A stretch of DNA of 49,437 nucleotides from Nitrospirota bacterium (GTDB lineage Bacteria; Nitrospirota; Thermodesulfovibrionia; UBA6902; DSMQ01). The notes beneath the pieces are model-generated. The model had not been told where the DNA came from. It searched no databases and worked only from the letters and a program-made list of their open reading frames with translations. Positions within the stretch are counted from its first letter, which is position 1. Each line of letters begins with the position of its first letter. This document shows, one piece after another, positions 1 to 49,437 of this stretch. The stretch is taken from the NCBI GenBank assembly GCA_016212185.1, contig JACRGX010000039.1, forward strand, positions 1 through 49,437, read 5' to 3'. Made by a program: the position numbers and the translations under genes.

Positions 1-624
1 CTCGCCTCCGCTGGCATCAGTGCAGGCAGCATGGGTATGAATTTCATTAACAAACACGCCTGCAATATGCGTCCATATATTGTCAGCAACCGCAGCTCCG
101 GTGTTTACCAAACCGGCGGCTGTGCCCCCATCCGCGGTTAGACAGTCTGGGGCACTATTAGTATCATTGCTAATCTGAAAACTTGGGACATCACCTATTA
201 AACCTAAAGTAATACCGGCGCCGGTCTGACAACCAAAGCGCGTAAAGATACTGCCTGACAGAGATATAGGGGCTCCTGTTGATGGGTCAATCATTGGAAT
301 CTTCTTCACCCATGCTTCTATTGTAAATTCTCTGTTAACCATACTGGATACACTGTTAGCAAGGCTTATATAATATCGTTTAGCATAATCAAGAGACCCA
401 TCAGCGCCCGGATCATGATCTGTTCCAGCGTCTGCACCATCAGGCCCAAAATCATCCTGCAGCACCGGGCTGAAATTAATGGCATAAGCACCTGCATTCG
501 GCAGGGTCACCTTAGTCTGCGGGCCTGCGCCGCAGCTTATCAGCAAAAACCCTGCAATTGCCAAAGTAAAAATACCTGCAGTAAGAAGTAATAATTTTGT
601 CCTATAATTAAACAACCTCTTCAT
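1..624 (-). CDS. LamG-like lipoprotein, C-terminus cut by window edge
   Basis: An open frame of 208 codons runs from an ATG at 624 off the left edge, with no stop. The start is preceded by a purine-rich GGGGGAAGG site. Residues 1-30 form a lipoprotein signal peptide: basic KR, a hydrophobic stretch, and lipobox LISC with the lipidated Cys near residue 31. Residues from about 95 (EFTIEAWVK) through 'WTHIAGVFV' near 184 match the concanavalin/LamG 'jellyroll' pattern, in which a FTIEAWV strand and a W-H-A-G-V strand recur. Such lipoproteins bind glycans or act as adhesins on the cell surface; the ligand here is unknown. The sequence between the signal and the domain is Asp/Gly-rich (GPDGADAGTDHDPG) and could bind calcium, which is inference. 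The gene has its own promoter upstream. Confidence 0.75.
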   Translation of the reverse strand, partial: MKRLFNYRTKLLLLTAGIFTLAIAGFLLISCGAGPQTKVTLPNAGAYAINFSPVLQDDFGPDGADAGTDHDPGADGSLDYAKRYYISLANSVSSMVNREFTIEAWVKKIPMIDPSTGAPISLSGSIFTRFGCQTGAGITLGLIGDVPSFQISNDTNSAPDCLTADGGTAAGLVNTGAAVADNIWTHIAGVFVNEIHTHAACTDASGGE

Positions 625-665
625 AATTATACCTTCCCCCTTGATTAGTTATATAAAACTCAAAA

Positions 666-695
666 AGTATAAGACATTGCCTTTTGAGATGTCAA
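666..695 (-). promoter_or_regulatory. Sigma-70-like promoter for the LamG lipoprotein
   Basis: On the minus strand TTGACA (690-695) and TATACT (666-671) are separated by 18 bases, 42 bases upstream of the lipoprotein ATG. The -35 box is a perfect consensus match and the -10 box matches 5 of 6 bases. Confidence 0.65.
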
Positions 696-801
696 GCATT
701 AAAAATTTATGCTTTTATGGCTCTCTAATGAGCGGCTGAATCACCTCTGAAGATTGACCGCCTCACACATTTTATTAGGTTTCCGTCTATATCTATGATG
801 A

Positions 802-894
802 TTATTTATTCCTCTGGTGCTTAGTCTTTTTGAGGAGTTTTTTATGTTTATGTTTGCTCATCTTTTTCTTCCGCCACTTTACAACGCTGCCCAT
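802..894 (-). CDS. bS22/mS38-like small ribosomal protein (AURKAIP1/COX24 domain)
   Basis: A 30-residue, extremely basic protein starts MGSVVKWRKKKMSKHKHKK and ends KTKHQRNK. This is the signature of the AURKAIP1/COX24 family: mitochondrial mS38 and the actinobacterial small-subunit protein bS22, a short helix bound to 16S rRNA. The start is set by a near-perfect AGGAGG seven bases before the ATG at 894. A longer in-frame reading starting at 1023 would add 43 residues encoded by the GC-rich repeat and is rejected. The gene is short enough for standard callers to miss or mis-start. Ribosomal function is inferred from family membership; family assignment is strong because nearly every residue fits. 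Confidence 0.85.
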   Translation of the reverse strand: MGSVVKWRKKKMSKHKHKKLLKKTKHQRNK

Positions 895-921
895 TACATC
901 GCCTCCTTTTTTAATGAACCT

Positions 922-1050
922 CCCCGCCGCAGAGACGGCGGGGTATCCTAAAGTCTCCCCTCTCTTGACGGGAGGGGATGAAGGGGAGGGTGAAAAAAGC
1001 ATCTTAATCACCCCCACCCTCACCCTCCCCCGTCAAGGGGGAGGGAAGTA
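922..1050. repeat. GC-rich palindromic repeat, family A copy 1
   Basis: A short hairpin (CCCCGCCG/CGGCGGGG, 922-943) is followed by C-rich and G-rich arms that pair over about 100 bases (CTCCCCTCTCTTGACGGGAG, then CCCTCCCCCGTCAAGGGGG). A second copy lies at 33671-33806 with the same order of hairpin, arms and end GAGGGAAGTA. It lies immediately upstream of the 30-residue ribosomal-type gene. The rest of the gap to 1222 holds AT-rich filler and no gene that I can support. Confidence 0.8.
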
Positions 1051-1139
1051 TAAGGATACCCCAAAGCAAAGACTATGGGGTATTGAAAATTTAATACAGA
1101 ATGATACATAATACAAAATTCGGGATGCAAGATGCAAGA

Positions 1140-1175
1140 CAAAGGCATAGATACCTGAAAAACTCTATTTGCAAC
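1140..1175. repeat. Possible degenerate end of the 150-bp inverted-repeat element
   Basis: The sequence beginning CAAAGGCATAGATACCTGAA resembles the terminal inverted repeat of the elements at 23211, 25815 and 31419 over about 36 bases. No matching second arm is present, so this would be a half-element or a chance match. Confidence 0.3.
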
Positions 1176-1222
1176 TCCAGTAGTGTCAGGGGATGACAAC
1201 CAATCAAATATTTAATCATTAT

Positions 1223-4200
1223 TCAAGATTCAGAATTTATCTTGCTGTATTCCTTTGTCTGATGCATGAACGCCTCAAGCTGAATTGCGGTAGTTATTGA
1301 TTCTGTCCCGTCGTAAGGTACACTTATGGACGGAATATTATAATCTTTACTAATTGCTCTTAGAAGAGCGGTCACAATTGTCCCCGGCATGCAGCCGAAA
1401 GGCATCGCATTTACGATTCCCGATGCTCCCTTCTCAATCAAGTCAATAGCCTTGCCTATGCTTAAAATCGTTTCTCCTTCAAATGAATCATGAATGTACG
1501 GGTTGGCTTTTTTTAGAATCTGCCTTGTTGAAGGCTCGCGATTAGTCTTCAGACAATCTTTGAATATGCCGCCGTATCTGTGCTCTGTTTTATTTTGGAA
1601 ACGATTCTTTAAAAATAATCTTACAATTGACGGGAAATCATTTTTTATCACTGCGTGTTTTAACCCGATATAATTGACGTAATAGATCCATTCTTCCGGC
1701 GGAGATAGCCATACTTCTCCGCCAAGGGCCTCTATTTTGTCAATTAGACTTTCATTAGTGAACTTATTGGACCTTACGAATATCTCGCCGATTATGCCTA
1801 TGAGCGGTTTTTTCCCGTGTAATCGCGGAATAGAATCAAAATCTTTCCTCATATCATTAAGCATCACTTCTACATTGCCGTTTCTGGTTCTCAATGCATT
1901 GTATAATCTTTTCAGGTTCTTATCATAGATATAATCGCTTATTCCCTTTTCCTTCTCATAGGGTCTTGTCTCATGAAGACATTTCGTAAGCAGTTCTATG
2001 CATACGATACCCTCCCATGCCCTTTTGACAAAATCCTCTCCGGTTATTCCAAGGTCCTTGTAAAAAGTCCTGTCCTGAACCGGGGAATAAACCTGCACGT
2101 TATCAAGACCGAGACGTTCCAGTACTAACCTTTGGAATATATTGTACTGTCCGAACCTGCAGGGTCCGGTGCCGCCAGGCATGAAAAAACTTAATCTGTC
2201 TGAAGTTGAACCACTTGAATATGCCTTTTTCAACATCTCGCCTATGGTCAGCACGCAAGGATAACATTGTTTCCCGGAGATATGCCTCCTTCCAATTTCC
2301 GCAGTCTCTCTGTCAGGCGCCGGCAATACTTCGGCAGATATGCCCGAGTGCTCAAATGCGGCGGCCAATCCATAGGCATGATCGGACATCATGGGAATAT
2401 AGATAGTTCTCGCTCTGCGAAGCGTAACGCTTGATGTATAACGCGCGACATGAGAAGAAATTAACGGCGCACCGAGAGATGTATTCAATGATAAATTACT
2501 ATTGACTATTGACTGTTTTTTTGACTGACGGCCGCCGATGCTGTCTAAAAACGCCTCACACCTGGTGATCGCGCCTGCATCGGCGCTGTGCTCGTCTATC
2601 TCCAAAAAGAGAAACGGTTTTTTGCCAATCTCCTCCTTGAAATATTCAAAAATAAATGAATCGGGCCCGCAGTTGAAATTACTGATATAAATAGGATACA
2701 GCATCGGATTGTCTCTCACAATTCTTGCGGACTGGATAATCCGCTTGCCGCTTTTCCAATACATCTGGGGCCATCTATCTGATATATCCATCGAGTCAAG
2801 GGGTAGAAAATCCATTGGAATAGCCAGAACATTAAGGGATGCAAGCTTCTGCGGGATCTGCAGGTTTACTCCGCTGTCAAAAGAATTATATGCCCTTCCT
2901 ATAATAACAATGGTTCTCTCTCTTAAAGACGAGAGTATGCTTCTCCCTTTTTCCTGAATCTCTCTTTGGAATTCACTTTGTTTTTCCTTTGCCTTGTTCA
3001 AGGCTTTTTTAACCTTTCCGGAAGACAAGTTAAATTGTTTTAAACCTTTCTTAATCTCACGGACAATAAAATCATCGCCGCGTCTAAAATCAATTATGGG
3101 ACTCAATATATTTACATCGCTGAATGCGGCTTTCGCTAAATATGGGATTGTCTGCGTGTACGGACACGGAGACTCTTTATCAAAATATCTGTTATTGTCT
3201 TTCAGGCTCACGAAAGACGGCAAGAGAATATTTACGACATCATTTTCCATAAGATACTTTATATGACCATGAGCCACTTTGACTGGAAAGCAGGTCTCTG
3301 AAAGAACCGTTTCTGCGCCGAGGTTTACAATCTGCCTGTTTGTCTTCGGGGAAATAGTAATATCAAAACCAAGTTCATAAAGAAGCGCCGTCCAGAAAGG
3401 CAGGTAGTCCTGAAAAAAAAATATATAAGGGATTCCGATTTTTTTAGTATTTTCAGAATTTGATTCCGATTTCTTTGTATATTCCTTCCAGAGCAATTCT
3501 TCCCTGAATGCAAAAAGATCTTCTATGCTTGCCTTCCCTTTCTTTCTTATATCATATTTCTCACATCTGCCGCCGTAAAATAAAAGCCCTTTTTCACTTT
3601 CCACACTGACTTTATTTATATCACAAACATTTGAACAGCCCTTACATTTAAATGATGACGTAGAATAAGAACGGTTTGACAGCCCAAATCCTTTAAAAGA
3701 TGTTTTATAAGATGTCTTTGAATTGATGTCATCTCTTACAATAAGCGCCATACCTATTGCGCCGGTGACGTCATGATTCGGCGGAACAGTAATCCTTTGC
3801 CCGGTAAATTTTTCAAATGCTGCAACCACCGATTTATTGAACGCCGTACCTCCCTGAAAAAATATGTTTTTGCCTATTTTTTTGCCGGAGACCACCCTGT
3901 TTATATAGTTTTCTACAATTGAATATGCCAAGCCTGCAAGCAAGTCGTCTTTCTTAACACCCTGCTGAAGATTCGCCAGAAGGGAATTTTCCATAAAGAC
4001 GGTACATCTTTCACCGAGGTTGCACGGATGTTGTGATGAAAATGCACTGTTCGTAAATTCCTCTTTAATGGATATATTAAGCTTTTCCGCCTGCTCTTCA
4101 AGAAATGAACCTGTGCCGGCGGCACATGCCTTATTCATTTCAAAGTCAACCACAACGCCGTTTTCTATAGAAATATATTTGGAATCCTGCCCCCCGATTT

Positions 4201-5467
4201 CAAAAACAGTATCCACGTCCTTGTCAATAAAAATGGCTGCTCGTGCCTGTGCAGTAATTTCGTTCTTTACAACATCCGCACCGACAAAATCTGCAATCAT
4301 ATATCTCCCCGAGCCTGTCGTGCCAACTCCCAGAATTTCCACTTTATCTCCAATTTCTTCCCCGACCTCTCTCAATCCCTGCATAACTGCATCAATCGGC
4401 CTTCCGGCGGTCATAAGGTATCTTTTAGAAAGAAGTCCTCCCTGTTCATTTATAACAGCTAAATTCGTGCTGATTGAACCGATGTCTATGCCGAGATATG
4501 CATTAATGGTTTCGGATTTTAAATTTTGGATTCCAGATTTAATTCCGTAATCAGCATTTTGTAAATGTCTCCTAAAAAAATCATCTCCTTTAATAATCAA
4601 GGGAGCCCTGCCGTTACCCGATATCCTTATTGAATTTATTTGATCTTCAAGATTCTTTATGTCAAAAGCATTTCTTGTGTTGCTTTTGATGTCTTTTAAT
4701 GCCGCTCCGATTGCGCCCATAAAAGCGAAATATTGGGGAATGATAATCTCATCAATATTAAATATTTCCCTAAATGCTCTGACTATCCCTGAATTAGCAG
4801 CCACACCGCCTTGAAACGATACCTGAGGGAAGACCTTTCTTCCTTTGACTATAGAACCCTTGAAATTCCGCACTACAGCAAAACACAGACCTGCAACAAT
4901 GTCCTCCACCGGTGTGGCAATCTGCTGGAGATGTATCATGTCAGACTTTGCAAAGACGCTGCACCTGCCGGCTATTCTCGGCGGAGATTTTGATTTTGCT
5001 GCAAGATCGCTAAATTCCTCGAGGCTCAATCTTAATCTCTCGGCCTGTTGCTCAAGAAAAGAACCCGTCCCTGCGGCGCAGACTGAATTTATTGAAAAAT
5101 CTTCTATCCCCATGTCGTTCAGTATTATAAGTTTGGAGTCCTCGCCCCCCATTTCAAATATTGTCTTTACTGAAGGAAGAAATTGCTTGACAGATAATGA
5201 CTGAGCAACTATTTCATTAATATGTTTAACGCCGAGGATATCAGCTAGGAGTTTACCTGCTGAACCGGTTATGGATATTGAAGGAGATGAAGCATTTCCG
5301 TTGTTGCCTAAAAAATTTTTTAATACTTGGAGAGCAACTGTGAGGGGATGACCTTTATGACGTTCATAAACGGTGTGGAATATTTTAGCTTCGGCATCCA
5401 GAACAACTAATTTTACGCTTACTGAGCCGGCATCAAGACCGGCAAAAAAAATACCATCCTTGCTCAT
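1223..5467 (-). CDS. Giant acyl-CoA dehydratase activase-like protein (two ASKHA ATPase domains plus DUF2229/HgdB-like part)
   Basis: A 1414-residue protein. Two BcrA/BadF/HgdC-type ATPase domains lie in tandem: residues 8-260 (phosphate loop GLDAGSVSVK, GGEDSK, CAAGTGSFLEQQ with Cys130, Cys169) and 324-570 (GIDIGSISTN, GGQDSK, CAAGTGSFLEEQ with Cys448, Cys488). In HgdC these cysteines hold a 4Fe-4S cluster at the dimer interface. A Cys-rich linker near 605-640 is followed by DUF2229 (SETCFPVKVAHGH) and an HgdB-like C-terminus (GKQCYPC, GGTGPCRFGQ). The family is thought to drive ATP-dependent electron transfer for radical dehydration or ring reduction; the substrate of this long version is unknown. 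The length fits full-length family members. A GGAG site precedes the ATG. Two loops (residues 303-322 and about 1000-1020) look like inserted filler sequence. It stands alone, with no dehydratase subunits beside it. Confidence 0.85.
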   Translation of the reverse strand: MSKDGIFFAGLDAGSVSVKLVVLDAEAKIFHTVYERHKGHPLTVALQVLKNFLGNNGNASSPSISITGSAGKLLADILGVKHINEIVAQSLSVKQFLPSVKTIFEMGGEDSKLIILNDMGIEDFSINSVCAAGTGSFLEQQAERLRLSLEEFSDLAAKSKSPPRIAGRCSVFAKSDMIHLQQIATPVEDIVAGLCFAVVRNFKGSIVKGRKVFPQVSFQGGVAANSGIVRAFREIFNIDEIIIPQYFAFMGAIGAALKDIKSNTRNAFDIKNLEDQINSIRISGNGRAPLIIKGDDFFRRHLQNADYGIKSGIQNLKSETINAYLGIDIGSISTNLAVINEQGGLLSKRYLMTAGRPIDAVMQGLREVGEEIGDKVEILGVGTTGSGRYMIADFVGADVVKNEITAQARAAIFIDKDVDTVFEIGGQDSKYISIENGVVVDFEMNKACAAGTGSFLEEQAEKLNISIKEEFTNSAFSSQHPCNLGERCTVFMENSLLANLQQGVKKDDLLAGLAYSIVENYINRVVSGKKIGKNIFFQGGTAFNKSVVAAFEKFTGQRITVPPNHDVTGAIGMALIVRDDINSKTSYKTSFKGFGLSNRSYSTSSFKCKGCSNVCDINKVSVESEKGLLFYGGRCEKYDIRKKGKASIEDLFAFREELLWKEYTKKSESNSENTKKIGIPYIFFFQDYLPFWTALLYELGFDITISPKTNRQIVNLGAETVLSETCFPVKVAHGHIKYLMENDVVNILLPSFVSLKDNNRYFDKESPCPYTQTIPYLAKAAFSDVNILSPIIDFRRGDDFIVREIKKGLKQFNLSSGKVKKALNKAKEKQSEFQREIQEKGRSILSSLRERTIVIIGRAYNSFDSGVNLQIPQKLASLNVLAIPMDFLPLDSMDISDRWPQMYWKSGKRIIQSARIVRDNPMLYPIYISNFNCGPDSFIFEYFKEEIGKKPFLFLEIDEHSADAGAITRCEAFLDSIGGRQSKKQSIVNSNLSLNTSLGAPLISSHVARYTSSVTLRRARTIYIPMMSDHAYGLAAAFEHSGISAEVLPAPDRETAEIGRRHISGKQCYPCVLTIGEMLKKAYSSGSTSDRLSFFMPGGTGPCRFGQYNIFQRLVLERLGLDNVQVYSPVQDRTFYKDLGITGEDFVKRAWEGIVCIELLTKCLHETRPYEKEKGISDYIYDKNLKRLYNALRTRNGNVEVMLNDMRKDFDSIPRLHGKKPLIGIIGEIFVRSNKFTNESLIDKIEALGGEVWLSPPEEWIYYVNYIGLKHAVIKNDFPSIVRLFLKNRFQNKTEHRYGGIFKDCLKTNREPSTRQILKKANPYIHDSFEGETILSIGKAIDLIEKGASGIVNAMPFGCMPGTIVTALLRAISKDYNIPSISVPYDGTESITTAIQLEAFMHQTKEYSKINSES

Positions 5468-5550
5468 TGCTGCAACTCCGCTTTAAATGCAATGAAATTA
5501 TTAATAAAAATCTCCCGGATTATTTCTTTAATGTTTTCCCCAGTCTCCGC

Positions 5551-5640
5551 TCATTCGTCAACTATTTTTAATACCTTTGCAAGCCGACCGCCTATACTGC
5601 TGCCTGAGCCTACCGGCACTATGCTGAATTCAACAAGCAT
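5551..5640 (-). pseudogene. N-terminal remnant of an MTH1187-type thiamine-binding protein
   Basis: Twenty-nine codons read MLVEFSIVPVGSGSSIGGRL and end IVDE before TGA at 5551-5553. The pattern MxxEFSIxPxGxG-S, then AKVLKIVDE, is the first strand and helix of the MTH1187/YkoF-like family (about 100 residues, thiamine-pyrimidine binding). The remaining two-thirds are missing. A strong AAAAAGGAGG site precedes the ATG, so the fragment could still be translated. In another frame just after the stop, SGDWGK followed by KEII loosely resembles the family's later GDWDEV segment, which would fit an internal deletion plus frameshift. The assignment rests on the short N-terminus only. Confidence 0.5.
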
Positions 5641-5753
5641 AACCCCGCCTCCTTTTTAAAAAGCCTGTTTAACACAAAACAGACTTTAAAAGAAAGTCAT
5701 TAGTCCGCAGTTTGCCGTTATTACTCACAGACACCTACACTAATCACTGACAC

Positions 5754-6062
5754 CTACTTCGCGTGCTTTTCCTTTTCCTTTTCGTAAGCCTCCTTGCCTG
5801 CTTCGATAGCAGTGGCAATCAAGGACTTCTTTTCCTCAACAAATCCTTTGCCGTGTTCAACGGCAGATGAAACCTTCTCTTTTATATGAGTTGCATAATC
5901 CGCTGCTTTTTCTTTGGCGTCTGAGGCCAGGTCTTTAATCTTCTGCCGCGTTTCCCTGCCTGATTGCGGAGCCATAAGCAGTGCAACGCCTGCTCCGACA
6001 ACACCTCCAAGCACAAAGGCTAAAAGCACATTGCCTGTCGTACAGCTTCTCTCTTCACTCAT
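5754..6062 (-). CDS. YtxH-domain small membrane protein
   Basis: A 102-residue protein. Residues 11-31 are a Gly-rich hydrophobic segment followed at once by the family hallmark LMAPQSGRETRQKIKD. The remainder (35-102) is Lys/Glu/Ala-rich amphipathic helix, likely coiled coil. YtxH proteins are small, single-pass, stress-associated proteins of unknown biochemical role. AGGAGG lies eight bases before the ATG. It follows a DUF948 protein, another single-pass helix protein, and this pairing is common in Gram-positive and deep-branching genomes. The two probably act together at the membrane, which is inference from context only. Confidence 0.85.
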   Translation of the reverse strand: MSEERSCTTGNVLLAFVLGGVVGAGVALLMAPQSGRETRQKIKDLASDAKEKAADYATHIKEKVSSAVEHGKGFVEEKKSLIATAIEAGKEAYEKEKEKHAK

Positions 6063-6134
6063 TTCCCCTGCCTCCTTTTCTTAAGTAAATGTGTAATCAG
6101 GCGACCGGCCTGTTACGCATTACCCGTTACGGTT

Positions 6135-6527
6135 TTATGCATCACGTTTTTTAATAAGCCCTTTGGCTAAAACACCGAGGGCGGTTTTTATGCCTATGCC
6201 AAGACTTGCGGTTTTAACGGTAACGGATAAGCCGGTGCGCTTGATTAAATTATTTACCTCGTCAACCATTGCGCCCGTCTCTCCTACTGCTGACGTAAGA
6301 CGCTGCACATTTTTTACAGATTCCTCAATTCTCTCTACAGTCTTGTTTATATGTTCTGCGCCCTCTCTAATCTCTGAAAGAAGAGGATTCAGATTTTCCT
6401 GCGTGGTCTTAAGAAAATCCTCAACCGCCTTTGCCGTCTTCCTGATTTGCAGAATTGCAGGTATCCAGAACACTATCATAATAACCGATATCAGCGCCAA
6501 TGCTATTGTTGAAATTATCTCTGTCAA
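6135..6527 (-). CDS. DUF948-type single-pass membrane protein
   Basis: A 130-residue protein with a transmembrane segment at residues 5-25, then a helical region with heptad-like hydrophobics (FLKTTQENLNPLLSEI, AEHINKTVERIEESVKNV). It ends in a short basic tail KKRDA. This layout matches the DUF948 family, in which a membrane helix anchors a cytoplasmic coiled coil. The start codon is TTG at 6527, chosen because AAGGGGG lies seven bases upstream and the transmembrane segment begins directly after it. It follows the EF-G paralogue by 11 bases and probably shares its transcript. Function unknown. Confidence 0.75.
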   Translation of the reverse strand: MTEIISTIALALISVIMIVFWIPAILQIRKTAKAVEDFLKTTQENLNPLLSEIREGAEHINKTVERIEESVKNVQRLTSAVGETGAMVDEVNNLIKRTGLSVTVKTASLGIGIKTALGVLAKGLIKKRDA

Positions 6528-6538
6528 ATTATTCCCCC

Positions 6539-8626
6539 TTATTCTTTTTTGGTCTCCGCCCTTTCGGCAATAATCTTCTGCGTAAGGTGGGACGGGACTT
6601 CTTCATAATGGGAAAACTCTACCGTGTACAGGCCGCGGCCGCTGGTCAGGGAATTAAGCTGGTTTGCATATGTCAGCATCTCCGCCATCGGGACCAGCGC
6701 TGAAATTCTTTGGTTGCCGCCTGCCTGAGGCTCAACGCCCTGAACCTTTCCACGCCTGCCGTTAAGATCCCCTATTACACCGCCGAGTCCTTCGTCAGGA
6801 GTAATAATCTCAGCCTTAAGAATAGGCTCCAGAAGAACCGGCCTTGCGCTCTGGGCGGCTTTTTTTATTGCCATTGAACCGGCAATTTTAAATGCCATTT
6901 CAGAGGAATCAACAGTGTGATATGAGCCGTCATAGACTGTGGCCCTGAGGTCCACTACCTGAAATCCCGCCAGTATGCCTTCGTGCATGGCTTCAATAAT
7001 GCCCTTTTCAACAGCCGGAATATACTGCCTTGGAATTACACCCCCGACTATTTTATCCACAAATTCAAACCCCGAACCCTTAGGCAAAGGCTCTATCCCA
7101 ATCCAGCAGTCTCCGTACTGCCCCCTTCCACCGGACTGCTTTTTATATCTCCCCTGCGCCTTTGCAGATACTTTGATAGTTTCCTTGTAGGGAATTTTGG
7201 GAGTTTTCATCAAAACTTCAACGCCGAATTTCCTCTTTAATCTTTCAAGGGTAATCTCAAGATGCATCTGCCCCATGCCTGAAAGGATCATTTCCTTTGT
7301 TTCAGGGTCGCGGAAAAATTTAAGCGTCGGGTCTTCCTCAAGCATCCTGTGGAGTCCTGTGCCGACTTTATCTTCGTCACCCCTGCTTTTGGGGGCAATT
7401 GCATAGGAAATCATCGGGTCTGAAAACTTTATCGGCTCAAACAGCACCGGCTTATCAGGATCGCTCAGGGTATCGCCGGTCAAAGTGTCCTTGAGTTTGG
7501 CAACTGCGGCAATTTCTCCGGGTCCGACTTTCTGTGCAGGCACCTGTTTTTTGCCTGACAGGTAAAATAAGTGCCCTACCCTTTCCTTGCTTTCGCGCGT
7601 TGAATTATAAACAGTTGAGTCTGCCTTAAGCACCCCTGAGAAAACCCTGAACAAAGTAAGTTTGCCGGCAAAAGGGTCTGCAATGGTCTTAAAAACCTGC
7701 GCTGAAAACGGCTCAGTATCCAGAGGCTTTCTCATAACCCCATCGCTGTTTTTAGCGTTTTTGCCTTTTATCGGGGTAATATTTGCCTTTTCCGCAGGCG
7801 AAGGAAGGCAGAGCGGAATCATATCAAGGAGTTTATGCACGCCGATATTTTTTGTTGCGGAGCCGCAGACCACAGGGATGAACTGCCTTGTTATGGAGCT
7901 TTCCCGTATTCCTTTAATTATCTCATCTGTTGACAACACTGCGCCTTCAAGATATTTTTCAAGCATGGCATCGTTGGACTCAACGATTTTTTCCACAAGC
8001 TTTTTACGGTACTCCTCTGCCTCGTCTTTTAATTCAGCCGGGATGTCAGAAACTGAAGATTGTCCGTTTTGAAACCTGACAGCCTTCATTTCAATCAGGT
8101 CAATAACCCCTTCAAACCCTTCTGCTGAACCGATCGGGATATTCAGAGGAATCGGCGCAGAGCCGAAGGATTTTTCAAGCTCGCCTAATGCCATGCTGAA
8201 ATTAGCGTTTTCCCGGTCCATTTTATTGATAAATACCAGCCGCGGCACCTCATATTTACAGGCGTACTGCCAAATTTTTTCGGTCTCAGCCTTAACGCCG
8301 GACAACGCGCTTACAATAACCACGGCGCCGTCAACAGCGCTGAGGCACGACTTTGTGTCTTCCAGAAAATTTATATAACCAGGCGTATCAATCATATTAA
8401 TCCTGTGACCCTTCCAGTCGCAGAATGCGGTGGCTGATGAAATTGTGATTTTCCTGTGAATTTCCTCCGGCTCATAATCAGTAATTGTTGTGCCGTCCTC
8501 AATAGTTCCTATCCTGTCAGTTGCCTTTGCATCAAAAAGCGCCGCCTCCACTAAAGATGTTTTGCCTGCACCTGCGTGAGCAATGACTGCAACATTCCTG
8601 ATTTTCTCAATGTCAAAATTTACCAT
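6539..8626 (-). CDS. EF-G-like translational GTPase (EF-G2 type)
   Basis: A 695-residue protein of full EF-G length. GTPase motifs: P-loop AHAGAGKT at 16-23, switch I Thr61 (RKITISS), DTPGY at 80-84, NKMD at 134-137, GSATKN near 260. EF-G domains II-V follow (e.g. GEIAAVAKL, GMGQMHLEI, GRGQYGD, LEPI). Canonical EF-G has AHIDHGKTT and DTPGHVDF; here the P-loop is AHAGAGKT and the catalytic His is replaced by Tyr84. Both are typical of the EF-G-like paralogue group that includes Thermus EF-G-2. This is therefore unlikely to be the main translocase, and its cellular role is unsettled. A GGAGGGAG site precedes the ATG. No rpsL/rpsG/tuf genes are nearby, which also argues for a paralogue. Confidence 0.85.
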   Translation of the reverse strand: MVNFDIEKIRNVAVIAHAGAGKTSLVEAALFDAKATDRIGTIEDGTTITDYEPEEIHRKITISSATAFCDWKGHRINMIDTPGYINFLEDTKSCLSAVDGAVVIVSALSGVKAETEKIWQYACKYEVPRLVFINKMDRENANFSMALGELEKSFGSAPIPLNIPIGSAEGFEGVIDLIEMKAVRFQNGQSSVSDIPAELKDEAEEYRKKLVEKIVESNDAMLEKYLEGAVLSTDEIIKGIRESSITRQFIPVVCGSATKNIGVHKLLDMIPLCLPSPAEKANITPIKGKNAKNSDGVMRKPLDTEPFSAQVFKTIADPFAGKLTLFRVFSGVLKADSTVYNSTRESKERVGHLFYLSGKKQVPAQKVGPGEIAAVAKLKDTLTGDTLSDPDKPVLFEPIKFSDPMISYAIAPKSRGDEDKVGTGLHRMLEEDPTLKFFRDPETKEMILSGMGQMHLEITLERLKRKFGVEVLMKTPKIPYKETIKVSAKAQGRYKKQSGGRGQYGDCWIGIEPLPKGSGFEFVDKIVGGVIPRQYIPAVEKGIIEAMHEGILAGFQVVDLRATVYDGSYHTVDSSEMAFKIAGSMAIKKAAQSARPVLLEPILKAEIITPDEGLGGVIGDLNGRRGKVQGVEPQAGGNQRISALVPMAEMLTYANQLNSLTSGRGLYTVEFSHYEEVPSHLTQKIIAERAETKKE

Positions 8627-8677
8627 TAACTCCCTCCGTATGTTTATTAGTACTTAATATTGGGCGATTCTTTTTTT

Positions 8678-8741
8678 GTCATTCCGGCTTGCCCGGAATC
8701 TTTCCCTGCAGTAAGAAGGATTCCCGACAAGCGGGAATGAC
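8678..8741. repeat. REP-like palindrome (GTCATTCC...GGAATGAC), copy 1
   Basis: Two small hairpins (ATTCCGGCTTGCCCGGAAT and ATTCCCGACAAGCGGGAAT) bounded by inverted GTCATTCC/GGAATGAC. The same pattern recurs at 9268-9340 and 23119-23182, with half copies at 23363, 25973 and 31374. It lies in the gap between the RseC-like gene and the EF-G gene. Confidence 0.75.
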
Positions 8742-8815
8742 ACTTGTTAGGTGATTACATTTTATTAAAATGCTCTATGTCTTCATTAAAAAAATCGCTC
8801 AATTTAGGTTTTATT

Positions 8816-9253
8816 TTACTGTTCACTGATCACTGCCGTTATCTCCGGCTTATACTCCGGTTTTGTTTCTGTCCTGACGCTCCAGAATCTTATAATTATA
8901 AAAGTTATGAGCAAAGAAATAAAACCAAAAATTGCAGCCGAGGCGTCAGAATTTATTACATTAAGATATGCTTCGCCTATGTTTTTCCCTAAAATAGCGC
9001 CTGCGATAAAGGCAGCTAAAGGTATTCCATAAACAATTATTGACCCCCTGAGATATGCCTGCGGTTTCATTGAAATCTTAACTGTCTGACCGGCAGCTGC
9101 ATGCACAGGATTCAGCGCCTCTATTTCCATGCCTGACTCAGACGGCTCGCATACACCGCGCACAGCACAACCCTCGCAGGTCCCTTTTTTCTGAATGCTG
9201 ACCTTAGCCATCATGCCGTCTGTATAAATGACAATGCCGGTTTCTTCAATCAT
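8816..9253 (-). CDS. rseC: RseC/MucC-like membrane protein
   Basis: A 145-residue protein. An N-terminal soluble part carries the family cysteine motif CEGCAVRGVC (Cys26, Cys29, Cys35). Two transmembrane helices follow (about 70-90 and 103-123). RseC proteins are linked to SoxR reduction and to sigma-E regulation in proteobacteria; in anaerobes they often occur near Rnf-type complexes, none of which is visible here. The last codons fall in ACTGATCAC/GTGATCAGT filler, so the C-terminal tail (TAVISEQ) may have been altered by repeat sequence. Neighbours are unrelated metabolic genes, so the context does not refine the role. Confidence 0.75.
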   Translation of the reverse strand: MIEETGIVIYTDGMMAKVSIQKKGTCEGCAVRGVCEPSESGMEIEALNPVHAAAGQTVKISMKPQAYLRGSIIVYGIPLAAFIAGAILGKNIGEAYLNVINSDASAAIFGFISLLITFIIIRFWSVRTETKPEYKPEITAVISEQ

Positions 9254-9267
9254 GAAATTAATGTAGT

Positions 9268-9340
9268 GTCATTCCTGCGAAAGCAGGAATCCAGATATTG
9301 TCCACAGAGGCTCTGGATTCCGCATCAAGTGCGGAATGAC
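9268..9340. repeat. REP-like palindrome, copy 2
   Basis: GTCATTCCTGCGAAAGCAGG opens the element and ATTCCGCATCAAGTGCGGAA precedes its end TGAC: two small hairpins in inverted outer repeats, like copy 1. It sits just upstream of the rseC-like gene and fills the gap to cimA. Confidence 0.75.
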
Positions 9341-9371
9341 ATAAATAAAAAATACCAACTATTTATGTTTG

Positions 9372-10949
9372 TCATCCTCTCAGAAGTTTATATTCAATGC
9401 TGTCCACAAGCGCCTGATAAGAGGCTTCAATGATATTTTCCGATACGCCGACTGTGCCCCATTTGTGCTTGTCATCACCGGACTCAATAAGAACCCTGAC
9501 TTTTGCCGTTGTGCCGGCGCCTGCTGTTAAGACCCTGACCTTGTAATCAATAAGCCTGACCTGCTTAAGCTGCGGATAAAATTTCTCAAGCGCCTTTCTG
9601 AGCGCATTATCAAGCGCATTGACAGGTCCGTTGCCGGTGGCTGCAGTATGCTCTAATTTCCCTCCCGCCTTCAGCATTATAGTAGCTTCACTCAAGGGAT
9701 CTTCGCCCTCTTTTCTTTTCTCCACAATAAGCCTGAAGCCGGCAAGGACAAAAAATTTCCTGTGAAGTCCGAATGTCTTTTTTATTAAAAGCTCAAGCGA
9801 AGCCTCGGCCCCTTCAAACTGAAAACCCTGGCTTTCAAGCTCTTTCATTTCCTTGACTATCTGTGCCACTTTGGGGGAATCAGGGTCAACCTTTAGATTG
9901 AATTCCTTGATTTTTTTAATTATATTGCTCCTGCCGCCGAGGTCTGAAACAAGGACCCTTTCATAATTACCGACAAGTTCAGGCCGTACATGTTCATATG
10001 TCTCAGGGTGCCGAAGAACAGCGCTGACATGAACCCCGCCCTTGTGGGCAAAGGCGCTGTCCCCGACAAACGGCTGACGCTTGAAATGCCTGATATTTGC
10101 TATCTCTGTTACAAAACGTGAAACTTCCTTTAATTTCTTTAATTGGCTGTTGGTTATGACATCATACTTAAGTTTTAACTTTAAGTTTGGGATAACAGAT
10201 ACAAGGTTTGCATTTCCACACCTTTCACCCAAACCATTAATCGTTCCCTGAACCTGAGAAGCCCCAAGCTCAACAGCGGCAATTGAATTGGCAACCGCAC
10301 AGTCGGCATCGTTATGGGCATGAATGCCAAACTTAAGATTTGTCCCGAATAAATCGGGATGAGATTTAAGATTTGAGATAATTCTTTCAACTTCATGGGT
10401 GAGTGCGCCGCCGTTTGTATCACAGAGCACAAGGCAGTCTGCCCCTGCATCCCGAGCAGCTCTTAGAACCTTAATGGCATATTCAGGATTTGCCTTGTAG
10501 CCGTCAAAAAAATGCTCTGCGTCAAAAAATACCTTCGGTATTCTTTTTTTGAGATATGCGACTGAATTGTGGATTAAGTCAAGATTCTGGGACAGGGAAA
10601 TCCTCAAAGCCTCTTTAACATGAAAGTCCCATGTCTTGCCGAATATGGTAACAATCGGAGTCCCGGCATTCAGCAGTGATTTTATATTCTGGTCCTTCTG
10701 CACCCTGTTCGCTGCATGATGCGTGGAGCCGAAGGCGACGAGCTTTGACGCCCTGAGCTTTAATTTATGAACCTTGCTGAAAAATTCCGCATCCCTCGGA
10801 TTGGCGCCGGGAAAACCGCCCTCAATATAATGAACCCCGAGTTCATCAAGCTTTCCAGCAATCCTTAATTTATCCTCAACAGAGAACGAGATGTCCTCGG
10901 ACTGCGCCCCGTCCCTCAAAGTCGTGTCATATATTTCAATATGTTTCAT
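9372..10949 (-). CDS. cimA: (R)-citramalate synthase
   Basis: A 525-residue enzyme condensing pyruvate and acetyl-CoA to citramalate, the first step of the threonine-independent route to isoleucine. The HMG-CoA-lyase-like TIM barrel opens with [10 protein letters not shown] (residues 7-16; Asp and Arg bind metal and substrate) and includes [14 protein letters not shown] (metal His pair) and [11 protein letters not shown]. The C-terminal LeuA-type allosteric domain covers about 390-520. The length fits CimA (500-540) better than LeuA. The [16 protein letters not shown] start is typical of CimA. It lies 44 bases downstream of aspartate kinase, so amino-acid biosynthesis genes are grouped. Isoleucine feedback through the C-terminal domain is family knowledge. 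Confidence 0.9.
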
Positions 10950-10993
10950 AATCCGGTATTTAATTTAGCACATTGCTTATTGAAAATCCCTCT

Positions 10994-12211
10994 TTATTTC
11001 TTCCCCAGCCCGAAGGCCTCATGCAGAACCCTTACCGCAAGCTCGGTGTATTTTAAGTCAATCAGGCATGAGACCTTTATCTCAGAGGTGCTGATAGCCA
11101 TTATATTGACGCCGTGTTTTGCAAGGGTCTCAAACATCTCTGCCGCAACACCAGAATGAGTCCTCATGCCGACGCCGACAACAGATATTTTTGCAATGTC
11201 ATCCCTCAGGCTCACGCCCTTTGCGTCAAGTTCCTTTGCTATATCTTTAGTTAGTTTAAATGCCTTTTTGCTGTCAGTCTTAGGCACTGTAAATGATATG
11301 TCGGTAGCCTTTCCATCGCTGCTTATGTTCTGGACAATCATGTCAACAACTATGCTGTTATCCGCTATTCCCTTAAAAAGCCTTGCGGCAATGCCGGGCC
11401 TGTCAGGCACGCTCATGATGGTGATTTTATCCTGATTTTTATCATAAGCAATTCCTGTTACAACTACCTTCTCCATATCTTTATCCTCCTTGGTAACGAG
11501 TGTTCCGGGATTATCGTTAAAGCTGGACCTCACAACCACAGGCACTTCATATTTCATGGCAAATTCCACAGACCTTGTCTGAAGCACTTTAGCGCCTAAA
11601 CTTGCAAGTTCAAGCATTTCTTCAAAGGAAATTTTATCAAGTTTTTTTGCGTCAGGAACAATATTCGGGTCTGTTGTATAGACTCCGTCAACATCGGTAT
11701 AAATTTCACACAGGTCGGCATTCAGCGCAGAGGCAATTGCAACTGCCGAAAGGTCCGAGCCTCCCCTTCCGAACGTGGTTACATCATCATTTTCAGTTAT
11801 GCCCTGAAACCCCGCAACAACAACGATATAGCCTTCATCAAGCGCCTTTTTGGCTTTTTCCGCTGTAATTTTTTCTATCTTAGCCTTTGTGTGAACCGTG
11901 TCGGTTACAATTCCCATCTGCCTGCCGGTCAGCGCAATAGCTTTGTGTCCGAGTTCCTCAATTGCCATTGCAGTAAGGGCGCTGGTGATTCTTTCGCCGG
12001 AAGACAGGAGCAGGTCCATTTCCCTTTCGCTGGGGCTTGATGCCGTCTGATGCGCAAGGTTTATCAGTTTGTCGGTTTCGCCTGCCATTGCCGAGACGAC
12101 CACTGCCACTTTGTGGCCTTCTTTTGCAGTCTTTACAACACGCCCTGCGACTGCCTTAATCCTGTCAATATTCGCAACCGATGTGCCTCCGTATTTCTGA
12201 ACAATAAGCAT
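10994..12211 (-). CDS. lysC: Aspartate kinase
   Basis: A 405-residue enzyme that phosphorylates aspartate, entering the lysine, threonine and methionine pathways. The kinase domain has KYGGTSV (6-12), the [13 protein letters not shown] loop near 150-162 and [11 protein letters not shown]. Two ACT domains fill 260-405 ([38 protein letters not shown]) and are the usual site of lysine/threonine feedback. This is the standard alpha-type, monofunctional length. Homoserine dehydrogenase and two threonine synthases lie about 7-12 kb away, so most of the aspartate-to-threonine route is in this window. The 265-base gap upstream is AT-rich; I see no lysine riboswitch or other structured leader in it. 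Confidence 0.93.
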
Positions 12212-12476
12212 AAGTATTACAATCCCCTCTCTGAACAGACACTCATACTACTTTTTATCTTCACTTTCTTCTCTTATCTTTTTCAAGATATAGTTTAACC
12301 GCATTTTAATAATTATCGTATAAAAATTTTGTTTCCTCGGGGTCTCTTATTCTTTTAGATATTATAGAGATTGCAGCTTAACAGGTCAACAAAACTATTT
12401 TACAAAACTATTTTATAAAATCTAATGAGGCCTAAATAAGTTAAAACAAAAAAAGCATTGGGATGAAACTTATCTT

Positions 12477-13994
12477 TTACCACCTTAACTTCTCATATAC
12501 CTCTTCAAATTGAGATGCTGTTTCCTTGAATGCCTTAAGTACCTGCGGGTCAAAATGGTGGGGCATTGTCCTTTCATCACCTTCTGTAATTATTCTATAT
12601 GTTGTTTCATGGTTAAAAGCAAGTTTATATATCCGCTGATTTCTCAGGGCATCATACTGGTCTGCGATGCTTGCTATTCTGCCTTCAACAGGTATCTGTT
12701 CACCCCTTATGCCATAAGGATAACCGCCTCCAAACCATCTCTCATGATGAGAAAGTGCTATATTTTTCGCCATGGTAAGTCTCACATGGTCTCCGAGTAT
12801 CTTTGCACCGTAAATTGTATGGTCCGTCATCTTAAGAAATTCTTCAGGCATAAGTTTGCCCGGCTTTCTCAAAATCTCCGGCGGGATATGAATCTTGCCT
12901 ACGTCATGCATTTGTGCCTGGAGTTTTATTATATTCACAAATTTTTCAGACATGCCGAAGTGTTTTGCAAGCAGGGCACAATACTCGCCAATCCTAACGA
13001 TGTGATTACCGGTATCCTCATCATTTACTTCTGCTGCCCTGGCAAGTGTCTGGACAGTATATGCAAAGGCGTCATCTGTTTCTTTGACCTGAGTGGATAA
13101 AGACTTTAGAAACAAACTCTGCATAACAAGGCTGTTTAAAACCGATGCGTCATATTCGGTAACATTTCTGCCATAATTAAGGGCAAAAATACAAAACTCA
13201 TTACTCATATAACTAACGATATTTGAAACTGATATGTTAATGGATTTAAGCTTTTCAATAAAAGAATTAAATTCTGAATTAACAAGTTTGGTTTCATTAT
13301 GAAAAACTATTTTTGAACTGCTCCTTTCAGGCAGACATTGACCACAGTCAAAATCAAATTCAAGCAAGGTCCTGTTTAATTTTTGAGAGAGGGACTCATA
13401 CTTATACCAGTGACAACTTTTATTGGAAATATAGACTATAACTACCTGCGGCTTTTCTATCATTTCATCTGCATGTCGTATAATCCGATGAATAATACTG
13501 TCAATGCAGGATATAAAATCAAAGTCTAATGGGTTAAAAGACTTTATAATTTCCTCACCCAAACATGTCAGGTAGTTAACATTGGCATATGCAAAATTAA
13601 GCCTGTCATTGAGGTCTTTTATTTTGAGAAGCATCTTTATTCTGGCAAGAACCTCTGCCTGGTCAAACGGTTTTGATATAAAATCCTCTACACCTACCGC
13701 AATCCCTTTAACTCTGTCTTCTTTGGACCTCAAGGCTGTAATCATAATAATAGGGATATTCCTGAACCTTTCATTCTCTTTTATCATTTTACACACCTCA
13801 AAACCATCAATCTCCGGCATCATTACATCTAAAAGCACCATGGCTATATTCTTTTCTTTAATTTTCTCTATTGCCTCCCTGCCGTTCTCCACCATAATAA
13901 CGTCATAACCTCTCGGTACAAGAATAGCCTCAAGAAGTTTTAAGTTTGCAGGCTCATCGTCAACACATAAGATTCTTGGTCTTTGTATAAACAT
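12477..13994 (-). CDS. Response regulator with HD-GYP phosphodiesterase domain
   Basis: A 505-residue protein. The receiver domain is residues 6-125, with phospho-acceptor Asp56 in VLLDVMMPEIDG. A middle region (about 140-310) has no motif I recognise and may be a degenerate GAF-like fold. The HD-GYP domain is 315-490: MHDVGK with His363-Asp364, HHE at 416-418 and GYP at 424-426, then GRIASIADQYDAL. The metal-binding residues I can check are present, so hydrolysis of cyclic di-GMP is likely. It is last in an operon with two histidine kinases and a single-domain regulator, and AAGGAAGG precedes its ATG. The phosphorelay output is therefore probably lower c-di-GMP (surface behaviour, matrix or motility), by inference. 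Confidence 0.88.
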   Translation of the reverse strand: MFIQRPRILCVDDEPANLKLLEAILVPRGYDVIMVENGREAIEKIKEKNIAMVLLDVMMPEIDGFEVCKMIKENERFRNIPIIMITALRSKEDRVKGIAVGVEDFISKPFDQAEVLARIKMLLKIKDLNDRLNFAYANVNYLTCLGEEIIKSFNPLDFDFISCIDSIIHRIIRHADEMIEKPQVVIVYISNKSCHWYKYESLSQKLNRTLLEFDFDCGQCLPERSSSKIVFHNETKLVNSEFNSFIEKLKSINISVSNIVSYMSNEFCIFALNYGRNVTEYDASVLNSLVMQSLFLKSLSTQVKETDDAFAYTVQTLARAAEVNDEDTGNHIVRIGEYCALLAKHFGMSEKFVNIIKLQAQMHDVGKIHIPPEILRKPGKLMPEEFLKMTDHTIYGAKILGDHVRLTMAKNIALSHHERWFGGGYPYGIRGEQIPVEGRIASIADQYDALRNQRIYKLAFNHETTYRIITEGDERTMPHHFDPQVLKAFKETASQFEEVYEKLRW

Positions 13995-14004
13995 AAAACC
14001 TTCC

Positions 14005-14370
14005 TTATTCCAACAGTTTTTTTACTTTCTTCGGCAATTCCCTTGTGTCCAAAGGCTTTGATATATAATCATCGGCGCCTCCCTGCATAATCTTTTCTTT
14101 ATCGCCTGCCATAGCAAAGGATGTTACTGCAATAATCTTTATGTTCTTTGTCTCAGGGTCTTTTTTAAGTATACTCATTGCAGTAAATCCATCCATAACA
14201 GGCATCTGCATATCCATCAATATCAAATCAGGTTTATGCGCCTTTGCCATTTTTATTCCGTCCTCACCATACTTAGCCTCTATTATTTCATAGTCGTAAT
14301 ATCTCAAAATATCACTCAGCAACCTGCGATTTTTTTCGTTATCTTCCACTATAAGAATCTTTTTTGCCAT
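14005..14370 (-). CDS. Single-domain response regulator (DivK/CheY-like)
   Basis: A 121-residue stand-alone receiver. The acidic pair is Glu9-Asp10, the phospho-acceptor is Asp53 in LILMDMQMPVMDG, and AVTSFAM (switch Thr) and the conserved Lys in YISKPLD are present. The sequence resembles DivK-type regulators found beside hybrid kinases more than flagellar CheY. It sits 10 bases before the HD-GYP regulator and 32 after a REC-PAS kinase, so it may shuttle phosphate between the kinases and the HD-GYP protein. Confidence 0.88.
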   Translation of the reverse strand: MAKKILIVEDNEKNRRLLSDILRYYDYEIIEAKYGEDGIKMAKAHKPDLILMDMQMPVMDGFTAMSILKKDPETKNIKIIAVTSFAMAGDKEKIMQGGADDYISKPLDTRELPKKVKKLLE

Positions 14371-14402
14371 AGTGTCTCCCTAATAGTTAATACTGATTCT
14401 GT

Positions 14403-16451
14403 TTAACTTTTTAATCCCTCTAACAATACCTTAATATCATCTCCGTCTTCTGGATAAATCGCAATCTTTATAATAGGGGTATATTCTGTCTCTTTTAATC
14501 CTGCTGCTATCCTTAATACAGCATTATCAACCGCCTGCCTCTCAGTATCAAAAACAACAAGGTAATAACAGCGTCTATCCTTACTTGGTAATAGAATCTC
14601 ATGTTTTCGCAGTATATTCTTCAGTACTCCAACGAAGGATAGCTGTTTTTCCTGCTCATATATATAGGCAGTTTCAATGTACATCAATCCAAACTTCTTG
14701 TTACTTCTTTTATGAAATGATATGACCTTCTCAATGTGTGTCAGGAAGTGTTCCCATGTAAGCAGTTTTGTAGCAGGGTCAATAATCTGTTCAGAAGACT
14801 CTTTCTCTCTGTATTTGAATGGGATTACAAATCTGAAAGCACTTCCCTTACCCCATTCACTTTCAGCCCATATCATACCGCCGTGAAGCTCAACAAGTCT
14901 TTTTGTTAATATCAGCCCAATACCCGTGCCTGTGTATTTTTTAGTAAGGGGGGGCTCCAGTTGTGTGAATTCCTTGAAGAGATTAGGCATGTCCTCCGGC
15001 TTTATACCGACGCCTGTGTCCCTGAGAGAAATCTCTATGAAATTTCTCTCAGGGGGTTGAGAAGTGAAAAAATTAAGAAGTTGAGGGTTATGCATTTTCC
15101 CGTCTTCATAACTGCCTATTTTAGCGGCTTCTATCAGCCGTGCAGCAACGCGCACCAAGCCTCCATTAGGCGTGAACTTCACTGCATTGTCTAAAAGGTT
15201 AAACATTATCTGGTTCAATCTTGCTGAATCTGCCTCTATCTCTATGTCAGCATCAGGCTCTATTTCAAGATTTAATTTTATTTTATGCTTTGTTGCCTCT
15301 CTGTAAAACATTGTCATAGATGATTTCAAAACATCTTTCAGGAAGAATTTGCTTATTTTAAGCTCTGCGATACCTGATACCACTTTTGATAATTCAAGCA
15401 CATCGTTGATAACGCTTAGTAAATGCTCACCACTGGTCAGGATGTTGGATATATACTCTTTTTGTTTTTCATTCAGTCTTCCGTACAATTCATCATGGAG
15501 GACCTGCGAAAATCCTATGATAGAATTCAAAGGAGTCGTCAACTCATGGCTCATATTTGCAAGAAACTCAGATTTTATTTTGCTTGCAGCCTCTGCCGCC
15601 GCAAGGGCCTTTTGAAGTTCAGCCTCAGACTGTTTGCGCTCTGTGATGTCTCTAAAAATACCAAGCATATATGATTTCCTGCCAAACGTCACAGGGACGG
15701 CATTGATGTCAGCATAAAAAATAGACCCATCTTTTCTCTTTACAGGAATGTTCAGCGCCAATTTAATTTCTTTTCTTCCCTGTTTATTGAATTGCTCTAT
15801 GACATATGGCAGGTCTTCTTTGGGATGGATATCTAAAACCCCCATATTCATAAGCTCTTCATGGCTATAACCCAACATCCGGCAGATCATTTGATTGGCA
15901 AAATGAAATATTTTCGTTTCCATATCCGCTAACAGTATTCCGTCCGCGGCATTATTAAAAATAACTTTAAATCTCTGTTCGGATTCTCTGAGCATTTCCT
16001 CTGTTTGGTTATGTTCTGAGATTTCATCTTGCAGTTTTTTTAATGTTTCTCTCCAATTACCGTTAGCTTCATTAACTGCTTTCGTTAATTCTATTTTTTC
16101 AACAGCCCTTTTTAAAGTTACTGTAAGCACATTAAAATCAGGGGGCTTAACTACAAAGTCATAGGCCCCGAGGTTAATAGCCTTCACCGCTGTTTGAACA
16201 TCACCATATGCTGTCACTATAATAACAGGCACATTAGGAGCTACCTTTTTTATTTCCTTCATCGTCTCAAAACCGTCCATATCAGACATCTTGAGGTCCA
16301 GAAGAATCGCATCAGGCACTTCTTTTTTTAAAAGCTCTAAAGCCTCTCTGCCGCTTGAAGCTGTTATAGGACTAAATTGGCGGGAACGGAGAATTTCAGT
16401 AAATGAACTCCTTACTGATTCATCATCATCTATAATTAATATTCTGTTCAT
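14403..16451 (-). CDS. REC-PAS-histidine kinase with a degenerate GGDEF-like tail
   Basis: A 682-residue protein. Receiver 1-118 (Asp52 in LLDLKMSDMDG), PAS 160-280, HisKA 290-355 with His in MSHELTTPLNS (the usual Arg after HEL is Thr), HATPase with N-box NAVKFT, G1 DTGVGIKPEDMP and G2 GTGIGL. The last 120 residues (DPATKLLTWEHFL, then FGLMYIE, YYLVVF, IAIYPEDG) follow GGDEF strand and helix order but have no GGDEF motif, so they are probably a non-catalytic binding module. The start at 16451 gives MNRILIIDDD and an ATGA overlap with the upstream kinase, with AGGAG before it; an ATG at 16478 would add nine residues. A Pro/Asn-rich loop between the N and G1 boxes looks like inserted filler. 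Confidence 0.88.
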   Translation of the reverse strand: MNRILIIDDDESVRSSFTEILRSRQFSPITASSGREALELLKKEVPDAILLDLKMSDMDGFETMKEIKKVAPNVPVIIVTAYGDVQTAVKAINLGAYDFVVKPPDFNVLTVTLKRAVEKIELTKAVNEANGNWRETLKKLQDEISEHNQTEEMLRESEQRFKVIFNNAADGILLADMETKIFHFANQMICRMLGYSHEELMNMGVLDIHPKEDLPYVIEQFNKQGRKEIKLALNIPVKRKDGSIFYADINAVPVTFGRKSYMLGIFRDITERKQSEAELQKALAAAEAASKIKSEFLANMSHELTTPLNSIIGFSQVLHDELYGRLNEKQKEYISNILTSGEHLLSVINDVLELSKVVSGIAELKISKFFLKDVLKSSMTMFYREATKHKIKLNLEIEPDADIEIEADSARLNQIMFNLLDNAVKFTPNGGLVRVAARLIEAAKIGSYEDGKMHNPQLLNFFTSQPPERNFIEISLRDTGVGIKPEDMPNLFKEFTQLEPPLTKKYTGTGIGLILTKRLVELHGGMIWAESEWGKGSAFRFVIPFKYREKESSEQIIDPATKLLTWEHFLTHIEKVISFHKRSNKKFGLMYIETAYIYEQEKQLSFVGVLKNILRKHEILLPSKDRRCYYLVVFDTERQAVDNAVLRIAAGLKETEYTPIIKIAIYPEDGDDIKVLLEGLKS

Positions 16452-18601
16452 TTGCCGCTTGCTCCTTGCCCCTGCCATCTCGGTATTACAAAACTAAATT
16501 TACTTCCCTTTCCATACTCGCTCTCAACCCATATTTTCCCGCTGTGAAGCTCAACTAATTTTTTTGTCAGTGCAAGTCCAAGCCCGGTGCCTTCATGCTC
16601 TTTTGTATAAGCCGATTCAAGCTGTGAAAATTCCTTGAAAAGTTTAGGCATGTCTTCTGGCTTTATACCTATACCGGTGTCAGCGACTGAGATTTCAATG
16701 AAATCAGCGTCTGGGATTGGGGATTGGTTCATCTTTGCTAACCCCTGACCCCTAACCCCTCTCCGTGCATGCACATGCACAGAGCCTCCATCCTGCGTGA
16801 ACTTCACTGCATTGCTCAGGAAATTGAACATTATCTGCTTGAATTTCCTCTCATCTGCCTCTATTCCAAGGTCTGCATCAGTCTCTATCTCAAGGCTTAA
16901 ATTTATGCCATGTTTCATCGCCTTTTCCTTAAACATCATCAGCGATGTGTTAAGGACATCCCTCACGGGAAAGCTACTCAATTCAAGCTCCATCTTCCCT
17001 GTTTCAACCTTAGATAAATCCAGTATGTCATTAATGAGGTTCAAAAGATGTTTGCCACTGACAAGAATGTCATCTATATATTCCTTCTGCTTTTTATTCA
17101 GCTCTCCGTACAACTCATCCTGCAGAACCTCTGAAAAACCTATTACAGAATTAAGAGGCGTCCTGAGTTCATGGCTCATATTTGCAAGAAAATCAGACTT
17201 TGCTTTATTTGCTTCCTCTGCCTCACGTTTTGCATACCCCAGTTCTTTTGTTCTCTTTCTGACAAGCTCTTCAAGGTATTCCTTGTAACTTCTTAATTCT
17301 TCTTCTGCCAGTTTGTGCTGTGTTTTTATACGGAGTGTGACGACACCATAAGTGAGGTCATCTGCTAATTCTCTCCACAGCTTCACTTCCTCTGAATCAA
17401 AAGTATCTTTTCCTGATGCATAAATGGTCAGTGCACCGAGTGTAGTTGAATTAGCAATAAGAGGCAGTCCAATAGCTGAAACATACCCCTGTCTGATTGC
17501 ATCGTCCCGCCAAGGAGCAAAGTCTGGATTAGTTATAATGTCTTTGAAAATTGAAGGGTTGCCTGTGCGGATGGCTGTACCGGCTGGACCACGCCCCCTT
17601 TCTGTATTGTCCCATGTGATATTTGCTGTCGTCAGATACCCTGCCTCATATCCTGCCTGTGCAACAGGTTTTACAGTCTTTGCTTCATCATGCTCCGTAT
17701 AACCTACCCAGCAAAAACGGAGTCCCCCCACTTCTACAATAATACGACATATATCATTAAGGAGTTTTGGCTCATCGGTAGCACGGATCACTAACTGATT
17801 ACATTCACTGATGGCTCTAAGCGCCCTGTTGACTCTGCGCAGTTCCTTTGCTCTCTCTTTGAAAATAGTAAATATATACGAAAAGATAACGCTATATGCG
17901 GCTATACGCAGAAAGTGCCAGAGCCACCAATTCTTACTCCACGGTTCTGATAATTGGAATAACAAACCCGCCCAGGCATTAAGGAAGCAGAAATTTATAA
18001 ATAAAAAATCTTCAAGACGTTTATCAACCCGATACCGGATAATAAGATGGATTGCTGCTGTCATAAAAAAGACTCCTGCCACAAAATTTAAAGCTTTTGC
18101 AGAAGGGGTAAATTTACCTTCAATGAGCATATGAGGGAATGCCTCTCTGAAGGCAATTGATACTGCTCCAAAAATTACTGCAATAATCCCCACCATCCAG
18201 AGTATCCAATTATGCCTCTGGAATCTGACTGTAAGGTTCGGTAGCCAAACAAACACAAACAATAAACCACCAAACAGCAGAGCAGTGGTGTGCAGCCACA
18301 CAAAGCCGTGTCCCGGTAATGCTGCGGCGTGGAACCCATCCAGTATGCCCATGCCAATTAACGAGGCGGCAATCCATGTATAATAATCCCCGACTTTTCT
18401 GTCTTTTTGCAGTGAGAAAAGTAAAAATGCCATAGATAATGCAATGAAGCTTCCTATTGCCTCCACAATTGAATGTAGCGGCATATAAGTCCATGGTGTA
18501 TGCGGGACAAAAAAATGAAGAATTAAAGTTGCCACAGCAGGAAAAATACCGCTGAGGAAAAGGGTTAAAATCAAGCCGGACTTAAATCGTGTGTTATCCA
18601 T
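16448..18601 (-). CDS. Membrane histidine kinase with MASE3-like sensor and GAF domain
   Basis: A 717-residue protein. Residues 1-250 hold about seven hydrophobic helices with MASE-type signatures (PLHSIVEAIGSFIALS, GILDGFHAAALPG), suggesting an integral-membrane sensor. GAF 275-425 (GLRFCWVGY, ISAIGLPL-like strand), a coiled coil 430-475, HisKA 478-545 with MSHELRTPLNSVIGFS, and HATPase 590-712 (NAVKFTQ, DTGIGIKPEDMP, GTGLGL) follow. All kinase boxes are intact. It is the first gene of a four-gene signalling operon and overlaps the next kinase by four bases. A loop between the N-box and G1 (residues about 610-632) contains RRGVRGQGL and NQSPIPD, encoded by filler repeat identical in kind to that in queC. 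The ligand is unknown. Confidence 0.88.
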   Translation of the reverse strand: MDNTRFKSGLILTLFLSGIFPAVATLILHFFVPHTPWTYMPLHSIVEAIGSFIALSMAFLLFSLQKDRKVGDYYTWIAASLIGMGILDGFHAAALPGHGFVWLHTTALLFGGLLFVFVWLPNLTVRFQRHNWILWMVGIIAVIFGAVSIAFREAFPHMLIEGKFTPSAKALNFVAGVFFMTAAIHLIIRYRVDKRLEDFLFINFCFLNAWAGLLFQLSEPWSKNWWLWHFLRIAAYSVIFSYIFTIFKERAKELRRVNRALRAISECNQLVIRATDEPKLLNDICRIIVEVGGLRFCWVGYTEHDEAKTVKPVAQAGYEAGYLTTANITWDNTERGRGPAGTAIRTGNPSIFKDIITNPDFAPWRDDAIRQGYVSAIGLPLIANSTTLGALTIYASGKDTFDSEEVKLWRELADDLTYGVVTLRIKTQHKLAEEELRSYKEYLEELVRKRTKELGYAKREAEEANKAKSDFLANMSHELRTPLNSVIGFSEVLQDELYGELNKKQKEYIDDILVSGKHLLNLINDILDLSKVETGKMELELSSFPVRDVLNTSLMMFKEKAMKHGINLSLEIETDADLGIEADERKFKQIMFNFLSNAVKFTQDGGSVHVHARRGVRGQGLAKMNQSPIPDADFIEISVADTGIGIKPEDMPKLFKEFSQLESAYTKEHEGTGLGLALTKKLVELHSGKIWVESEYGKGSKFSFVIPRWQGQGASGK
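16713..16760. repeat. In-frame filler repeat inside a histidine kinase gene
   Basis: GGGATTGGGGATTGG at 16713-16727 and CTAACCCCTGACCCCTAACC from 16738 are the same two low-complexity units seen in queC at 28194-28260. Here they encode a surface loop between the N and G1 boxes of the ATPase domain, and the frame stays open. Confidence 0.75.
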
Positions 18602-18684
18602 CTCTTTTTTAATACAAGCGCATTAAATGTTTTAACATGGTCATTGCAAGCGACACGCCATATTGATACACTAAAACTATATAA

Positions 18685-18713
18685 AATATCTCATATTTTA
18701 TATTGACTGTCAA
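18685..18713 (-). promoter_or_regulatory. Candidate promoter of the two-component operon
   Basis: TTGACA (18708-18713) and GATATT (18685-18690) on the minus strand with a 17-base spacer, about 84 bases before the kinase ATG. The -35 is perfect; the -10 matches 4 of 6 bases. Confidence 0.45.
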
Positions 18714-18753
18714 CAGGAAACGAGGATAATCAGATGCGGGTTAAAGATTGTAA

Positions 18754-19974
18754 TTAAATTTTACATTTCACGAAATAATCCATCAATGTATAACCTTTAT
18801 CAAATGTCATAATATTCTTTTTCTTTAAAATGGATTCATTAAAAGCAACGCCTTTATTTTTTTTCTTAATCCGGCTGTCATATATGACAAACGGCACGGG
18901 TTCATCCGTATGTGTCCTGATTTTGACAGGCGTTGCATGGTCAGGCAAAAGCAGGATGCGGTAATCTTTAAATTTTTTCAATCCTTTCAAAACCGTTCCC
19001 ACAACCTTAGAATCAAAGTCCTCTATAGCCTGAATCTTGGATTTCATGTCGCCGTTATGTCCTGCCTCATCAGGCGCCTCTACATGGAGATAAACAATAT
19101 CCACTTTCTTAAGCGCATTGATAGCAGCCCTTGCCTTGCCGAGATAATTGGTATCAAGGTAACCTGTTGCGCCTTTTACTTTAATAATTTCAAAACCGGC
19201 AGAAATGCCAAGCCCCTTTGTTAAGTCCACGGCAGAGATAAGAGCGCCTTTTAATCCGTATTTGTTTCTAAATTCAGGCATTGCCGGCTTTCTGCCCTGT
19301 CCCCACAGCCAGATGCTGTTTGCAGGCTTAAGTCCCGCCTTTATCCTTTTTTTATTTACCGGATGTGACAGAAGGACATCTTTTGATTTTTGCATCAGCT
19401 CCCTGAGAACATTGCTTCCGTTTCCGCGCGAAAGATGATTTGTAATTTTTCTGCCCGTAATATCATGGGGCGGCGTGCACTGCGCTTTATCTCTTCCGCC
19501 TTTCCAGACCATGAGATGACGGTAGCTTATTCCGGGGTAGAAAATAAATTTACTGCTGCCGATTTTGGAATTTATTTTTTTGATAAGGAGCGCCGCTTCT
19601 TTGGTGGAAATATGTCCGGCGCTGTAATCATCCATCACTGTGGCGTCAGCATTCTTTAAATTTAAAAATTTCAATGTGACGAAATTGCATCTGTAGGCCA
19701 CATCTTCCCGTCCGAGCTTCAGTCCCATAGAAGCCGCTTCAAGAGGCGCTCTGCCGCTGTAATATTTTAAGGGGTTGTAGCCGAATATTGAGAGGTTTGC
19801 CACATCAGAGCCGGGCGGAAAGCCGGGCGGGATTGTCCTTACCTTGCCGGCAATGCCTTCAGAAGCTATTTTATCCATGTTAGGCGTCCGCGCCGCCTGC
19901 AGACAGGTCCTGCCGCCTAATTCCTTTAACGGTCGGTCTGCCATCCCATCGCCGACAAGAATAATATATTTCAT
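18754..19974 (-). CDS. apgM: Cofactor-independent phosphoglycerate mutase, archaeal type
   Basis: A 406-residue alkaline-phosphatase-superfamily enzyme that interconverts 3- and 2-phosphoglycerate. VGDGMADRP (7-15) supplies a metal Asp; the GSDVANLS stretch near 54-61 holds the nucleophilic Ser; [14 protein letters not shown] and LLPDHATP carry further metal ligands. The length and sequence fit archaeal-type ApgM (about 400) and not the 510-residue bacterial GpmI. Its start overlaps the threonine synthase stop by four bases (ATGA), so it is translationally coupled to that gene. ApgM homologues are sometimes annotated as homoserine kinase (ThrH-like) when next to thrC and hom. No other homoserine kinase is visible here, so phosphorylation of homoserine is a real alternative. 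Confidence 0.85.
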
Positions 19975-21038
19975 ATACAGCAGCCTTTTAAGGCATCTTC
20001 CAATGCCGAAAGCTCTGCCTTTATCTTCACTGTCTGTCCTGAGACCTTCAGGGCATTATCCGGGTCCTTCAACCCGTTGCCGGTCAGAGTGCAGACAACA
20101 GTATCACCGTCTTTAAAATATCCTTTTTTTGATAACTTTATCACGCCTGCAAGTGATGCAGCGGACGCAGGCTCGCAGAATATCCCTTCTCTTAATGGAA
20201 TGATTTTATAGGCCTCACGGATTTCATCGTCGGTTACAGCGTCTATTATCCCGCCGGATTCATCCCTTGCAGCCACTGCGGCTTTCCAGCTTGCGGGATT
20301 GCCGATTCTGATAGCTGTTGCAAATGTCTCAGGCTTTTCAACAGGATGCCCAAGCACGATCGGCGCTGCGCCCGCAGCCTGAAATCCAAGCATCTTAGGA
20401 AGGCTGTTGATTTTTTTGGCGGCCCGATATTCTTTATAGCCTTTCCAGTAGGCCGTTATGTTGCCGGCGTTTCCAACAGGAAGGGCATGATAAACAGGCG
20501 CCCTGCCGAGCTGGTCGCACACCTCAAATGCCGCAGTCTTCTGTCCTTCAATCCTGTAAGGATTAAGAGAATTAACAAGCGTAATCGGATGTTTTTCAAC
20601 AAGCTGTTTAACCATTCTCAATGCATCATCAAAATTGCCGTCAATCTGAAGCACCATTGCGCCGTGTATTATTGCCTGTGCAAGCTTACCCATTGCTATT
20701 TTGCCTTCAGGTATAAGGACTACCGAGGAGAGCTGCGCCTGAGCCGCATATGCGGATGCAGAGGCCGAGGTATTCCCGGTTGATGCGCAGATGACTATTT
20801 TAGAACCGGCCTCAACCGCCTTTGAAATAGCCAGCGTCATTCCTCTGTCCTTAAAAGAGCCTGTTGGATTGGCGCCTTCGTATTTAAAATACAGATTAAG
20901 CTTTCTCCCTATTATATCATCCAGATTTAACGCTTTCAGCAACGGCGTGTTTCCCTCATTAAGCGTGACAGTGGGCGTACCGGCCGTTACAGGCAGGAAT
21001 TCCCTGTAGCAATTAATTAATCCTTTCCAGCAGTGCAT
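19971..21038 (-). CDS. thrC: Threonine synthase, short form
   Basis: A 355-residue PLP enzyme of fold type II that turns O-phosphohomoserine into threonine. The Schiff-base Lys is Lys63 in [27 protein letters not shown] is the phosphate/PLP loop, and GNAGN lies near 190. It lacks the N-terminal zinc ribbon found in the second copy (21821-23056). [17 protein letters not shown] is a typical start of this subgroup. It sits between a NIL-domain protein, two bases from its stop, and ApgM with a four-base overlap, so all three are probably one transcript. The second threonine synthase nearby raises the question of whether one copy makes homocysteine instead. Confidence 0.9.
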
Positions 21039-21040
21039 AG

Positions 21041-21277
21041 TTATTCCAGTATGTCTCCTTCCACGAGTTCTACTTCAACGCCCTGCTGTTGAAGGGAGTC
21101 TATTCCCTTCTGCAGATTCTCCTCAAGCCCCTCAATCTCAAGCACCATTTCACCGATTGTTTCAGTGACTTTAGCCCTCCTGATATTAGGCATAAGGTCA
21201 AACTGCTTGGCCATAGTGAATATAACAGGCCTTCTTATAAGCTGCGGCGGAAAAGTCAGCTTTATCCGCTTTTTCAT
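21041..21277 (-). CDS. Stand-alone NIL-domain protein
   Basis: Seventy-eight residues, all one NIL domain: [19 protein letters not shown], then [20 protein letters not shown] and a closing ELVEGDILE. The domain is best known as the C-terminal methionine-sensing part of MetN. It also occurs in the NIL-ferredoxin that methanogens use with COG1900 to make homocysteine from aspartate semialdehyde. A free NIL protein two bases upstream of thrC, and beside hom, tusA and a sulfur carrier, suggests a methionine-related role, either allosteric sensing or catalysis. That role is inference; the domain call is firm. Confidence 0.85.
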
Positions 21278-21322
21278 TTCTCCTCCTTATTCTGCGTAAA
21301 CATATTAACCACAGGGAAAATA

Positions 21323-21415
21323 CTCATTGTAAATTTATTCCCGACCTGTCGGGACAAATTTAGCATTTAAAATTTGCATTTTGAAATGCTAATTGATAAT
21401 TTTGCAATTAAAAAC
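21323..21415. repeat. AT-rich intergenic repeat, family C copy 1
   Basis: TCATTGTAAATTTATTCCCG followed by a CCCGACCTGTCGGG hairpin and TTTGCATTTTGAAATGCTAA. It is almost identical to 28561-28655 and partly repeated at 35212-35267. Its right end runs into the 3' end of the sulfur-carrier gene and supplies that gene's stop codon. Confidence 0.8.
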
Positions 21416-21707
21416 GCTGTTTCTTCTCCGCGCCCCCTGCAATTGCCGGGACTATGGAAATCTCATCGCCGTCTTTTACCTGCGTTTCTTCGGCTTTTAA
21501 AAATCTTATGTCCTCTTCATTGACATAGACATTAACGAACCTTCTTATTTTTCCCGCCTCGGAGATTCTTTCGCCAATGCCGAGGTACTGAGACTCCAAA
21601 TCGTTGATAACACCTATAACTGTCATGACTACCGGGCTACTCGTTACTTCCTCTTTCCCCTGAGTTAATCTTTGAAGCGGAACGGGGATTCTTACTTTTA
21701 CAGGCAT
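21408..21707 (-). CDS. MoaD/ThiS-like sulfur-carrier protein with a tail after Gly-Gly
   Basis: A 99-residue beta-grasp protein: VKVRIPVPLQRLTQGKEE at the N-terminus, then GVINDLESQYLGI, VYVNEEDIRFL, and DGDEISIVPAIAGG. Sulfur carriers of this type are adenylated by an E1-like enzyme at a C-terminal Gly-Gly and then thiocarboxylated. Here Gly91-Gly92 is followed by AEKKQRF, encoded partly by intergenic repeat. Carriers with extra residues exist (CysO/HcyS type) and are trimmed by a JAMM protease; none is visible in this window. The partners MoeB/ThiF and TusA lie 1.7-2.8 kb upstream. AGGAGG precedes the ATG. The likely role is sulfur delivery to amino-acid synthesis; molybdopterin or thiamine synthesis is less likely because no moa/thi genes are near. 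Confidence 0.85.
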   Translation of the reverse strand: MPVKVRIPVPLQRLTQGKEEVTSSPVVMTVIGVINDLESQYLGIGERISEAGKIRRFVNVYVNEEDIRFLKAEETQVKDGDEISIVPAIAGGAEKKQRF

Positions 21708-21740
21708 TTCTTATAATCACCTCCTATTATTATTATAAAG

Positions 21741-21824
21741 ATAGTTCAAGATGGTTTAATATTGTTCAAAATGGCTCAAATTTGAACTATTTAAACTATT
21801 TGAACAATATTTATATTGAACTAT
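21741..21824. repeat. Imperfect inverted repeat between thrC2 and the sulfur-carrier gene
   Basis: ATAGTTCAAG... at the left is mirrored by ...TTGAACTAT at the right, with internal TTTGAACTATTTAAACTATT. The whole 84-base span can fold into an AT-rich hairpin in the transcript. It overlaps the thrC2 stop codon and ends before the carrier's ribosome site, so it may weaken read-through or be filler sequence. Confidence 0.6.
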
Positions 21825-23056
21825 GTTTTTATCTTTTTCAGCGCTTCTTCAAAAGACGCCATGTTAGGCTTAATATAAGAAGGCTCTTTTGTATGACCCA
21901 TAAGCGCCTCCTGAGTCTTAAGCCCGTTGCCGGTAATGCAAATGACAGTCAGGCTGTCCTTAGATATATAACCCGCCTTTATAAGCTTGATTGCTGATGC
22001 AAGCGTCACGCCGCCTGCCGTCTCTGTAAAAATTCCTTCAGTCCTTGCCAGCAGTTTAATGGCGTCTATGATTTCCTGGTCAGACACATCCTCCCCGAAT
22101 CCTCCGCTCTCTTTTACAGCCTGCAGCGCATAAAATCCGTCTGCAGGATTGCCGATTGCAAGGGATTTGGCAATTGTATCAGGCTTGACGGGTTTAATAA
22201 CATCAACCTTCTGTTTTAACGCGGTAACAATAGGGCAGCAGCCGCTGGCCTGCGCTGCAAAGGCCTTTGTCTTCATTTCACCTATCAGCCCTATCTCCTT
22301 CATTTCCTTAAAACTTTTCCAGATTTTTGTGAGAAGGGAGCCGCTTGCGCACGGCACTATCACATTGTCTGGAGCGCGCCATCCGAGCTGTTCAGCAATC
22401 TCATAGCCATGCGTCTTTGAGCCTTCAGCATAAAACGGTCTGATGTTTATGTTGACAAATGCCCACCGGTACCTGTTTGCAACCTCGCTGCAAAGCCTGT
22501 TAACCTCATCATAATTGCCTTCCACTGCAATCAGGTTCGGCTCATAGACAAGGGATGCGACTATCTTGCTTTTCTCAAGGCTTGCCGGTATAAAAATAAA
22601 TCTCTTAAATCCTGCCTTGGCTCCCTGAGCAGACACCGCATGAGCCAGGTTGCCTGTAGAGGCGCATGCAACTGTGTCAAAACCGAATTCCTTGGCCTTC
22701 GTAAGAGCAACTGCAACCACCCGGTCCTTAAACGATAATGTCGGGTGTGCAACCGTATCGTCTTTTATATACAACTCTTTAAGTCCGAGAACTCCGGCAA
22801 GGTTGTCTGCCCTGATAAGCGGGGTAAACCCCGATTGCAGTCCTGAGTACGGCTCTCCATCTATAGGCAAAAGCTCCTTGTAACGCCAGAGGTTTTGCGG
22901 TCTTGATTGAATCTTTTCCCTGGTCAGCGTCTTTCTGATGCCTTCATAATCATAGATTACTTCAAGCGGACCAAAGCAAAACTCGCATACATATATAGGG
23001 TCAACGGGATATTCCCGGCCGCATTCCCTGCATTTAAGTCCTCTTACAAAACTCAA
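21821..23056 (-). CDS. thrC: Threonine synthase with N-terminal zinc ribbon
   Basis: A 411-residue PLP enzyme. An N-terminal ribbon has Cys9, Cys12, Cys24 and Cys27 (LKCRECG, YVCEFCFGP). The PLP Lys is Lys110 in TLSFKDRVV, followed by CASTGNLAHAVSA; GSLLTKIWKSF and ITGNGLKTQEAL come later. Zinc-ribbon threonine synthases are common in bacteria and archaea and use O-phosphohomoserine. This is the second threonine synthase within 2 kb and the two are only distantly similar, so it is an old paralogue and not a recent duplication. It precedes the sulfur-carrier gene. A homocysteine-forming activity (replacing phosphate by sulfide from the carrier) is a speculative alternative for one of the two. 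Confidence 0.9.
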   Translation of the reverse strand: MSFVRGLKCRECGREYPVDPIYVCEFCFGPLEVIYDYEGIRKTLTREKIQSRPQNLWRYKELLPIDGEPYSGLQSGFTPLIRADNLAGVLGLKELYIKDDTVAHPTLSFKDRVVAVALTKAKEFGFDTVACASTGNLAHAVSAQGAKAGFKRFIFIPASLEKSKIVASLVYEPNLIAVEGNYDEVNRLCSEVANRYRWAFVNINIRPFYAEGSKTHGYEIAEQLGWRAPDNVIVPCASGSLLTKIWKSFKEMKEIGLIGEMKTKAFAAQASGCCPIVTALKQKVDVIKPVKPDTIAKSLAIGNPADGFYALQAVKESGGFGEDVSDQEIIDAIKLLARTEGIFTETAGGVTLASAIKLIKAGYISKDSLTVICITGNGLKTQEALMGHTKEPSYIKPNMASFEEALKKIKT

Positions 23057-23118
23057 GTTTTACCTCCTCTCTCTTGGCAACTATTAATAACTATAATATT
23101 AATGTCTTATTATACATT

Positions 23119-23182
23119 GTCATTCCTGCGAAAGCAGGAATCCAGAGAAACAGACTGGATTCCGTGTCAAGCACGGAATGAC
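23119..23182. repeat. REP-like palindrome, copy 3
   Basis: GTCATTCCTGCGAAAGCAGG opens and CACGGAATGAC closes, as in copies 1 and 2. It forms the left shoulder of the inverted-repeat element at 23211-23358; a half copy (ATTCCGGACAAGCCGGAAT, 23363-23386) forms the right shoulder. The 354-base gap 23057-23410 holds only these repeats and no gene. Confidence 0.75.
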
Positions 23183-23210
23183 AGCTAATGAAATACCCCT
23201 GCAAAGGCAT

Positions 23211-23358
23211 GTGTGTCTGAAAAACTTTAAGGGCAACACATTAAAAGTCATGCTGCTTTTTATAAACATACAGAAGCAATTACTTAAAACTTTTTGCAGC
23301 ATGACAGATAATAATCATGGTTGCGTTTTTAAAGTTTTAAGGACATATATGCCTTTGC
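23211..23358. repeat. MITE-like nested inverted-repeat element, copy 1
   Basis: Terminal inverted repeats of about 38 bases begin GCAAAGGCATGTGTGTC and end ATATGCCTTTGC. Inside is a second inverted pair, GTCATGCTGC (23247) and GCAGCATGAC (23296). The whole element folds into one long hairpin. Two more copies are at 25815 and 31419. It has no coding capacity and no transposase is in the window, so it is either a non-autonomous mobile element or a structured RNA/DNA element. Confidence 0.75.
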
Positions 23359-23410
23359 AAAATGATTCCGGACAAGCCGGAATGACAAATAAAGGAATAT
23401 TCACCTTAAT

Positions 23411-24211
23411 TTACAGCGTGCAGTACTCCTGAGAATAATCTGCCAGCTCCGTGATAGTAGGATTAGCGCCGCATATGGCGCAGTCAGGATTTTTCGGCAC
23501 CCTCACTTTTCTGAAACTCGTTGCAAGCGCATTATAGATAAGCAGTTCACCTTTTAATGGTTTGCCTTTGCCGAGTATGAGTTTTAAAACCTCTGTGGCC
23601 TGAAGCGCGCCGACGACTCCCGGCAAAACCCCGAGCACGCCTGCCTCCTGACATGATGGAACAAGACCGGGCGGAGGCGGAGACTCAAAAAGACAGCGGT
23701 AGCATGGTCCGTCTCCGGGAAGTATTGTCGTAATCTGTCCCTCAAATCTTAAAATAGCGCCGCTTACAAGGGGCTTTTTAAGCATAACGCATGCATCATT
23801 AATAAGATATCTCGTTGGAAAATTGTCAGTCCCGTCAACCACTATGTCGTAGTCTTTCATCAAGTCAAGTATATTGGTATTTGTAAGCCTTTCTTTGACA
23901 GGTATCACGTTTACGTCGGGGTTCAATGCCTCAAAGGTCTTCTTTGCCGAATCCGCCTTATTGACCCCAAGCGTTTTAACGCTGTGAGCAATCTGCCTTT
24001 GCAGATTGCTGAGCTCAACATTATCGTTGTCCACAAGCGCAAGAGTGCCGACGCCCGCAGCCGCGAGGTAATACCCGACAGGACAGCCAAGCCCGCCGGC
24101 GCCGATTACGAGAACCTTTGCTTCGGATATTTTTTTCTGCCCTTTGCCTCCGACCTCCGGCAGTATAATATGACGGCTGTATCTTTGAAGCTGTTCTTCC
24201 GTAAGTTCCAT
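23411..24211 (-). CDS. moeB: E1-like sulfur-carrier adenylyltransferase (MoeB/ThiF family)
   Basis: A 266-residue enzyme that adenylates the C-terminal glycine of a ubiquitin-like sulfur carrier. Opening MELTEEQLQRYSRHIILPE is standard for MoeB/ThiF. ATP site GAGGLG at 37-42, then DNDNVELSNLQRQI; GTDNFPTRYLIND; zinc pairs Cys170/Cys173 and Cys244/Cys247; Cys187 in VPSCQEAG is the likely catalytic Cys. The start at 24211 is chosen because it overlaps the tusA stop by one base (TAATG) and has AGAGGTG upstream; a longer reading from 24247 would add 12 residues lying inside tusA. There is no rhodanese domain. With TusA and the MoaD-like protein it makes a complete carrier-charging set. Confidence 0.9.
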   Translation of the reverse strand: MELTEEQLQRYSRHIILPEVGGKGQKKISEAKVLVIGAGGLGCPVGYYLAAAGVGTLALVDNDNVELSNLQRQIAHSVKTLGVNKADSAKKTFEALNPDVNVIPVKERLTNTNILDLMKDYDIVVDGTDNFPTRYLINDACVMLKKPLVSGAILRFEGQITTILPGDGPCYRCLFESPPPPGLVPSCQEAGVLGVLPGVVGALQATEVLKLILGKGKPLKGELLIYNALATSFRKVRVPKNPDCAICGANPTITELADYSQEYCTL

Positions 24212-24459
24212 TAGTCTGCCACCTCTTTTCTCACATGGATTATCCAATCAGTGGGATTTATTTTTTCCACCTTAAGAACGGCATGACCGTAATTGAGCAT
24301 CGCCTTGGGAATGCTTTCAGCCGCCTCCGGATAGTCCAGCAATATTTCAAGGACCTGCCCCACGTCTATACCCTCTATGGCAAGTTTGGATTTCACCAGA
24401 GTATACGGACAAACCACGCCCTTGATATTTAATGTCTTATCTATTTTTATTTCCGACAT
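24211..24459 (-). CDS. tusA: TusA-family sulfurtransferase
   Basis: Eighty-two residues with the family signature NIKGVVCPYTLVKSKLAI: Cys17-Pro18 is the persulfide-carrying site. Two strands and two helices follow, ending IIHVRKEVAD. TusA proteins relay sulfane sulfur to tRNA thiolation, molybdenum cofactor synthesis or dissimilatory sulfur pathways. Here it is locked between hom and the E1-like gene with one-base overlaps (TAATG) on both sides, so translation is coupled. The context points to sulfur delivery for the MoaD-like carrier and amino-acid synthesis and away from tRNA thiolation. DsrE or rhodanese partners are absent. Confidence 0.9.
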   Translation of the reverse strand: MSEIKIDKTLNIKGVVCPYTLVKSKLAIEGIDVGQVLEILLDYPEAAESIPKAMLNYGHAVLKVEKINPTDWIIHVRKEVAD

Positions 24460-25772
24460 TAATTATTTCCCCTTCCCTCAATTCTTATTAAAGCGGTCCT
24501 GTCCGATACAACCGGCAATTTATCAATTTCCGTGAGTGCGCGGACCACATCCATTTCTTTTGCCTCGTGGGTCATCATTACAAGAGGAACGGCTTTCTCC
24601 TTTTTTCTGCCCTTCTGTATCACGGACTCAATGCTTATATTGCATGCGCCGAGTATGCCGGCAATCCTGGACAAAACCCCAGGCTTGTCAATCGCAGAAA
24701 ATCTGAAGTAATACCGACTCAGCACATTCTCCATGTTTTTTATCTTTAAGCCGGATATTTCAGGCATGCCGAGCCCCTGTATCCTGCCTATGGAGCCGGA
24801 TTTTATATTTCTTGCCGTATCAACGATATCGCTTACGACAGCGCTTGCCGTCGGCATCTCTCCGGCTCCCCTGCCGTAGTAAAGCTGAGAGCCGATTGCA
24901 TCACCTTCAACATATATCGCATTAAATACGCCGTCTATGCTGGATATGAGCTGTTCTTTCGGGAGCATCGTTGGATGCACCCGAAGTTCCACCTCACCCC
25001 CGCTCTGCTTTGCTATGGCCAGGAGTTTAATCTTATAACCGAGGGCGGACGCAAAATTAATGTCCAGCGGCGTTATTCTCGTTATGCCTTCCGTATATAT
25101 TTTTTTAAATGAAACCGGTATTCCGAAAGACAGCGAGGCAAGAATTGCAAGCTTATGCGCTGTATCAATCCCCTCAACATCAAAGGTCGGGTCTGTCTCA
25201 GCGTATCCAAGCGCCTGCGCCTCCTTCAAGGCATCTGAAAATTCAACTTTTTCCTCCGTCATTTTTGTAAGGATGTAGTTTGACGTTCCGTTTATTATTC
25301 CGTACACCGCCTGAATGTTATTGGCAATTAACGCCTCCCGCACAATCTTTATAATCGGGATACTGCCGGCAACCGCCGCTTCAAAACCAAGCTCAACCTT
25401 TTTTTTCTTCATAAAATTAAAAACATCGGGGCCCTCGGTTGCAAGAAGCGCCTTGTTGGCGGTTACCACATGTTTCCCCTTTTTTAGCGCCTCAAGGATA
25501 AATTCTTTCGCAGGATGAATACCTCCGATAAGCTCAACCACTATATCAATGCCAGGGTCGTTCAGCAGCGCTTTTGCATCATTGATAAGTAGGCCGGCCG
25601 GCAGTTTAATCCCCCGGTCTCTTTTGACATCAAGGTCCGCAATTCCGGCTAAGACAACAGGAAAACCGAGTCTCCGCTTTAATTCATCCCTCTTCTCAAG
25701 TAGTATCCTTGCGACTCCGGCGCCGACTGTGCCAAAGCCGATAATACCTATTTTGACCGCTGATTTTTTCAA
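24459..25772 (-). CDS. hom: Homoserine dehydrogenase
   Basis: A 437-residue NAD(P)H enzyme reducing aspartate semialdehyde to homoserine. Rossmann motif GIIGFGTVGAGV (9-20), ANKALLATEG, GIINGTSNYILTKM, then AEADPT-type segment YAETDPTFDVEGIDTAHKLAIL with the catalytic region. A C-terminal ACT domain (FRFSAIDKPGVLSRIAGILG) is the threonine-feedback site. The chosen start is TTG at 25772, directly after AAAAGGAGAAAA, and gives MKKSAVKIGIIGFG. An ATG at 25811 would add 13 unconserved residues and sits next to a repeat element. It is first in the tight hom-tusA-moeB unit, linking homoserine supply to sulfur transfer. Confidence 0.92.
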   Translation of the reverse strand: MKKSAVKIGIIGFGTVGAGVARILLEKRDELKRRLGFPVVLAGIADLDVKRDRGIKLPAGLLINDAKALLNDPGIDIVVELIGGIHPAKEFILEALKKGKHVVTANKALLATEGPDVFNFMKKKKVELGFEAAVAGSIPIIKIVREALIANNIQAVYGIINGTSNYILTKMTEEKVEFSDALKEAQALGYAETDPTFDVEGIDTAHKLAILASLSFGIPVSFKKIYTEGITRITPLDINFASALGYKIKLLAIAKQSGGEVELRVHPTMLPKEQLISSIDGVFNAIYVEGDAIGSQLYYGRGAGEMPTASAVVSDIVDTARNIKSGSIGRIQGLGMPEISGLKIKNMENVLSRYYFRFSAIDKPGVLSRIAGILGACNISIESVIQKGRKKEKAVPLVMMTHEAKEMDVVRALTEIDKLPVVSDRTALIRIEGRGNN

Positions 25773-25814
25773 TTTTCTCCTTTTTTTTGTAAATGTCACT
25801 ACATCCTGCACCCT

Positions 25815-25967
25815 AAAGGCATATATGTCCGAAAAACTTTAAGGGCAACACCTTAGAAGTCATGCTGCCTTTTACAGATAGTTCACAGCAAAGACCTTAA
25901 ACTTTTTGCAGCATGACATAATAATCATTGTTGCTTTCTTAAAGTTTCAAGGGCATGTATGCCTTTG
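25815..25967. repeat. MITE-like nested inverted-repeat element, copy 2
   Basis: AAAGGCATATATGTCCG at the left pairs with GGGCATGTATGCCTTT at the right, with inner GTCATGCTGC and GCAGCATGAC. A REP half-element (GATTCCGGACAAGCCGGAAT) follows at 25973, exactly as it follows copy 1. It lies upstream of hom and fills most of the 333-base gap to coaE. Confidence 0.75.
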
Positions 25968-26071
25968 TAAAACGATTCCGGACAAGCCGGAATGACAGAT
26001 TAAGAAAAGCACAACCTGCCTCCTCATTTTCAGAGGATAACTTCCAGTAATTTAATATTATGCTTTAACCA

Positions 26072-26100
26072 GTGAGATTTATTCAAGTATTTGTTATAAT
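26072..26100 (+). promoter_or_regulatory. Promoter giving a near-leaderless coaE transcript
   Basis: A perfect TATAAT lies at 26095-26100 with a weak -35 (GTGAGA, 26072-26077, 17-base spacer). The ATG at 26106 falls where transcription should begin, and no Shine-Dalgarno sequence precedes it. Confidence 0.45.
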
Positions 26101-26105
26101 TCCTC

Positions 26106-26708
26106 ATGCCGTTTATAGGGCTTACCGGTAATTTCGGAATGGGGAAGACCACTGTTCTGAAAATGTTTAAAAACCTGGGCGCATATACAATTAATGCCGA
26201 CAGGCTCGTTTCCGGCCTTTTAAGGAAACCTGCAATAATAAATAAATTAGTCAAAATCTTCGGCAGAGAAATTCTGACAAAAAGGGCGGGCAAAACATCA
26301 TTAAATAAAAAACATATTGCAGGCATAATTTTCAATAACCCCAAAAAAAGAATTCTGATTGAAAAAACAATTCACCCCGAAGTCATAAAGACTGCAAAGG
26401 GCATAAAGAATGAAATAACAGCCGCTAAGCCCTCATCAACAGTTATCTTTGAAATCCCGCTGCTTTTTGAATCACACTGTGAAAATATCTTTGACGGAAT
26501 TATTGTTGTTTATTGCAGCAAAAAAACAGCGGTCAGGCGCCTGCTCAAAAAAGGCTTTTCAAAAGATGAAATCGTAAAAAGATTCTGTGCGCAAATTCCC
26601 GTTTCCAGAAAAAAAACATCGGCGGATTTCCTGATAAATAATAATTCCACCCATAATGATTTACGGCTGAGGGTTCACGCCGTTTCTAAAAAGCTCAAAA
26701 TAAAATAA
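26106..26708 (+). CDS. coaE: Dephospho-CoA kinase
   Basis: A 200-residue P-loop kinase that completes CoA by phosphorylating dephospho-CoA at the 3' hydroxyl. P-loop GNFGMGKTT (8-16), then YTINADRLVSGLLR in place of the usual ADxxxH, HPEV in the CoA-domain region, and VIFEIPLLFES, the family's E-IPLLFE motif. The length matches the family. One of only two complete plus-strand genes here, it is convergent with the secreted protein downstream (15-base gap). The -10 box abuts the ATG, so its mRNA may be leaderless. Confidence 0.9.
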   Translation: MPFIGLTGNFGMGKTTVLKMFKNLGAYTINADRLVSGLLRKPAIINKLVKIFGREILTKRAGKTSLNKKHIAGIIFNNPKKRILIEKTIHPEVIKTAKGIKNEITAAKPSSTVIFEIPLLFESHCENIFDGIIVVYCSKKTAVRRLLKKGFSKDEIVKRFCAQIPVSRKKTSADFLINNNSTHNDLRLRVHAVSKKLKIK

Positions 26709-26723
26709 CCGCCCGCATGCAGT

Positions 26724-27668
26724 TTATTTTTTCTGTTCCTGAAGCTTTTTCTTTTCCATATCTTCTTTTACCACTTTCATTCTTTCTTTCTCGGCATTAA
26801 TAAACCGGAATAAATTAGGCAGTCTGTCGGGCGCAGCATCATTAGGCTCTTTGGGAATTGCCTTAAAGCGTTCCTCTTCAGAAGCTGTTTTTGACAGGCC
26901 GATAACCATGAACCCGCCGGTTTTCATCGCATCCTCAATCTCATATTTATAACCCTGAATAACAACAGGGACTGCCTCCGCCTTTTTAGGACAGCCCAAT
27001 GGAACATCAAATTTCCTCAGCCTTTCTTTTGCATTGTCCATTTTATAAAAAACCGACTGGAACTTATAATCTGTTTTCTCAATTAATCTCTCAAATGCAG
27101 GCGCACACATTGTACCGGAGTAAACCAACCCCTCTGGAAAGTCCATTGTGCCTTTTTGTGTACCGCCTATGGTCTCTCCCTTTACAATCTTTGTATAAAA
27201 CTCCTGATACTCAACCACTGCAGGTTTTGTCGCAAAGATTGTAAATGCCGGTTTCATCGGAAAATAATTATATCCCGGTTTATAAATAATAATTTCAGGG
27301 TCTCTGATAACAGGCCCTATGATAAAAAAATCCGGTGTCTCAATCCCCTGCAGCTGAGGTTTCGGCCAGCTTTTTTTATTTTCGCCTGTTTCAGTATAAG
27401 CAGATATTTCAAAATAACCATCCTTGCCGGTCAGAACCTCTTTAGCCTCATGCAAGCTGCTCATTACCGTAAATCTGGTGTCATAATCCCTGTACCATAC
27501 AAACGATACTACAGCGCCCTCTACCGGCAGTTTTGTATCTGCATCAATCACCTTTCCGCTCCAGGGGCCGGCTTGATAAAGAGGTTTTTGCTCTTCTGCA
27601 AAAGCAATGCAATACATAAAAGCCGTTAACACAATCAAAAAAAGATAGGTAAAAATTCTCAGCTTCAT
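26724..27668 (-). CDS. Secreted protein with carboxypeptidase-like regulatory domain
   Basis: A 314-residue protein. Signal peptide 1-24 (cleavage after AFA). Residues 35-155 fit a carboxypeptidase-regulatory-like beta sandwich: WSGKVIDADTKLPVEGAVVSFV, then LTGKDGYFEIS. The rest is helical with two cysteines (Cys near 192 and 229) and a charged, Lys/Glu-rich C-terminus (KEDMEKKKLQEQKK). Such domains stabilise secreted enzymes or surface structures. No catalytic motif is seen. A good AAGGAG site precedes the ATG. It stands alone next to queC. Function unknown. Confidence 0.7.
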   Translation of the reverse strand: MKLRIFTYLFLIVLTAFMYCIAFAEEQKPLYQAGPWSGKVIDADTKLPVEGAVVSFVWYRDYDTRFTVMSSLHEAKEVLTGKDGYFEISAYTETGENKKSWPKPQLQGIETPDFFIIGPVIRDPEIIIYKPGYNYFPMKPAFTIFATKPAVVEYQEFYTKIVKGETIGGTQKGTMDFPEGLVYSGTMCAPAFERLIEKTDYKFQSVFYKMDNAKERLRKFDVPLGCPKKAEAVPVVIQGYKYEIEDAMKTGGFMVIGLSKTASEEERFKAIPKEPNDAAPDRLPNLFRFINAEKERMKVVKEDMEKKKLQEQKK

Positions 27669-27694
27669 CTTTTGCTCTCCTTAACTATATTATC

Positions 27695-28507
27695 TCATAT
27701 AGACAGGGGATCTTTCACCCCTGCCTCAAAAAAACCCTTTGCCCGTAAAACACAACTGTCGCATCTGCCGCATGGAACAAAACCGTGATGCGTGATGCCT
27801 GCCTGTCCGGTAGGCAGGCGTGATGCGTGATGCGAATTCTTTTTTAACCCATTACGCTTTACGGATAACGCTTTACGGTTTTTCTGGGGGTCATAACAGC
27901 TCCATGTTAAAGCATAATCAATGCCAAGCTCAACTCCCTTTTTTATTATTTCAGCTTTTGTAAGATTAATCAATGGGGCATGTATCCTGAATCTCAGATT
28001 TCCTTCAACCGATGCCTTTGTAGCAAGATTTGCCATAGTCTCAAAGCTCTTGATGAATTCAGGCCTGCAATCGGGGTATCCGCTGTAATCAACGGCATTA
28101 GCCCCTATAAATATGTCCTCTGCGCCGATGGTTTCCGCCCAGGCAAGCGCAAAGGAGAGAAAAATCGTATTGCGCGCAGGAACGTAGGTAATTGGGATTG
28201 GGGATTGGGGATTGGGGATTGGTTTTTCTTTACTAATCCCTAACCCCTGACCCCTAACCCCTGTTTTCGGCACTTCAATATCCGCTGTAAGCGCAGAGCA
28301 TCCTATCTCACTGAGGTCTGTTTTTATGATGAGATGTTTACGGACTTTAAGGCTTTGGGCGCACCGTCTTGCCGAATCAATTTCTATTTTATGCCTTTGT
28401 CCGTAATCAAACGTCATGGCATACAGTTCAAAACCGTCCGCACCGGCCATTGCACCCGTAGTTGTTGAATCAACACCTCCGCTTAAAAGAACAACTGCAC
28501 GCTTCAT
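27695..28507 (-). CDS. queC: 7-cyano-7-deazaguanine synthase with two in-frame insertions
   Basis: A 270-residue enzyme that converts 7-carboxy-7-deazaguanine, ammonia and ATP to preQ0 for queuosine. PP-loop motif [10 protein letters not shown] (8-17), [23 protein letters not shown], and zinc ligands Cys204, Cys246, Cys249, Cys252. Family length is about 220. The surplus is two segments: residues 83-105 (RGQGLG, NPQSPIP) and about 209-243 ([12 protein letters not shown]), both encoded by low-complexity filler, the second splitting the zinc site between Cys204 and Cys246. All catalytic residues survive, so the enzyme may still work with extended loops. A GGAG site precedes the ATG. It forms no cluster with queD/E/F in the window. 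Confidence 0.9.
27779..27883. repeat. In-frame filler insertion 2 in queC
   Basis: Contains GTGATGCGTGATGC units flanking the palindrome CCTGCCTGTCCGGTAGGCAG and then ACGCTTTACGG twice. It is translated as the LPTGQAG-type peptide that recurs in many metagenome-derived proteins. The frame is preserved. Confidence 0.75.
28193..28261. repeat. In-frame filler insertion 1 in queC (heptamer tandem)
   Basis: Four perfect GGGATTG heptamers (28194-28221) followed by CTAACCCCTGACCCCTAACC. Gain or loss of one heptamer would shift the queC frame. The same units occur in the kinase gene at 16713. Confidence 0.8.
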
Positions 28508-28560
28508 ATTTGTCTTTCTCCATATAAATACTCCTTAACCACAAAGAACACTGAAAAAAC

Positions 28561-28655
28561 ATTCATTGTAAATTTATTCCCGACCTATCGGGACAAAGTT
28601 AGCATTTAAAATTTGCATTTTGAAATGATAATTGATAATTTTGCAATTAAAAACT
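28561..28655. repeat. AT-rich intergenic repeat, family C copy 2
   Basis: TTCATTGTAAATTTATTCCC, a CCCGACCTATCGGG hairpin, and TTTGCATTTTGAAATGATAA; over 90 bases nearly identical to 21323-21415. It fills the gap between queC and plsY. Confidence 0.8.
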
Positions 28656-28677
28656 CTGTGCCCTCTGTGGTTATATT

Positions 28678-29265
28678 TTATCGGCCTATTTTTGATTCTG
28701 TGCCATTAAGCAGTCTCCTAACGTTAGACGCATGCCTCCATATTATTAAAAGAGCAATCAACAAAAAAAAGATTGTTTTGCCTTTAGATGCATCAAGCAG
28801 GACGGCGATTACAGGCAAAGCCGTATAAGCTGTCAGGGCGGCAAGAGAAGAATATCTTGTAAAAACTGCAATGGCAAGCCAGATAATAAGGATAATAACG
28901 GCATTAACCGGGCTGTAAGCCGCTAAAACGCCAAAACCCGTAGCAACCCCTTTACCACCCCTAAAAGACAAAAAAACAGGGAAAACATGACCGAGAATGG
29001 CCGATACCCCTGCGGCGCCCTCCCACAGATCTCCTCCTCCGCTAAAAAATCTGCAAAGTAAAACTGCAGCAGTTCCCTTTAAAAAGTCTCCGAGCAGAGT
29101 AATAAGGGCAGGCAGTTTTCCGGTAGTCCTCAAAACATTAGTAGCGCCGATATTCCCGCTTCCAACACTTCTTAAGTCAACGCCCTTTATCTTTGCAGTG
29201 AGAACGCCAAATGGTATAGAGCCGATTATATAAGCAGCAGCGATAGAAATAATTTCAGAAGACAT
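28678..29265 (-). CDS. plsY: Glycerol-3-phosphate acyltransferase PlsY
   Basis: A 195-residue integral-membrane enzyme that transfers acyl from acyl-phosphate to glycerol-3-phosphate, the first step of phospholipid synthesis. Family motifs: YIIGSIPFG, SVGSGNIGATNVLRTTG, and the glycine motif RGGKGVATGFGVL. Five hydrophobic segments. Start at 29265 (MSSEIISIAAAYIIG) because it follows the pgsA stop by nine bases with GAGGG in front and gives the usual length; an ATG at 29343 would overlap pgsA by 70 bases. It is coupled with pgsA, so two phospholipid enzymes share a transcript with Kdo genes. Confidence 0.92.
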   Translation of the reverse strand: MSSEIISIAAAYIIGSIPFGVLTAKIKGVDLRSVGSGNIGATNVLRTTGKLPALITLLGDFLKGTAAVLLCRFFSGGGDLWEGAAGVSAILGHVFPVFLSFRGGKGVATGFGVLAAYSPVNAVIILIIWLAIAVFTRYSSLAALTAYTALPVIAVLLDASKGKTIFFLLIALLIIWRHASNVRRLLNGTESKIGR

Positions 29266-29273
29266 TAAACCCT

Positions 29274-29795
29274 CTACTCCATTTTTTTGAACTGTACAAA
29301 ATACCGGACGCCGGAGACAATACCGATAGCCATTGACGTCCACAGCAAAAACACGCCCGGGCTGTACATATCAATATCCCAATAAGAGCGGCTCAGCAAA
29401 AGCATAAGTATTGACGCAATCTGCATTGCTGTTTTTATTTTTCCTCCGGTCTCGGCAGGAATCACAATATCTTTTGATAATGCCACAATCCTCAGCCCTG
29501 TAACAAGAAACTCCCTGACAATAATTACTATAGCTATCCAGGCCGGTATCAGTTCCATATCCACAAGCATAATAAGAGCGGATATTATTAAAAGTTTATC
29601 TGCAATAGGGTCCAGTATCACGCCAAGTTTTGTTACCTGCTTTGATTTTCTCGCTATATAGCCGTCAACTGCGTCTGTTATGCAGGCTATTGCAAATATA
29701 ACTGTCCCTAAGAACGGCCTGGTGGTTATTACAAAAACAAAGAAAGGAATCAGCAGTATCCTGCTGAATGTTATTATGGTAGGAACATTAAACAA
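29274..29795 (-). CDS. pgsA: CDP-diacylglycerol-glycerol-3-phosphate phosphatidyltransferase
   Basis: A 173-residue membrane enzyme making phosphatidylglycerol phosphate. The CDP-alcohol phosphotransferase signature is complete: Asp44-Gly45, Ala48-Arg49, Gly58, Asp62, Asp66. There are about five hydrophobic helices. Start NVPTIITFSRILLIP is typical. The initiation codon is TTG at 29795, inside the end of kdsC (8-base overlap), with GGGGAG in front. An ATG at 29788 would remove three residues but loses the spacing to GGGGAG. Confidence 0.9.
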   Translation of the reverse strand: MFNVPTIITFSRILLIPFFVFVITTRPFLGTVIFAIACITDAVDGYIARKSKQVTKLGVILDPIADKLLIISALIMLVDMELIPAWIAIVIIVREFLVTGLRIVALSKDIVIPAETGGKIKTAMQIASILMLLLSRSYWDIDMYSPGVFLLWTSMAIGIVSGVRYFVQFKKME

Positions 29796-30345
29796 GAAAC
29801 TCCCCTGACACTTTTTTCCATAGCCCCGACGCCTTTAAAATCAGGTCGGTTAATTCCCTCACAGCCCCCCTGCCGCCGCTTTTTTTCATTACGACGTCGG
29901 CATACTTTTTGGCTTCTTCATCAGCGTCGGCAGGCACGGCGGAAAGCCCGGCCCTCTTAAGCAGTTCAACATCAACAATATCGTCTCCCATAAAAGCAAC
30001 ATTTTCATCCTTGCAGTTGTATTTTCCAAGCAGCTCTTCATAAACTGCCGATTTCTTGAAAATCCTCTGGAAGACATCGGTGATGCCGAGCTCTTTGGCC
30101 CTGATATCCACAACCTTTGAGCGCCTTCCGGTTATAATCGCAACTTTAATGCCGGACTTCTGAATCATCTTTATTCCATGTCCGTCTCTTACGTTAAACC
30201 GCTTAAACTCATTCCCTTTGTTGTCAAGAATAATGCTGCCGTCGGTCATAACTCCGTCAACATCAAGGATAAGCAGTTTTATTTTTTTTGCCTTGTCCTT
30301 TAACTTGAACCCTTGAACCCTTGAACCCTTGAACCCTTTCTTCAT
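29788..30345 (-). CDS. kdsC: 3-deoxy-manno-octulosonate-8-phosphate phosphatase
   Basis: A 185-residue HAD-family phosphatase that releases Kdo from Kdo-8-phosphate. DVDGVMTDG with nucleophile Asp28 and Asp30, IITGRRS, and GDDIVDVELL. It forms a row with kdsD (ATGA overlap) and pgsA. The first 14 residues (MKKGFKGSRVQGFK) are encoded by four tandem octamers and are not part of the fold; the conserved protein begins near KDKAKKIKLL. No other start codon lies between 30345 and the domain, so translation must pass through the octamers, and a one-unit slip would abolish the protein. Confidence 0.92.
   Translation of the reverse strand: MKKGFKGSRVQGFKLKDKAKKIKLLILDVDGVMTDGSIILDNKGNEFKRFNVRDGHGIKMIQKSGIKVAIITGRRSKVVDIRAKELGITDVFQRIFKKSAVYEELLGKYNCKDENVAFMGDDIVDVELLKRAGLSAVPADADEEAKKYADVVMKKSGGRGAVRELTDLILKASGLWKKVSGEFLV
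30305..30336. repeat. Octanucleotide tandem repeat at the start of kdsC
   Basis: Four perfect copies of TTGAACCC (plus strand) lie just after the kdsC start codon and inside its reading frame. Eight is not a multiple of three, so copy-number change would switch the frame. Confidence 0.85.
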
Positions 30346-31304
30346 ACTATCCCCTGTTTCAATATATCATGCAGGTGTATTATGCCCTTTGCGCGTCCAT
30401 TTTCATCCGGCACCACAAGTGAAGTAATGGAGAGATTTTCCATAATGGATAATGCCTTTGCCGCAAGTTCATTTTCACCGATGCTCTTTGGATTTTTGGT
30501 CATTACCTCGCCTGCCTTCATGTCAAAAAACGCCTTGCCCCATTTTTCTATTCCCCTTCTCAGGTCGCCGTCAGTGACAATGCCGAGAATCCTGCCGTTA
30601 TTTTCGGCAACGATTGTAACGCCGAGCCTTCCTGAGGATATTGCCAGAACCGCATTTGCCATCGGCGCATCCGGGGATACAACAGGCAGGCCTTCGCCGG
30701 AATGCATAAGGTCGCCGACTTTAATCAGGAGCTTTTTTCCGAGACTTCCCTCAGGATGGAACAATGCAAAATCCTCTTCGCTGAAACCTCTTTTGTTTAA
30801 AAGAGCCACTGCCAGCGCATCGCCCATTGCCAAAGCCGCAGTAGTAGAAGCAGTAGGAACAAGCCCCATGGAGCAAGCCTCTTCCTTAACGGAAACGTCA
30901 AAGACAACATCCGAGGCCTTTGCAAGCGTAGAATCAGGACTGCCGGTTAATGAAATGATTTTGATATCAAGCCGTTTTAATATCGGCAGTATTTTTATGA
31001 TTTCGTCAGTCTCGCCGCTGTTTGAAAGAGCCAGAACAACATCCCCCTTTGTGACCATGCCTATGTCGCCGTGGACACCTTCCGCAGGATGAAGAAATAA
31101 TGCGGGAGTCCCTGTAGAGGCAAACGTGGCGGCTATTTTCTTGCCGATAAGCCCGGATTTCCCCATGCCTGTGACAACTACCCTGCCCCTGCATGAATAA
31201 ATTATGTCAATTGCCGTTAAAAGATTGTCACCCACTCTCTCGACAAGCGACTTTATCGCCTCAGCCTCCACCATTAAAACCTTTTTAGCCAGTTCAATTA
31301 ACAT
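30342..31304 (-). CDS. kdsD: Arabinose-5-phosphate isomerase
   Basis: A 320-residue enzyme converting ribulose-5-phosphate to arabinose-5-phosphate, the first Kdo precursor. SIS domain: VVTGMGKSGLIGKKIAATFA, LHPAEGVHGDIGM, LSNSGETDEI. Two CBS domains follow (about 205-315: MHSGEGLPVVSPD, MTKNPKSIGENELAAKAL), usually ligand sensors. AGAGG precedes the ATG and its end overlaps kdsC. Together with kdsC and kdsA it gives the Kdo pathway from ribulose-5-phosphate to free Kdo, minus kdsB, which is not in the window. Confidence 0.93.
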   Translation of the reverse strand: MLIELAKKVLMVEAEAIKSLVERVGDNLLTAIDIIYSCRGRVVVTGMGKSGLIGKKIAATFASTGTPALFLHPAEGVHGDIGMVTKGDVVLALSNSGETDEIIKILPILKRLDIKIISLTGSPDSTLAKASDVVFDVSVKEEACSMGLVPTASTTAALAMGDALAVALLNKRGFSEEDFALFHPEGSLGKKLLIKVGDLMHSGEGLPVVSPDAPMANAVLAISSGRLGVTIVAENNGRILGIVTDGDLRRGIEKWGKAFFDMKAGEVMTKNPKSIGENELAAKALSIMENLSITSLVVPDENGRAKGIIHLHDILKQGIV

Positions 31305-31418
31305 ATAATTTACCTCTTGCCTTTGTTTTATAACACACCCCTTAATCCCCTCTTTTTAGAGAGGAATTTAAAACGATTCCGGACAAGCCGGAATGACAAC
31401 TAATGGAACACACATCCA

Positions 31419-31573
31419 AAAGGCATATGTGCCCATAAAATTTTAAGGGCAACACCTTAGCGTCATGCTGCCTTTTACAAATAGTTTAAAGCAATAACTT
31501 AAAACTTTTTGCAGCATGACAGATAATAATCATCGTTGCTTTCTTAAAGTTTTACGGGCATATACGCCTTTGC
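31419..31573. repeat. MITE-like nested inverted-repeat element, copy 3
   Basis: AAAGGCATATGTGCCC at the left and GGGCATATACGCCTTTGC at the right, with GTCATGCTGC and GCAGCATGAC inside. The REP half-element is on its left (31374-31397), followed by ACTAATGGAA, which matches the left flank of copy 1. It separates kdsA from kdsD and fills the 281-base gap. Confidence 0.75.
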
Positions 31574-31585
31574 AGAGTGCATTTG

Positions 31586-32410
31586 TTATTTTCTTACAAT
31601 ACAATTTATTTCCATCAGCTCCCTGATTAACGGAGAAAGCTCATTAACATTTAACATATTCGGACCGTCGCAAAGGGCTTTATCCGGACATTCATGTACC
31701 TCCATGAATACTGCATCACAGCCGGCGGAAACTGCCGCCCTTGCAAGAGGCGCAATAAACTCTCTCTGCCCGCCCGAACTGGCTCCCAGTCCCCCTGGAA
31801 GCTGAACGCTGTGAGTGGCATCATAAACAACCGGAAAACCAAAACCCCGCATAACAGGTATGGCGCGCATATCCACCACAAGATTGTTATACCCGAATGA
31901 CACGCCTCTTTCAGTAATAAGAATTTTATCACTGCCTGCCGACTGTATTTTATGAATGATATTTTTAACATCCCACGGCGCAAGAAACTGCCCCTTTTTA
32001 ATGTTTACGGGCTTGCCTGTTTTTGCTGCGGCAAGGATTAAATCCGTCTGCCTGCACAAAAAAGCAGGTATCTGAACGGCGTCAAGAACCTCTCCTGCAT
32101 AAGATATTTCGCCTGCGGAGTGAACATCTGAAATAACGGGCAGGCCCGTTATTTTCCTTACCTTCTCAAGAATCCTCAGCCCTTTTTTAAGTCCGGGTCC
32201 CCTGTAAGATTTAATAGAGGTCCTGTTGGCCTTGTCATAGGAACTTTTAAAGACAACAGACAGGTTCAGATTATCTGATAATTTTTTAAGTTTCTCAGCG
32301 ATCTTTAATGTTACTTTTTCAGACTCAATAACGCAGGGGCCGGCAATAAAGGCAAGTGATTTACCGCCGCCGATAACAACATTCCCTATTTTTACTTTCT
32401 TCGGATTCAT
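31586..32410 (-). CDS. kdsA: 3-deoxy-8-phosphooctulonate synthase
   Basis: A 274-residue aldolase that condenses arabinose-5-phosphate and phosphoenolpyruvate to Kdo-8-phosphate. Motifs: FIAGPCVIESE, FKSSYDKANRTS, GPGLKKGLRIL, LPVISDVHSAGEI, DATHSVQLPGG, and MEVHECPDKALCDGPNML. The length is standard. It lies three bases after the GcvH-like gene and precedes kdsD after a repeat element, so the element interrupts what was probably one Kdo operon. Confidence 0.94.
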   Translation of the reverse strand: MNPKKVKIGNVVIGGGKSLAFIAGPCVIESEKVTLKIAEKLKKLSDNLNLSVVFKSSYDKANRTSIKSYRGPGLKKGLRILEKVRKITGLPVISDVHSAGEISYAGEVLDAVQIPAFLCRQTDLILAAAKTGKPVNIKKGQFLAPWDVKNIIHKIQSAGSDKILITERGVSFGYNNLVVDMRAIPVMRGFGFPVVYDATHSVQLPGGLGASSGGQREFIAPLARAAVSAGCDAVFMEVHECPDKALCDGPNMLNVNELSPLIRELMEINCIVRK

Positions 32411-32413
32411 TAT

Positions 32414-32806
32414 TCAGATTAGTTTTACCTCTTTTTCCAAATACCGTTCATATTCAAAGGCTTCCATTAACCTATTAAGCTCTGCGCTGTTTTTAAGCTT
32501 AATCACCGCAATCCACCCCTCGCCGTACGGGTCATCATTTATCATCTCAGGCGTCTCGGCCAATTCTTCATTAACCTCTATCACTGTTCCGCTTACAGGG
32601 CTTGTGACAACCATGGAAGTCCTTGCTGATTCAATTTCGGCAAACTCAGCATTTGCCTCAACATCTGTTTCAACATCAGGCAAATCAATATATAAAACAT
32701 TTCCAAGTGACATCTGGCCATAATGTGTTATTCCAATTACAGCCTTTTTCCCGCTAACCCTGACCCACATATGTTCCCTATGATACTTAAGATCATCCGG
32801 ACACAT
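32414..32806 (-). CDS. gcvH: GcvH-like protein lacking the lipoyl lysine
   Basis: A 130-residue glycine-cleavage H-type fold: YHREHMWVRV, VIGITHYGQMSLGNVLYIDLP, TSPVSGTVIEVNEEL, and NDDPYGEGWIAVIKL. In true H proteins lipoate is attached to Lys in the ESVKA motif. Here the motif reads ESARTS, with Arg62 (codon AGG) in that place. It therefore cannot be lipoylated at the usual residue. Start at 32806 has GGAG upstream; an ATG at 32818 would add four residues. No gcvP/gcvT, lipB/lipA or hdr genes are near. It overlaps no gene but is three bases from kdsA. It may be a structural or non-lipoylated relative; its role is unknown. Confidence 0.85.
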   Translation of the reverse strand: MCPDDLKYHREHMWVRVSGKKAVIGITHYGQMSLGNVLYIDLPDVETDVEANAEFAEIESARTSMVVTSPVSGTVIEVNEELAETPEMINDDPYGEGWIAVIKLKNSAELNRLMEAFEYERYLEKEVKLI

Positions 32807-32920
32807 CTGCCGCTCCATTCACAAAAAATATCATTAAACTTGTCCCAGAAAATATAAGTTTATACCATATCATGCAACATTTGGCAATTATGACAAAGTT
32901 TTCCTGAAATTATTCATCCG

Positions 32921-33439
32921 TTATTTCAATAAGTTATCAATCATTTTTCTTGAATCCTTATTCAGCCAGTCTCTCCCTCCCATAAATTTTTGTCTGATGG
33001 TCCCGTCGCGGCCGATAAAAAAAGATGTCGGCAGCGCGTAAACGCCGTAACTCTCCGCTGTCTTCCCGTCATCCATCAGGATTACAAAATCCATAGGTGT
33101 TTTTTTAAGGTAATCTTTCACCCTATTTGCAGATTTGTCCGTAGCGACAGCCGCAATGATAAGCCCTTTGCCTTTATATTCTTTATTAAGCGCGATTAGG
33201 GCAGGCCTTTCCTCCCTGCAGTACGGACACCACGTCGCCCAGAAATTAAGCAGTACGGGCTTGCCCTTAAAAGAAGAAAGCGGCACATCTTTTCCCGCCA
33301 GGTCTTTGAGCGTAAAGTCAGGGGCTTTTTTGCCTGAAAGCTTGTCTATCGCATAAGGCGTAATTTGTTCTGCATGCGCAAAACTGATTGATGACATGGC
33401 AAATGCAAGTGTTAGAATCAACATCCAGAGTTTTTTCAT
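32921..33439 (-). CDS. TlpA/ResA-type secreted thioredoxin
   Basis: A 172-residue protein. Signal peptide 1-23 ending SFAHA. Mature AhpC/TSA-thioredoxin fold: APDFTLKDLAGKDV, LLNFWATWCPYCREE with active pair Cys71-Pro-Tyr-Cys74, and cis-Pro region YALPTSFFIGRDG. Such periplasmic reductants keep the cysteines of c-type cytochrome haem sites reduced or act in disulfide reduction. The window also has a receptor with a CxxCH site, but the two genes are about 11 kb apart. A GGAG site precedes the ATG. A small palindrome (GCAGGCTAAAGCCTGC, 33466-33481) lies just upstream. Confidence 0.88.
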   Translation of the reverse strand: MKKLWMLILTLAFAMSSISFAHAEQITPYAIDKLSGKKAPDFTLKDLAGKDVPLSSFKGKPVLLNFWATWCPYCREERPALIALNKEYKGKGLIIAAVATDKSANRVKDYLKKTPMDFVILMDDGKTAESYGVYALPTSFFIGRDGTIRQKFMGGRDWLNKDSRKMIDNLLK

Positions 33440-33569
33440 TTTCTGCTTCTCCTTTAACTTTTAGCGCAGGCTAAAGCCTGCGGCTACCTAACTTTTAACC
33501 TGCCCAAAAACCGGCAGGCAAGCTCTTATCTGTTCACTGTTAACGGTCAACTGTTAACTGCCTTTAAAG

Positions 33570-33653
33570 TGCCGGCGGTGGGAGTTGAACCCACACGGGC
33601 TTGCGCCCACCGGATTTTGAGTCCGGCGCGTCTGCCAATTTCACCACGCCGGC
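33570..33653 (-). tRNA. tRNA-Leu (anticodon CAA)
   Basis: An 84-base class II tRNA on the minus strand. The acceptor stem GCCGGCG pairs with CGCCGGC; discriminator base A. The anticodon loop CTCAAAA reads CAA (leucine, UUG codons). A long variable arm TGGGCGCAAGCCC and a T-arm GTGGGTTCAACTCCCAC confirm class II. CCA is not encoded. Neighbouring filler contains GTTAACGGTCAACTGTTAAC. Confidence 0.95.
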
Positions 33654-33670
33654 AAACACAGACAATAATA

Positions 33671-33806
33671 CCCCCGCAGTCCCAATGTTTCGGGACGGGG
33701 TATCTAAAATCTCCCCTCCCCTGGCGGGAGGGGATGAAGGGGAGGGGGAAAGAATTTTTATAACCACCCCCACCCTAACCCTCCCCCGTCAAGGGGGAGG
33801 GAAGTA
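33671..33806. repeat. GC-rich palindromic repeat, family A copy 2
   Basis: A hairpin (CCCCGCAGTCCC...GGGACGGGG) then TCTCCCCTCCCCTGGCGGG and CCCTCCCCCGTCAAGGGGG, ending GAGGGAAGTA. Matches 922-1050 in order and arms. It lies directly upstream of the tRNA-Leu and fills the gap toward the DUF6485 gene. Confidence 0.8.
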
Positions 33807-33868
33807 AGTTGATAATTTTGCAATGATAAATTTAAAATTTCCTCTCTGCGTCTTCTGTGGTCTAAAAT

Positions 33869-34063
33869 TTATCCTTTATGCATTTTTATAAAGCTGCCTA
33901 TGGAACGGTCGTATGTCTTTTCCGCATCTTTGCTGAAAAAACACGCCGGAAGCTCGCCGCTGCCCCTGTGATAGTGCAGGCATTCACAGCACTTTAATTT
34001 CCTGATGCAGGAGATGTAAGTACAGTTGCAAAAGGCTTTATTTTTTTCCATTCGGCATTCCAT
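33869..34063 (-). CDS. DUF6485-type cysteine-rich small protein
   Basis: Sixty-four residues beginning [16 protein letters not shown] and holding nine cysteines, including CNC, a [10 protein letters not shown] cluster and LPACFF. The layout MECR...[32 protein letters not shown]...EKTYDRSI is the DUF6485 signature, found in anaerobes. The cysteines suggest a metal or Fe-S site, though this is unproven. Start at 34063 is set by GGAG eight bases upstream; an ATG at 34105 would add 14 residues (NYYPGEI region) outside the conserved block. It is divergent from rlmN. Function unknown. Confidence 0.8.
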
Positions 34064-34153
34064 CTTTATTTCTCCGGGATAATAATTTAAAATGGTGTAT
34101 TTCATAGAATAATAGACAGCCGATTAATAATCAAGTGTGTAATAATTTAACTC

Positions 34154-35197
34154 ATGAAAATTAATCTAAAACAACTGCAGGAAAAAGAAATGCATGCATT
34201 TATTGAACGCCTCGGGCAAAGTCCTTTCAGGGCAAGACAGGTTATCAACTGGATATATAAAAAGTCTGCGGCATCTTTTGACGAAATGACCGACCTGCCT
34301 GTGACTCTGCGTGAGGAGCTGAAAAAAACAGCATATATCAGCAATGTTAATCTGCTGAAAAAACAGGTCTCCAAAGACGGCACGCAAAAGTTTCTCTTTG
34401 AGCTGGAAGACGGTAAAACAATTGAAAGCGTTCTTATTCCGGATAAAAACCGGCATACATTATGCATTTCATCTCAGGTGGGCTGTGCAATGGAATGCAA
34501 ATTTTGCATGACAGGCAGGCTGGGGCTTAAAAGGAACCTCATGGCTTATGAAATGGTTGATCAGGTAATAGCTGTAAGCAGAATCATAGCTGGGGGGACT
34601 TTGAAAACTACAAGAATCACCAACATAGTTTTTATGGGTATGGGCGAGCCTTTAAATAATTTTGATGAAGTTATAGACGCTCTCCGGAGGCTGACCGGCA
34701 TCATGGATTTCTCCGGACAAAAGATTACCATTTCAACGGCAGGCATAGTTCCAAAGATCTCCGCCCTGGCCCAAAAAGGTCCAGGCGTAAATCTCGCTGT
34801 CTCCTTAAACGCCTCAACCGATGAGATAAGGAGCAAAATCATGCCTGTCAATAAGCGCTATCCGATTAAAGAGCTTATAACCGCCTGCAAACGTTTTCCG
34901 CTGGCTCCGAGGAAGCGGATAACATTTGAATATGTCCTCTTAAAAGGCATAAATGATTCAAAGGAAGACGCTGTAAGGCTTATAAAACTGCTTAGGGGAA
35001 TAAAATCAAAGGTGAATTTAATACCGTACAATTCGGCGCCTTCCATCATGCCGCTTCAGGACAAAAAACCTGTTGAGGGGCAGGTTTTGTTCTTTCAGAA
35101 AATATTAACTGATGCAGGGATAACAGCGATAATCAGAAAAAGCAAAGGACAGGATATCCTTGCCGCCTGCGGTCAGTTGCAGGGATCTAACATCTGA
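34154..35197 (+). CDS. rlmN: 23S rRNA/tRNA adenine C2-methyltransferase RlmN
   Basis: A 347-residue radical-SAM enzyme that methylates C2 of A2503 in 23S rRNA and A37 of some tRNAs. The iron-sulfur motif is Cys111, Cys115, Cys118 in GCAMECKFCMTG; VFMGMGEPLNNFDEV and STAGIVPKI follow; the methyl-carrying Cys lies in DILAACGQL near the end. The N-terminal HhH-like region (SPFRARQVINWIYKK) is normal. It is the second complete plus-strand gene. No Shine-Dalgarno is evident before the ATG. Confidence 0.95.
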   Translation: MKINLKQLQEKEMHAFIERLGQSPFRARQVINWIYKKSAASFDEMTDLPVTLREELKKTAYISNVNLLKKQVSKDGTQKFLFELEDGKTIESVLIPDKNRHTLCISSQVGCAMECKFCMTGRLGLKRNLMAYEMVDQVIAVSRIIAGGTLKTTRITNIVFMGMGEPLNNFDEVIDALRRLTGIMDFSGQKITISTAGIVPKISALAQKGPGVNLAVSLNASTDEIRSKIMPVNKRYPIKELITACKRFPLAPRKRITFEYVLLKGINDSKEDAVRLIKLLRGIKSKVNLIPYNSAPSIMPLQDKKPVEGQVLFFQKILTDAGITAIIRKSKGQDILAACGQLQGSNI

Positions 35198-35211
35198 GAA
35201 TTTATTTTAAA

Positions 35212-35267
35212 TTTAACATTGCAAATTTGCATTTTGAAATGATAATTGATAATTTTGCAATGAAAAA
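35212..35267. repeat. AT-rich intergenic repeat, family C partial copy
   Basis: TTTGCATTTTGAAATGATAA followed by TTGATAATTTTGCAAT; matches the right half of 21323-21415 and 28561-28655. It lies between rlmN and the convergent cheY, so it might serve as a weak bidirectional stop. Confidence 0.65.
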
Positions 35268-35273
35268 TAACCG

Positions 35274-35651
35274 TCACTGCAGGAGGTTATTAATCGTCTT
35301 TATAAGTTCCTGCGTCTGGATGGGTTTTGTGATATAGGCATTGGCTCCGATAGCCATGGCCCTTTTTCTGTCTTCTTCAGCGCCTTCGGTTGTAATGATA
35401 ATAATAGGCGTATTCTTGTACTTCTGGTCGCCCCTGAGAATACTCACCAGCTTCAGCCCATCCATCAAAGGCATATTAATATCCACAAGGATTAAATCAA
35501 ACGTGTCGGTTGACAGTTTCTTTAGGGCGTCCAGACCATCTGTTGCCTCTATGACATTAGAGTCTGTCAGCCTTTTCAGGACAAACGAAATTAACTGCCT
35601 CGTTGTAGGCGAATCATCAACAACCATGATGTTATTTATTATCTTTACCAT
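35274..35651 (-). CDS. cheY: CheY-type response regulator (end of chemosensory operon)
   Basis: A 125-residue stand-alone receiver: acidic pair Asp12-Asp13, phospho-acceptor Asp57 in LILVDINMPLMDG, the Thr of ITTEGAEED, and Lys in ITKPIQTQEL. Very similar in layout to the first cheY of the cluster (48175-48543). It follows cheB by 49 bases. In a system without flagellar genes its target is not obvious; it may act as output or phosphate sink. Confidence 0.9.
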   Translation of the reverse strand: MVKIINNIMVVDDSPTTRQLISFVLKRLTDSNVIEATDGLDALKKLSTDTFDLILVDINMPLMDGLKLVSILRGDQKYKNTPIIIITTEGAEEDRKRAMAIGANAYITKPIQTQELIKTINNLLQ

Positions 35652-35700
35652 TTACCCAGTTAGTAAGCCCCGTCCCTTCCAACGCGGCTTACCCTGCCTG

Positions 35701-36774
35701 CTATTCCTGTCCTTTGAATCTCTTTAAAATTTCCGCGGGTATTTGCTGAAGCGACGCAATCATATCAGCGGCTCCGGCCGATATAACCTCATGGGGCATC
35801 CCGAATATGACGGCGCTTTCCTCTGACTCGGCTATTGTAAAGCCTCCCCTTCTTTTGATTTCTTTCATCCCGGCCTTCCCGTCGCTGCCCATTCCTGTAA
35901 GGACTACGCCGATTGTCTTTGGCCCAAAAATTTCTGCCGCGCTCTTCATCATCAGATCAATTGACGGGATATATATATCATCCTCAGTGGAATCCTTAAT
36001 GGTCACAACAGTTTCACCTTTTGTCCTGTTAAGCATTATATGATGACCGCCCGGACAGATGAGCGCCTTGCCGGCTTCAACAGCCTCGCCGTGCTCCGCC
36101 TCTTTAACAGTAAGGGCGCTTACCTTATTCATCCTGCTGGCAAATTGCCTCGTAAACCCATACGGCATATGCTGGCTGATGAGTATGGGCGATGGAAAAT
36201 TCCCCGGAAGCATGGAGAGCACTACCTGAAGCGCGGCCGGACCTCCAGTTGAAGCGCCCATAGTAACTATCTTTATATCTTTGTCTTCAAACCTCTCGTA
36301 ACTTTTCGGCATAACCGCATCTTTATACCCGACCCATGAGATATTTTTCCTGAGTTTATCCATATTCAAAGAGGTAATGCTCAGGACCTTTCTTAACAGG
36401 TCTCCCTCTATTGCTTCAAGCTCTTTTGAAGCGCTTTTGGTCGGCTTAACGATAAAATCCACTGCGCCTAATTCCAATGCTTTAAAGACAGTAGATTTTT
36501 CTCCGTGGGAACTGACAATGATGACAGGCATGGGATTTTCTTCCATCAGCCATCTGAGGAGCGTAAAACCATCAACCCTCGGCATTTCAAGATCAAGCGT
36601 GATGACATCAGGTTTTAATTTCATGACTTTTTTCATCCCGTCATAACCGTCAACCGCAACGCCCGCTACTTCTATGGCCGGCGACTTCTCAAGCATCCTC
36701 TTTATTGTCTGCCGGTTAAACGCCGAGTCGTCAATAATCAAAACTCTGATTGGTTTTTGTCCTGTTCCGGTCAT
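35701..36774 (-). CDS. cheB: Chemoreceptor glutamate methylesterase CheB
   Basis: A 357-residue protein. Receiver 1-125 with Asp61 in TLDLEMPRVDG, linker, then the methylesterase domain 165-350. The catalytic triad is Ser175 (MGASTGGPAAL), His202 (SQHMPYGFT) and Asp298 (TGMGSDGKAGM). It removes methyl groups from receptors or deamidates them when phosphorylated by CheA. It starts three bases after cheR, the antagonistic methyltransferase. Full length, with no missing key residue, which shows that this chemosensory system has methylation-based adaptation. Confidence 0.95.
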   Translation of the reverse strand: MTGTGQKPIRVLIIDDSAFNRQTIKRMLEKSPAIEVAGVAVDGYDGMKKVMKLKPDVITLDLEMPRVDGFTLLRWLMEENPMPVIIVSSHGEKSTVFKALELGAVDFIVKPTKSASKELEAIEGDLLRKVLSITSLNMDKLRKNISWVGYKDAVMPKSYERFEDKDIKIVTMGASTGGPAALQVVLSMLPGNFPSPILISQHMPYGFTRQFASRMNKVSALTVKEAEHGEAVEAGKALICPGGHHIMLNRTKGETVVTIKDSTEDDIYIPSIDLMMKSAAEIFGPKTIGVVLTGMGSDGKAGMKEIKRRGGFTIAESEESAVIFGMPHEVISAGAADMIASLQQIPAEILKRFKGQE

Positions 36775-36777
36775 AAT

Positions 36778-37638
36778 TTATAATCCCTGCCTCTCAGGTT
36801 TTTGATACACCATATCGTTACTAAAATGCTTTAAAGAAAAAGCTGTAGAAAGCTTTATAAGCGACTCTGTATGTCCCAGCACCATATAACCTCCGTATAC
36901 AAGGCTGTTATAGAAATTTTCTATAACCTTCTTTCTTGCCGCGTCATCAAAATATATTAAAACATTACGGCAAAAAATTAAATCCATTTTCCCGACCAGA
37001 CGCACCTTGAAAGGGTCAAACAGGTTCACATAGTTAAAGACAACGAGTTTTCTGACGCTGTCGGATATGCTGTAAGTATCATCAGCTTCGTTATGAAAAT
37101 ATTTTTTTATAAAATAATATTCCGTGCTCCTGAATGAATTCTTTTTGTAAATTCCGCGCCGCGCAACCTGAAGCGCCCTCTGGCTTATATCACTGCCCAC
37201 TATCCTGATATCCCACCCGTCAAAGCCTCCTTTCTCAAGCAGCAGCATGGCAAAAGTATAAGGCTCCTCTCCGGTAGCGCAGCCGGCAGACCATATACTT
37301 ATCTTTTTTTTGTCCTTATTTTTCTCCTTAAGTTCAGGGATTATTTCATCTATGAACGCCTTTAACTGGGACTCTCCCCTGAAAAAATAAGTCTCGTTTA
37401 CCGTTAAAATGTCCATAATGTTTTGAATCTCATCGTCCCGTTTCTGGTCATACATAAGGAAACGGTAATATTCCCTGAAGTCTTCCAGACGAAGGACCTT
37501 TAAACGCCTGTTCAGCCTCCGCTCTACCAGAAAGAGCGATTTTTCATTAAAAAAAATACCGCAGTATTCCCTGATAAAATCACTTATCAGGCGGAAGACA
37601 TCCAGATGCAGAGGTATAATTTCTTCTTCAAATTGCAA
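36778..37638 (-). CDS. cheR: Chemoreceptor methyltransferase CheR
   Basis: A 286-residue SAM-dependent methyltransferase. An N-terminal helical domain (LISDFIREYCGIFFNEKSLFL) precedes NETYFFRGESQLKAF and the SAM-binding SIWSAGCATGEEPYTFAM. DLIFCRNVLIYFDD and GGYMVLGHTESL follow. No C-terminal TPR or pentapeptide-tether partner domain. Its start overlaps the HEAT-repeat gene by 11 bases, so the HEAT protein is coupled to the methylation enzymes. Confidence 0.94.
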   Translation of the reverse strand: MQFEEEIIPLHLDVFRLISDFIREYCGIFFNEKSLFLVERRLNRRLKVLRLEDFREYYRFLMYDQKRDDEIQNIMDILTVNETYFFRGESQLKAFIDEIIPELKEKNKDKKKISIWSAGCATGEEPYTFAMLLLEKGGFDGWDIRIVGSDISQRALQVARRGIYKKNSFRSTEYYFIKKYFHNEADDTYSISDSVRKLVVFNYVNLFDPFKVRLVGKMDLIFCRNVLIYFDDAARKKVIENFYNSLVYGGYMVLGHTESLIKLSTAFSLKHFSNDMVYQKPERQGL

Positions 37639-39634
37639 GATATCTCTCCGCAGTTTCCCTTACCTGATAATCTTCGTCAAGTTCAGCGGTATCTTTTAAA
37701 TATTTTTCGCTCTCGGATTTAAAAAATTTGCCGAGGACGTCAACGGCCTTCTTTCTCACCGACCATGCGTTATCCTTTAAAAGCGGGATGAGGTCGCGGA
37801 AAATTCCGTCAAATATGGACAATGACTCAATAGCCGTGGCCCTTATCTCGGCGTCCTTGTCTTTTAAAAGTCTGCGCAGTACCTCCTTAACCTTTTTCTC
37901 CTTAAAATTACCCAGTTCCTTAATTGCAGCGGCCTTCACAAACCCTGATGTGTCCGACAGGAGATTTATCAGCGGCTCTACGGCTTTCTTGTTTCTGGTA
38001 CTGCCCAGTCCCTTGGCTGCAGCGACCCTGACAAATACATTCGTATCATTAAGAAGAAATATAAGAGGCTCTACAACTTCTTCGGAATCAATCATGCTGA
38101 TAGCCATGGCGGCAGACTTGCGGACCTCCGGAGATTCATCCGACAAGGCCGGCATCAGATACTTTATTGACTCCGGTGTATCTATCCGGCTGAGCGCATC
38201 AACAACCGCCGTCCGGACCCTGACATCACTGTCTCTAAGCGCGGCGCCGAGCGTCTCTATTGCCTTTTTAGCGCCGATGAGGCCGAGAAGCACTGCAGAA
38301 CTTTTTCTTACCACAGGGTTTTTATCGGAAAGAGATGCTGTTATTTCATCTGTGTCCAGCCACTTCTCTAATCTTAAAAGGGCTTTAAGCGCTGCCTCCT
38401 GCACATCTTCATAGCGGTCAAACATCAGCGGTTTTATGTGCTTAACCGTCTCCGGATTATCCAGCGTTGAAAGCGCAATAGCCGCACTACTCCTTACATG
38501 CCCGTCTTCATCTTTAAGCAGGCTGATGAGGTGGTCCTGAAACGCCGCGGAAGCAGCCTTCGCCGCTATGCCGCATATGACCCTTCGCTGGTACAGGTCT
38601 TTTGAATTGAAAAAAGGGATAAGAAAGTCCGGTGAAGCCTTGCTTATGGACACAAGCGTCTTTATGATTATTTCACTTGGTTCCTCTTCAATAGCCATTT
38701 CAAGAAGCGCCGGAAGGACCGATTTATCCCTGAGAAGTCCAAGCAGTACGGTTGAGGCAATCATTACATCGGTCTTTTCGCTTTTGGCATGATGCGCCAG
38801 TAAACTAACGGCTTCGCTTCCATGTATTTTGTTAATAGTCTTAATTATGATGTCTTCGGAAATTCCTCTTTCATAAAATTGTTTGATTGCTATGATAGTC
38901 TCTTCCTGAACAGTTTTTAACCCATCTTTTAAAAACGGGGCTATCTTTGTCAGCGATTCAGGGTCGGCAATCTGCCCCAAGGCCTTGATGACAGGTTTTC
39001 TCAGGTCTTTTCTGTGCAAGGCCGAAACAAGCGCATCAACCGCCCTTGCATCGCCGATCTTGCCCAGTCCGTCAACGGCATGATATGCGAGCCATGTATT
39101 GACGCCCTTCATGATGGGAATAAGGCTGGTTACGGCGGATTTATCGCGAAAATCACAGAGATACTCTATGGCTGATGAACGGACGTTATCATCTTTATCT
39201 TCAATCGCCTTTAATAAAACCGGAAGCGCCTTTGGGTCTTTTGTGCGTCCGACAATATCAATAACAAATTTTCTGACATCGGGGTTGGGGGTGTTATAGG
39301 CCTTTTTTAGATGACCGGTGACAGTGTGCCCTAATGAAATCAGCGCTTCAAGCGCAGAATTTCTTGCATTGGCATTGTTTTCACGCTTAAGCGTGGATAT
39401 GAGTCCTTTTATTACCGCATTGCTTTTGATCGCAAGCAGCAGCTCAACAGCAGTTTTTCTTATTCGCCAGTTGTCGTCTTCAAGGCTTTTTATAAGAAGG
39501 GCGATTGCCAAGGTCCTGTTTTTAAGCTTAATCAATTGCCTGACGGCGTCAAGCCTGACTTCAACGTCATCGCTCTTCATCAGGGAATTAAATTTACTCT
39601 GGAATACGGCCGCCGCCTTTTTTTCATCAGCCAA
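37628..39634 (-). CDS. HEAT-repeat (PBS-lyase-like) protein in chemosensory operon
   Basis: A 668-residue protein made almost entirely of about 30-35-residue helical repeats, roughly 18-20 of them. Examples are ALPVLLKAIEDKDDNVRSSA and DSEEVVEPLIFLLNDTNVFVRVA. No catalytic domain, signal peptide or membrane segment. HEAT arrays are protein-protein scaffolds; one is known, as I recall, as Cpc7 in the Myxococcus Che7 system. The TTG start at 39634 lies one base after the cheW stop with a GGGGG site, and the end overlaps cheR by 11 bases. It is therefore an integral member of the operon and may connect receptors or CheW to an output, by inference. Confidence 0.88.
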   Translation of the reverse strand: MADEKKAAAVFQSKFNSLMKSDDVEVRLDAVRQLIKLKNRTLAIALLIKSLEDDNWRIRKTAVELLLAIKSNAVIKGLISTLKRENNANARNSALEALISLGHTVTGHLKKAYNTPNPDVRKFVIDIVGRTKDPKALPVLLKAIEDKDDNVRSSAIEYLCDFRDKSAVTSLIPIMKGVNTWLAYHAVDGLGKIGDARAVDALVSALHRKDLRKPVIKALGQIADPESLTKIAPFLKDGLKTVQEETIIAIKQFYERGISEDIIIKTINKIHGSEAVSLLAHHAKSEKTDVMIASTVLLGLLRDKSVLPALLEMAIEEEPSEIIIKTLVSISKASPDFLIPFFNSKDLYQRRVICGIAAKAASAAFQDHLISLLKDEDGHVRSSAAIALSTLDNPETVKHIKPLMFDRYEDVQEAALKALLRLEKWLDTDEITASLSDKNPVVRKSSAVLLGLIGAKKAIETLGAALRDSDVRVRTAVVDALSRIDTPESIKYLMPALSDESPEVRKSAAMAISMIDSEEVVEPLIFLLNDTNVFVRVAAAKGLGSTRNKKAVEPLINLLSDTSGFVKAAAIKELGNFKEKKVKEVLRRLLKDKDAEIRATAIESLSIFDGIFRDLIPLLKDNAWSVRKKAVDVLGKFFKSESEKYLKDTAELDEDYQVRETAERYLAI

Positions 39635-39635
39635 T

Positions 39636-40109
39636 TTAATTGCCCCCTTTTTTGTCTTTAACAGGATTCCCTGACAAACTGCCTAAAAGCATTATTTCTT
39701 CGGGAGTAAGCAGATTGTCAATATTCAAAATAATTATCAGTCTGTCGCCTGACTTCCCGATGCCGCTGAGATATTCAGGTTTCAGCCCTTTAAAAATAGC
39801 CGGCGGGGATGATATCTCTTTTTTGTCAATATGGAGAATCTGCCTGACTGCATCAACCAGCAGTCCGATTTTTTCCCCGCGTATCATTACGATTAAGATC
39901 CTTTCCTCCTGAGGCGAGGGTTCAACATTAAGGCGTTTTCTCATATCCAGCAAGGGGATTACAGCGCCTCTCAGGTTGATAACGCCGGTGATAAAACTCG
40001 GGGTATTGGGAAGCGGGGTTGTCTTCAGCGGCCTTGCAATCTCAAATACCTTGTCAAGATCAACGCCGAATTCTTCTCCCGCTATGGCAAAAATAGCGTA
40101 CTTACTCAA
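39636..40109 (-). CDS. cheW: CheW-like coupling protein (short)
   Basis: A 157-residue single CheW domain: KYAIFAIAGEEFGVDLDKV, TPLPNTPSFITGVINLRGAVIPLLDMRKRL, GLLVDAVRQIL. It links receptors to CheA. The TTG start lies inside the last codons of the upstream receptor gene (8-base overlap), pairing the two. A second, longer CheW is encoded at 44755-45396. Having one CheW per receptor gene suggests each receptor has its own adaptor. Confidence 0.93.
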   Translation of the reverse strand: MSKYAIFAIAGEEFGVDLDKVFEIARPLKTTPLPNTPSFITGVINLRGAVIPLLDMRKRLNVEPSPQEERILIVMIRGEKIGLLVDAVRQILHIDKKEISSPPAIFKGLKPEYLSGIGKSGDRLIIILNIDNLLTPEEIMLLGSLSGNPVKDKKGGN

Positions 40110-41805
40110 ATTTAAGCCCTTCTATGGTTTTCCTGAAGGCCTGAGCCTCATGCTCCATCTTCTTAAAAGAAGCGCTCATATGCTGAATAGCGGTAGCAGT
40201 ATTGTAGCAAATTGTTTTAATCATATCTACTTTCTGAATAAGGTCCAGGCTGACTTTGCCATGCTCGGATAAAGTGCTGACTATGCCTTTGACGCTGTCG
40301 TTTGCGGCATCAAAGCTCTTGGTCAGCATACGCGCCCCAAAAGATTGATCCTGAAGGTTTCTCTTTATAAATTCAGACAGGTCTTTAAGCTTCTCCGCAA
40401 CAGTGGTAATCTGGTCTGATTCCTGCACCTGCATGTGAGCGGCTCTTAAGATATATCCTATTGTCACCTGCATTAATTCAATATAAGTGGTTATCTGAGT
40501 TATTGCGCCGACCTGTTCGCCTGTAGCCTTCTGAATTACATGCGCCATCTCATCAGAATGCTTTGCAGTATCAATCACTCCCCTGAAGGCCTCGCCTGTT
40601 TTTACGATAAGTGCAATACCCTTTTCAACTACCTGTGCGCTTTTTTCCGAAACAGTAATGGTTGAGGCTATTTCATCCCTGAACATATTAATGATATCCG
40701 TAATTTCTTTTGTAGAGGCGACCGTCCTGTCAGAGAGCGTTTTTATTTCTTCGGCAATAACTGAAAATCCCTTGCCATACTCTCCGGCCTGCTCGGCCAG
40801 AATCGCCGCATTTAAACTTAACAGGTTTGTTTGTTTTGTTACATTCGCAATAACTGAGAGAACTTTCTCTATATTTTTGGACTTTACGCCGAGTCTTGTT
40901 GCAAACTCAAAGTTTTTTGCAACTGCATTTGCTATCTCCTCCATACCCTCCATGGCATTAACAACGCTTAACATGCCCTCATCAGAGGCTATTCCCCTCA
41001 CCTTACTCGTCAGATTGACAGATTGCCTGGAACTCTTTTCTATCGCCTTAAGATTCTCCGATATCTCCATAACCGATACTATTGCCTCATCAGTAGAGGT
41101 AGAAAGGCTTTCACCCCTTTTAAATGTTTCTTTTGCAGCAACCGTAATGCTGCTCATTAGAGAATAAATTTCATTCAGCGATTTGGAAAATTGATCAAGA
41201 TTCTCCTCAACTTCCTCAATAGTAGAACTAATCTGAGCAAAGACAGTCATATTCCCTTCAAGAAACTTTGTGAAATCATTTGTGTTGTTAAGAATTTTTA
41301 CTTGCAGTTTCTCGCAGTTTCTTAATGATACCGCCACCTCCTCTGTTGAAGCAAACTGGTTGTTCGTGTCTTCTGTGATTTTATCCGTGTGCGGCTTTAT
41401 TTTTTCAATTGTAACCGCAATGTCATTTGACGAGGCATATAACTTACGGATAATGCTTCTGAAATAAATTATCAGGGTATTAAAATTTTTTACCAAGGTC
41501 CCGATCACGGGCGACACGGGAGGCTTTATGTCAATCATCAGGTTTCCTGCGGCAGCCTTGCTTATCGCTGTATTAAAGTCCGATACCGGCATGCTCAAAA
41601 ACCTGACAAAAAACAGCAGTGAGCCGGCAAAGGTCAGGATTAAGCATATTACTTCACTCCCAATAAAATAAAACAATAATTTGTTAAATTCCGGGCCGGC
41701 AATGGTATCTTTCATCAGTAAAACGGAAAAAGCGGCGCCGGCGCTCTGGCATATAAGGATAACAATCAGCAGCGTTATCATGAATCTTACCGTCAATATT
41801 TTCAT
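40102..41805 (-). CDS. Chemoreceptor with no periplasmic sensor domain
   Basis: A 567-residue receptor. Two membrane helices (8-30 and 44-68) are separated by about 13 residues, so there is almost no outside domain. HAMP-like region 70-122, then a long helical signalling domain whose hairpin tip reads QTNLLSLNAAILAEQAGE, followed by KGFSVIAEEIKTLSDRT. The usual NAAIEAARAGE has Leu and Glu/Gln substitutions, as in the neighbouring receptor. A C-terminal helical extension of about 100 residues follows. It lacks an obvious C-terminal CheR-tether pentapeptide. Lacking a sensor, it may respond to the membrane state or to its partner receptor 50 bases upstream. Confidence 0.9.
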   Translation of the reverse strand: MKILTVRFMITLLIVILICQSAGAAFSVLLMKDTIAGPEFNKLLFYFIGSEVICLILTFAGSLLFFVRFLSMPVSDFNTAISKAAAGNLMIDIKPPVSPVIGTLVKNFNTLIIYFRSIIRKLYASSNDIAVTIEKIKPHTDKITEDTNNQFASTEEVAVSLRNCEKLQVKILNNTNDFTKFLEGNMTVFAQISSTIEEVEENLDQFSKSLNEIYSLMSSITVAAKETFKRGESLSTSTDEAIVSVMEISENLKAIEKSSRQSVNLTSKVRGIASDEGMLSVVNAMEGMEEIANAVAKNFEFATRLGVKSKNIEKVLSVIANVTKQTNLLSLNAAILAEQAGEYGKGFSVIAEEIKTLSDRTVASTKEITDIINMFRDEIASTITVSEKSAQVVEKGIALIVKTGEAFRGVIDTAKHSDEMAHVIQKATGEQVGAITQITTYIELMQVTIGYILRAAHMQVQESDQITTVAEKLKDLSEFIKRNLQDQSFGARMLTKSFDAANDSVKGIVSTLSEHGKVSLDLIQKVDMIKTICYNTATAIQHMSASFKKMEHEAQAFRKTIEGLKFE

Positions 41806-41855
41806 CTCAGCCTCTCTCTGTAGTTATTCATACAAAATCCTGCAATTAAAATTCA

Positions 41856-44738
41856 CTAAAGCAATTTAAACTTCCGCATCAAATTCCTGATTTCTTCATA
41901 ATCATTGTCAGCGGCCTCCGTAAAACCTGTATAGTTCGGGTCAATGGACCTCAGTATCTGCATGTCTGAGGCCTTCCTGTCATCCAGTTCAAGCAGAGCC
42001 TGTTTTATCTGGAGTTTTTCTTTCTCAGACATATTACTGTTGACGCAAAAATTAAATTCAGGTATTTCAGAGGAATATTTCAGAAGGTTCAAACCCTTGT
42101 CCCTGAGCCTCAATGCCGTAGACTCCATAACTCCGCCGGCATCAAACTCCCCGCTTAAAACAGCCGCTGCAACGCCGTCATGATGCCCCAGATGGTCATA
42201 ATAGCTCAGGTCCTTGAGGTCAATGCCGGCTTCAAGGAGCATAGCCCTCGGGACGATATAGCTTGATGTTGAACGGCTGTCGCCAAAGGCGAAGGAAGCG
42301 CCCTTAATGTCATCAATGCTTTTGATTTTCCCGCCCGCCTTTGCAATTATTACAGCGTGATGATAATATCTCCCGCCCCTCAGCGCTTTTACCAGCGCCT
42401 CAATGCCGTATTTTTCCTTAGCCTCAATGTAGGTAGAGGGGGTCATATAACAGATATTTGTAACCCCCTCTCCAAAATCTCCAATCGTTCCGGCAAAATC
42501 AACGGCAAGCCTGAGATCCACCGTTTTATTTAATTTTTTTGCGAGATACTCGGCAAGCGGGGTAAAACGCCTGTACATCTCCGCAGGCGAGTCAAGCGGC
42601 ACAACCCCCATTTTGATTGTGTCTGCCTCAGCCTCGCTGCTAAGCTTAAACTTATGCAGTTCAGCCATAAGTATCTCAGCATCTTTAAGGAGGCTCCTTA
42701 GGTTTTTATTAATCTGAAACGACCTGCTTCTGTTCCCCTCCGGAAGAGTCATTATCCTTTCCATTGAGATAAATATGTTATTTGTGTTTAATTTCTGTTT
42801 GTTGATTGAGCCTGATATCTCATGCAATAACACTGAGATATTCTCCGCCGCATCATGCAGTTGTCTTTCTCCCTTAGACTGCTCCAGAGTGGCGTTTTTA
42901 ACATGTTTTGAAATTTCCCTGATTTTTTCTGTCTCCGACATTATCAGGTTTACTTCCTTTGACTGCTCAATTGTAGCTTCGGCAATCTGCGCGCTCATGC
43001 TTTTTATTTTCCCCATTGAATCCGTGACAACGCCGATTCCCTTTGTCTGCTCATAAGTTGCATTCTCAATCTGCGCCACCATTTCGGCAGAGTGTTTTGA
43101 ACTTTCAATAATCTGGGCAAATGATTCTTTTGCCTCTTTGGTAAGCAAGGCGCCTTCGTCCACAGTCATAGTTCCCTCTTCCATGTCTGAAACCGCCTCA
43201 CTGATTTCAGCCTGAACGGATTGTATAAGGGAAGATATTTCCTGAGTAGAATACGAGGTTCTCTCCGCAAGGTCCTTTATCTCATCGGCAACTACTGCAA
43301 AACCTTTCCCGTATTCTCCGGCCTGTGCCGCAAGTATTGCAGCATTAAGGGCCAGCAGGGTCGTCTGATCTGTTATCTCGTCAATTACATTCAGGATCTT
43401 CCCGATTTCATCCGAGCGGTTGCTGAGTTTTTCAATTGAGCCGGCCGTCTTCCGGACTGTGGATTTTATCCTTTCCATACCCTCTGCTGTTTTTTCAATA
43501 GCCGCCAGGCCCACAGAAGTGGCGTCAGACGTAACTTTTACTGAAAGCCTTGCTGATTCCTTTGTATTTGATTCTATTCCCTTAATCGTAGAGTTTATTT
43601 CCTCAACGGCAGAAAGCGTCTCCTCCACAGAGCGGGATAATTCACCGGCATTGCCGGCTATTTCATTTATATTCCTTGACATTTCCTCCATGGATGATGA
43701 CGCTGAATCAACCGCAATAGACAGGTCAATAGCGTTCTTGGCAATTTCCTCTGTTGTCGTTGCCATCTCGTTTGATGAGACAGCCGTCTGCTCGGTTGAA
43801 GCGATGAGTCCTGAGACGCTTTCAGCGATCTCACCTATAGACTTATTCAGCTCTTCTATGGATTCCGAGGTCCTGCTTATCGCCTCTGTTTCAATCAGCG
43901 AGCCTTCCACAACCTTCTTGGATTCCCTCTCAACATCTACAGTAACATTGACAACCCTCTTGGATACTGAAACTACCCTTTGAATGTTTTTTCCGATATC
44001 CAGGGCAGCCTTCGTCATGCTGAGACCAAGCCGGCCCATTTCATCATTGAAACGAATCGGCACCTTGATTGACAGATCACCCTGTGACAAAAGTTTTGCG
44101 CTGTTTTCAAATATCTTGACGGGGTTTATTATCGCCATTCTGAAAGCCATCCACAGCAATGCGCTTAAAAGCAGCGTGCCTATAAATAAATATATGACAA
44201 CAATTTTTATCCTGTAATCCACTCTGTCATAAGCATCTTTCGCAGACATTGAGACCTTTACGGTTCCGATAACACTGCCGGCTGTTTTATCACTGTGGCA
44301 CTCAGCGCATTTTGCGGAATTTACAAGAGGGTAATAGAAAACTATTTCTTTTCGCAACTTTCGGATAAACCTGGATTTGTTTGCCGCAACCGAATTAACT
44401 GCTGCGCGGTCCTCGCTCAGGATATTATTAAAAAGAATGTCCCTGCCTTCAGAGTTAAGCACTGTAACAGCATTAATTTCATTCAAAATGTTTTTTTGCT
44501 CGCCGGCGAAGGTCCGGACATCATTAAGATTGCCGCCTGCCAGCACATCGTTCATCTGTTTGGAAACTATAAACGCCGTGTTATTTGAATACGTCATTGC
44601 GGTATTGAGCACATCCGACCTGATAAATAAGATGCTGAAAAACCCTATGAACAACCCTCCGATAATCAGCGACAAGACTACAAAGCCGACTATTTTAAGT
44701 TCAAGTGATATATCTTTTATTTTCTGAATTAATTTCAT
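41856..44738 (-). CDS. Chemoreceptor with periplasmic c-heme site and C-terminal PhnD-like binding domain
   Basis: A 960-residue protein. TM1 about 15-38; periplasmic domain 40-172 ending in a PAS-like strand with heme-type CxxCH (Cys144, Cys147, His148), preceded by [10 protein letters not shown] and followed by [13 protein letters not shown], like the Geobacter c-heme sensor receptors; TM2 176-200; HAMP 200-255; signalling domain about 300-655 with tip [20 protein letters not shown]. After residue 700 a complete PhnD-type solute-binding fold starts ([58 protein letters not shown]). No hydrophobic segment precedes it, so it must lie in the cytoplasm. PhnD relatives bind phosphonates or other anions in the periplasm, so this location is unusual. 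It is central in the che operon. Confidence 0.9.
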
Positions 44739-44754
44739 ATCTTTCCTGAAAATC

Positions 44755-45396
44755 TTAACTCATTTTAGCTATTTCTTCTACATTTAAAACTGATATGAAC
44801 CTGTCTTTCATCCTTACAACTCCTTTTACAAAATTCTTTTCCTCGTCATTCAGCGTAGAAGGAGGCTGTAAAAGCGAAGATGAGGGAAACCTCAGCACAT
44901 CCAAAACCAGCCCGACAAGTATGCCGATAGGCTCTTTTGAAGTCCTGAGTATAATAATTTTGCGCCTGGCGCCGGCCTCCTCTTTAAGTCCTATCCTCTC
45001 CCTTATATCAACTACCGGGAGAATCTTCCCGCGGATTGATGTTACCCCCTTAAAATACCTCGCAGATCTCGGCACGGGCGTAATATCCTGAAACCTTAAT
45101 ATTTCGTATATTTCTTTGGTCATTACGGCATATTCCTCATTAGCGACATTAAATGCAAGAATTTCCATCTGCTCATCCACCGGCTCCTCCGCTGCCCCGG
45201 GACTGACTGGAAGTTCAGTAACTGCAGGAACTTCCTGCTGAACGGCTTCATGCAGTGTTTTCGCGCTTTCCTTAATGACCGGAGTCTCACTGCTTTCAGT
45301 TTTTTGAACATCTGCAGGCGCTTCTTCCTGAACATTCTCAGGCGGCTTCTGCCCGGCTGTTTCTTTTATTTTTTTTCTAATCTTCGCTACATCCAT
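44755..45396 (-). CDS. cheW: CheW-like coupling protein with acidic/proline-rich N-terminal extension
   Basis: A 213-residue protein. Residues 1-75 are low complexity and acidic (GQKPPENVQEEAPADVQK), possibly a flexible tether. The CheW domain covers 76-212: QMEILAFNVANEEYAVMT, VTSIRGKILPVVDIRERIG, GILVGLVLDVL, KGVVRMKDRFISVLN. Its start overlaps the end of the ATPase gene by 20 bases and its stop lies 16 bases from the large receptor. The N-terminal tail, absent from the second CheW, may bind the ATPase or HEAT protein, which is speculative. Confidence 0.92.
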   Translation of the reverse strand: MDVAKIRKKIKETAGQKPPENVQEEAPADVQKTESSETPVIKESAKTLHEAVQQEVPAVTELPVSPGAAEEPVDEQMEILAFNVANEEYAVMTKEIYEILRFQDITPVPRSARYFKGVTSIRGKILPVVDIRERIGLKEEAGARRKIIILRTSKEPIGILVGLVLDVLRFPSSSLLQPPSTLNDEEKNFVKGVVRMKDRFISVLNVEEIAKMS

Positions 45397-46204
45397 TATT
45401 TACCCCGTTTAAACCTAATTCATGAACCACATCATACACCACATCTTTGGGTATCATCTGCAATTCCATGCCAAACCCCTCAAGCAGGGAATTTGAAGCA
45501 ATATTGTTAATATTCCTCGGAATCCCGCATGAAAATTTACATATAGCGGTTATGGCCTCTTCGCTGAAAAGAGGCTCTGTCTTGCCTGCAACCTTAAGCC
45601 TGTAAATTATATATTCCTTTACCTCCTCATCACTAAGCGGGTTAATATGATACCTTAAACCGATCCTCTGCCTCAAAGGGAGGTATGCCTTCCTGTCAAG
45701 CCTCACCCTTAAATCAGGCTGTCCGATAAGGACCAGGCTTAACAGATTCCCCTCATCAAGCTGGAAATTGGTCAGCAGCCGTATCTCTTCAAAGGTGGTC
45801 CTGTCGGGAATAAGCTGCGCCTCGTCTATAATTATAACAGGCGTGACGCCTTTTGCATGGTCCTCATAAACTTTTTCATAAATTGCCTCAAGCAGGTCGT
45901 CTTTATAATGGTTGCTGTCTATTCCAAAACTTTTGGCGATAATCCGCAAAAACTGGGAAGGCGTAAGGCGGGGATTTAAAATTGATATGACCCTGTATTT
46001 CTCATCAAGGGAATCCATCAATGCGCGGGACAGCGTAGTCTTGCCGCAGCCGACTTCTCCTGTCAGAAGTATTATCTCCTTTTCTTCAACACCGTGCTGA
46101 AGCCTTGCAAGAGCCTCTTCATGCATCTTGCTGTAAAAAAGGAATCTGGGATCCGGAGTCTTGCTGAAAGGCCTGTGTTTTAATCCGAAATAGAATTCAT
46201 ACAT
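45377..46204 (-). CDS. ExeA/GspA-like AAA ATPase in chemosensory operon
   Basis: A 275-residue AAA+ ATPase. Start MYEFYFGLKHRPFSKTPDPR is the ExeA/GspA signature. Walker A GEVGCGKTT (49-57), Walker B VIIIDEAQ, sensor and arginine regions LVLIGQPDLRVRL and LRQRIGLRYHINPLS. The protein stops after the ATPase domain, so the membrane and peptidoglycan-binding parts of full ExeA (about 550 residues) are absent. ExeA-type ATPases normally help insert the type II secretin; short forms occur in pilus and gliding loci. Here it lies between cheA (three-base gap) and cheW (20-base overlap) with no secretion genes near. It could be a MinD/ParC-like positioning factor or an output, by inference. Confidence 0.88.
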   Translation of the reverse strand: MYEFYFGLKHRPFSKTPDPRFLFYSKMHEEALARLQHGVEEKEIILLTGEVGCGKTTLSRALMDSLDEKYRVISILNPRLTPSQFLRIIAKSFGIDSNHYKDDLLEAIYEKVYEDHAKGVTPVIIIDEAQLIPDRTTFEEIRLLTNFQLDEGNLLSLVLIGQPDLRVRLDRKAYLPLRQRIGLRYHINPLSDEEVKEYIIYRLKVAGKTEPLFSEEAITAICKFSCGIPRNINNIASNSLLEGFGMELQMIPKDVVYDVVHELGLNGVNNGCSED

Positions 46205-46207
46205 AAC

Positions 46208-48178
46208 TTATTCCCTCTTCTCTGACAGCCTCTTAACGGAAAAGGCTTCTTCCATCAAGGCCTCAACATCAAGCACAAGGATAACCTGATGTTTGCCTAT
46301 TTCAGCCGCGCCTGCCAGCCCGGAAATGTTTTTAAAGTATCCGCCGAGAGATTTCACCACAATTTCCGCCTGCCCCAGCACATTATCAATCAGCAGCCCG
46401 AGTCTCCTGTCGCCTATACCGACAATCACCCCGAAATATTCTTCCTTCGGCTCTTCCTTAAGCATGAATATCCTGTCAATCCTGAGCAGCGGAAGCATTT
46501 TGCCCCTTGTTTCTATGACCTCCCTGCCCTCAATCGTCTGGATTTTATTGGTGTCAACGATAAAAGTTTCAGAAACAGAGGTCAGCGGAATCGCAAATTT
46601 CTCATTTGCCACTTCAATTAAAATCGCCTTGATTATGGCAAGCGTTATAGGCAAAGTAATGGTGAAAGTCGTGCCTGAACCGGCCACGGTTTCAATATCA
46701 ATAAAACCGCCCAGAGACGCAATTTTTTCCTTTACTATATTCATGCCTATTCCGCGTCCTGAAACCTCGCTGACGCTTTCTTTTGTGCTCAATCCCGGAA
46801 GGAAAATAAGGTTTGTAATCTCATTGGAGTCAAACTGCTGGGTTTCAGTCACCAATTTCTTCTCACGGGCTTTCTTGAGAATTTTATCCAGATTAAGTCC
46901 GGTGCCGTCGTCGCGGATTGTGATTATTACGTTATTGCCTTTCGGAAAGGACTTGAGGGTCACCGTGCCGCGCTCTTTCTTACCGGAGGCAATTCTTTCA
47001 TCTTTTGACTCTATTCCGTGGTCTATGGAATTCCTGATAATATGAATCAGCGGGTCTATGATTTCCTCGGCAATGACCTTGTCAATTTCCGTATCTTCGC
47101 CGAAAATTTCAAGGTCTATCTCTTTAGCCGCTTCCCTCATATACCTTTTTACAACCTGTGAAAGCCGTGCAAATATCTGGCTGAACGGGACCATCCTCAG
47201 CTCCAGGATATTATCCTGCAGTTCTGCAAGCCTTCTTTCAAAGGTCTGCGATATCCTGAGAATATCAAGGGTAAGAGGCGTGTACCCGTAAGTTGCTGCA
47301 ATCTCATGCCCGATTCTCAGAACAGCGCCTTTTGCAAGCACAAGCTCGCTGACGGTATCAAGAATTTTGTCTAATTTCTCTATGTCTACCCTTACAGTAT
47401 TAGTTGCGCTCTTTAAAACCACATCCTTTGGTTTTGCCGAAGCAGGCGCAGCAGGCAGGACTGCATGGGGCGGCACAATCATTTCCAGCTCCGAAGCCTG
47501 TGCCTTTTCTTTTAAAGAATCTATGTCTGCAGAACTGCCCATGAGGATTGTGAAACCAATTGAGCCATCAGGCACGCCGTGAGAACTTGGAAGGGTGGCA
47601 ATTATTTCACCTGCACTTCTAAGCTGTAAATTCAGCGCCTCTATTCCCTTATCAAACGTGGTCAGGTCAAAAACCGCTTTGACGAGATATAATGCCTTGC
47701 CGTCTTTAACATTGGTTTTCAGCCTGTGCTCTTCATACTCTGACAGCACCCTCAAGATAGACTGGCTTATGCCAAGTTCCTCAAGGTTGACGTCTTTGGA
47801 CTTGGATTTAAAAGTTTCCCTGAAGGCTTCTATGTCATTGACCTGATGGCTTACATCATCAACATCCTGGTCCTGCGATACCTGCGCTACAAGCGCTTTC
47901 AGCGCATCAATATTGCCGAAAATAAAAATTACCGCATTATCGGTAAACTCAATCTTGCCGAGCCTCAAATCATCAAGCAGTGATTCAAGGGTATGGCAGA
48001 GGTCGCTGATGCCTTTCACGCCGAAAAGTCCGGACAGCCCTTTCATGGTATGAATAGCGCGGAAAAGGGCGTTTAATGCATCGGGATCAAAAGTGCTTTG
48101 AAGTTCCAGCAGGGCATTAGCGGCGTTTGCTAAAATATCTTCTGCCTCTGCGATGAAATCATGTTTTGAGGTCTTCAT
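46208..48178 (-). CDS. cheA: Chemotaxis histidine kinase CheA
   Basis: A 656-residue kinase. P1 (1-105) carries phospho-acceptor His43 in LFRAIHTMKGLSG. A short P2-like region covers about 150-240 and a Pro/Ala linker follows. P3 dimerisation (about 262-325) begins VRVDIEKLDKILDTVSEL. P4 ATPase has IIRNSIDHGIES, RDDGTGLN, LPGLSTKESVSEVSGRGIGM. The P5 CheW-like domain (510-645) ends KHQVILVLDVEALM. All kinase boxes are intact. There is no fused receiver, so output goes through the separate CheY proteins. ATGA overlap with the first cheY shows tight coupling. Confidence 0.95.
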   Translation of the reverse strand: MKTSKHDFIAEAEDILANAANALLELQSTFDPDALNALFRAIHTMKGLSGLFGVKGISDLCHTLESLLDDLRLGKIEFTDNAVIFIFGNIDALKALVAQVSQDQDVDDVSHQVNDIEAFRETFKSKSKDVNLEELGISQSILRVLSEYEEHRLKTNVKDGKALYLVKAVFDLTTFDKGIEALNLQLRSAGEIIATLPSSHGVPDGSIGFTILMGSSADIDSLKEKAQASELEMIVPPHAVLPAAPASAKPKDVVLKSATNTVRVDIEKLDKILDTVSELVLAKGAVLRIGHEIAATYGYTPLTLDILRISQTFERRLAELQDNILELRMVPFSQIFARLSQVVKRYMREAAKEIDLEIFGEDTEIDKVIAEEIIDPLIHIIRNSIDHGIESKDERIASGKKERGTVTLKSFPKGNNVIITIRDDGTGLNLDKILKKAREKKLVTETQQFDSNEITNLIFLPGLSTKESVSEVSGRGIGMNIVKEKIASLGGFIDIETVAGSGTTFTITLPITLAIIKAILIEVANEKFAIPLTSVSETFIVDTNKIQTIEGREVIETRGKMLPLLRIDRIFMLKEEPKEEYFGVIVGIGDRRLGLLIDNVLGQAEIVVKSLGGYFKNISGLAGAAEIGKHQVILVLDVEALMEEAFSVKRLSEKRE

Positions 48179-48543
48179 AAATTCAGTGCTTTTTTAACAG
48201 TGCGCTGAAGATCCTCAGATTTAAACGGTTTGGTTAAATACGCGACAGCGCCCAAAGACAGGCCTTTCTTCTTATCTTCCTCACTGCCCTCTGTGGAGAT
48301 AATAATTACCGGGATTTTTTTATACTGGTCGTTGCCTTTCACAAAACTGATCAGCTCAAGACCGTTTATGTCCGGCATGTTGATGTCAACGGTGATTACG
48401 TCAAAAGACTGCAGCGGCAAAAACTTTAAAGCCTCAAAGCCCGTAGAGGCTTCAGATACCCTGACGTCGCCGATATCTTCAATTAAGGATTTTATAAACG
48501 CCCTCGTAGCATCCGAATCATCCACAACAAGAGCTGATTTCAC
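48175..48543 (-). CDS. cheY: CheY-type response regulator (first gene of chemosensory operon)
   Basis: A 122-residue receiver: Asp8-Asp9, phospho-acceptor Asp53 in DVITVDINMPDING, Thr/Ser switch region IISTEGSEED, and Lys in YLTKPFKSED. It starts with GTG at 48543 behind GGGGG, directly downstream of the operon promoter. Its end overlaps cheA (ATGA). Two CheY proteins, at the first and last positions of the operon, may divide output and phosphate-sink roles. Confidence 0.92.
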   Translation of the reverse strand: MKSALVVDDSDATRAFIKSLIEDIGDVRVSEASTGFEALKFLPLQSFDVITVDINMPDINGLELISFVKGNDQYKKIPVIIISTEGSEEDKKKGLSLGAVAYLTKPFKSEDLQRTVKKALNL

Positions 48544-48573
48544 AAAATCCCCCTCTTTTGTTTCACAAATTAA

Positions 48574-48603
48574 AGTATATCAAAAGTAATTCATATGCGT
48601 CAA
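48574..48603 (-). promoter_or_regulatory. Sigma-70-like promoter of the chemosensory operon
   Basis: TTGACG (48598-48603) and TATACT (48574-48579) on the minus strand, 18-base spacer, 30 bases before the GTG of cheY. Each box matches 5 of 6 consensus bases. The genes from 48543 to 35274 follow with small gaps or overlaps, so one transcript is likely. Confidence 0.65.
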
Positions 48604-48653
48604 TGAGTTAATATGTCCAAAATCCGGAGATAATTCGTTAGAAATAACACTCT

Positions 48654-49226
48654 TCATATTTCAACCAATTTTTTCCCTGCATCATACGCATCCTCAAGCG
48701 CGGTTTTATGCCTGAGGATGTCGCCCTTTTTGTCAATGCCGAGATAGCTTAATACCTTATGTTCGGGAAAACTGACGGTCCTGAAGAAGGCCCTTGCGCA
48801 GGACTCCGAACACCGCACGCCTGTATTGGCCATCATGCCTCCGACAAGCAATAAAAGACCCTTCCTTCCGTCCATGCTTTCAGCGAGAGGTCTCCTGAGG
48901 AGATATTTTTCACACCAAAAACACTGGCACCTGTCTATCATGGCTTTTGTCTGGGCGCTTAGGGCAAAGAAATAAATTGGGGACGCAAGAATAATTCTGT
49001 CTGACGTCCTTATTGCATCATATATCCGGTCCATATCGTCGCGGTTAATGCATACGCCTGTTTCATTACAGCCGCCGCAATTCTGGCAGGGACGGATATT
49101 CATGGAATTCAGTTCAAAGACCTGAACCCTGAAACCTCCACCTTCAATGCCCCTTACGGCCTCCCTCAGAAGCAGTCCGGTATTGCCGTCTTTTCTCGGA
49201 CTGCCCATAAACGCGCATATCTTCAT
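48654..49226 (-). CDS. Iron-sulfur flavoprotein (NADPH-dependent FMN reductase-like)
   Basis: A 190-residue flavodoxin-fold protein: MGSPRKDGNTGLLLREA (FMN phosphate site, 7-23), ASPIYFFALSAQTKAMIDR (second FMN loop). Cys47, Cys50, Cys53 and Cys59 (CQNCGGCNETGVC) form the compact 4Fe-4S motif of iron-sulfur flavoproteins common in anaerobes. Additional cysteines (CQCFWC) lie near 100-105. These proteins handle electron transfer and oxygen or peroxide defence in anaerobes. It is not coupled to the che operon. Its natural electron partner is unknown. Confidence 0.87.
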   Translation of the reverse strand: MKICAFMGSPRKDGNTGLLLREAVRGIEGGGFRVQVFELNSMNIRPCQNCGGCNETGVCINRDDMDRIYDAIRTSDRIILASPIYFFALSAQTKAMIDRCQCFWCEKYLLRRPLAESMDGRKGLLLLVGGMMANTGVRCSESCARAFFRTVSFPEHKVLSYLGIDKKGDILRHKTALEDAYDAGKKLVEI

Positions 49227-49317
49227 AGATATGATTTCAACCTAAAATCAATCTTTTGTCAAGAGAAAGTTTGTTCTGAAAATTGAATTTTTGAAATAAT
49301 GCTGTTATTCTTTTGCA

Positions 49318-49437
49318 GTGAGCTCAATCATTAAAATAAAACCCGATTTGGAAACAGCCTGTCCCTGGGTTGGATTCTTTTATAAGCCAATATTTCATCT
49401 TCTGTTAATTGTCATAGTTGGTTTGATTGCCTACTCC
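49318..49437 (+). CDS. Start of an unidentified membrane protein, cut by window edge
   Basis: From a GTG at 49318 the plus strand stays open for 40 codons to the edge: SSIIKIKPDLETACPWVGFF, then a strongly hydrophobic stretch from about residue 25 (IFHLLLIVIVGLIAY). An in-frame stop lies 19 bases before the GTG, so this is the first possible start. No Shine-Dalgarno sequence is evident. The composition looks like an N-terminal membrane helix, but too little is present to name a family. Confidence 0.45.
   Translation, partial: MSSIIKIKPDLETACPWVGFFYKPIFHLLLIVIVGLIAYS

Follow-up and report, generated by a model that had tools for sequence, protein, structure and literature searches.

A Nitrospirota chemoreceptor with a predicted periplasmic heme sensor and a PhnD-type domain at its cytoplasmic end

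The window (the whole stretch of DNA analysed here, 49,437 nucleotides from a Nitrospirota genome) carries a chemotaxis operon with the gene order CheY-CheA-AAA ATPase-CheW-receptor-MCP2-CheW-HEAT-CheR-CheB. All coordinates given below for the window refer to the minus strand. The first gene specifies a CheY-like single-domain receiver (48175..48543; PF00072, 4.6e-27) and is followed by a CheA with matches to Hpt, dimerisation, ATPase and CheW domains (46208..48178), an AAA ATPase (45377..46204; PF13401, 1.5e-25) and a CheW (44755..45396; PF01584, 3.6e-31) placed directly upstream of the receptor gene, 16 bases before it. Beyond the receptor lie MCP2, a second receptor of 567 residues without a recognised periplasmic sensor (40102..41805; PF00015, 2.4e-34), a CheW (39636..40109; PF01584), a HEAT-repeat protein (37628..39634; PF13646, 3.4e-96), a CheR methyltransferase (36778..37638; PF01739, 1e-57) and a CheB methylesterase (35701..36774; PF01339, 2.1e-60). 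MCP2 is a conserved neighbour of the receptor, and the HEAT-repeat protein and the AAA ATPase are regular members of its che operon across Nitrospirota. CheW domains were found in this operon only; the host genome has one che system and three methyl-accepting chemotaxis proteins (MCPs).

The receptor gene (41856..44738) is read from 44738 down to 41856. Its translation is a single ORF of 960 residues with zero internal stops, as the earlier note had proposed without giving the strand. The product consists of a first membrane helix (TM1, residues ~16-34), a periplasmic domain, a second membrane helix (TM2, ~173-197), a HAMP domain (200-241), an MCP signalling domain, a helical linker and a PF12974 domain. 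The signalling core (residues 423-581; 42996..43472) matches PF00015 with an E value of 7e-42 and is set inside a coiled-coil hairpin (~250-694) whose helices appear in the predicted model. This match and the surrounding che operon identify the protein as an MCP; the HAMP match (44016..44141; PF00672, E 2.5e-5) falls just below the cut-off (24.9 vs 25 bits), and in L070, a long paralogue, HAMP reaches 35.5 bits. The hairpin tips of all three host receptors (the two at 40102-44738 of the window, and L157) are of the type NAAILAxxAGE, as against the usual NAAIEAARAGE; the altered residues are ones that make trimer contacts in E. coli receptors.

Solute-binding proteins of the PhnD class are normally separate, exported proteins. 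Only two strongly hydrophobic 19-mers were found in the receptor by the Kyte-Doolittle scale, coinciding with TM1 and TM2 and averaging ~1.7-2.7, whereas the best 19-mer beyond residue 205 reaches 0.99. The linker, which runs from the hairpin base to the PhnD domain (residues 641-704; 42627..42818) and is conserved in relatives, does not exceed 0.33, and the maximum over residues 600-720 of 47 orthologues is 1.29. A membrane or signal segment hidden within residues 655-705 is thereby ruled out, and the hydrophobicity scan of the receptor revealed no signal sequence ahead of the PhnD domain, in agreement with the earlier claim that no transmembrane stretch precedes it. The MCP hairpin has to contact CheA and CheW, so everything after TM2 must share its compartment; by this predicted topology the PhnD domain lies in the cytoplasm. 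Judged by sequence, the two arms of the hairpin are of similar length (~250-466 and ~466-694), suggesting that the PhnD domain should sit beside HAMP, near the membrane, a position that the monomer model (pTM 0.39) is too uncertain around the hairpin base to place.

The periplasmic region, taken with the end of TM1 and with TM2 (residues 33-200; 44139..44642), has the features of a heme-bearing single-Cache (sCache_heme, Mcp40H-20-type) sensor. A profile built from 23 orthologous domains found two convincing solved structures, those of GSU0582 (3B47, 3.8e-14) and GSU0935 (3B42, 9.7e-12), with the CxxCH motifs aligned. PF21563 was matched by all 23 domains, the window protein alone scoring 21.3 bits, under the Pfam cut-off of 27. 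The AlphaFold model (pLDDT 92) resembles the Cache/PAS-type sensors WalK, GSU0935 and GSU0582 and, more weakly, Tll0287. By these matches the domain is homologous to the Geobacter c-heme sensors. The predicted c-type heme attachment site, CAECH (residues 144-148; 44295..44309), comprises Cys144, Cys147 and His148, exactly where the earlier note had read a CxxCH. Chance is a poor explanation for this motif, which is invariant in the 47 orthologues of alignment A2 although the enclosing domain is the least conserved and fastest-evolving part of the protein; it recurs in 56 of the 57 full-length Nitrospirota receptors of the GTDB scan described below. Cytochrome c assembly proteins are encoded in the host genome. 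We infer from the motif that the receptor binds heme. Two second-copy long receptors (L070:6771-9704 and L137:13099-15996) keep the PhnD domain and have a normal-length stretch between their membrane helices, and CxxCH is absent from both.

In the alignment from the profile search, Met60 of GSU0935, a heme ligand, falls on position 66 of the receptor (window ~44541-44543), which is Met in 43 of 46 orthologues and Leu in the window protein and its same-genus copy. An axial Met on the first helix is a variable, non-defining feature of the sCache_heme family, and if the receptor does carry heme, its ligation may be different. Met62, one turn of the helix away from Leu66, could stand in as ligand. 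The designation of the sensor as PAS has been overtaken: it is now classed as a heme-bearing Cache domain, the family having recently been renamed sCache_heme, and one signalling-type member behaves as an NO sensor (PMC12889525, preprint). Geobacter members have been described as redox-linked (PMC8396549).

The C-terminal domain (residues 710-947; 41898..42611) matches the full PF12974 (Phosphonate-bd) profile with an E value of 2.3e-57 (194.6 bits vs a cut-off of 27), so that the PhnD-type fold previously placed at about 705-955 is complete. It passes TIGR01098 (143.9 bits, cut-off 112) and falls well short of the PhnD equivalog TIGR03431 (138.6 vs 261.1 bits). Its best match is the phosphite-binding protein PtxB (5O2J, 6e-34), and its AlphaFold model (pLDDT ~90) superimposes on PtxB 5JVB with a Foldseek TM score of 0.90 and an rmsd of 2.0. 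Comparison with the PtxB pocket residues listed in PMC5700983 gave a divided answer as to whether ligand residues are kept. Ser130-Thr131-Ser132 and His160 of PtxB are retained as residues 823-825 and His853, whereas Tyr55 is replaced by Phe748, Tyr100 by His793, the cap residue Tyr208 by Phe895 and its partner Asp22 by Leu715. Conservation in A2 is high at Ser823 (47/47), Thr824 (41/47), Ser825 (44/47), His853 (45/47), Phe895 (45/47) and Glu872 (47/47), and a dN/dS of ~0.24 against the same-genus copy indicates purifying selection on the domain. The oxyanion-holding half of the pocket thus looks preserved under a lid that has become hydrophobic.

In PtxB, the cap mutation Tyr208Phe abolishes or much weakens binding of phosphite, phosphate and methylphosphonate (PMC5700983); the receptor naturally has Phe at this position, and Leu in place of the partner Asp. 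A phosphite-specific, PtxB-like function is accordingly unsupported. The long receptors have the signature Leu715/Phe895/Cys898 in common with a second family of shorter receptors, and no free homologue in the comparison has it; an oxyanion or phosphonate-like compound, not necessarily phosphite, is therefore the probable ligand. A role as a phosphonate transporter component was also rejected, no PhnC scoring above the curated cut-off in the host genome. That this genome has PhnD proteins and no PhnC over the cut-off suggests sensing more than transport. One such protein (L001, G000:C90:92256-95975) has a 583-residue frame with two tandem PhnD domains, a C-terminal CGRGCH and an adjoining histidine kinase gene, for which it is possibly the periplasmic sensor; another (L004, G000:C69:51004-54681) is a putative PhnD-type lipoprotein adjoining a sensor histidine kinase. 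Among the receptor orthologues, L067 keeps the domain but lost its STS loop, which forms the oxyanion motif, and ~64 residues of the domain are missing from L069; PhnD function may therefore not be universal in the family.

The long fusion was found in 35 of 101 genomes (the host and its relatives, the set being taken by eye from the match table) and also occurs outside the host's class, with ~50 genomes in total among 246 sampled Nitrospirota genomes when matches had to span the linker. A scan of GTDB species representatives with two peptide patterns drawn from the fusion family itself, from which distant independent fusions elsewhere could escape, kept 80 loci; 66 belong to the fusion family and are all titled Nitrospirota or its lineages, the other 14 being free binding proteins of Proteobacteria. 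Most of the che operon order is kept in ~50 of the 66, many of the remainder being short contigs. Full-length identity of orthologues to the window protein ranges from 38 to 91%, and none of 72,556 plasmid records covered 80% of the receptor. On this sequence evidence the receptor is conserved across Nitrospirota and old.

Natural variants separate the two sensor modules. At least five orthologue loci from several families (L054/L106, L063/L139, L065/L130, L072 and L127) are devoid of the periplasmic domain: TM1 is followed by a very short loop and TM2, and the MCP and PhnD parts are retained. The PhnD domain can thus persist independently of the heme domain. The shorter receptor family (L073:7595-9505, L074:6890-8797 and L075:6915-8882; 635-655 residues) has the layout TM-TM-HAMP-MCP-PhnD with a shorter MCP domain and occurs in FliG-bearing relatives; a common origin of its PhnD domains with those of the long receptors was neither shown nor rejected (AU p 0.39).

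The reading that we favour, and hold to be somewhat better than an even bet, is that of a membrane chemoreceptor with two inputs feeding a shared che operon whose output is probably non-flagellar. On the outside, the heme-bearing single-Cache domain would respond to redox state or to NO or another diatomic gas, and its signal would pass through TM2 and HAMP. On the inside, the PhnD/PtxB-type domain would sit where the returning coiled-coil helix has its base, close to the membrane, and would clamp an oxyanion or phosphonate-like metabolite; its Venus-flytrap opening and closing would act on the base of the same hairpin and bias it. Both inputs would meet at the CheA and CheW of the operon, with tuning by CheR and CheB, and the output would probably be movement by type IV pili or some other behaviour on surfaces. 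Dual sensing is preferred because both modules keep their diagnostic residues and the PhnD domain survives in orthologues that have no heme domain. An outside heme-type sensor with an inside PhnD domain, as the earlier note had it, is an arrangement that holds among orthologues; of its suggestion that periplasmic redox state is integrated with a cytoplasmic anion or metabolite, the two-sided integration stands as the preferred inference and redox state as one possible periplasmic signal, a related sCache_heme protein behaving as an NO sensor (PMC12889525).

The explanations that compete with two-input sensing differ widely in plausibility. That a frame error, a chimeric assembly or a misread gene has fused a receptor to a separate phosphonate-binding protein is recommended by the customary existence of PhnD-class proteins as separate, exported entities, and no result obtained here points to a join; the recurrence of the identical single-ORF order, conserved linker included, in dozens of independent genomes at 38-91% identity refutes it, leaving it a negligible chance. 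A more serious contender, though still an unlikely one, is that the PhnD domain has ceased to bind small molecules and now serves for structure or docking, by packing between the bases of hairpins or by attaching to a che protein such as the HEAT-repeat protein. The replaced cap residues, the fixed place of the domain after the hairpin and its persistence in L067 without the STS loop all agree with such a role. A dead pocket should drift, however, whereas the residues of this one belong to the best-conserved part of the domain and differ from those of free homologues in a consistent, shared manner. Somewhat less probable again is a receptor with in effect one input, in which PhnD does the sensing and the periplasmic heme domain is secondary or can be dispensed with, or the roles are reversed. 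The rapid evolution of the periplasmic domain and its loss in several families are what such a receptor would lead one to expect, but CxxCH is near-universal in full-length receptors, which would be difficult to account for if heme were not used.

The remaining alternative concerns the output and is compatible with two inputs: the protein could be an ordinary flagellar chemotaxis receptor, the absence of FliG reflecting genome incompleteness. Neither the flagellar switch protein FliG nor flagellin had any match in the host genome, which is 97.6% complete, while several PilT-family ATPases did. Among the 101 genomes, 9 of the 35 that carry the fusion have FliG (7 of them with strong matches), as do 55 of the 66 others (p ~1e-8; 8e-4 at genus level), the counts lying between 7-9 and 54-55, respectively; these relatives are non-independent, and absence from draft genomes may be incompleteness. 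Of the 37 genomes in f3, the largest family, 30 have FliG; the fusion occurs in just two genomes of this family, and both are without FliG. PilT-family ATPases are present in all 101 genomes and thus cannot discriminate between outputs. The strong FliG matches in seven fusion genomes keep a flagellar role in play as an improbable explanation, against which stand the near-complete host genome and family f3. Given that no flagellum is detectable and that the cell has only one che system, movement by type IV pili or some other behaviour on surfaces is the likelier output.

The closest known receptors are GSU0582 and GSU0935 of Geobacter sulfurreducens, which likewise have two membrane helices, a periplasmic heme c domain of the same family, HAMP and MCP domains; their published layout stops at the MCP domain (PMC8396549), to which the Nitrospirota receptor adds PhnD. 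DcrH of Desulfovibrio vulgaris is an earlier example of the layout, with a periplasmic domain, HAMP, MCP and an additional C-terminal sensor (PMC13401364). That sensor is an oxygen-binding hemerythrin and not a solute-binding fold; the likeness drawn here is one of layout. Its conformational change has been proposed to spread to the neighbouring domain (PMC13401364), and closure of the PhnD domain could act on the hairpin base in much the same way. The phosphite/phosphonate binding proteins PtxB, PhnD and HtxB share the fold and the STS and His oxyanion motif, whereas the receptor domain is predicted to be cytoplasmic, is covalently part of a receptor and stands outside any ABC transporter. 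AioX and ArrX use a PhnD-family fold as an oxyanion binding protein, separate and extracytoplasmic there, fused and inside here; the host's PhnD proteins beside histidine kinases extend this parallel. As for the earlier statement that the fusion was not described, the portion of the literature searched contained no description of a chemoreceptor with a PhnD domain or of its pairing with a heme sensor; the receptor is nonetheless common in Nitrospirota and its general layout not unprecedented.

Only a few of the known chemoreceptors may sense on either side of the membrane, and solute-binding folds are regarded as tools for use outside the cytoplasm. In the present family one conserved gene joins two dissimilar sensors in a single receptor, and its natural deletions, of the periplasmic domain or of the STS loop, make the division of labour testable. 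It is a tentative proposal, to which we give somewhat less than even chances, that the PhnD fold at the cytoplasmic end senses an internal oxyanion or phosphonate-like metabolite and, with the heme sensor, controls type IV pilus behaviour across Nitrospirota, the shorter family having the same pocket. If true, chemoreceptors would have acquired a solute-binding-protein fold as a permanent part of their cytoplasmic end, and the receptor would be a candidate for how flagellum-less, poorly cultured Nitrospirota steer surface movement by redox state or NO together with an internal metabolite.
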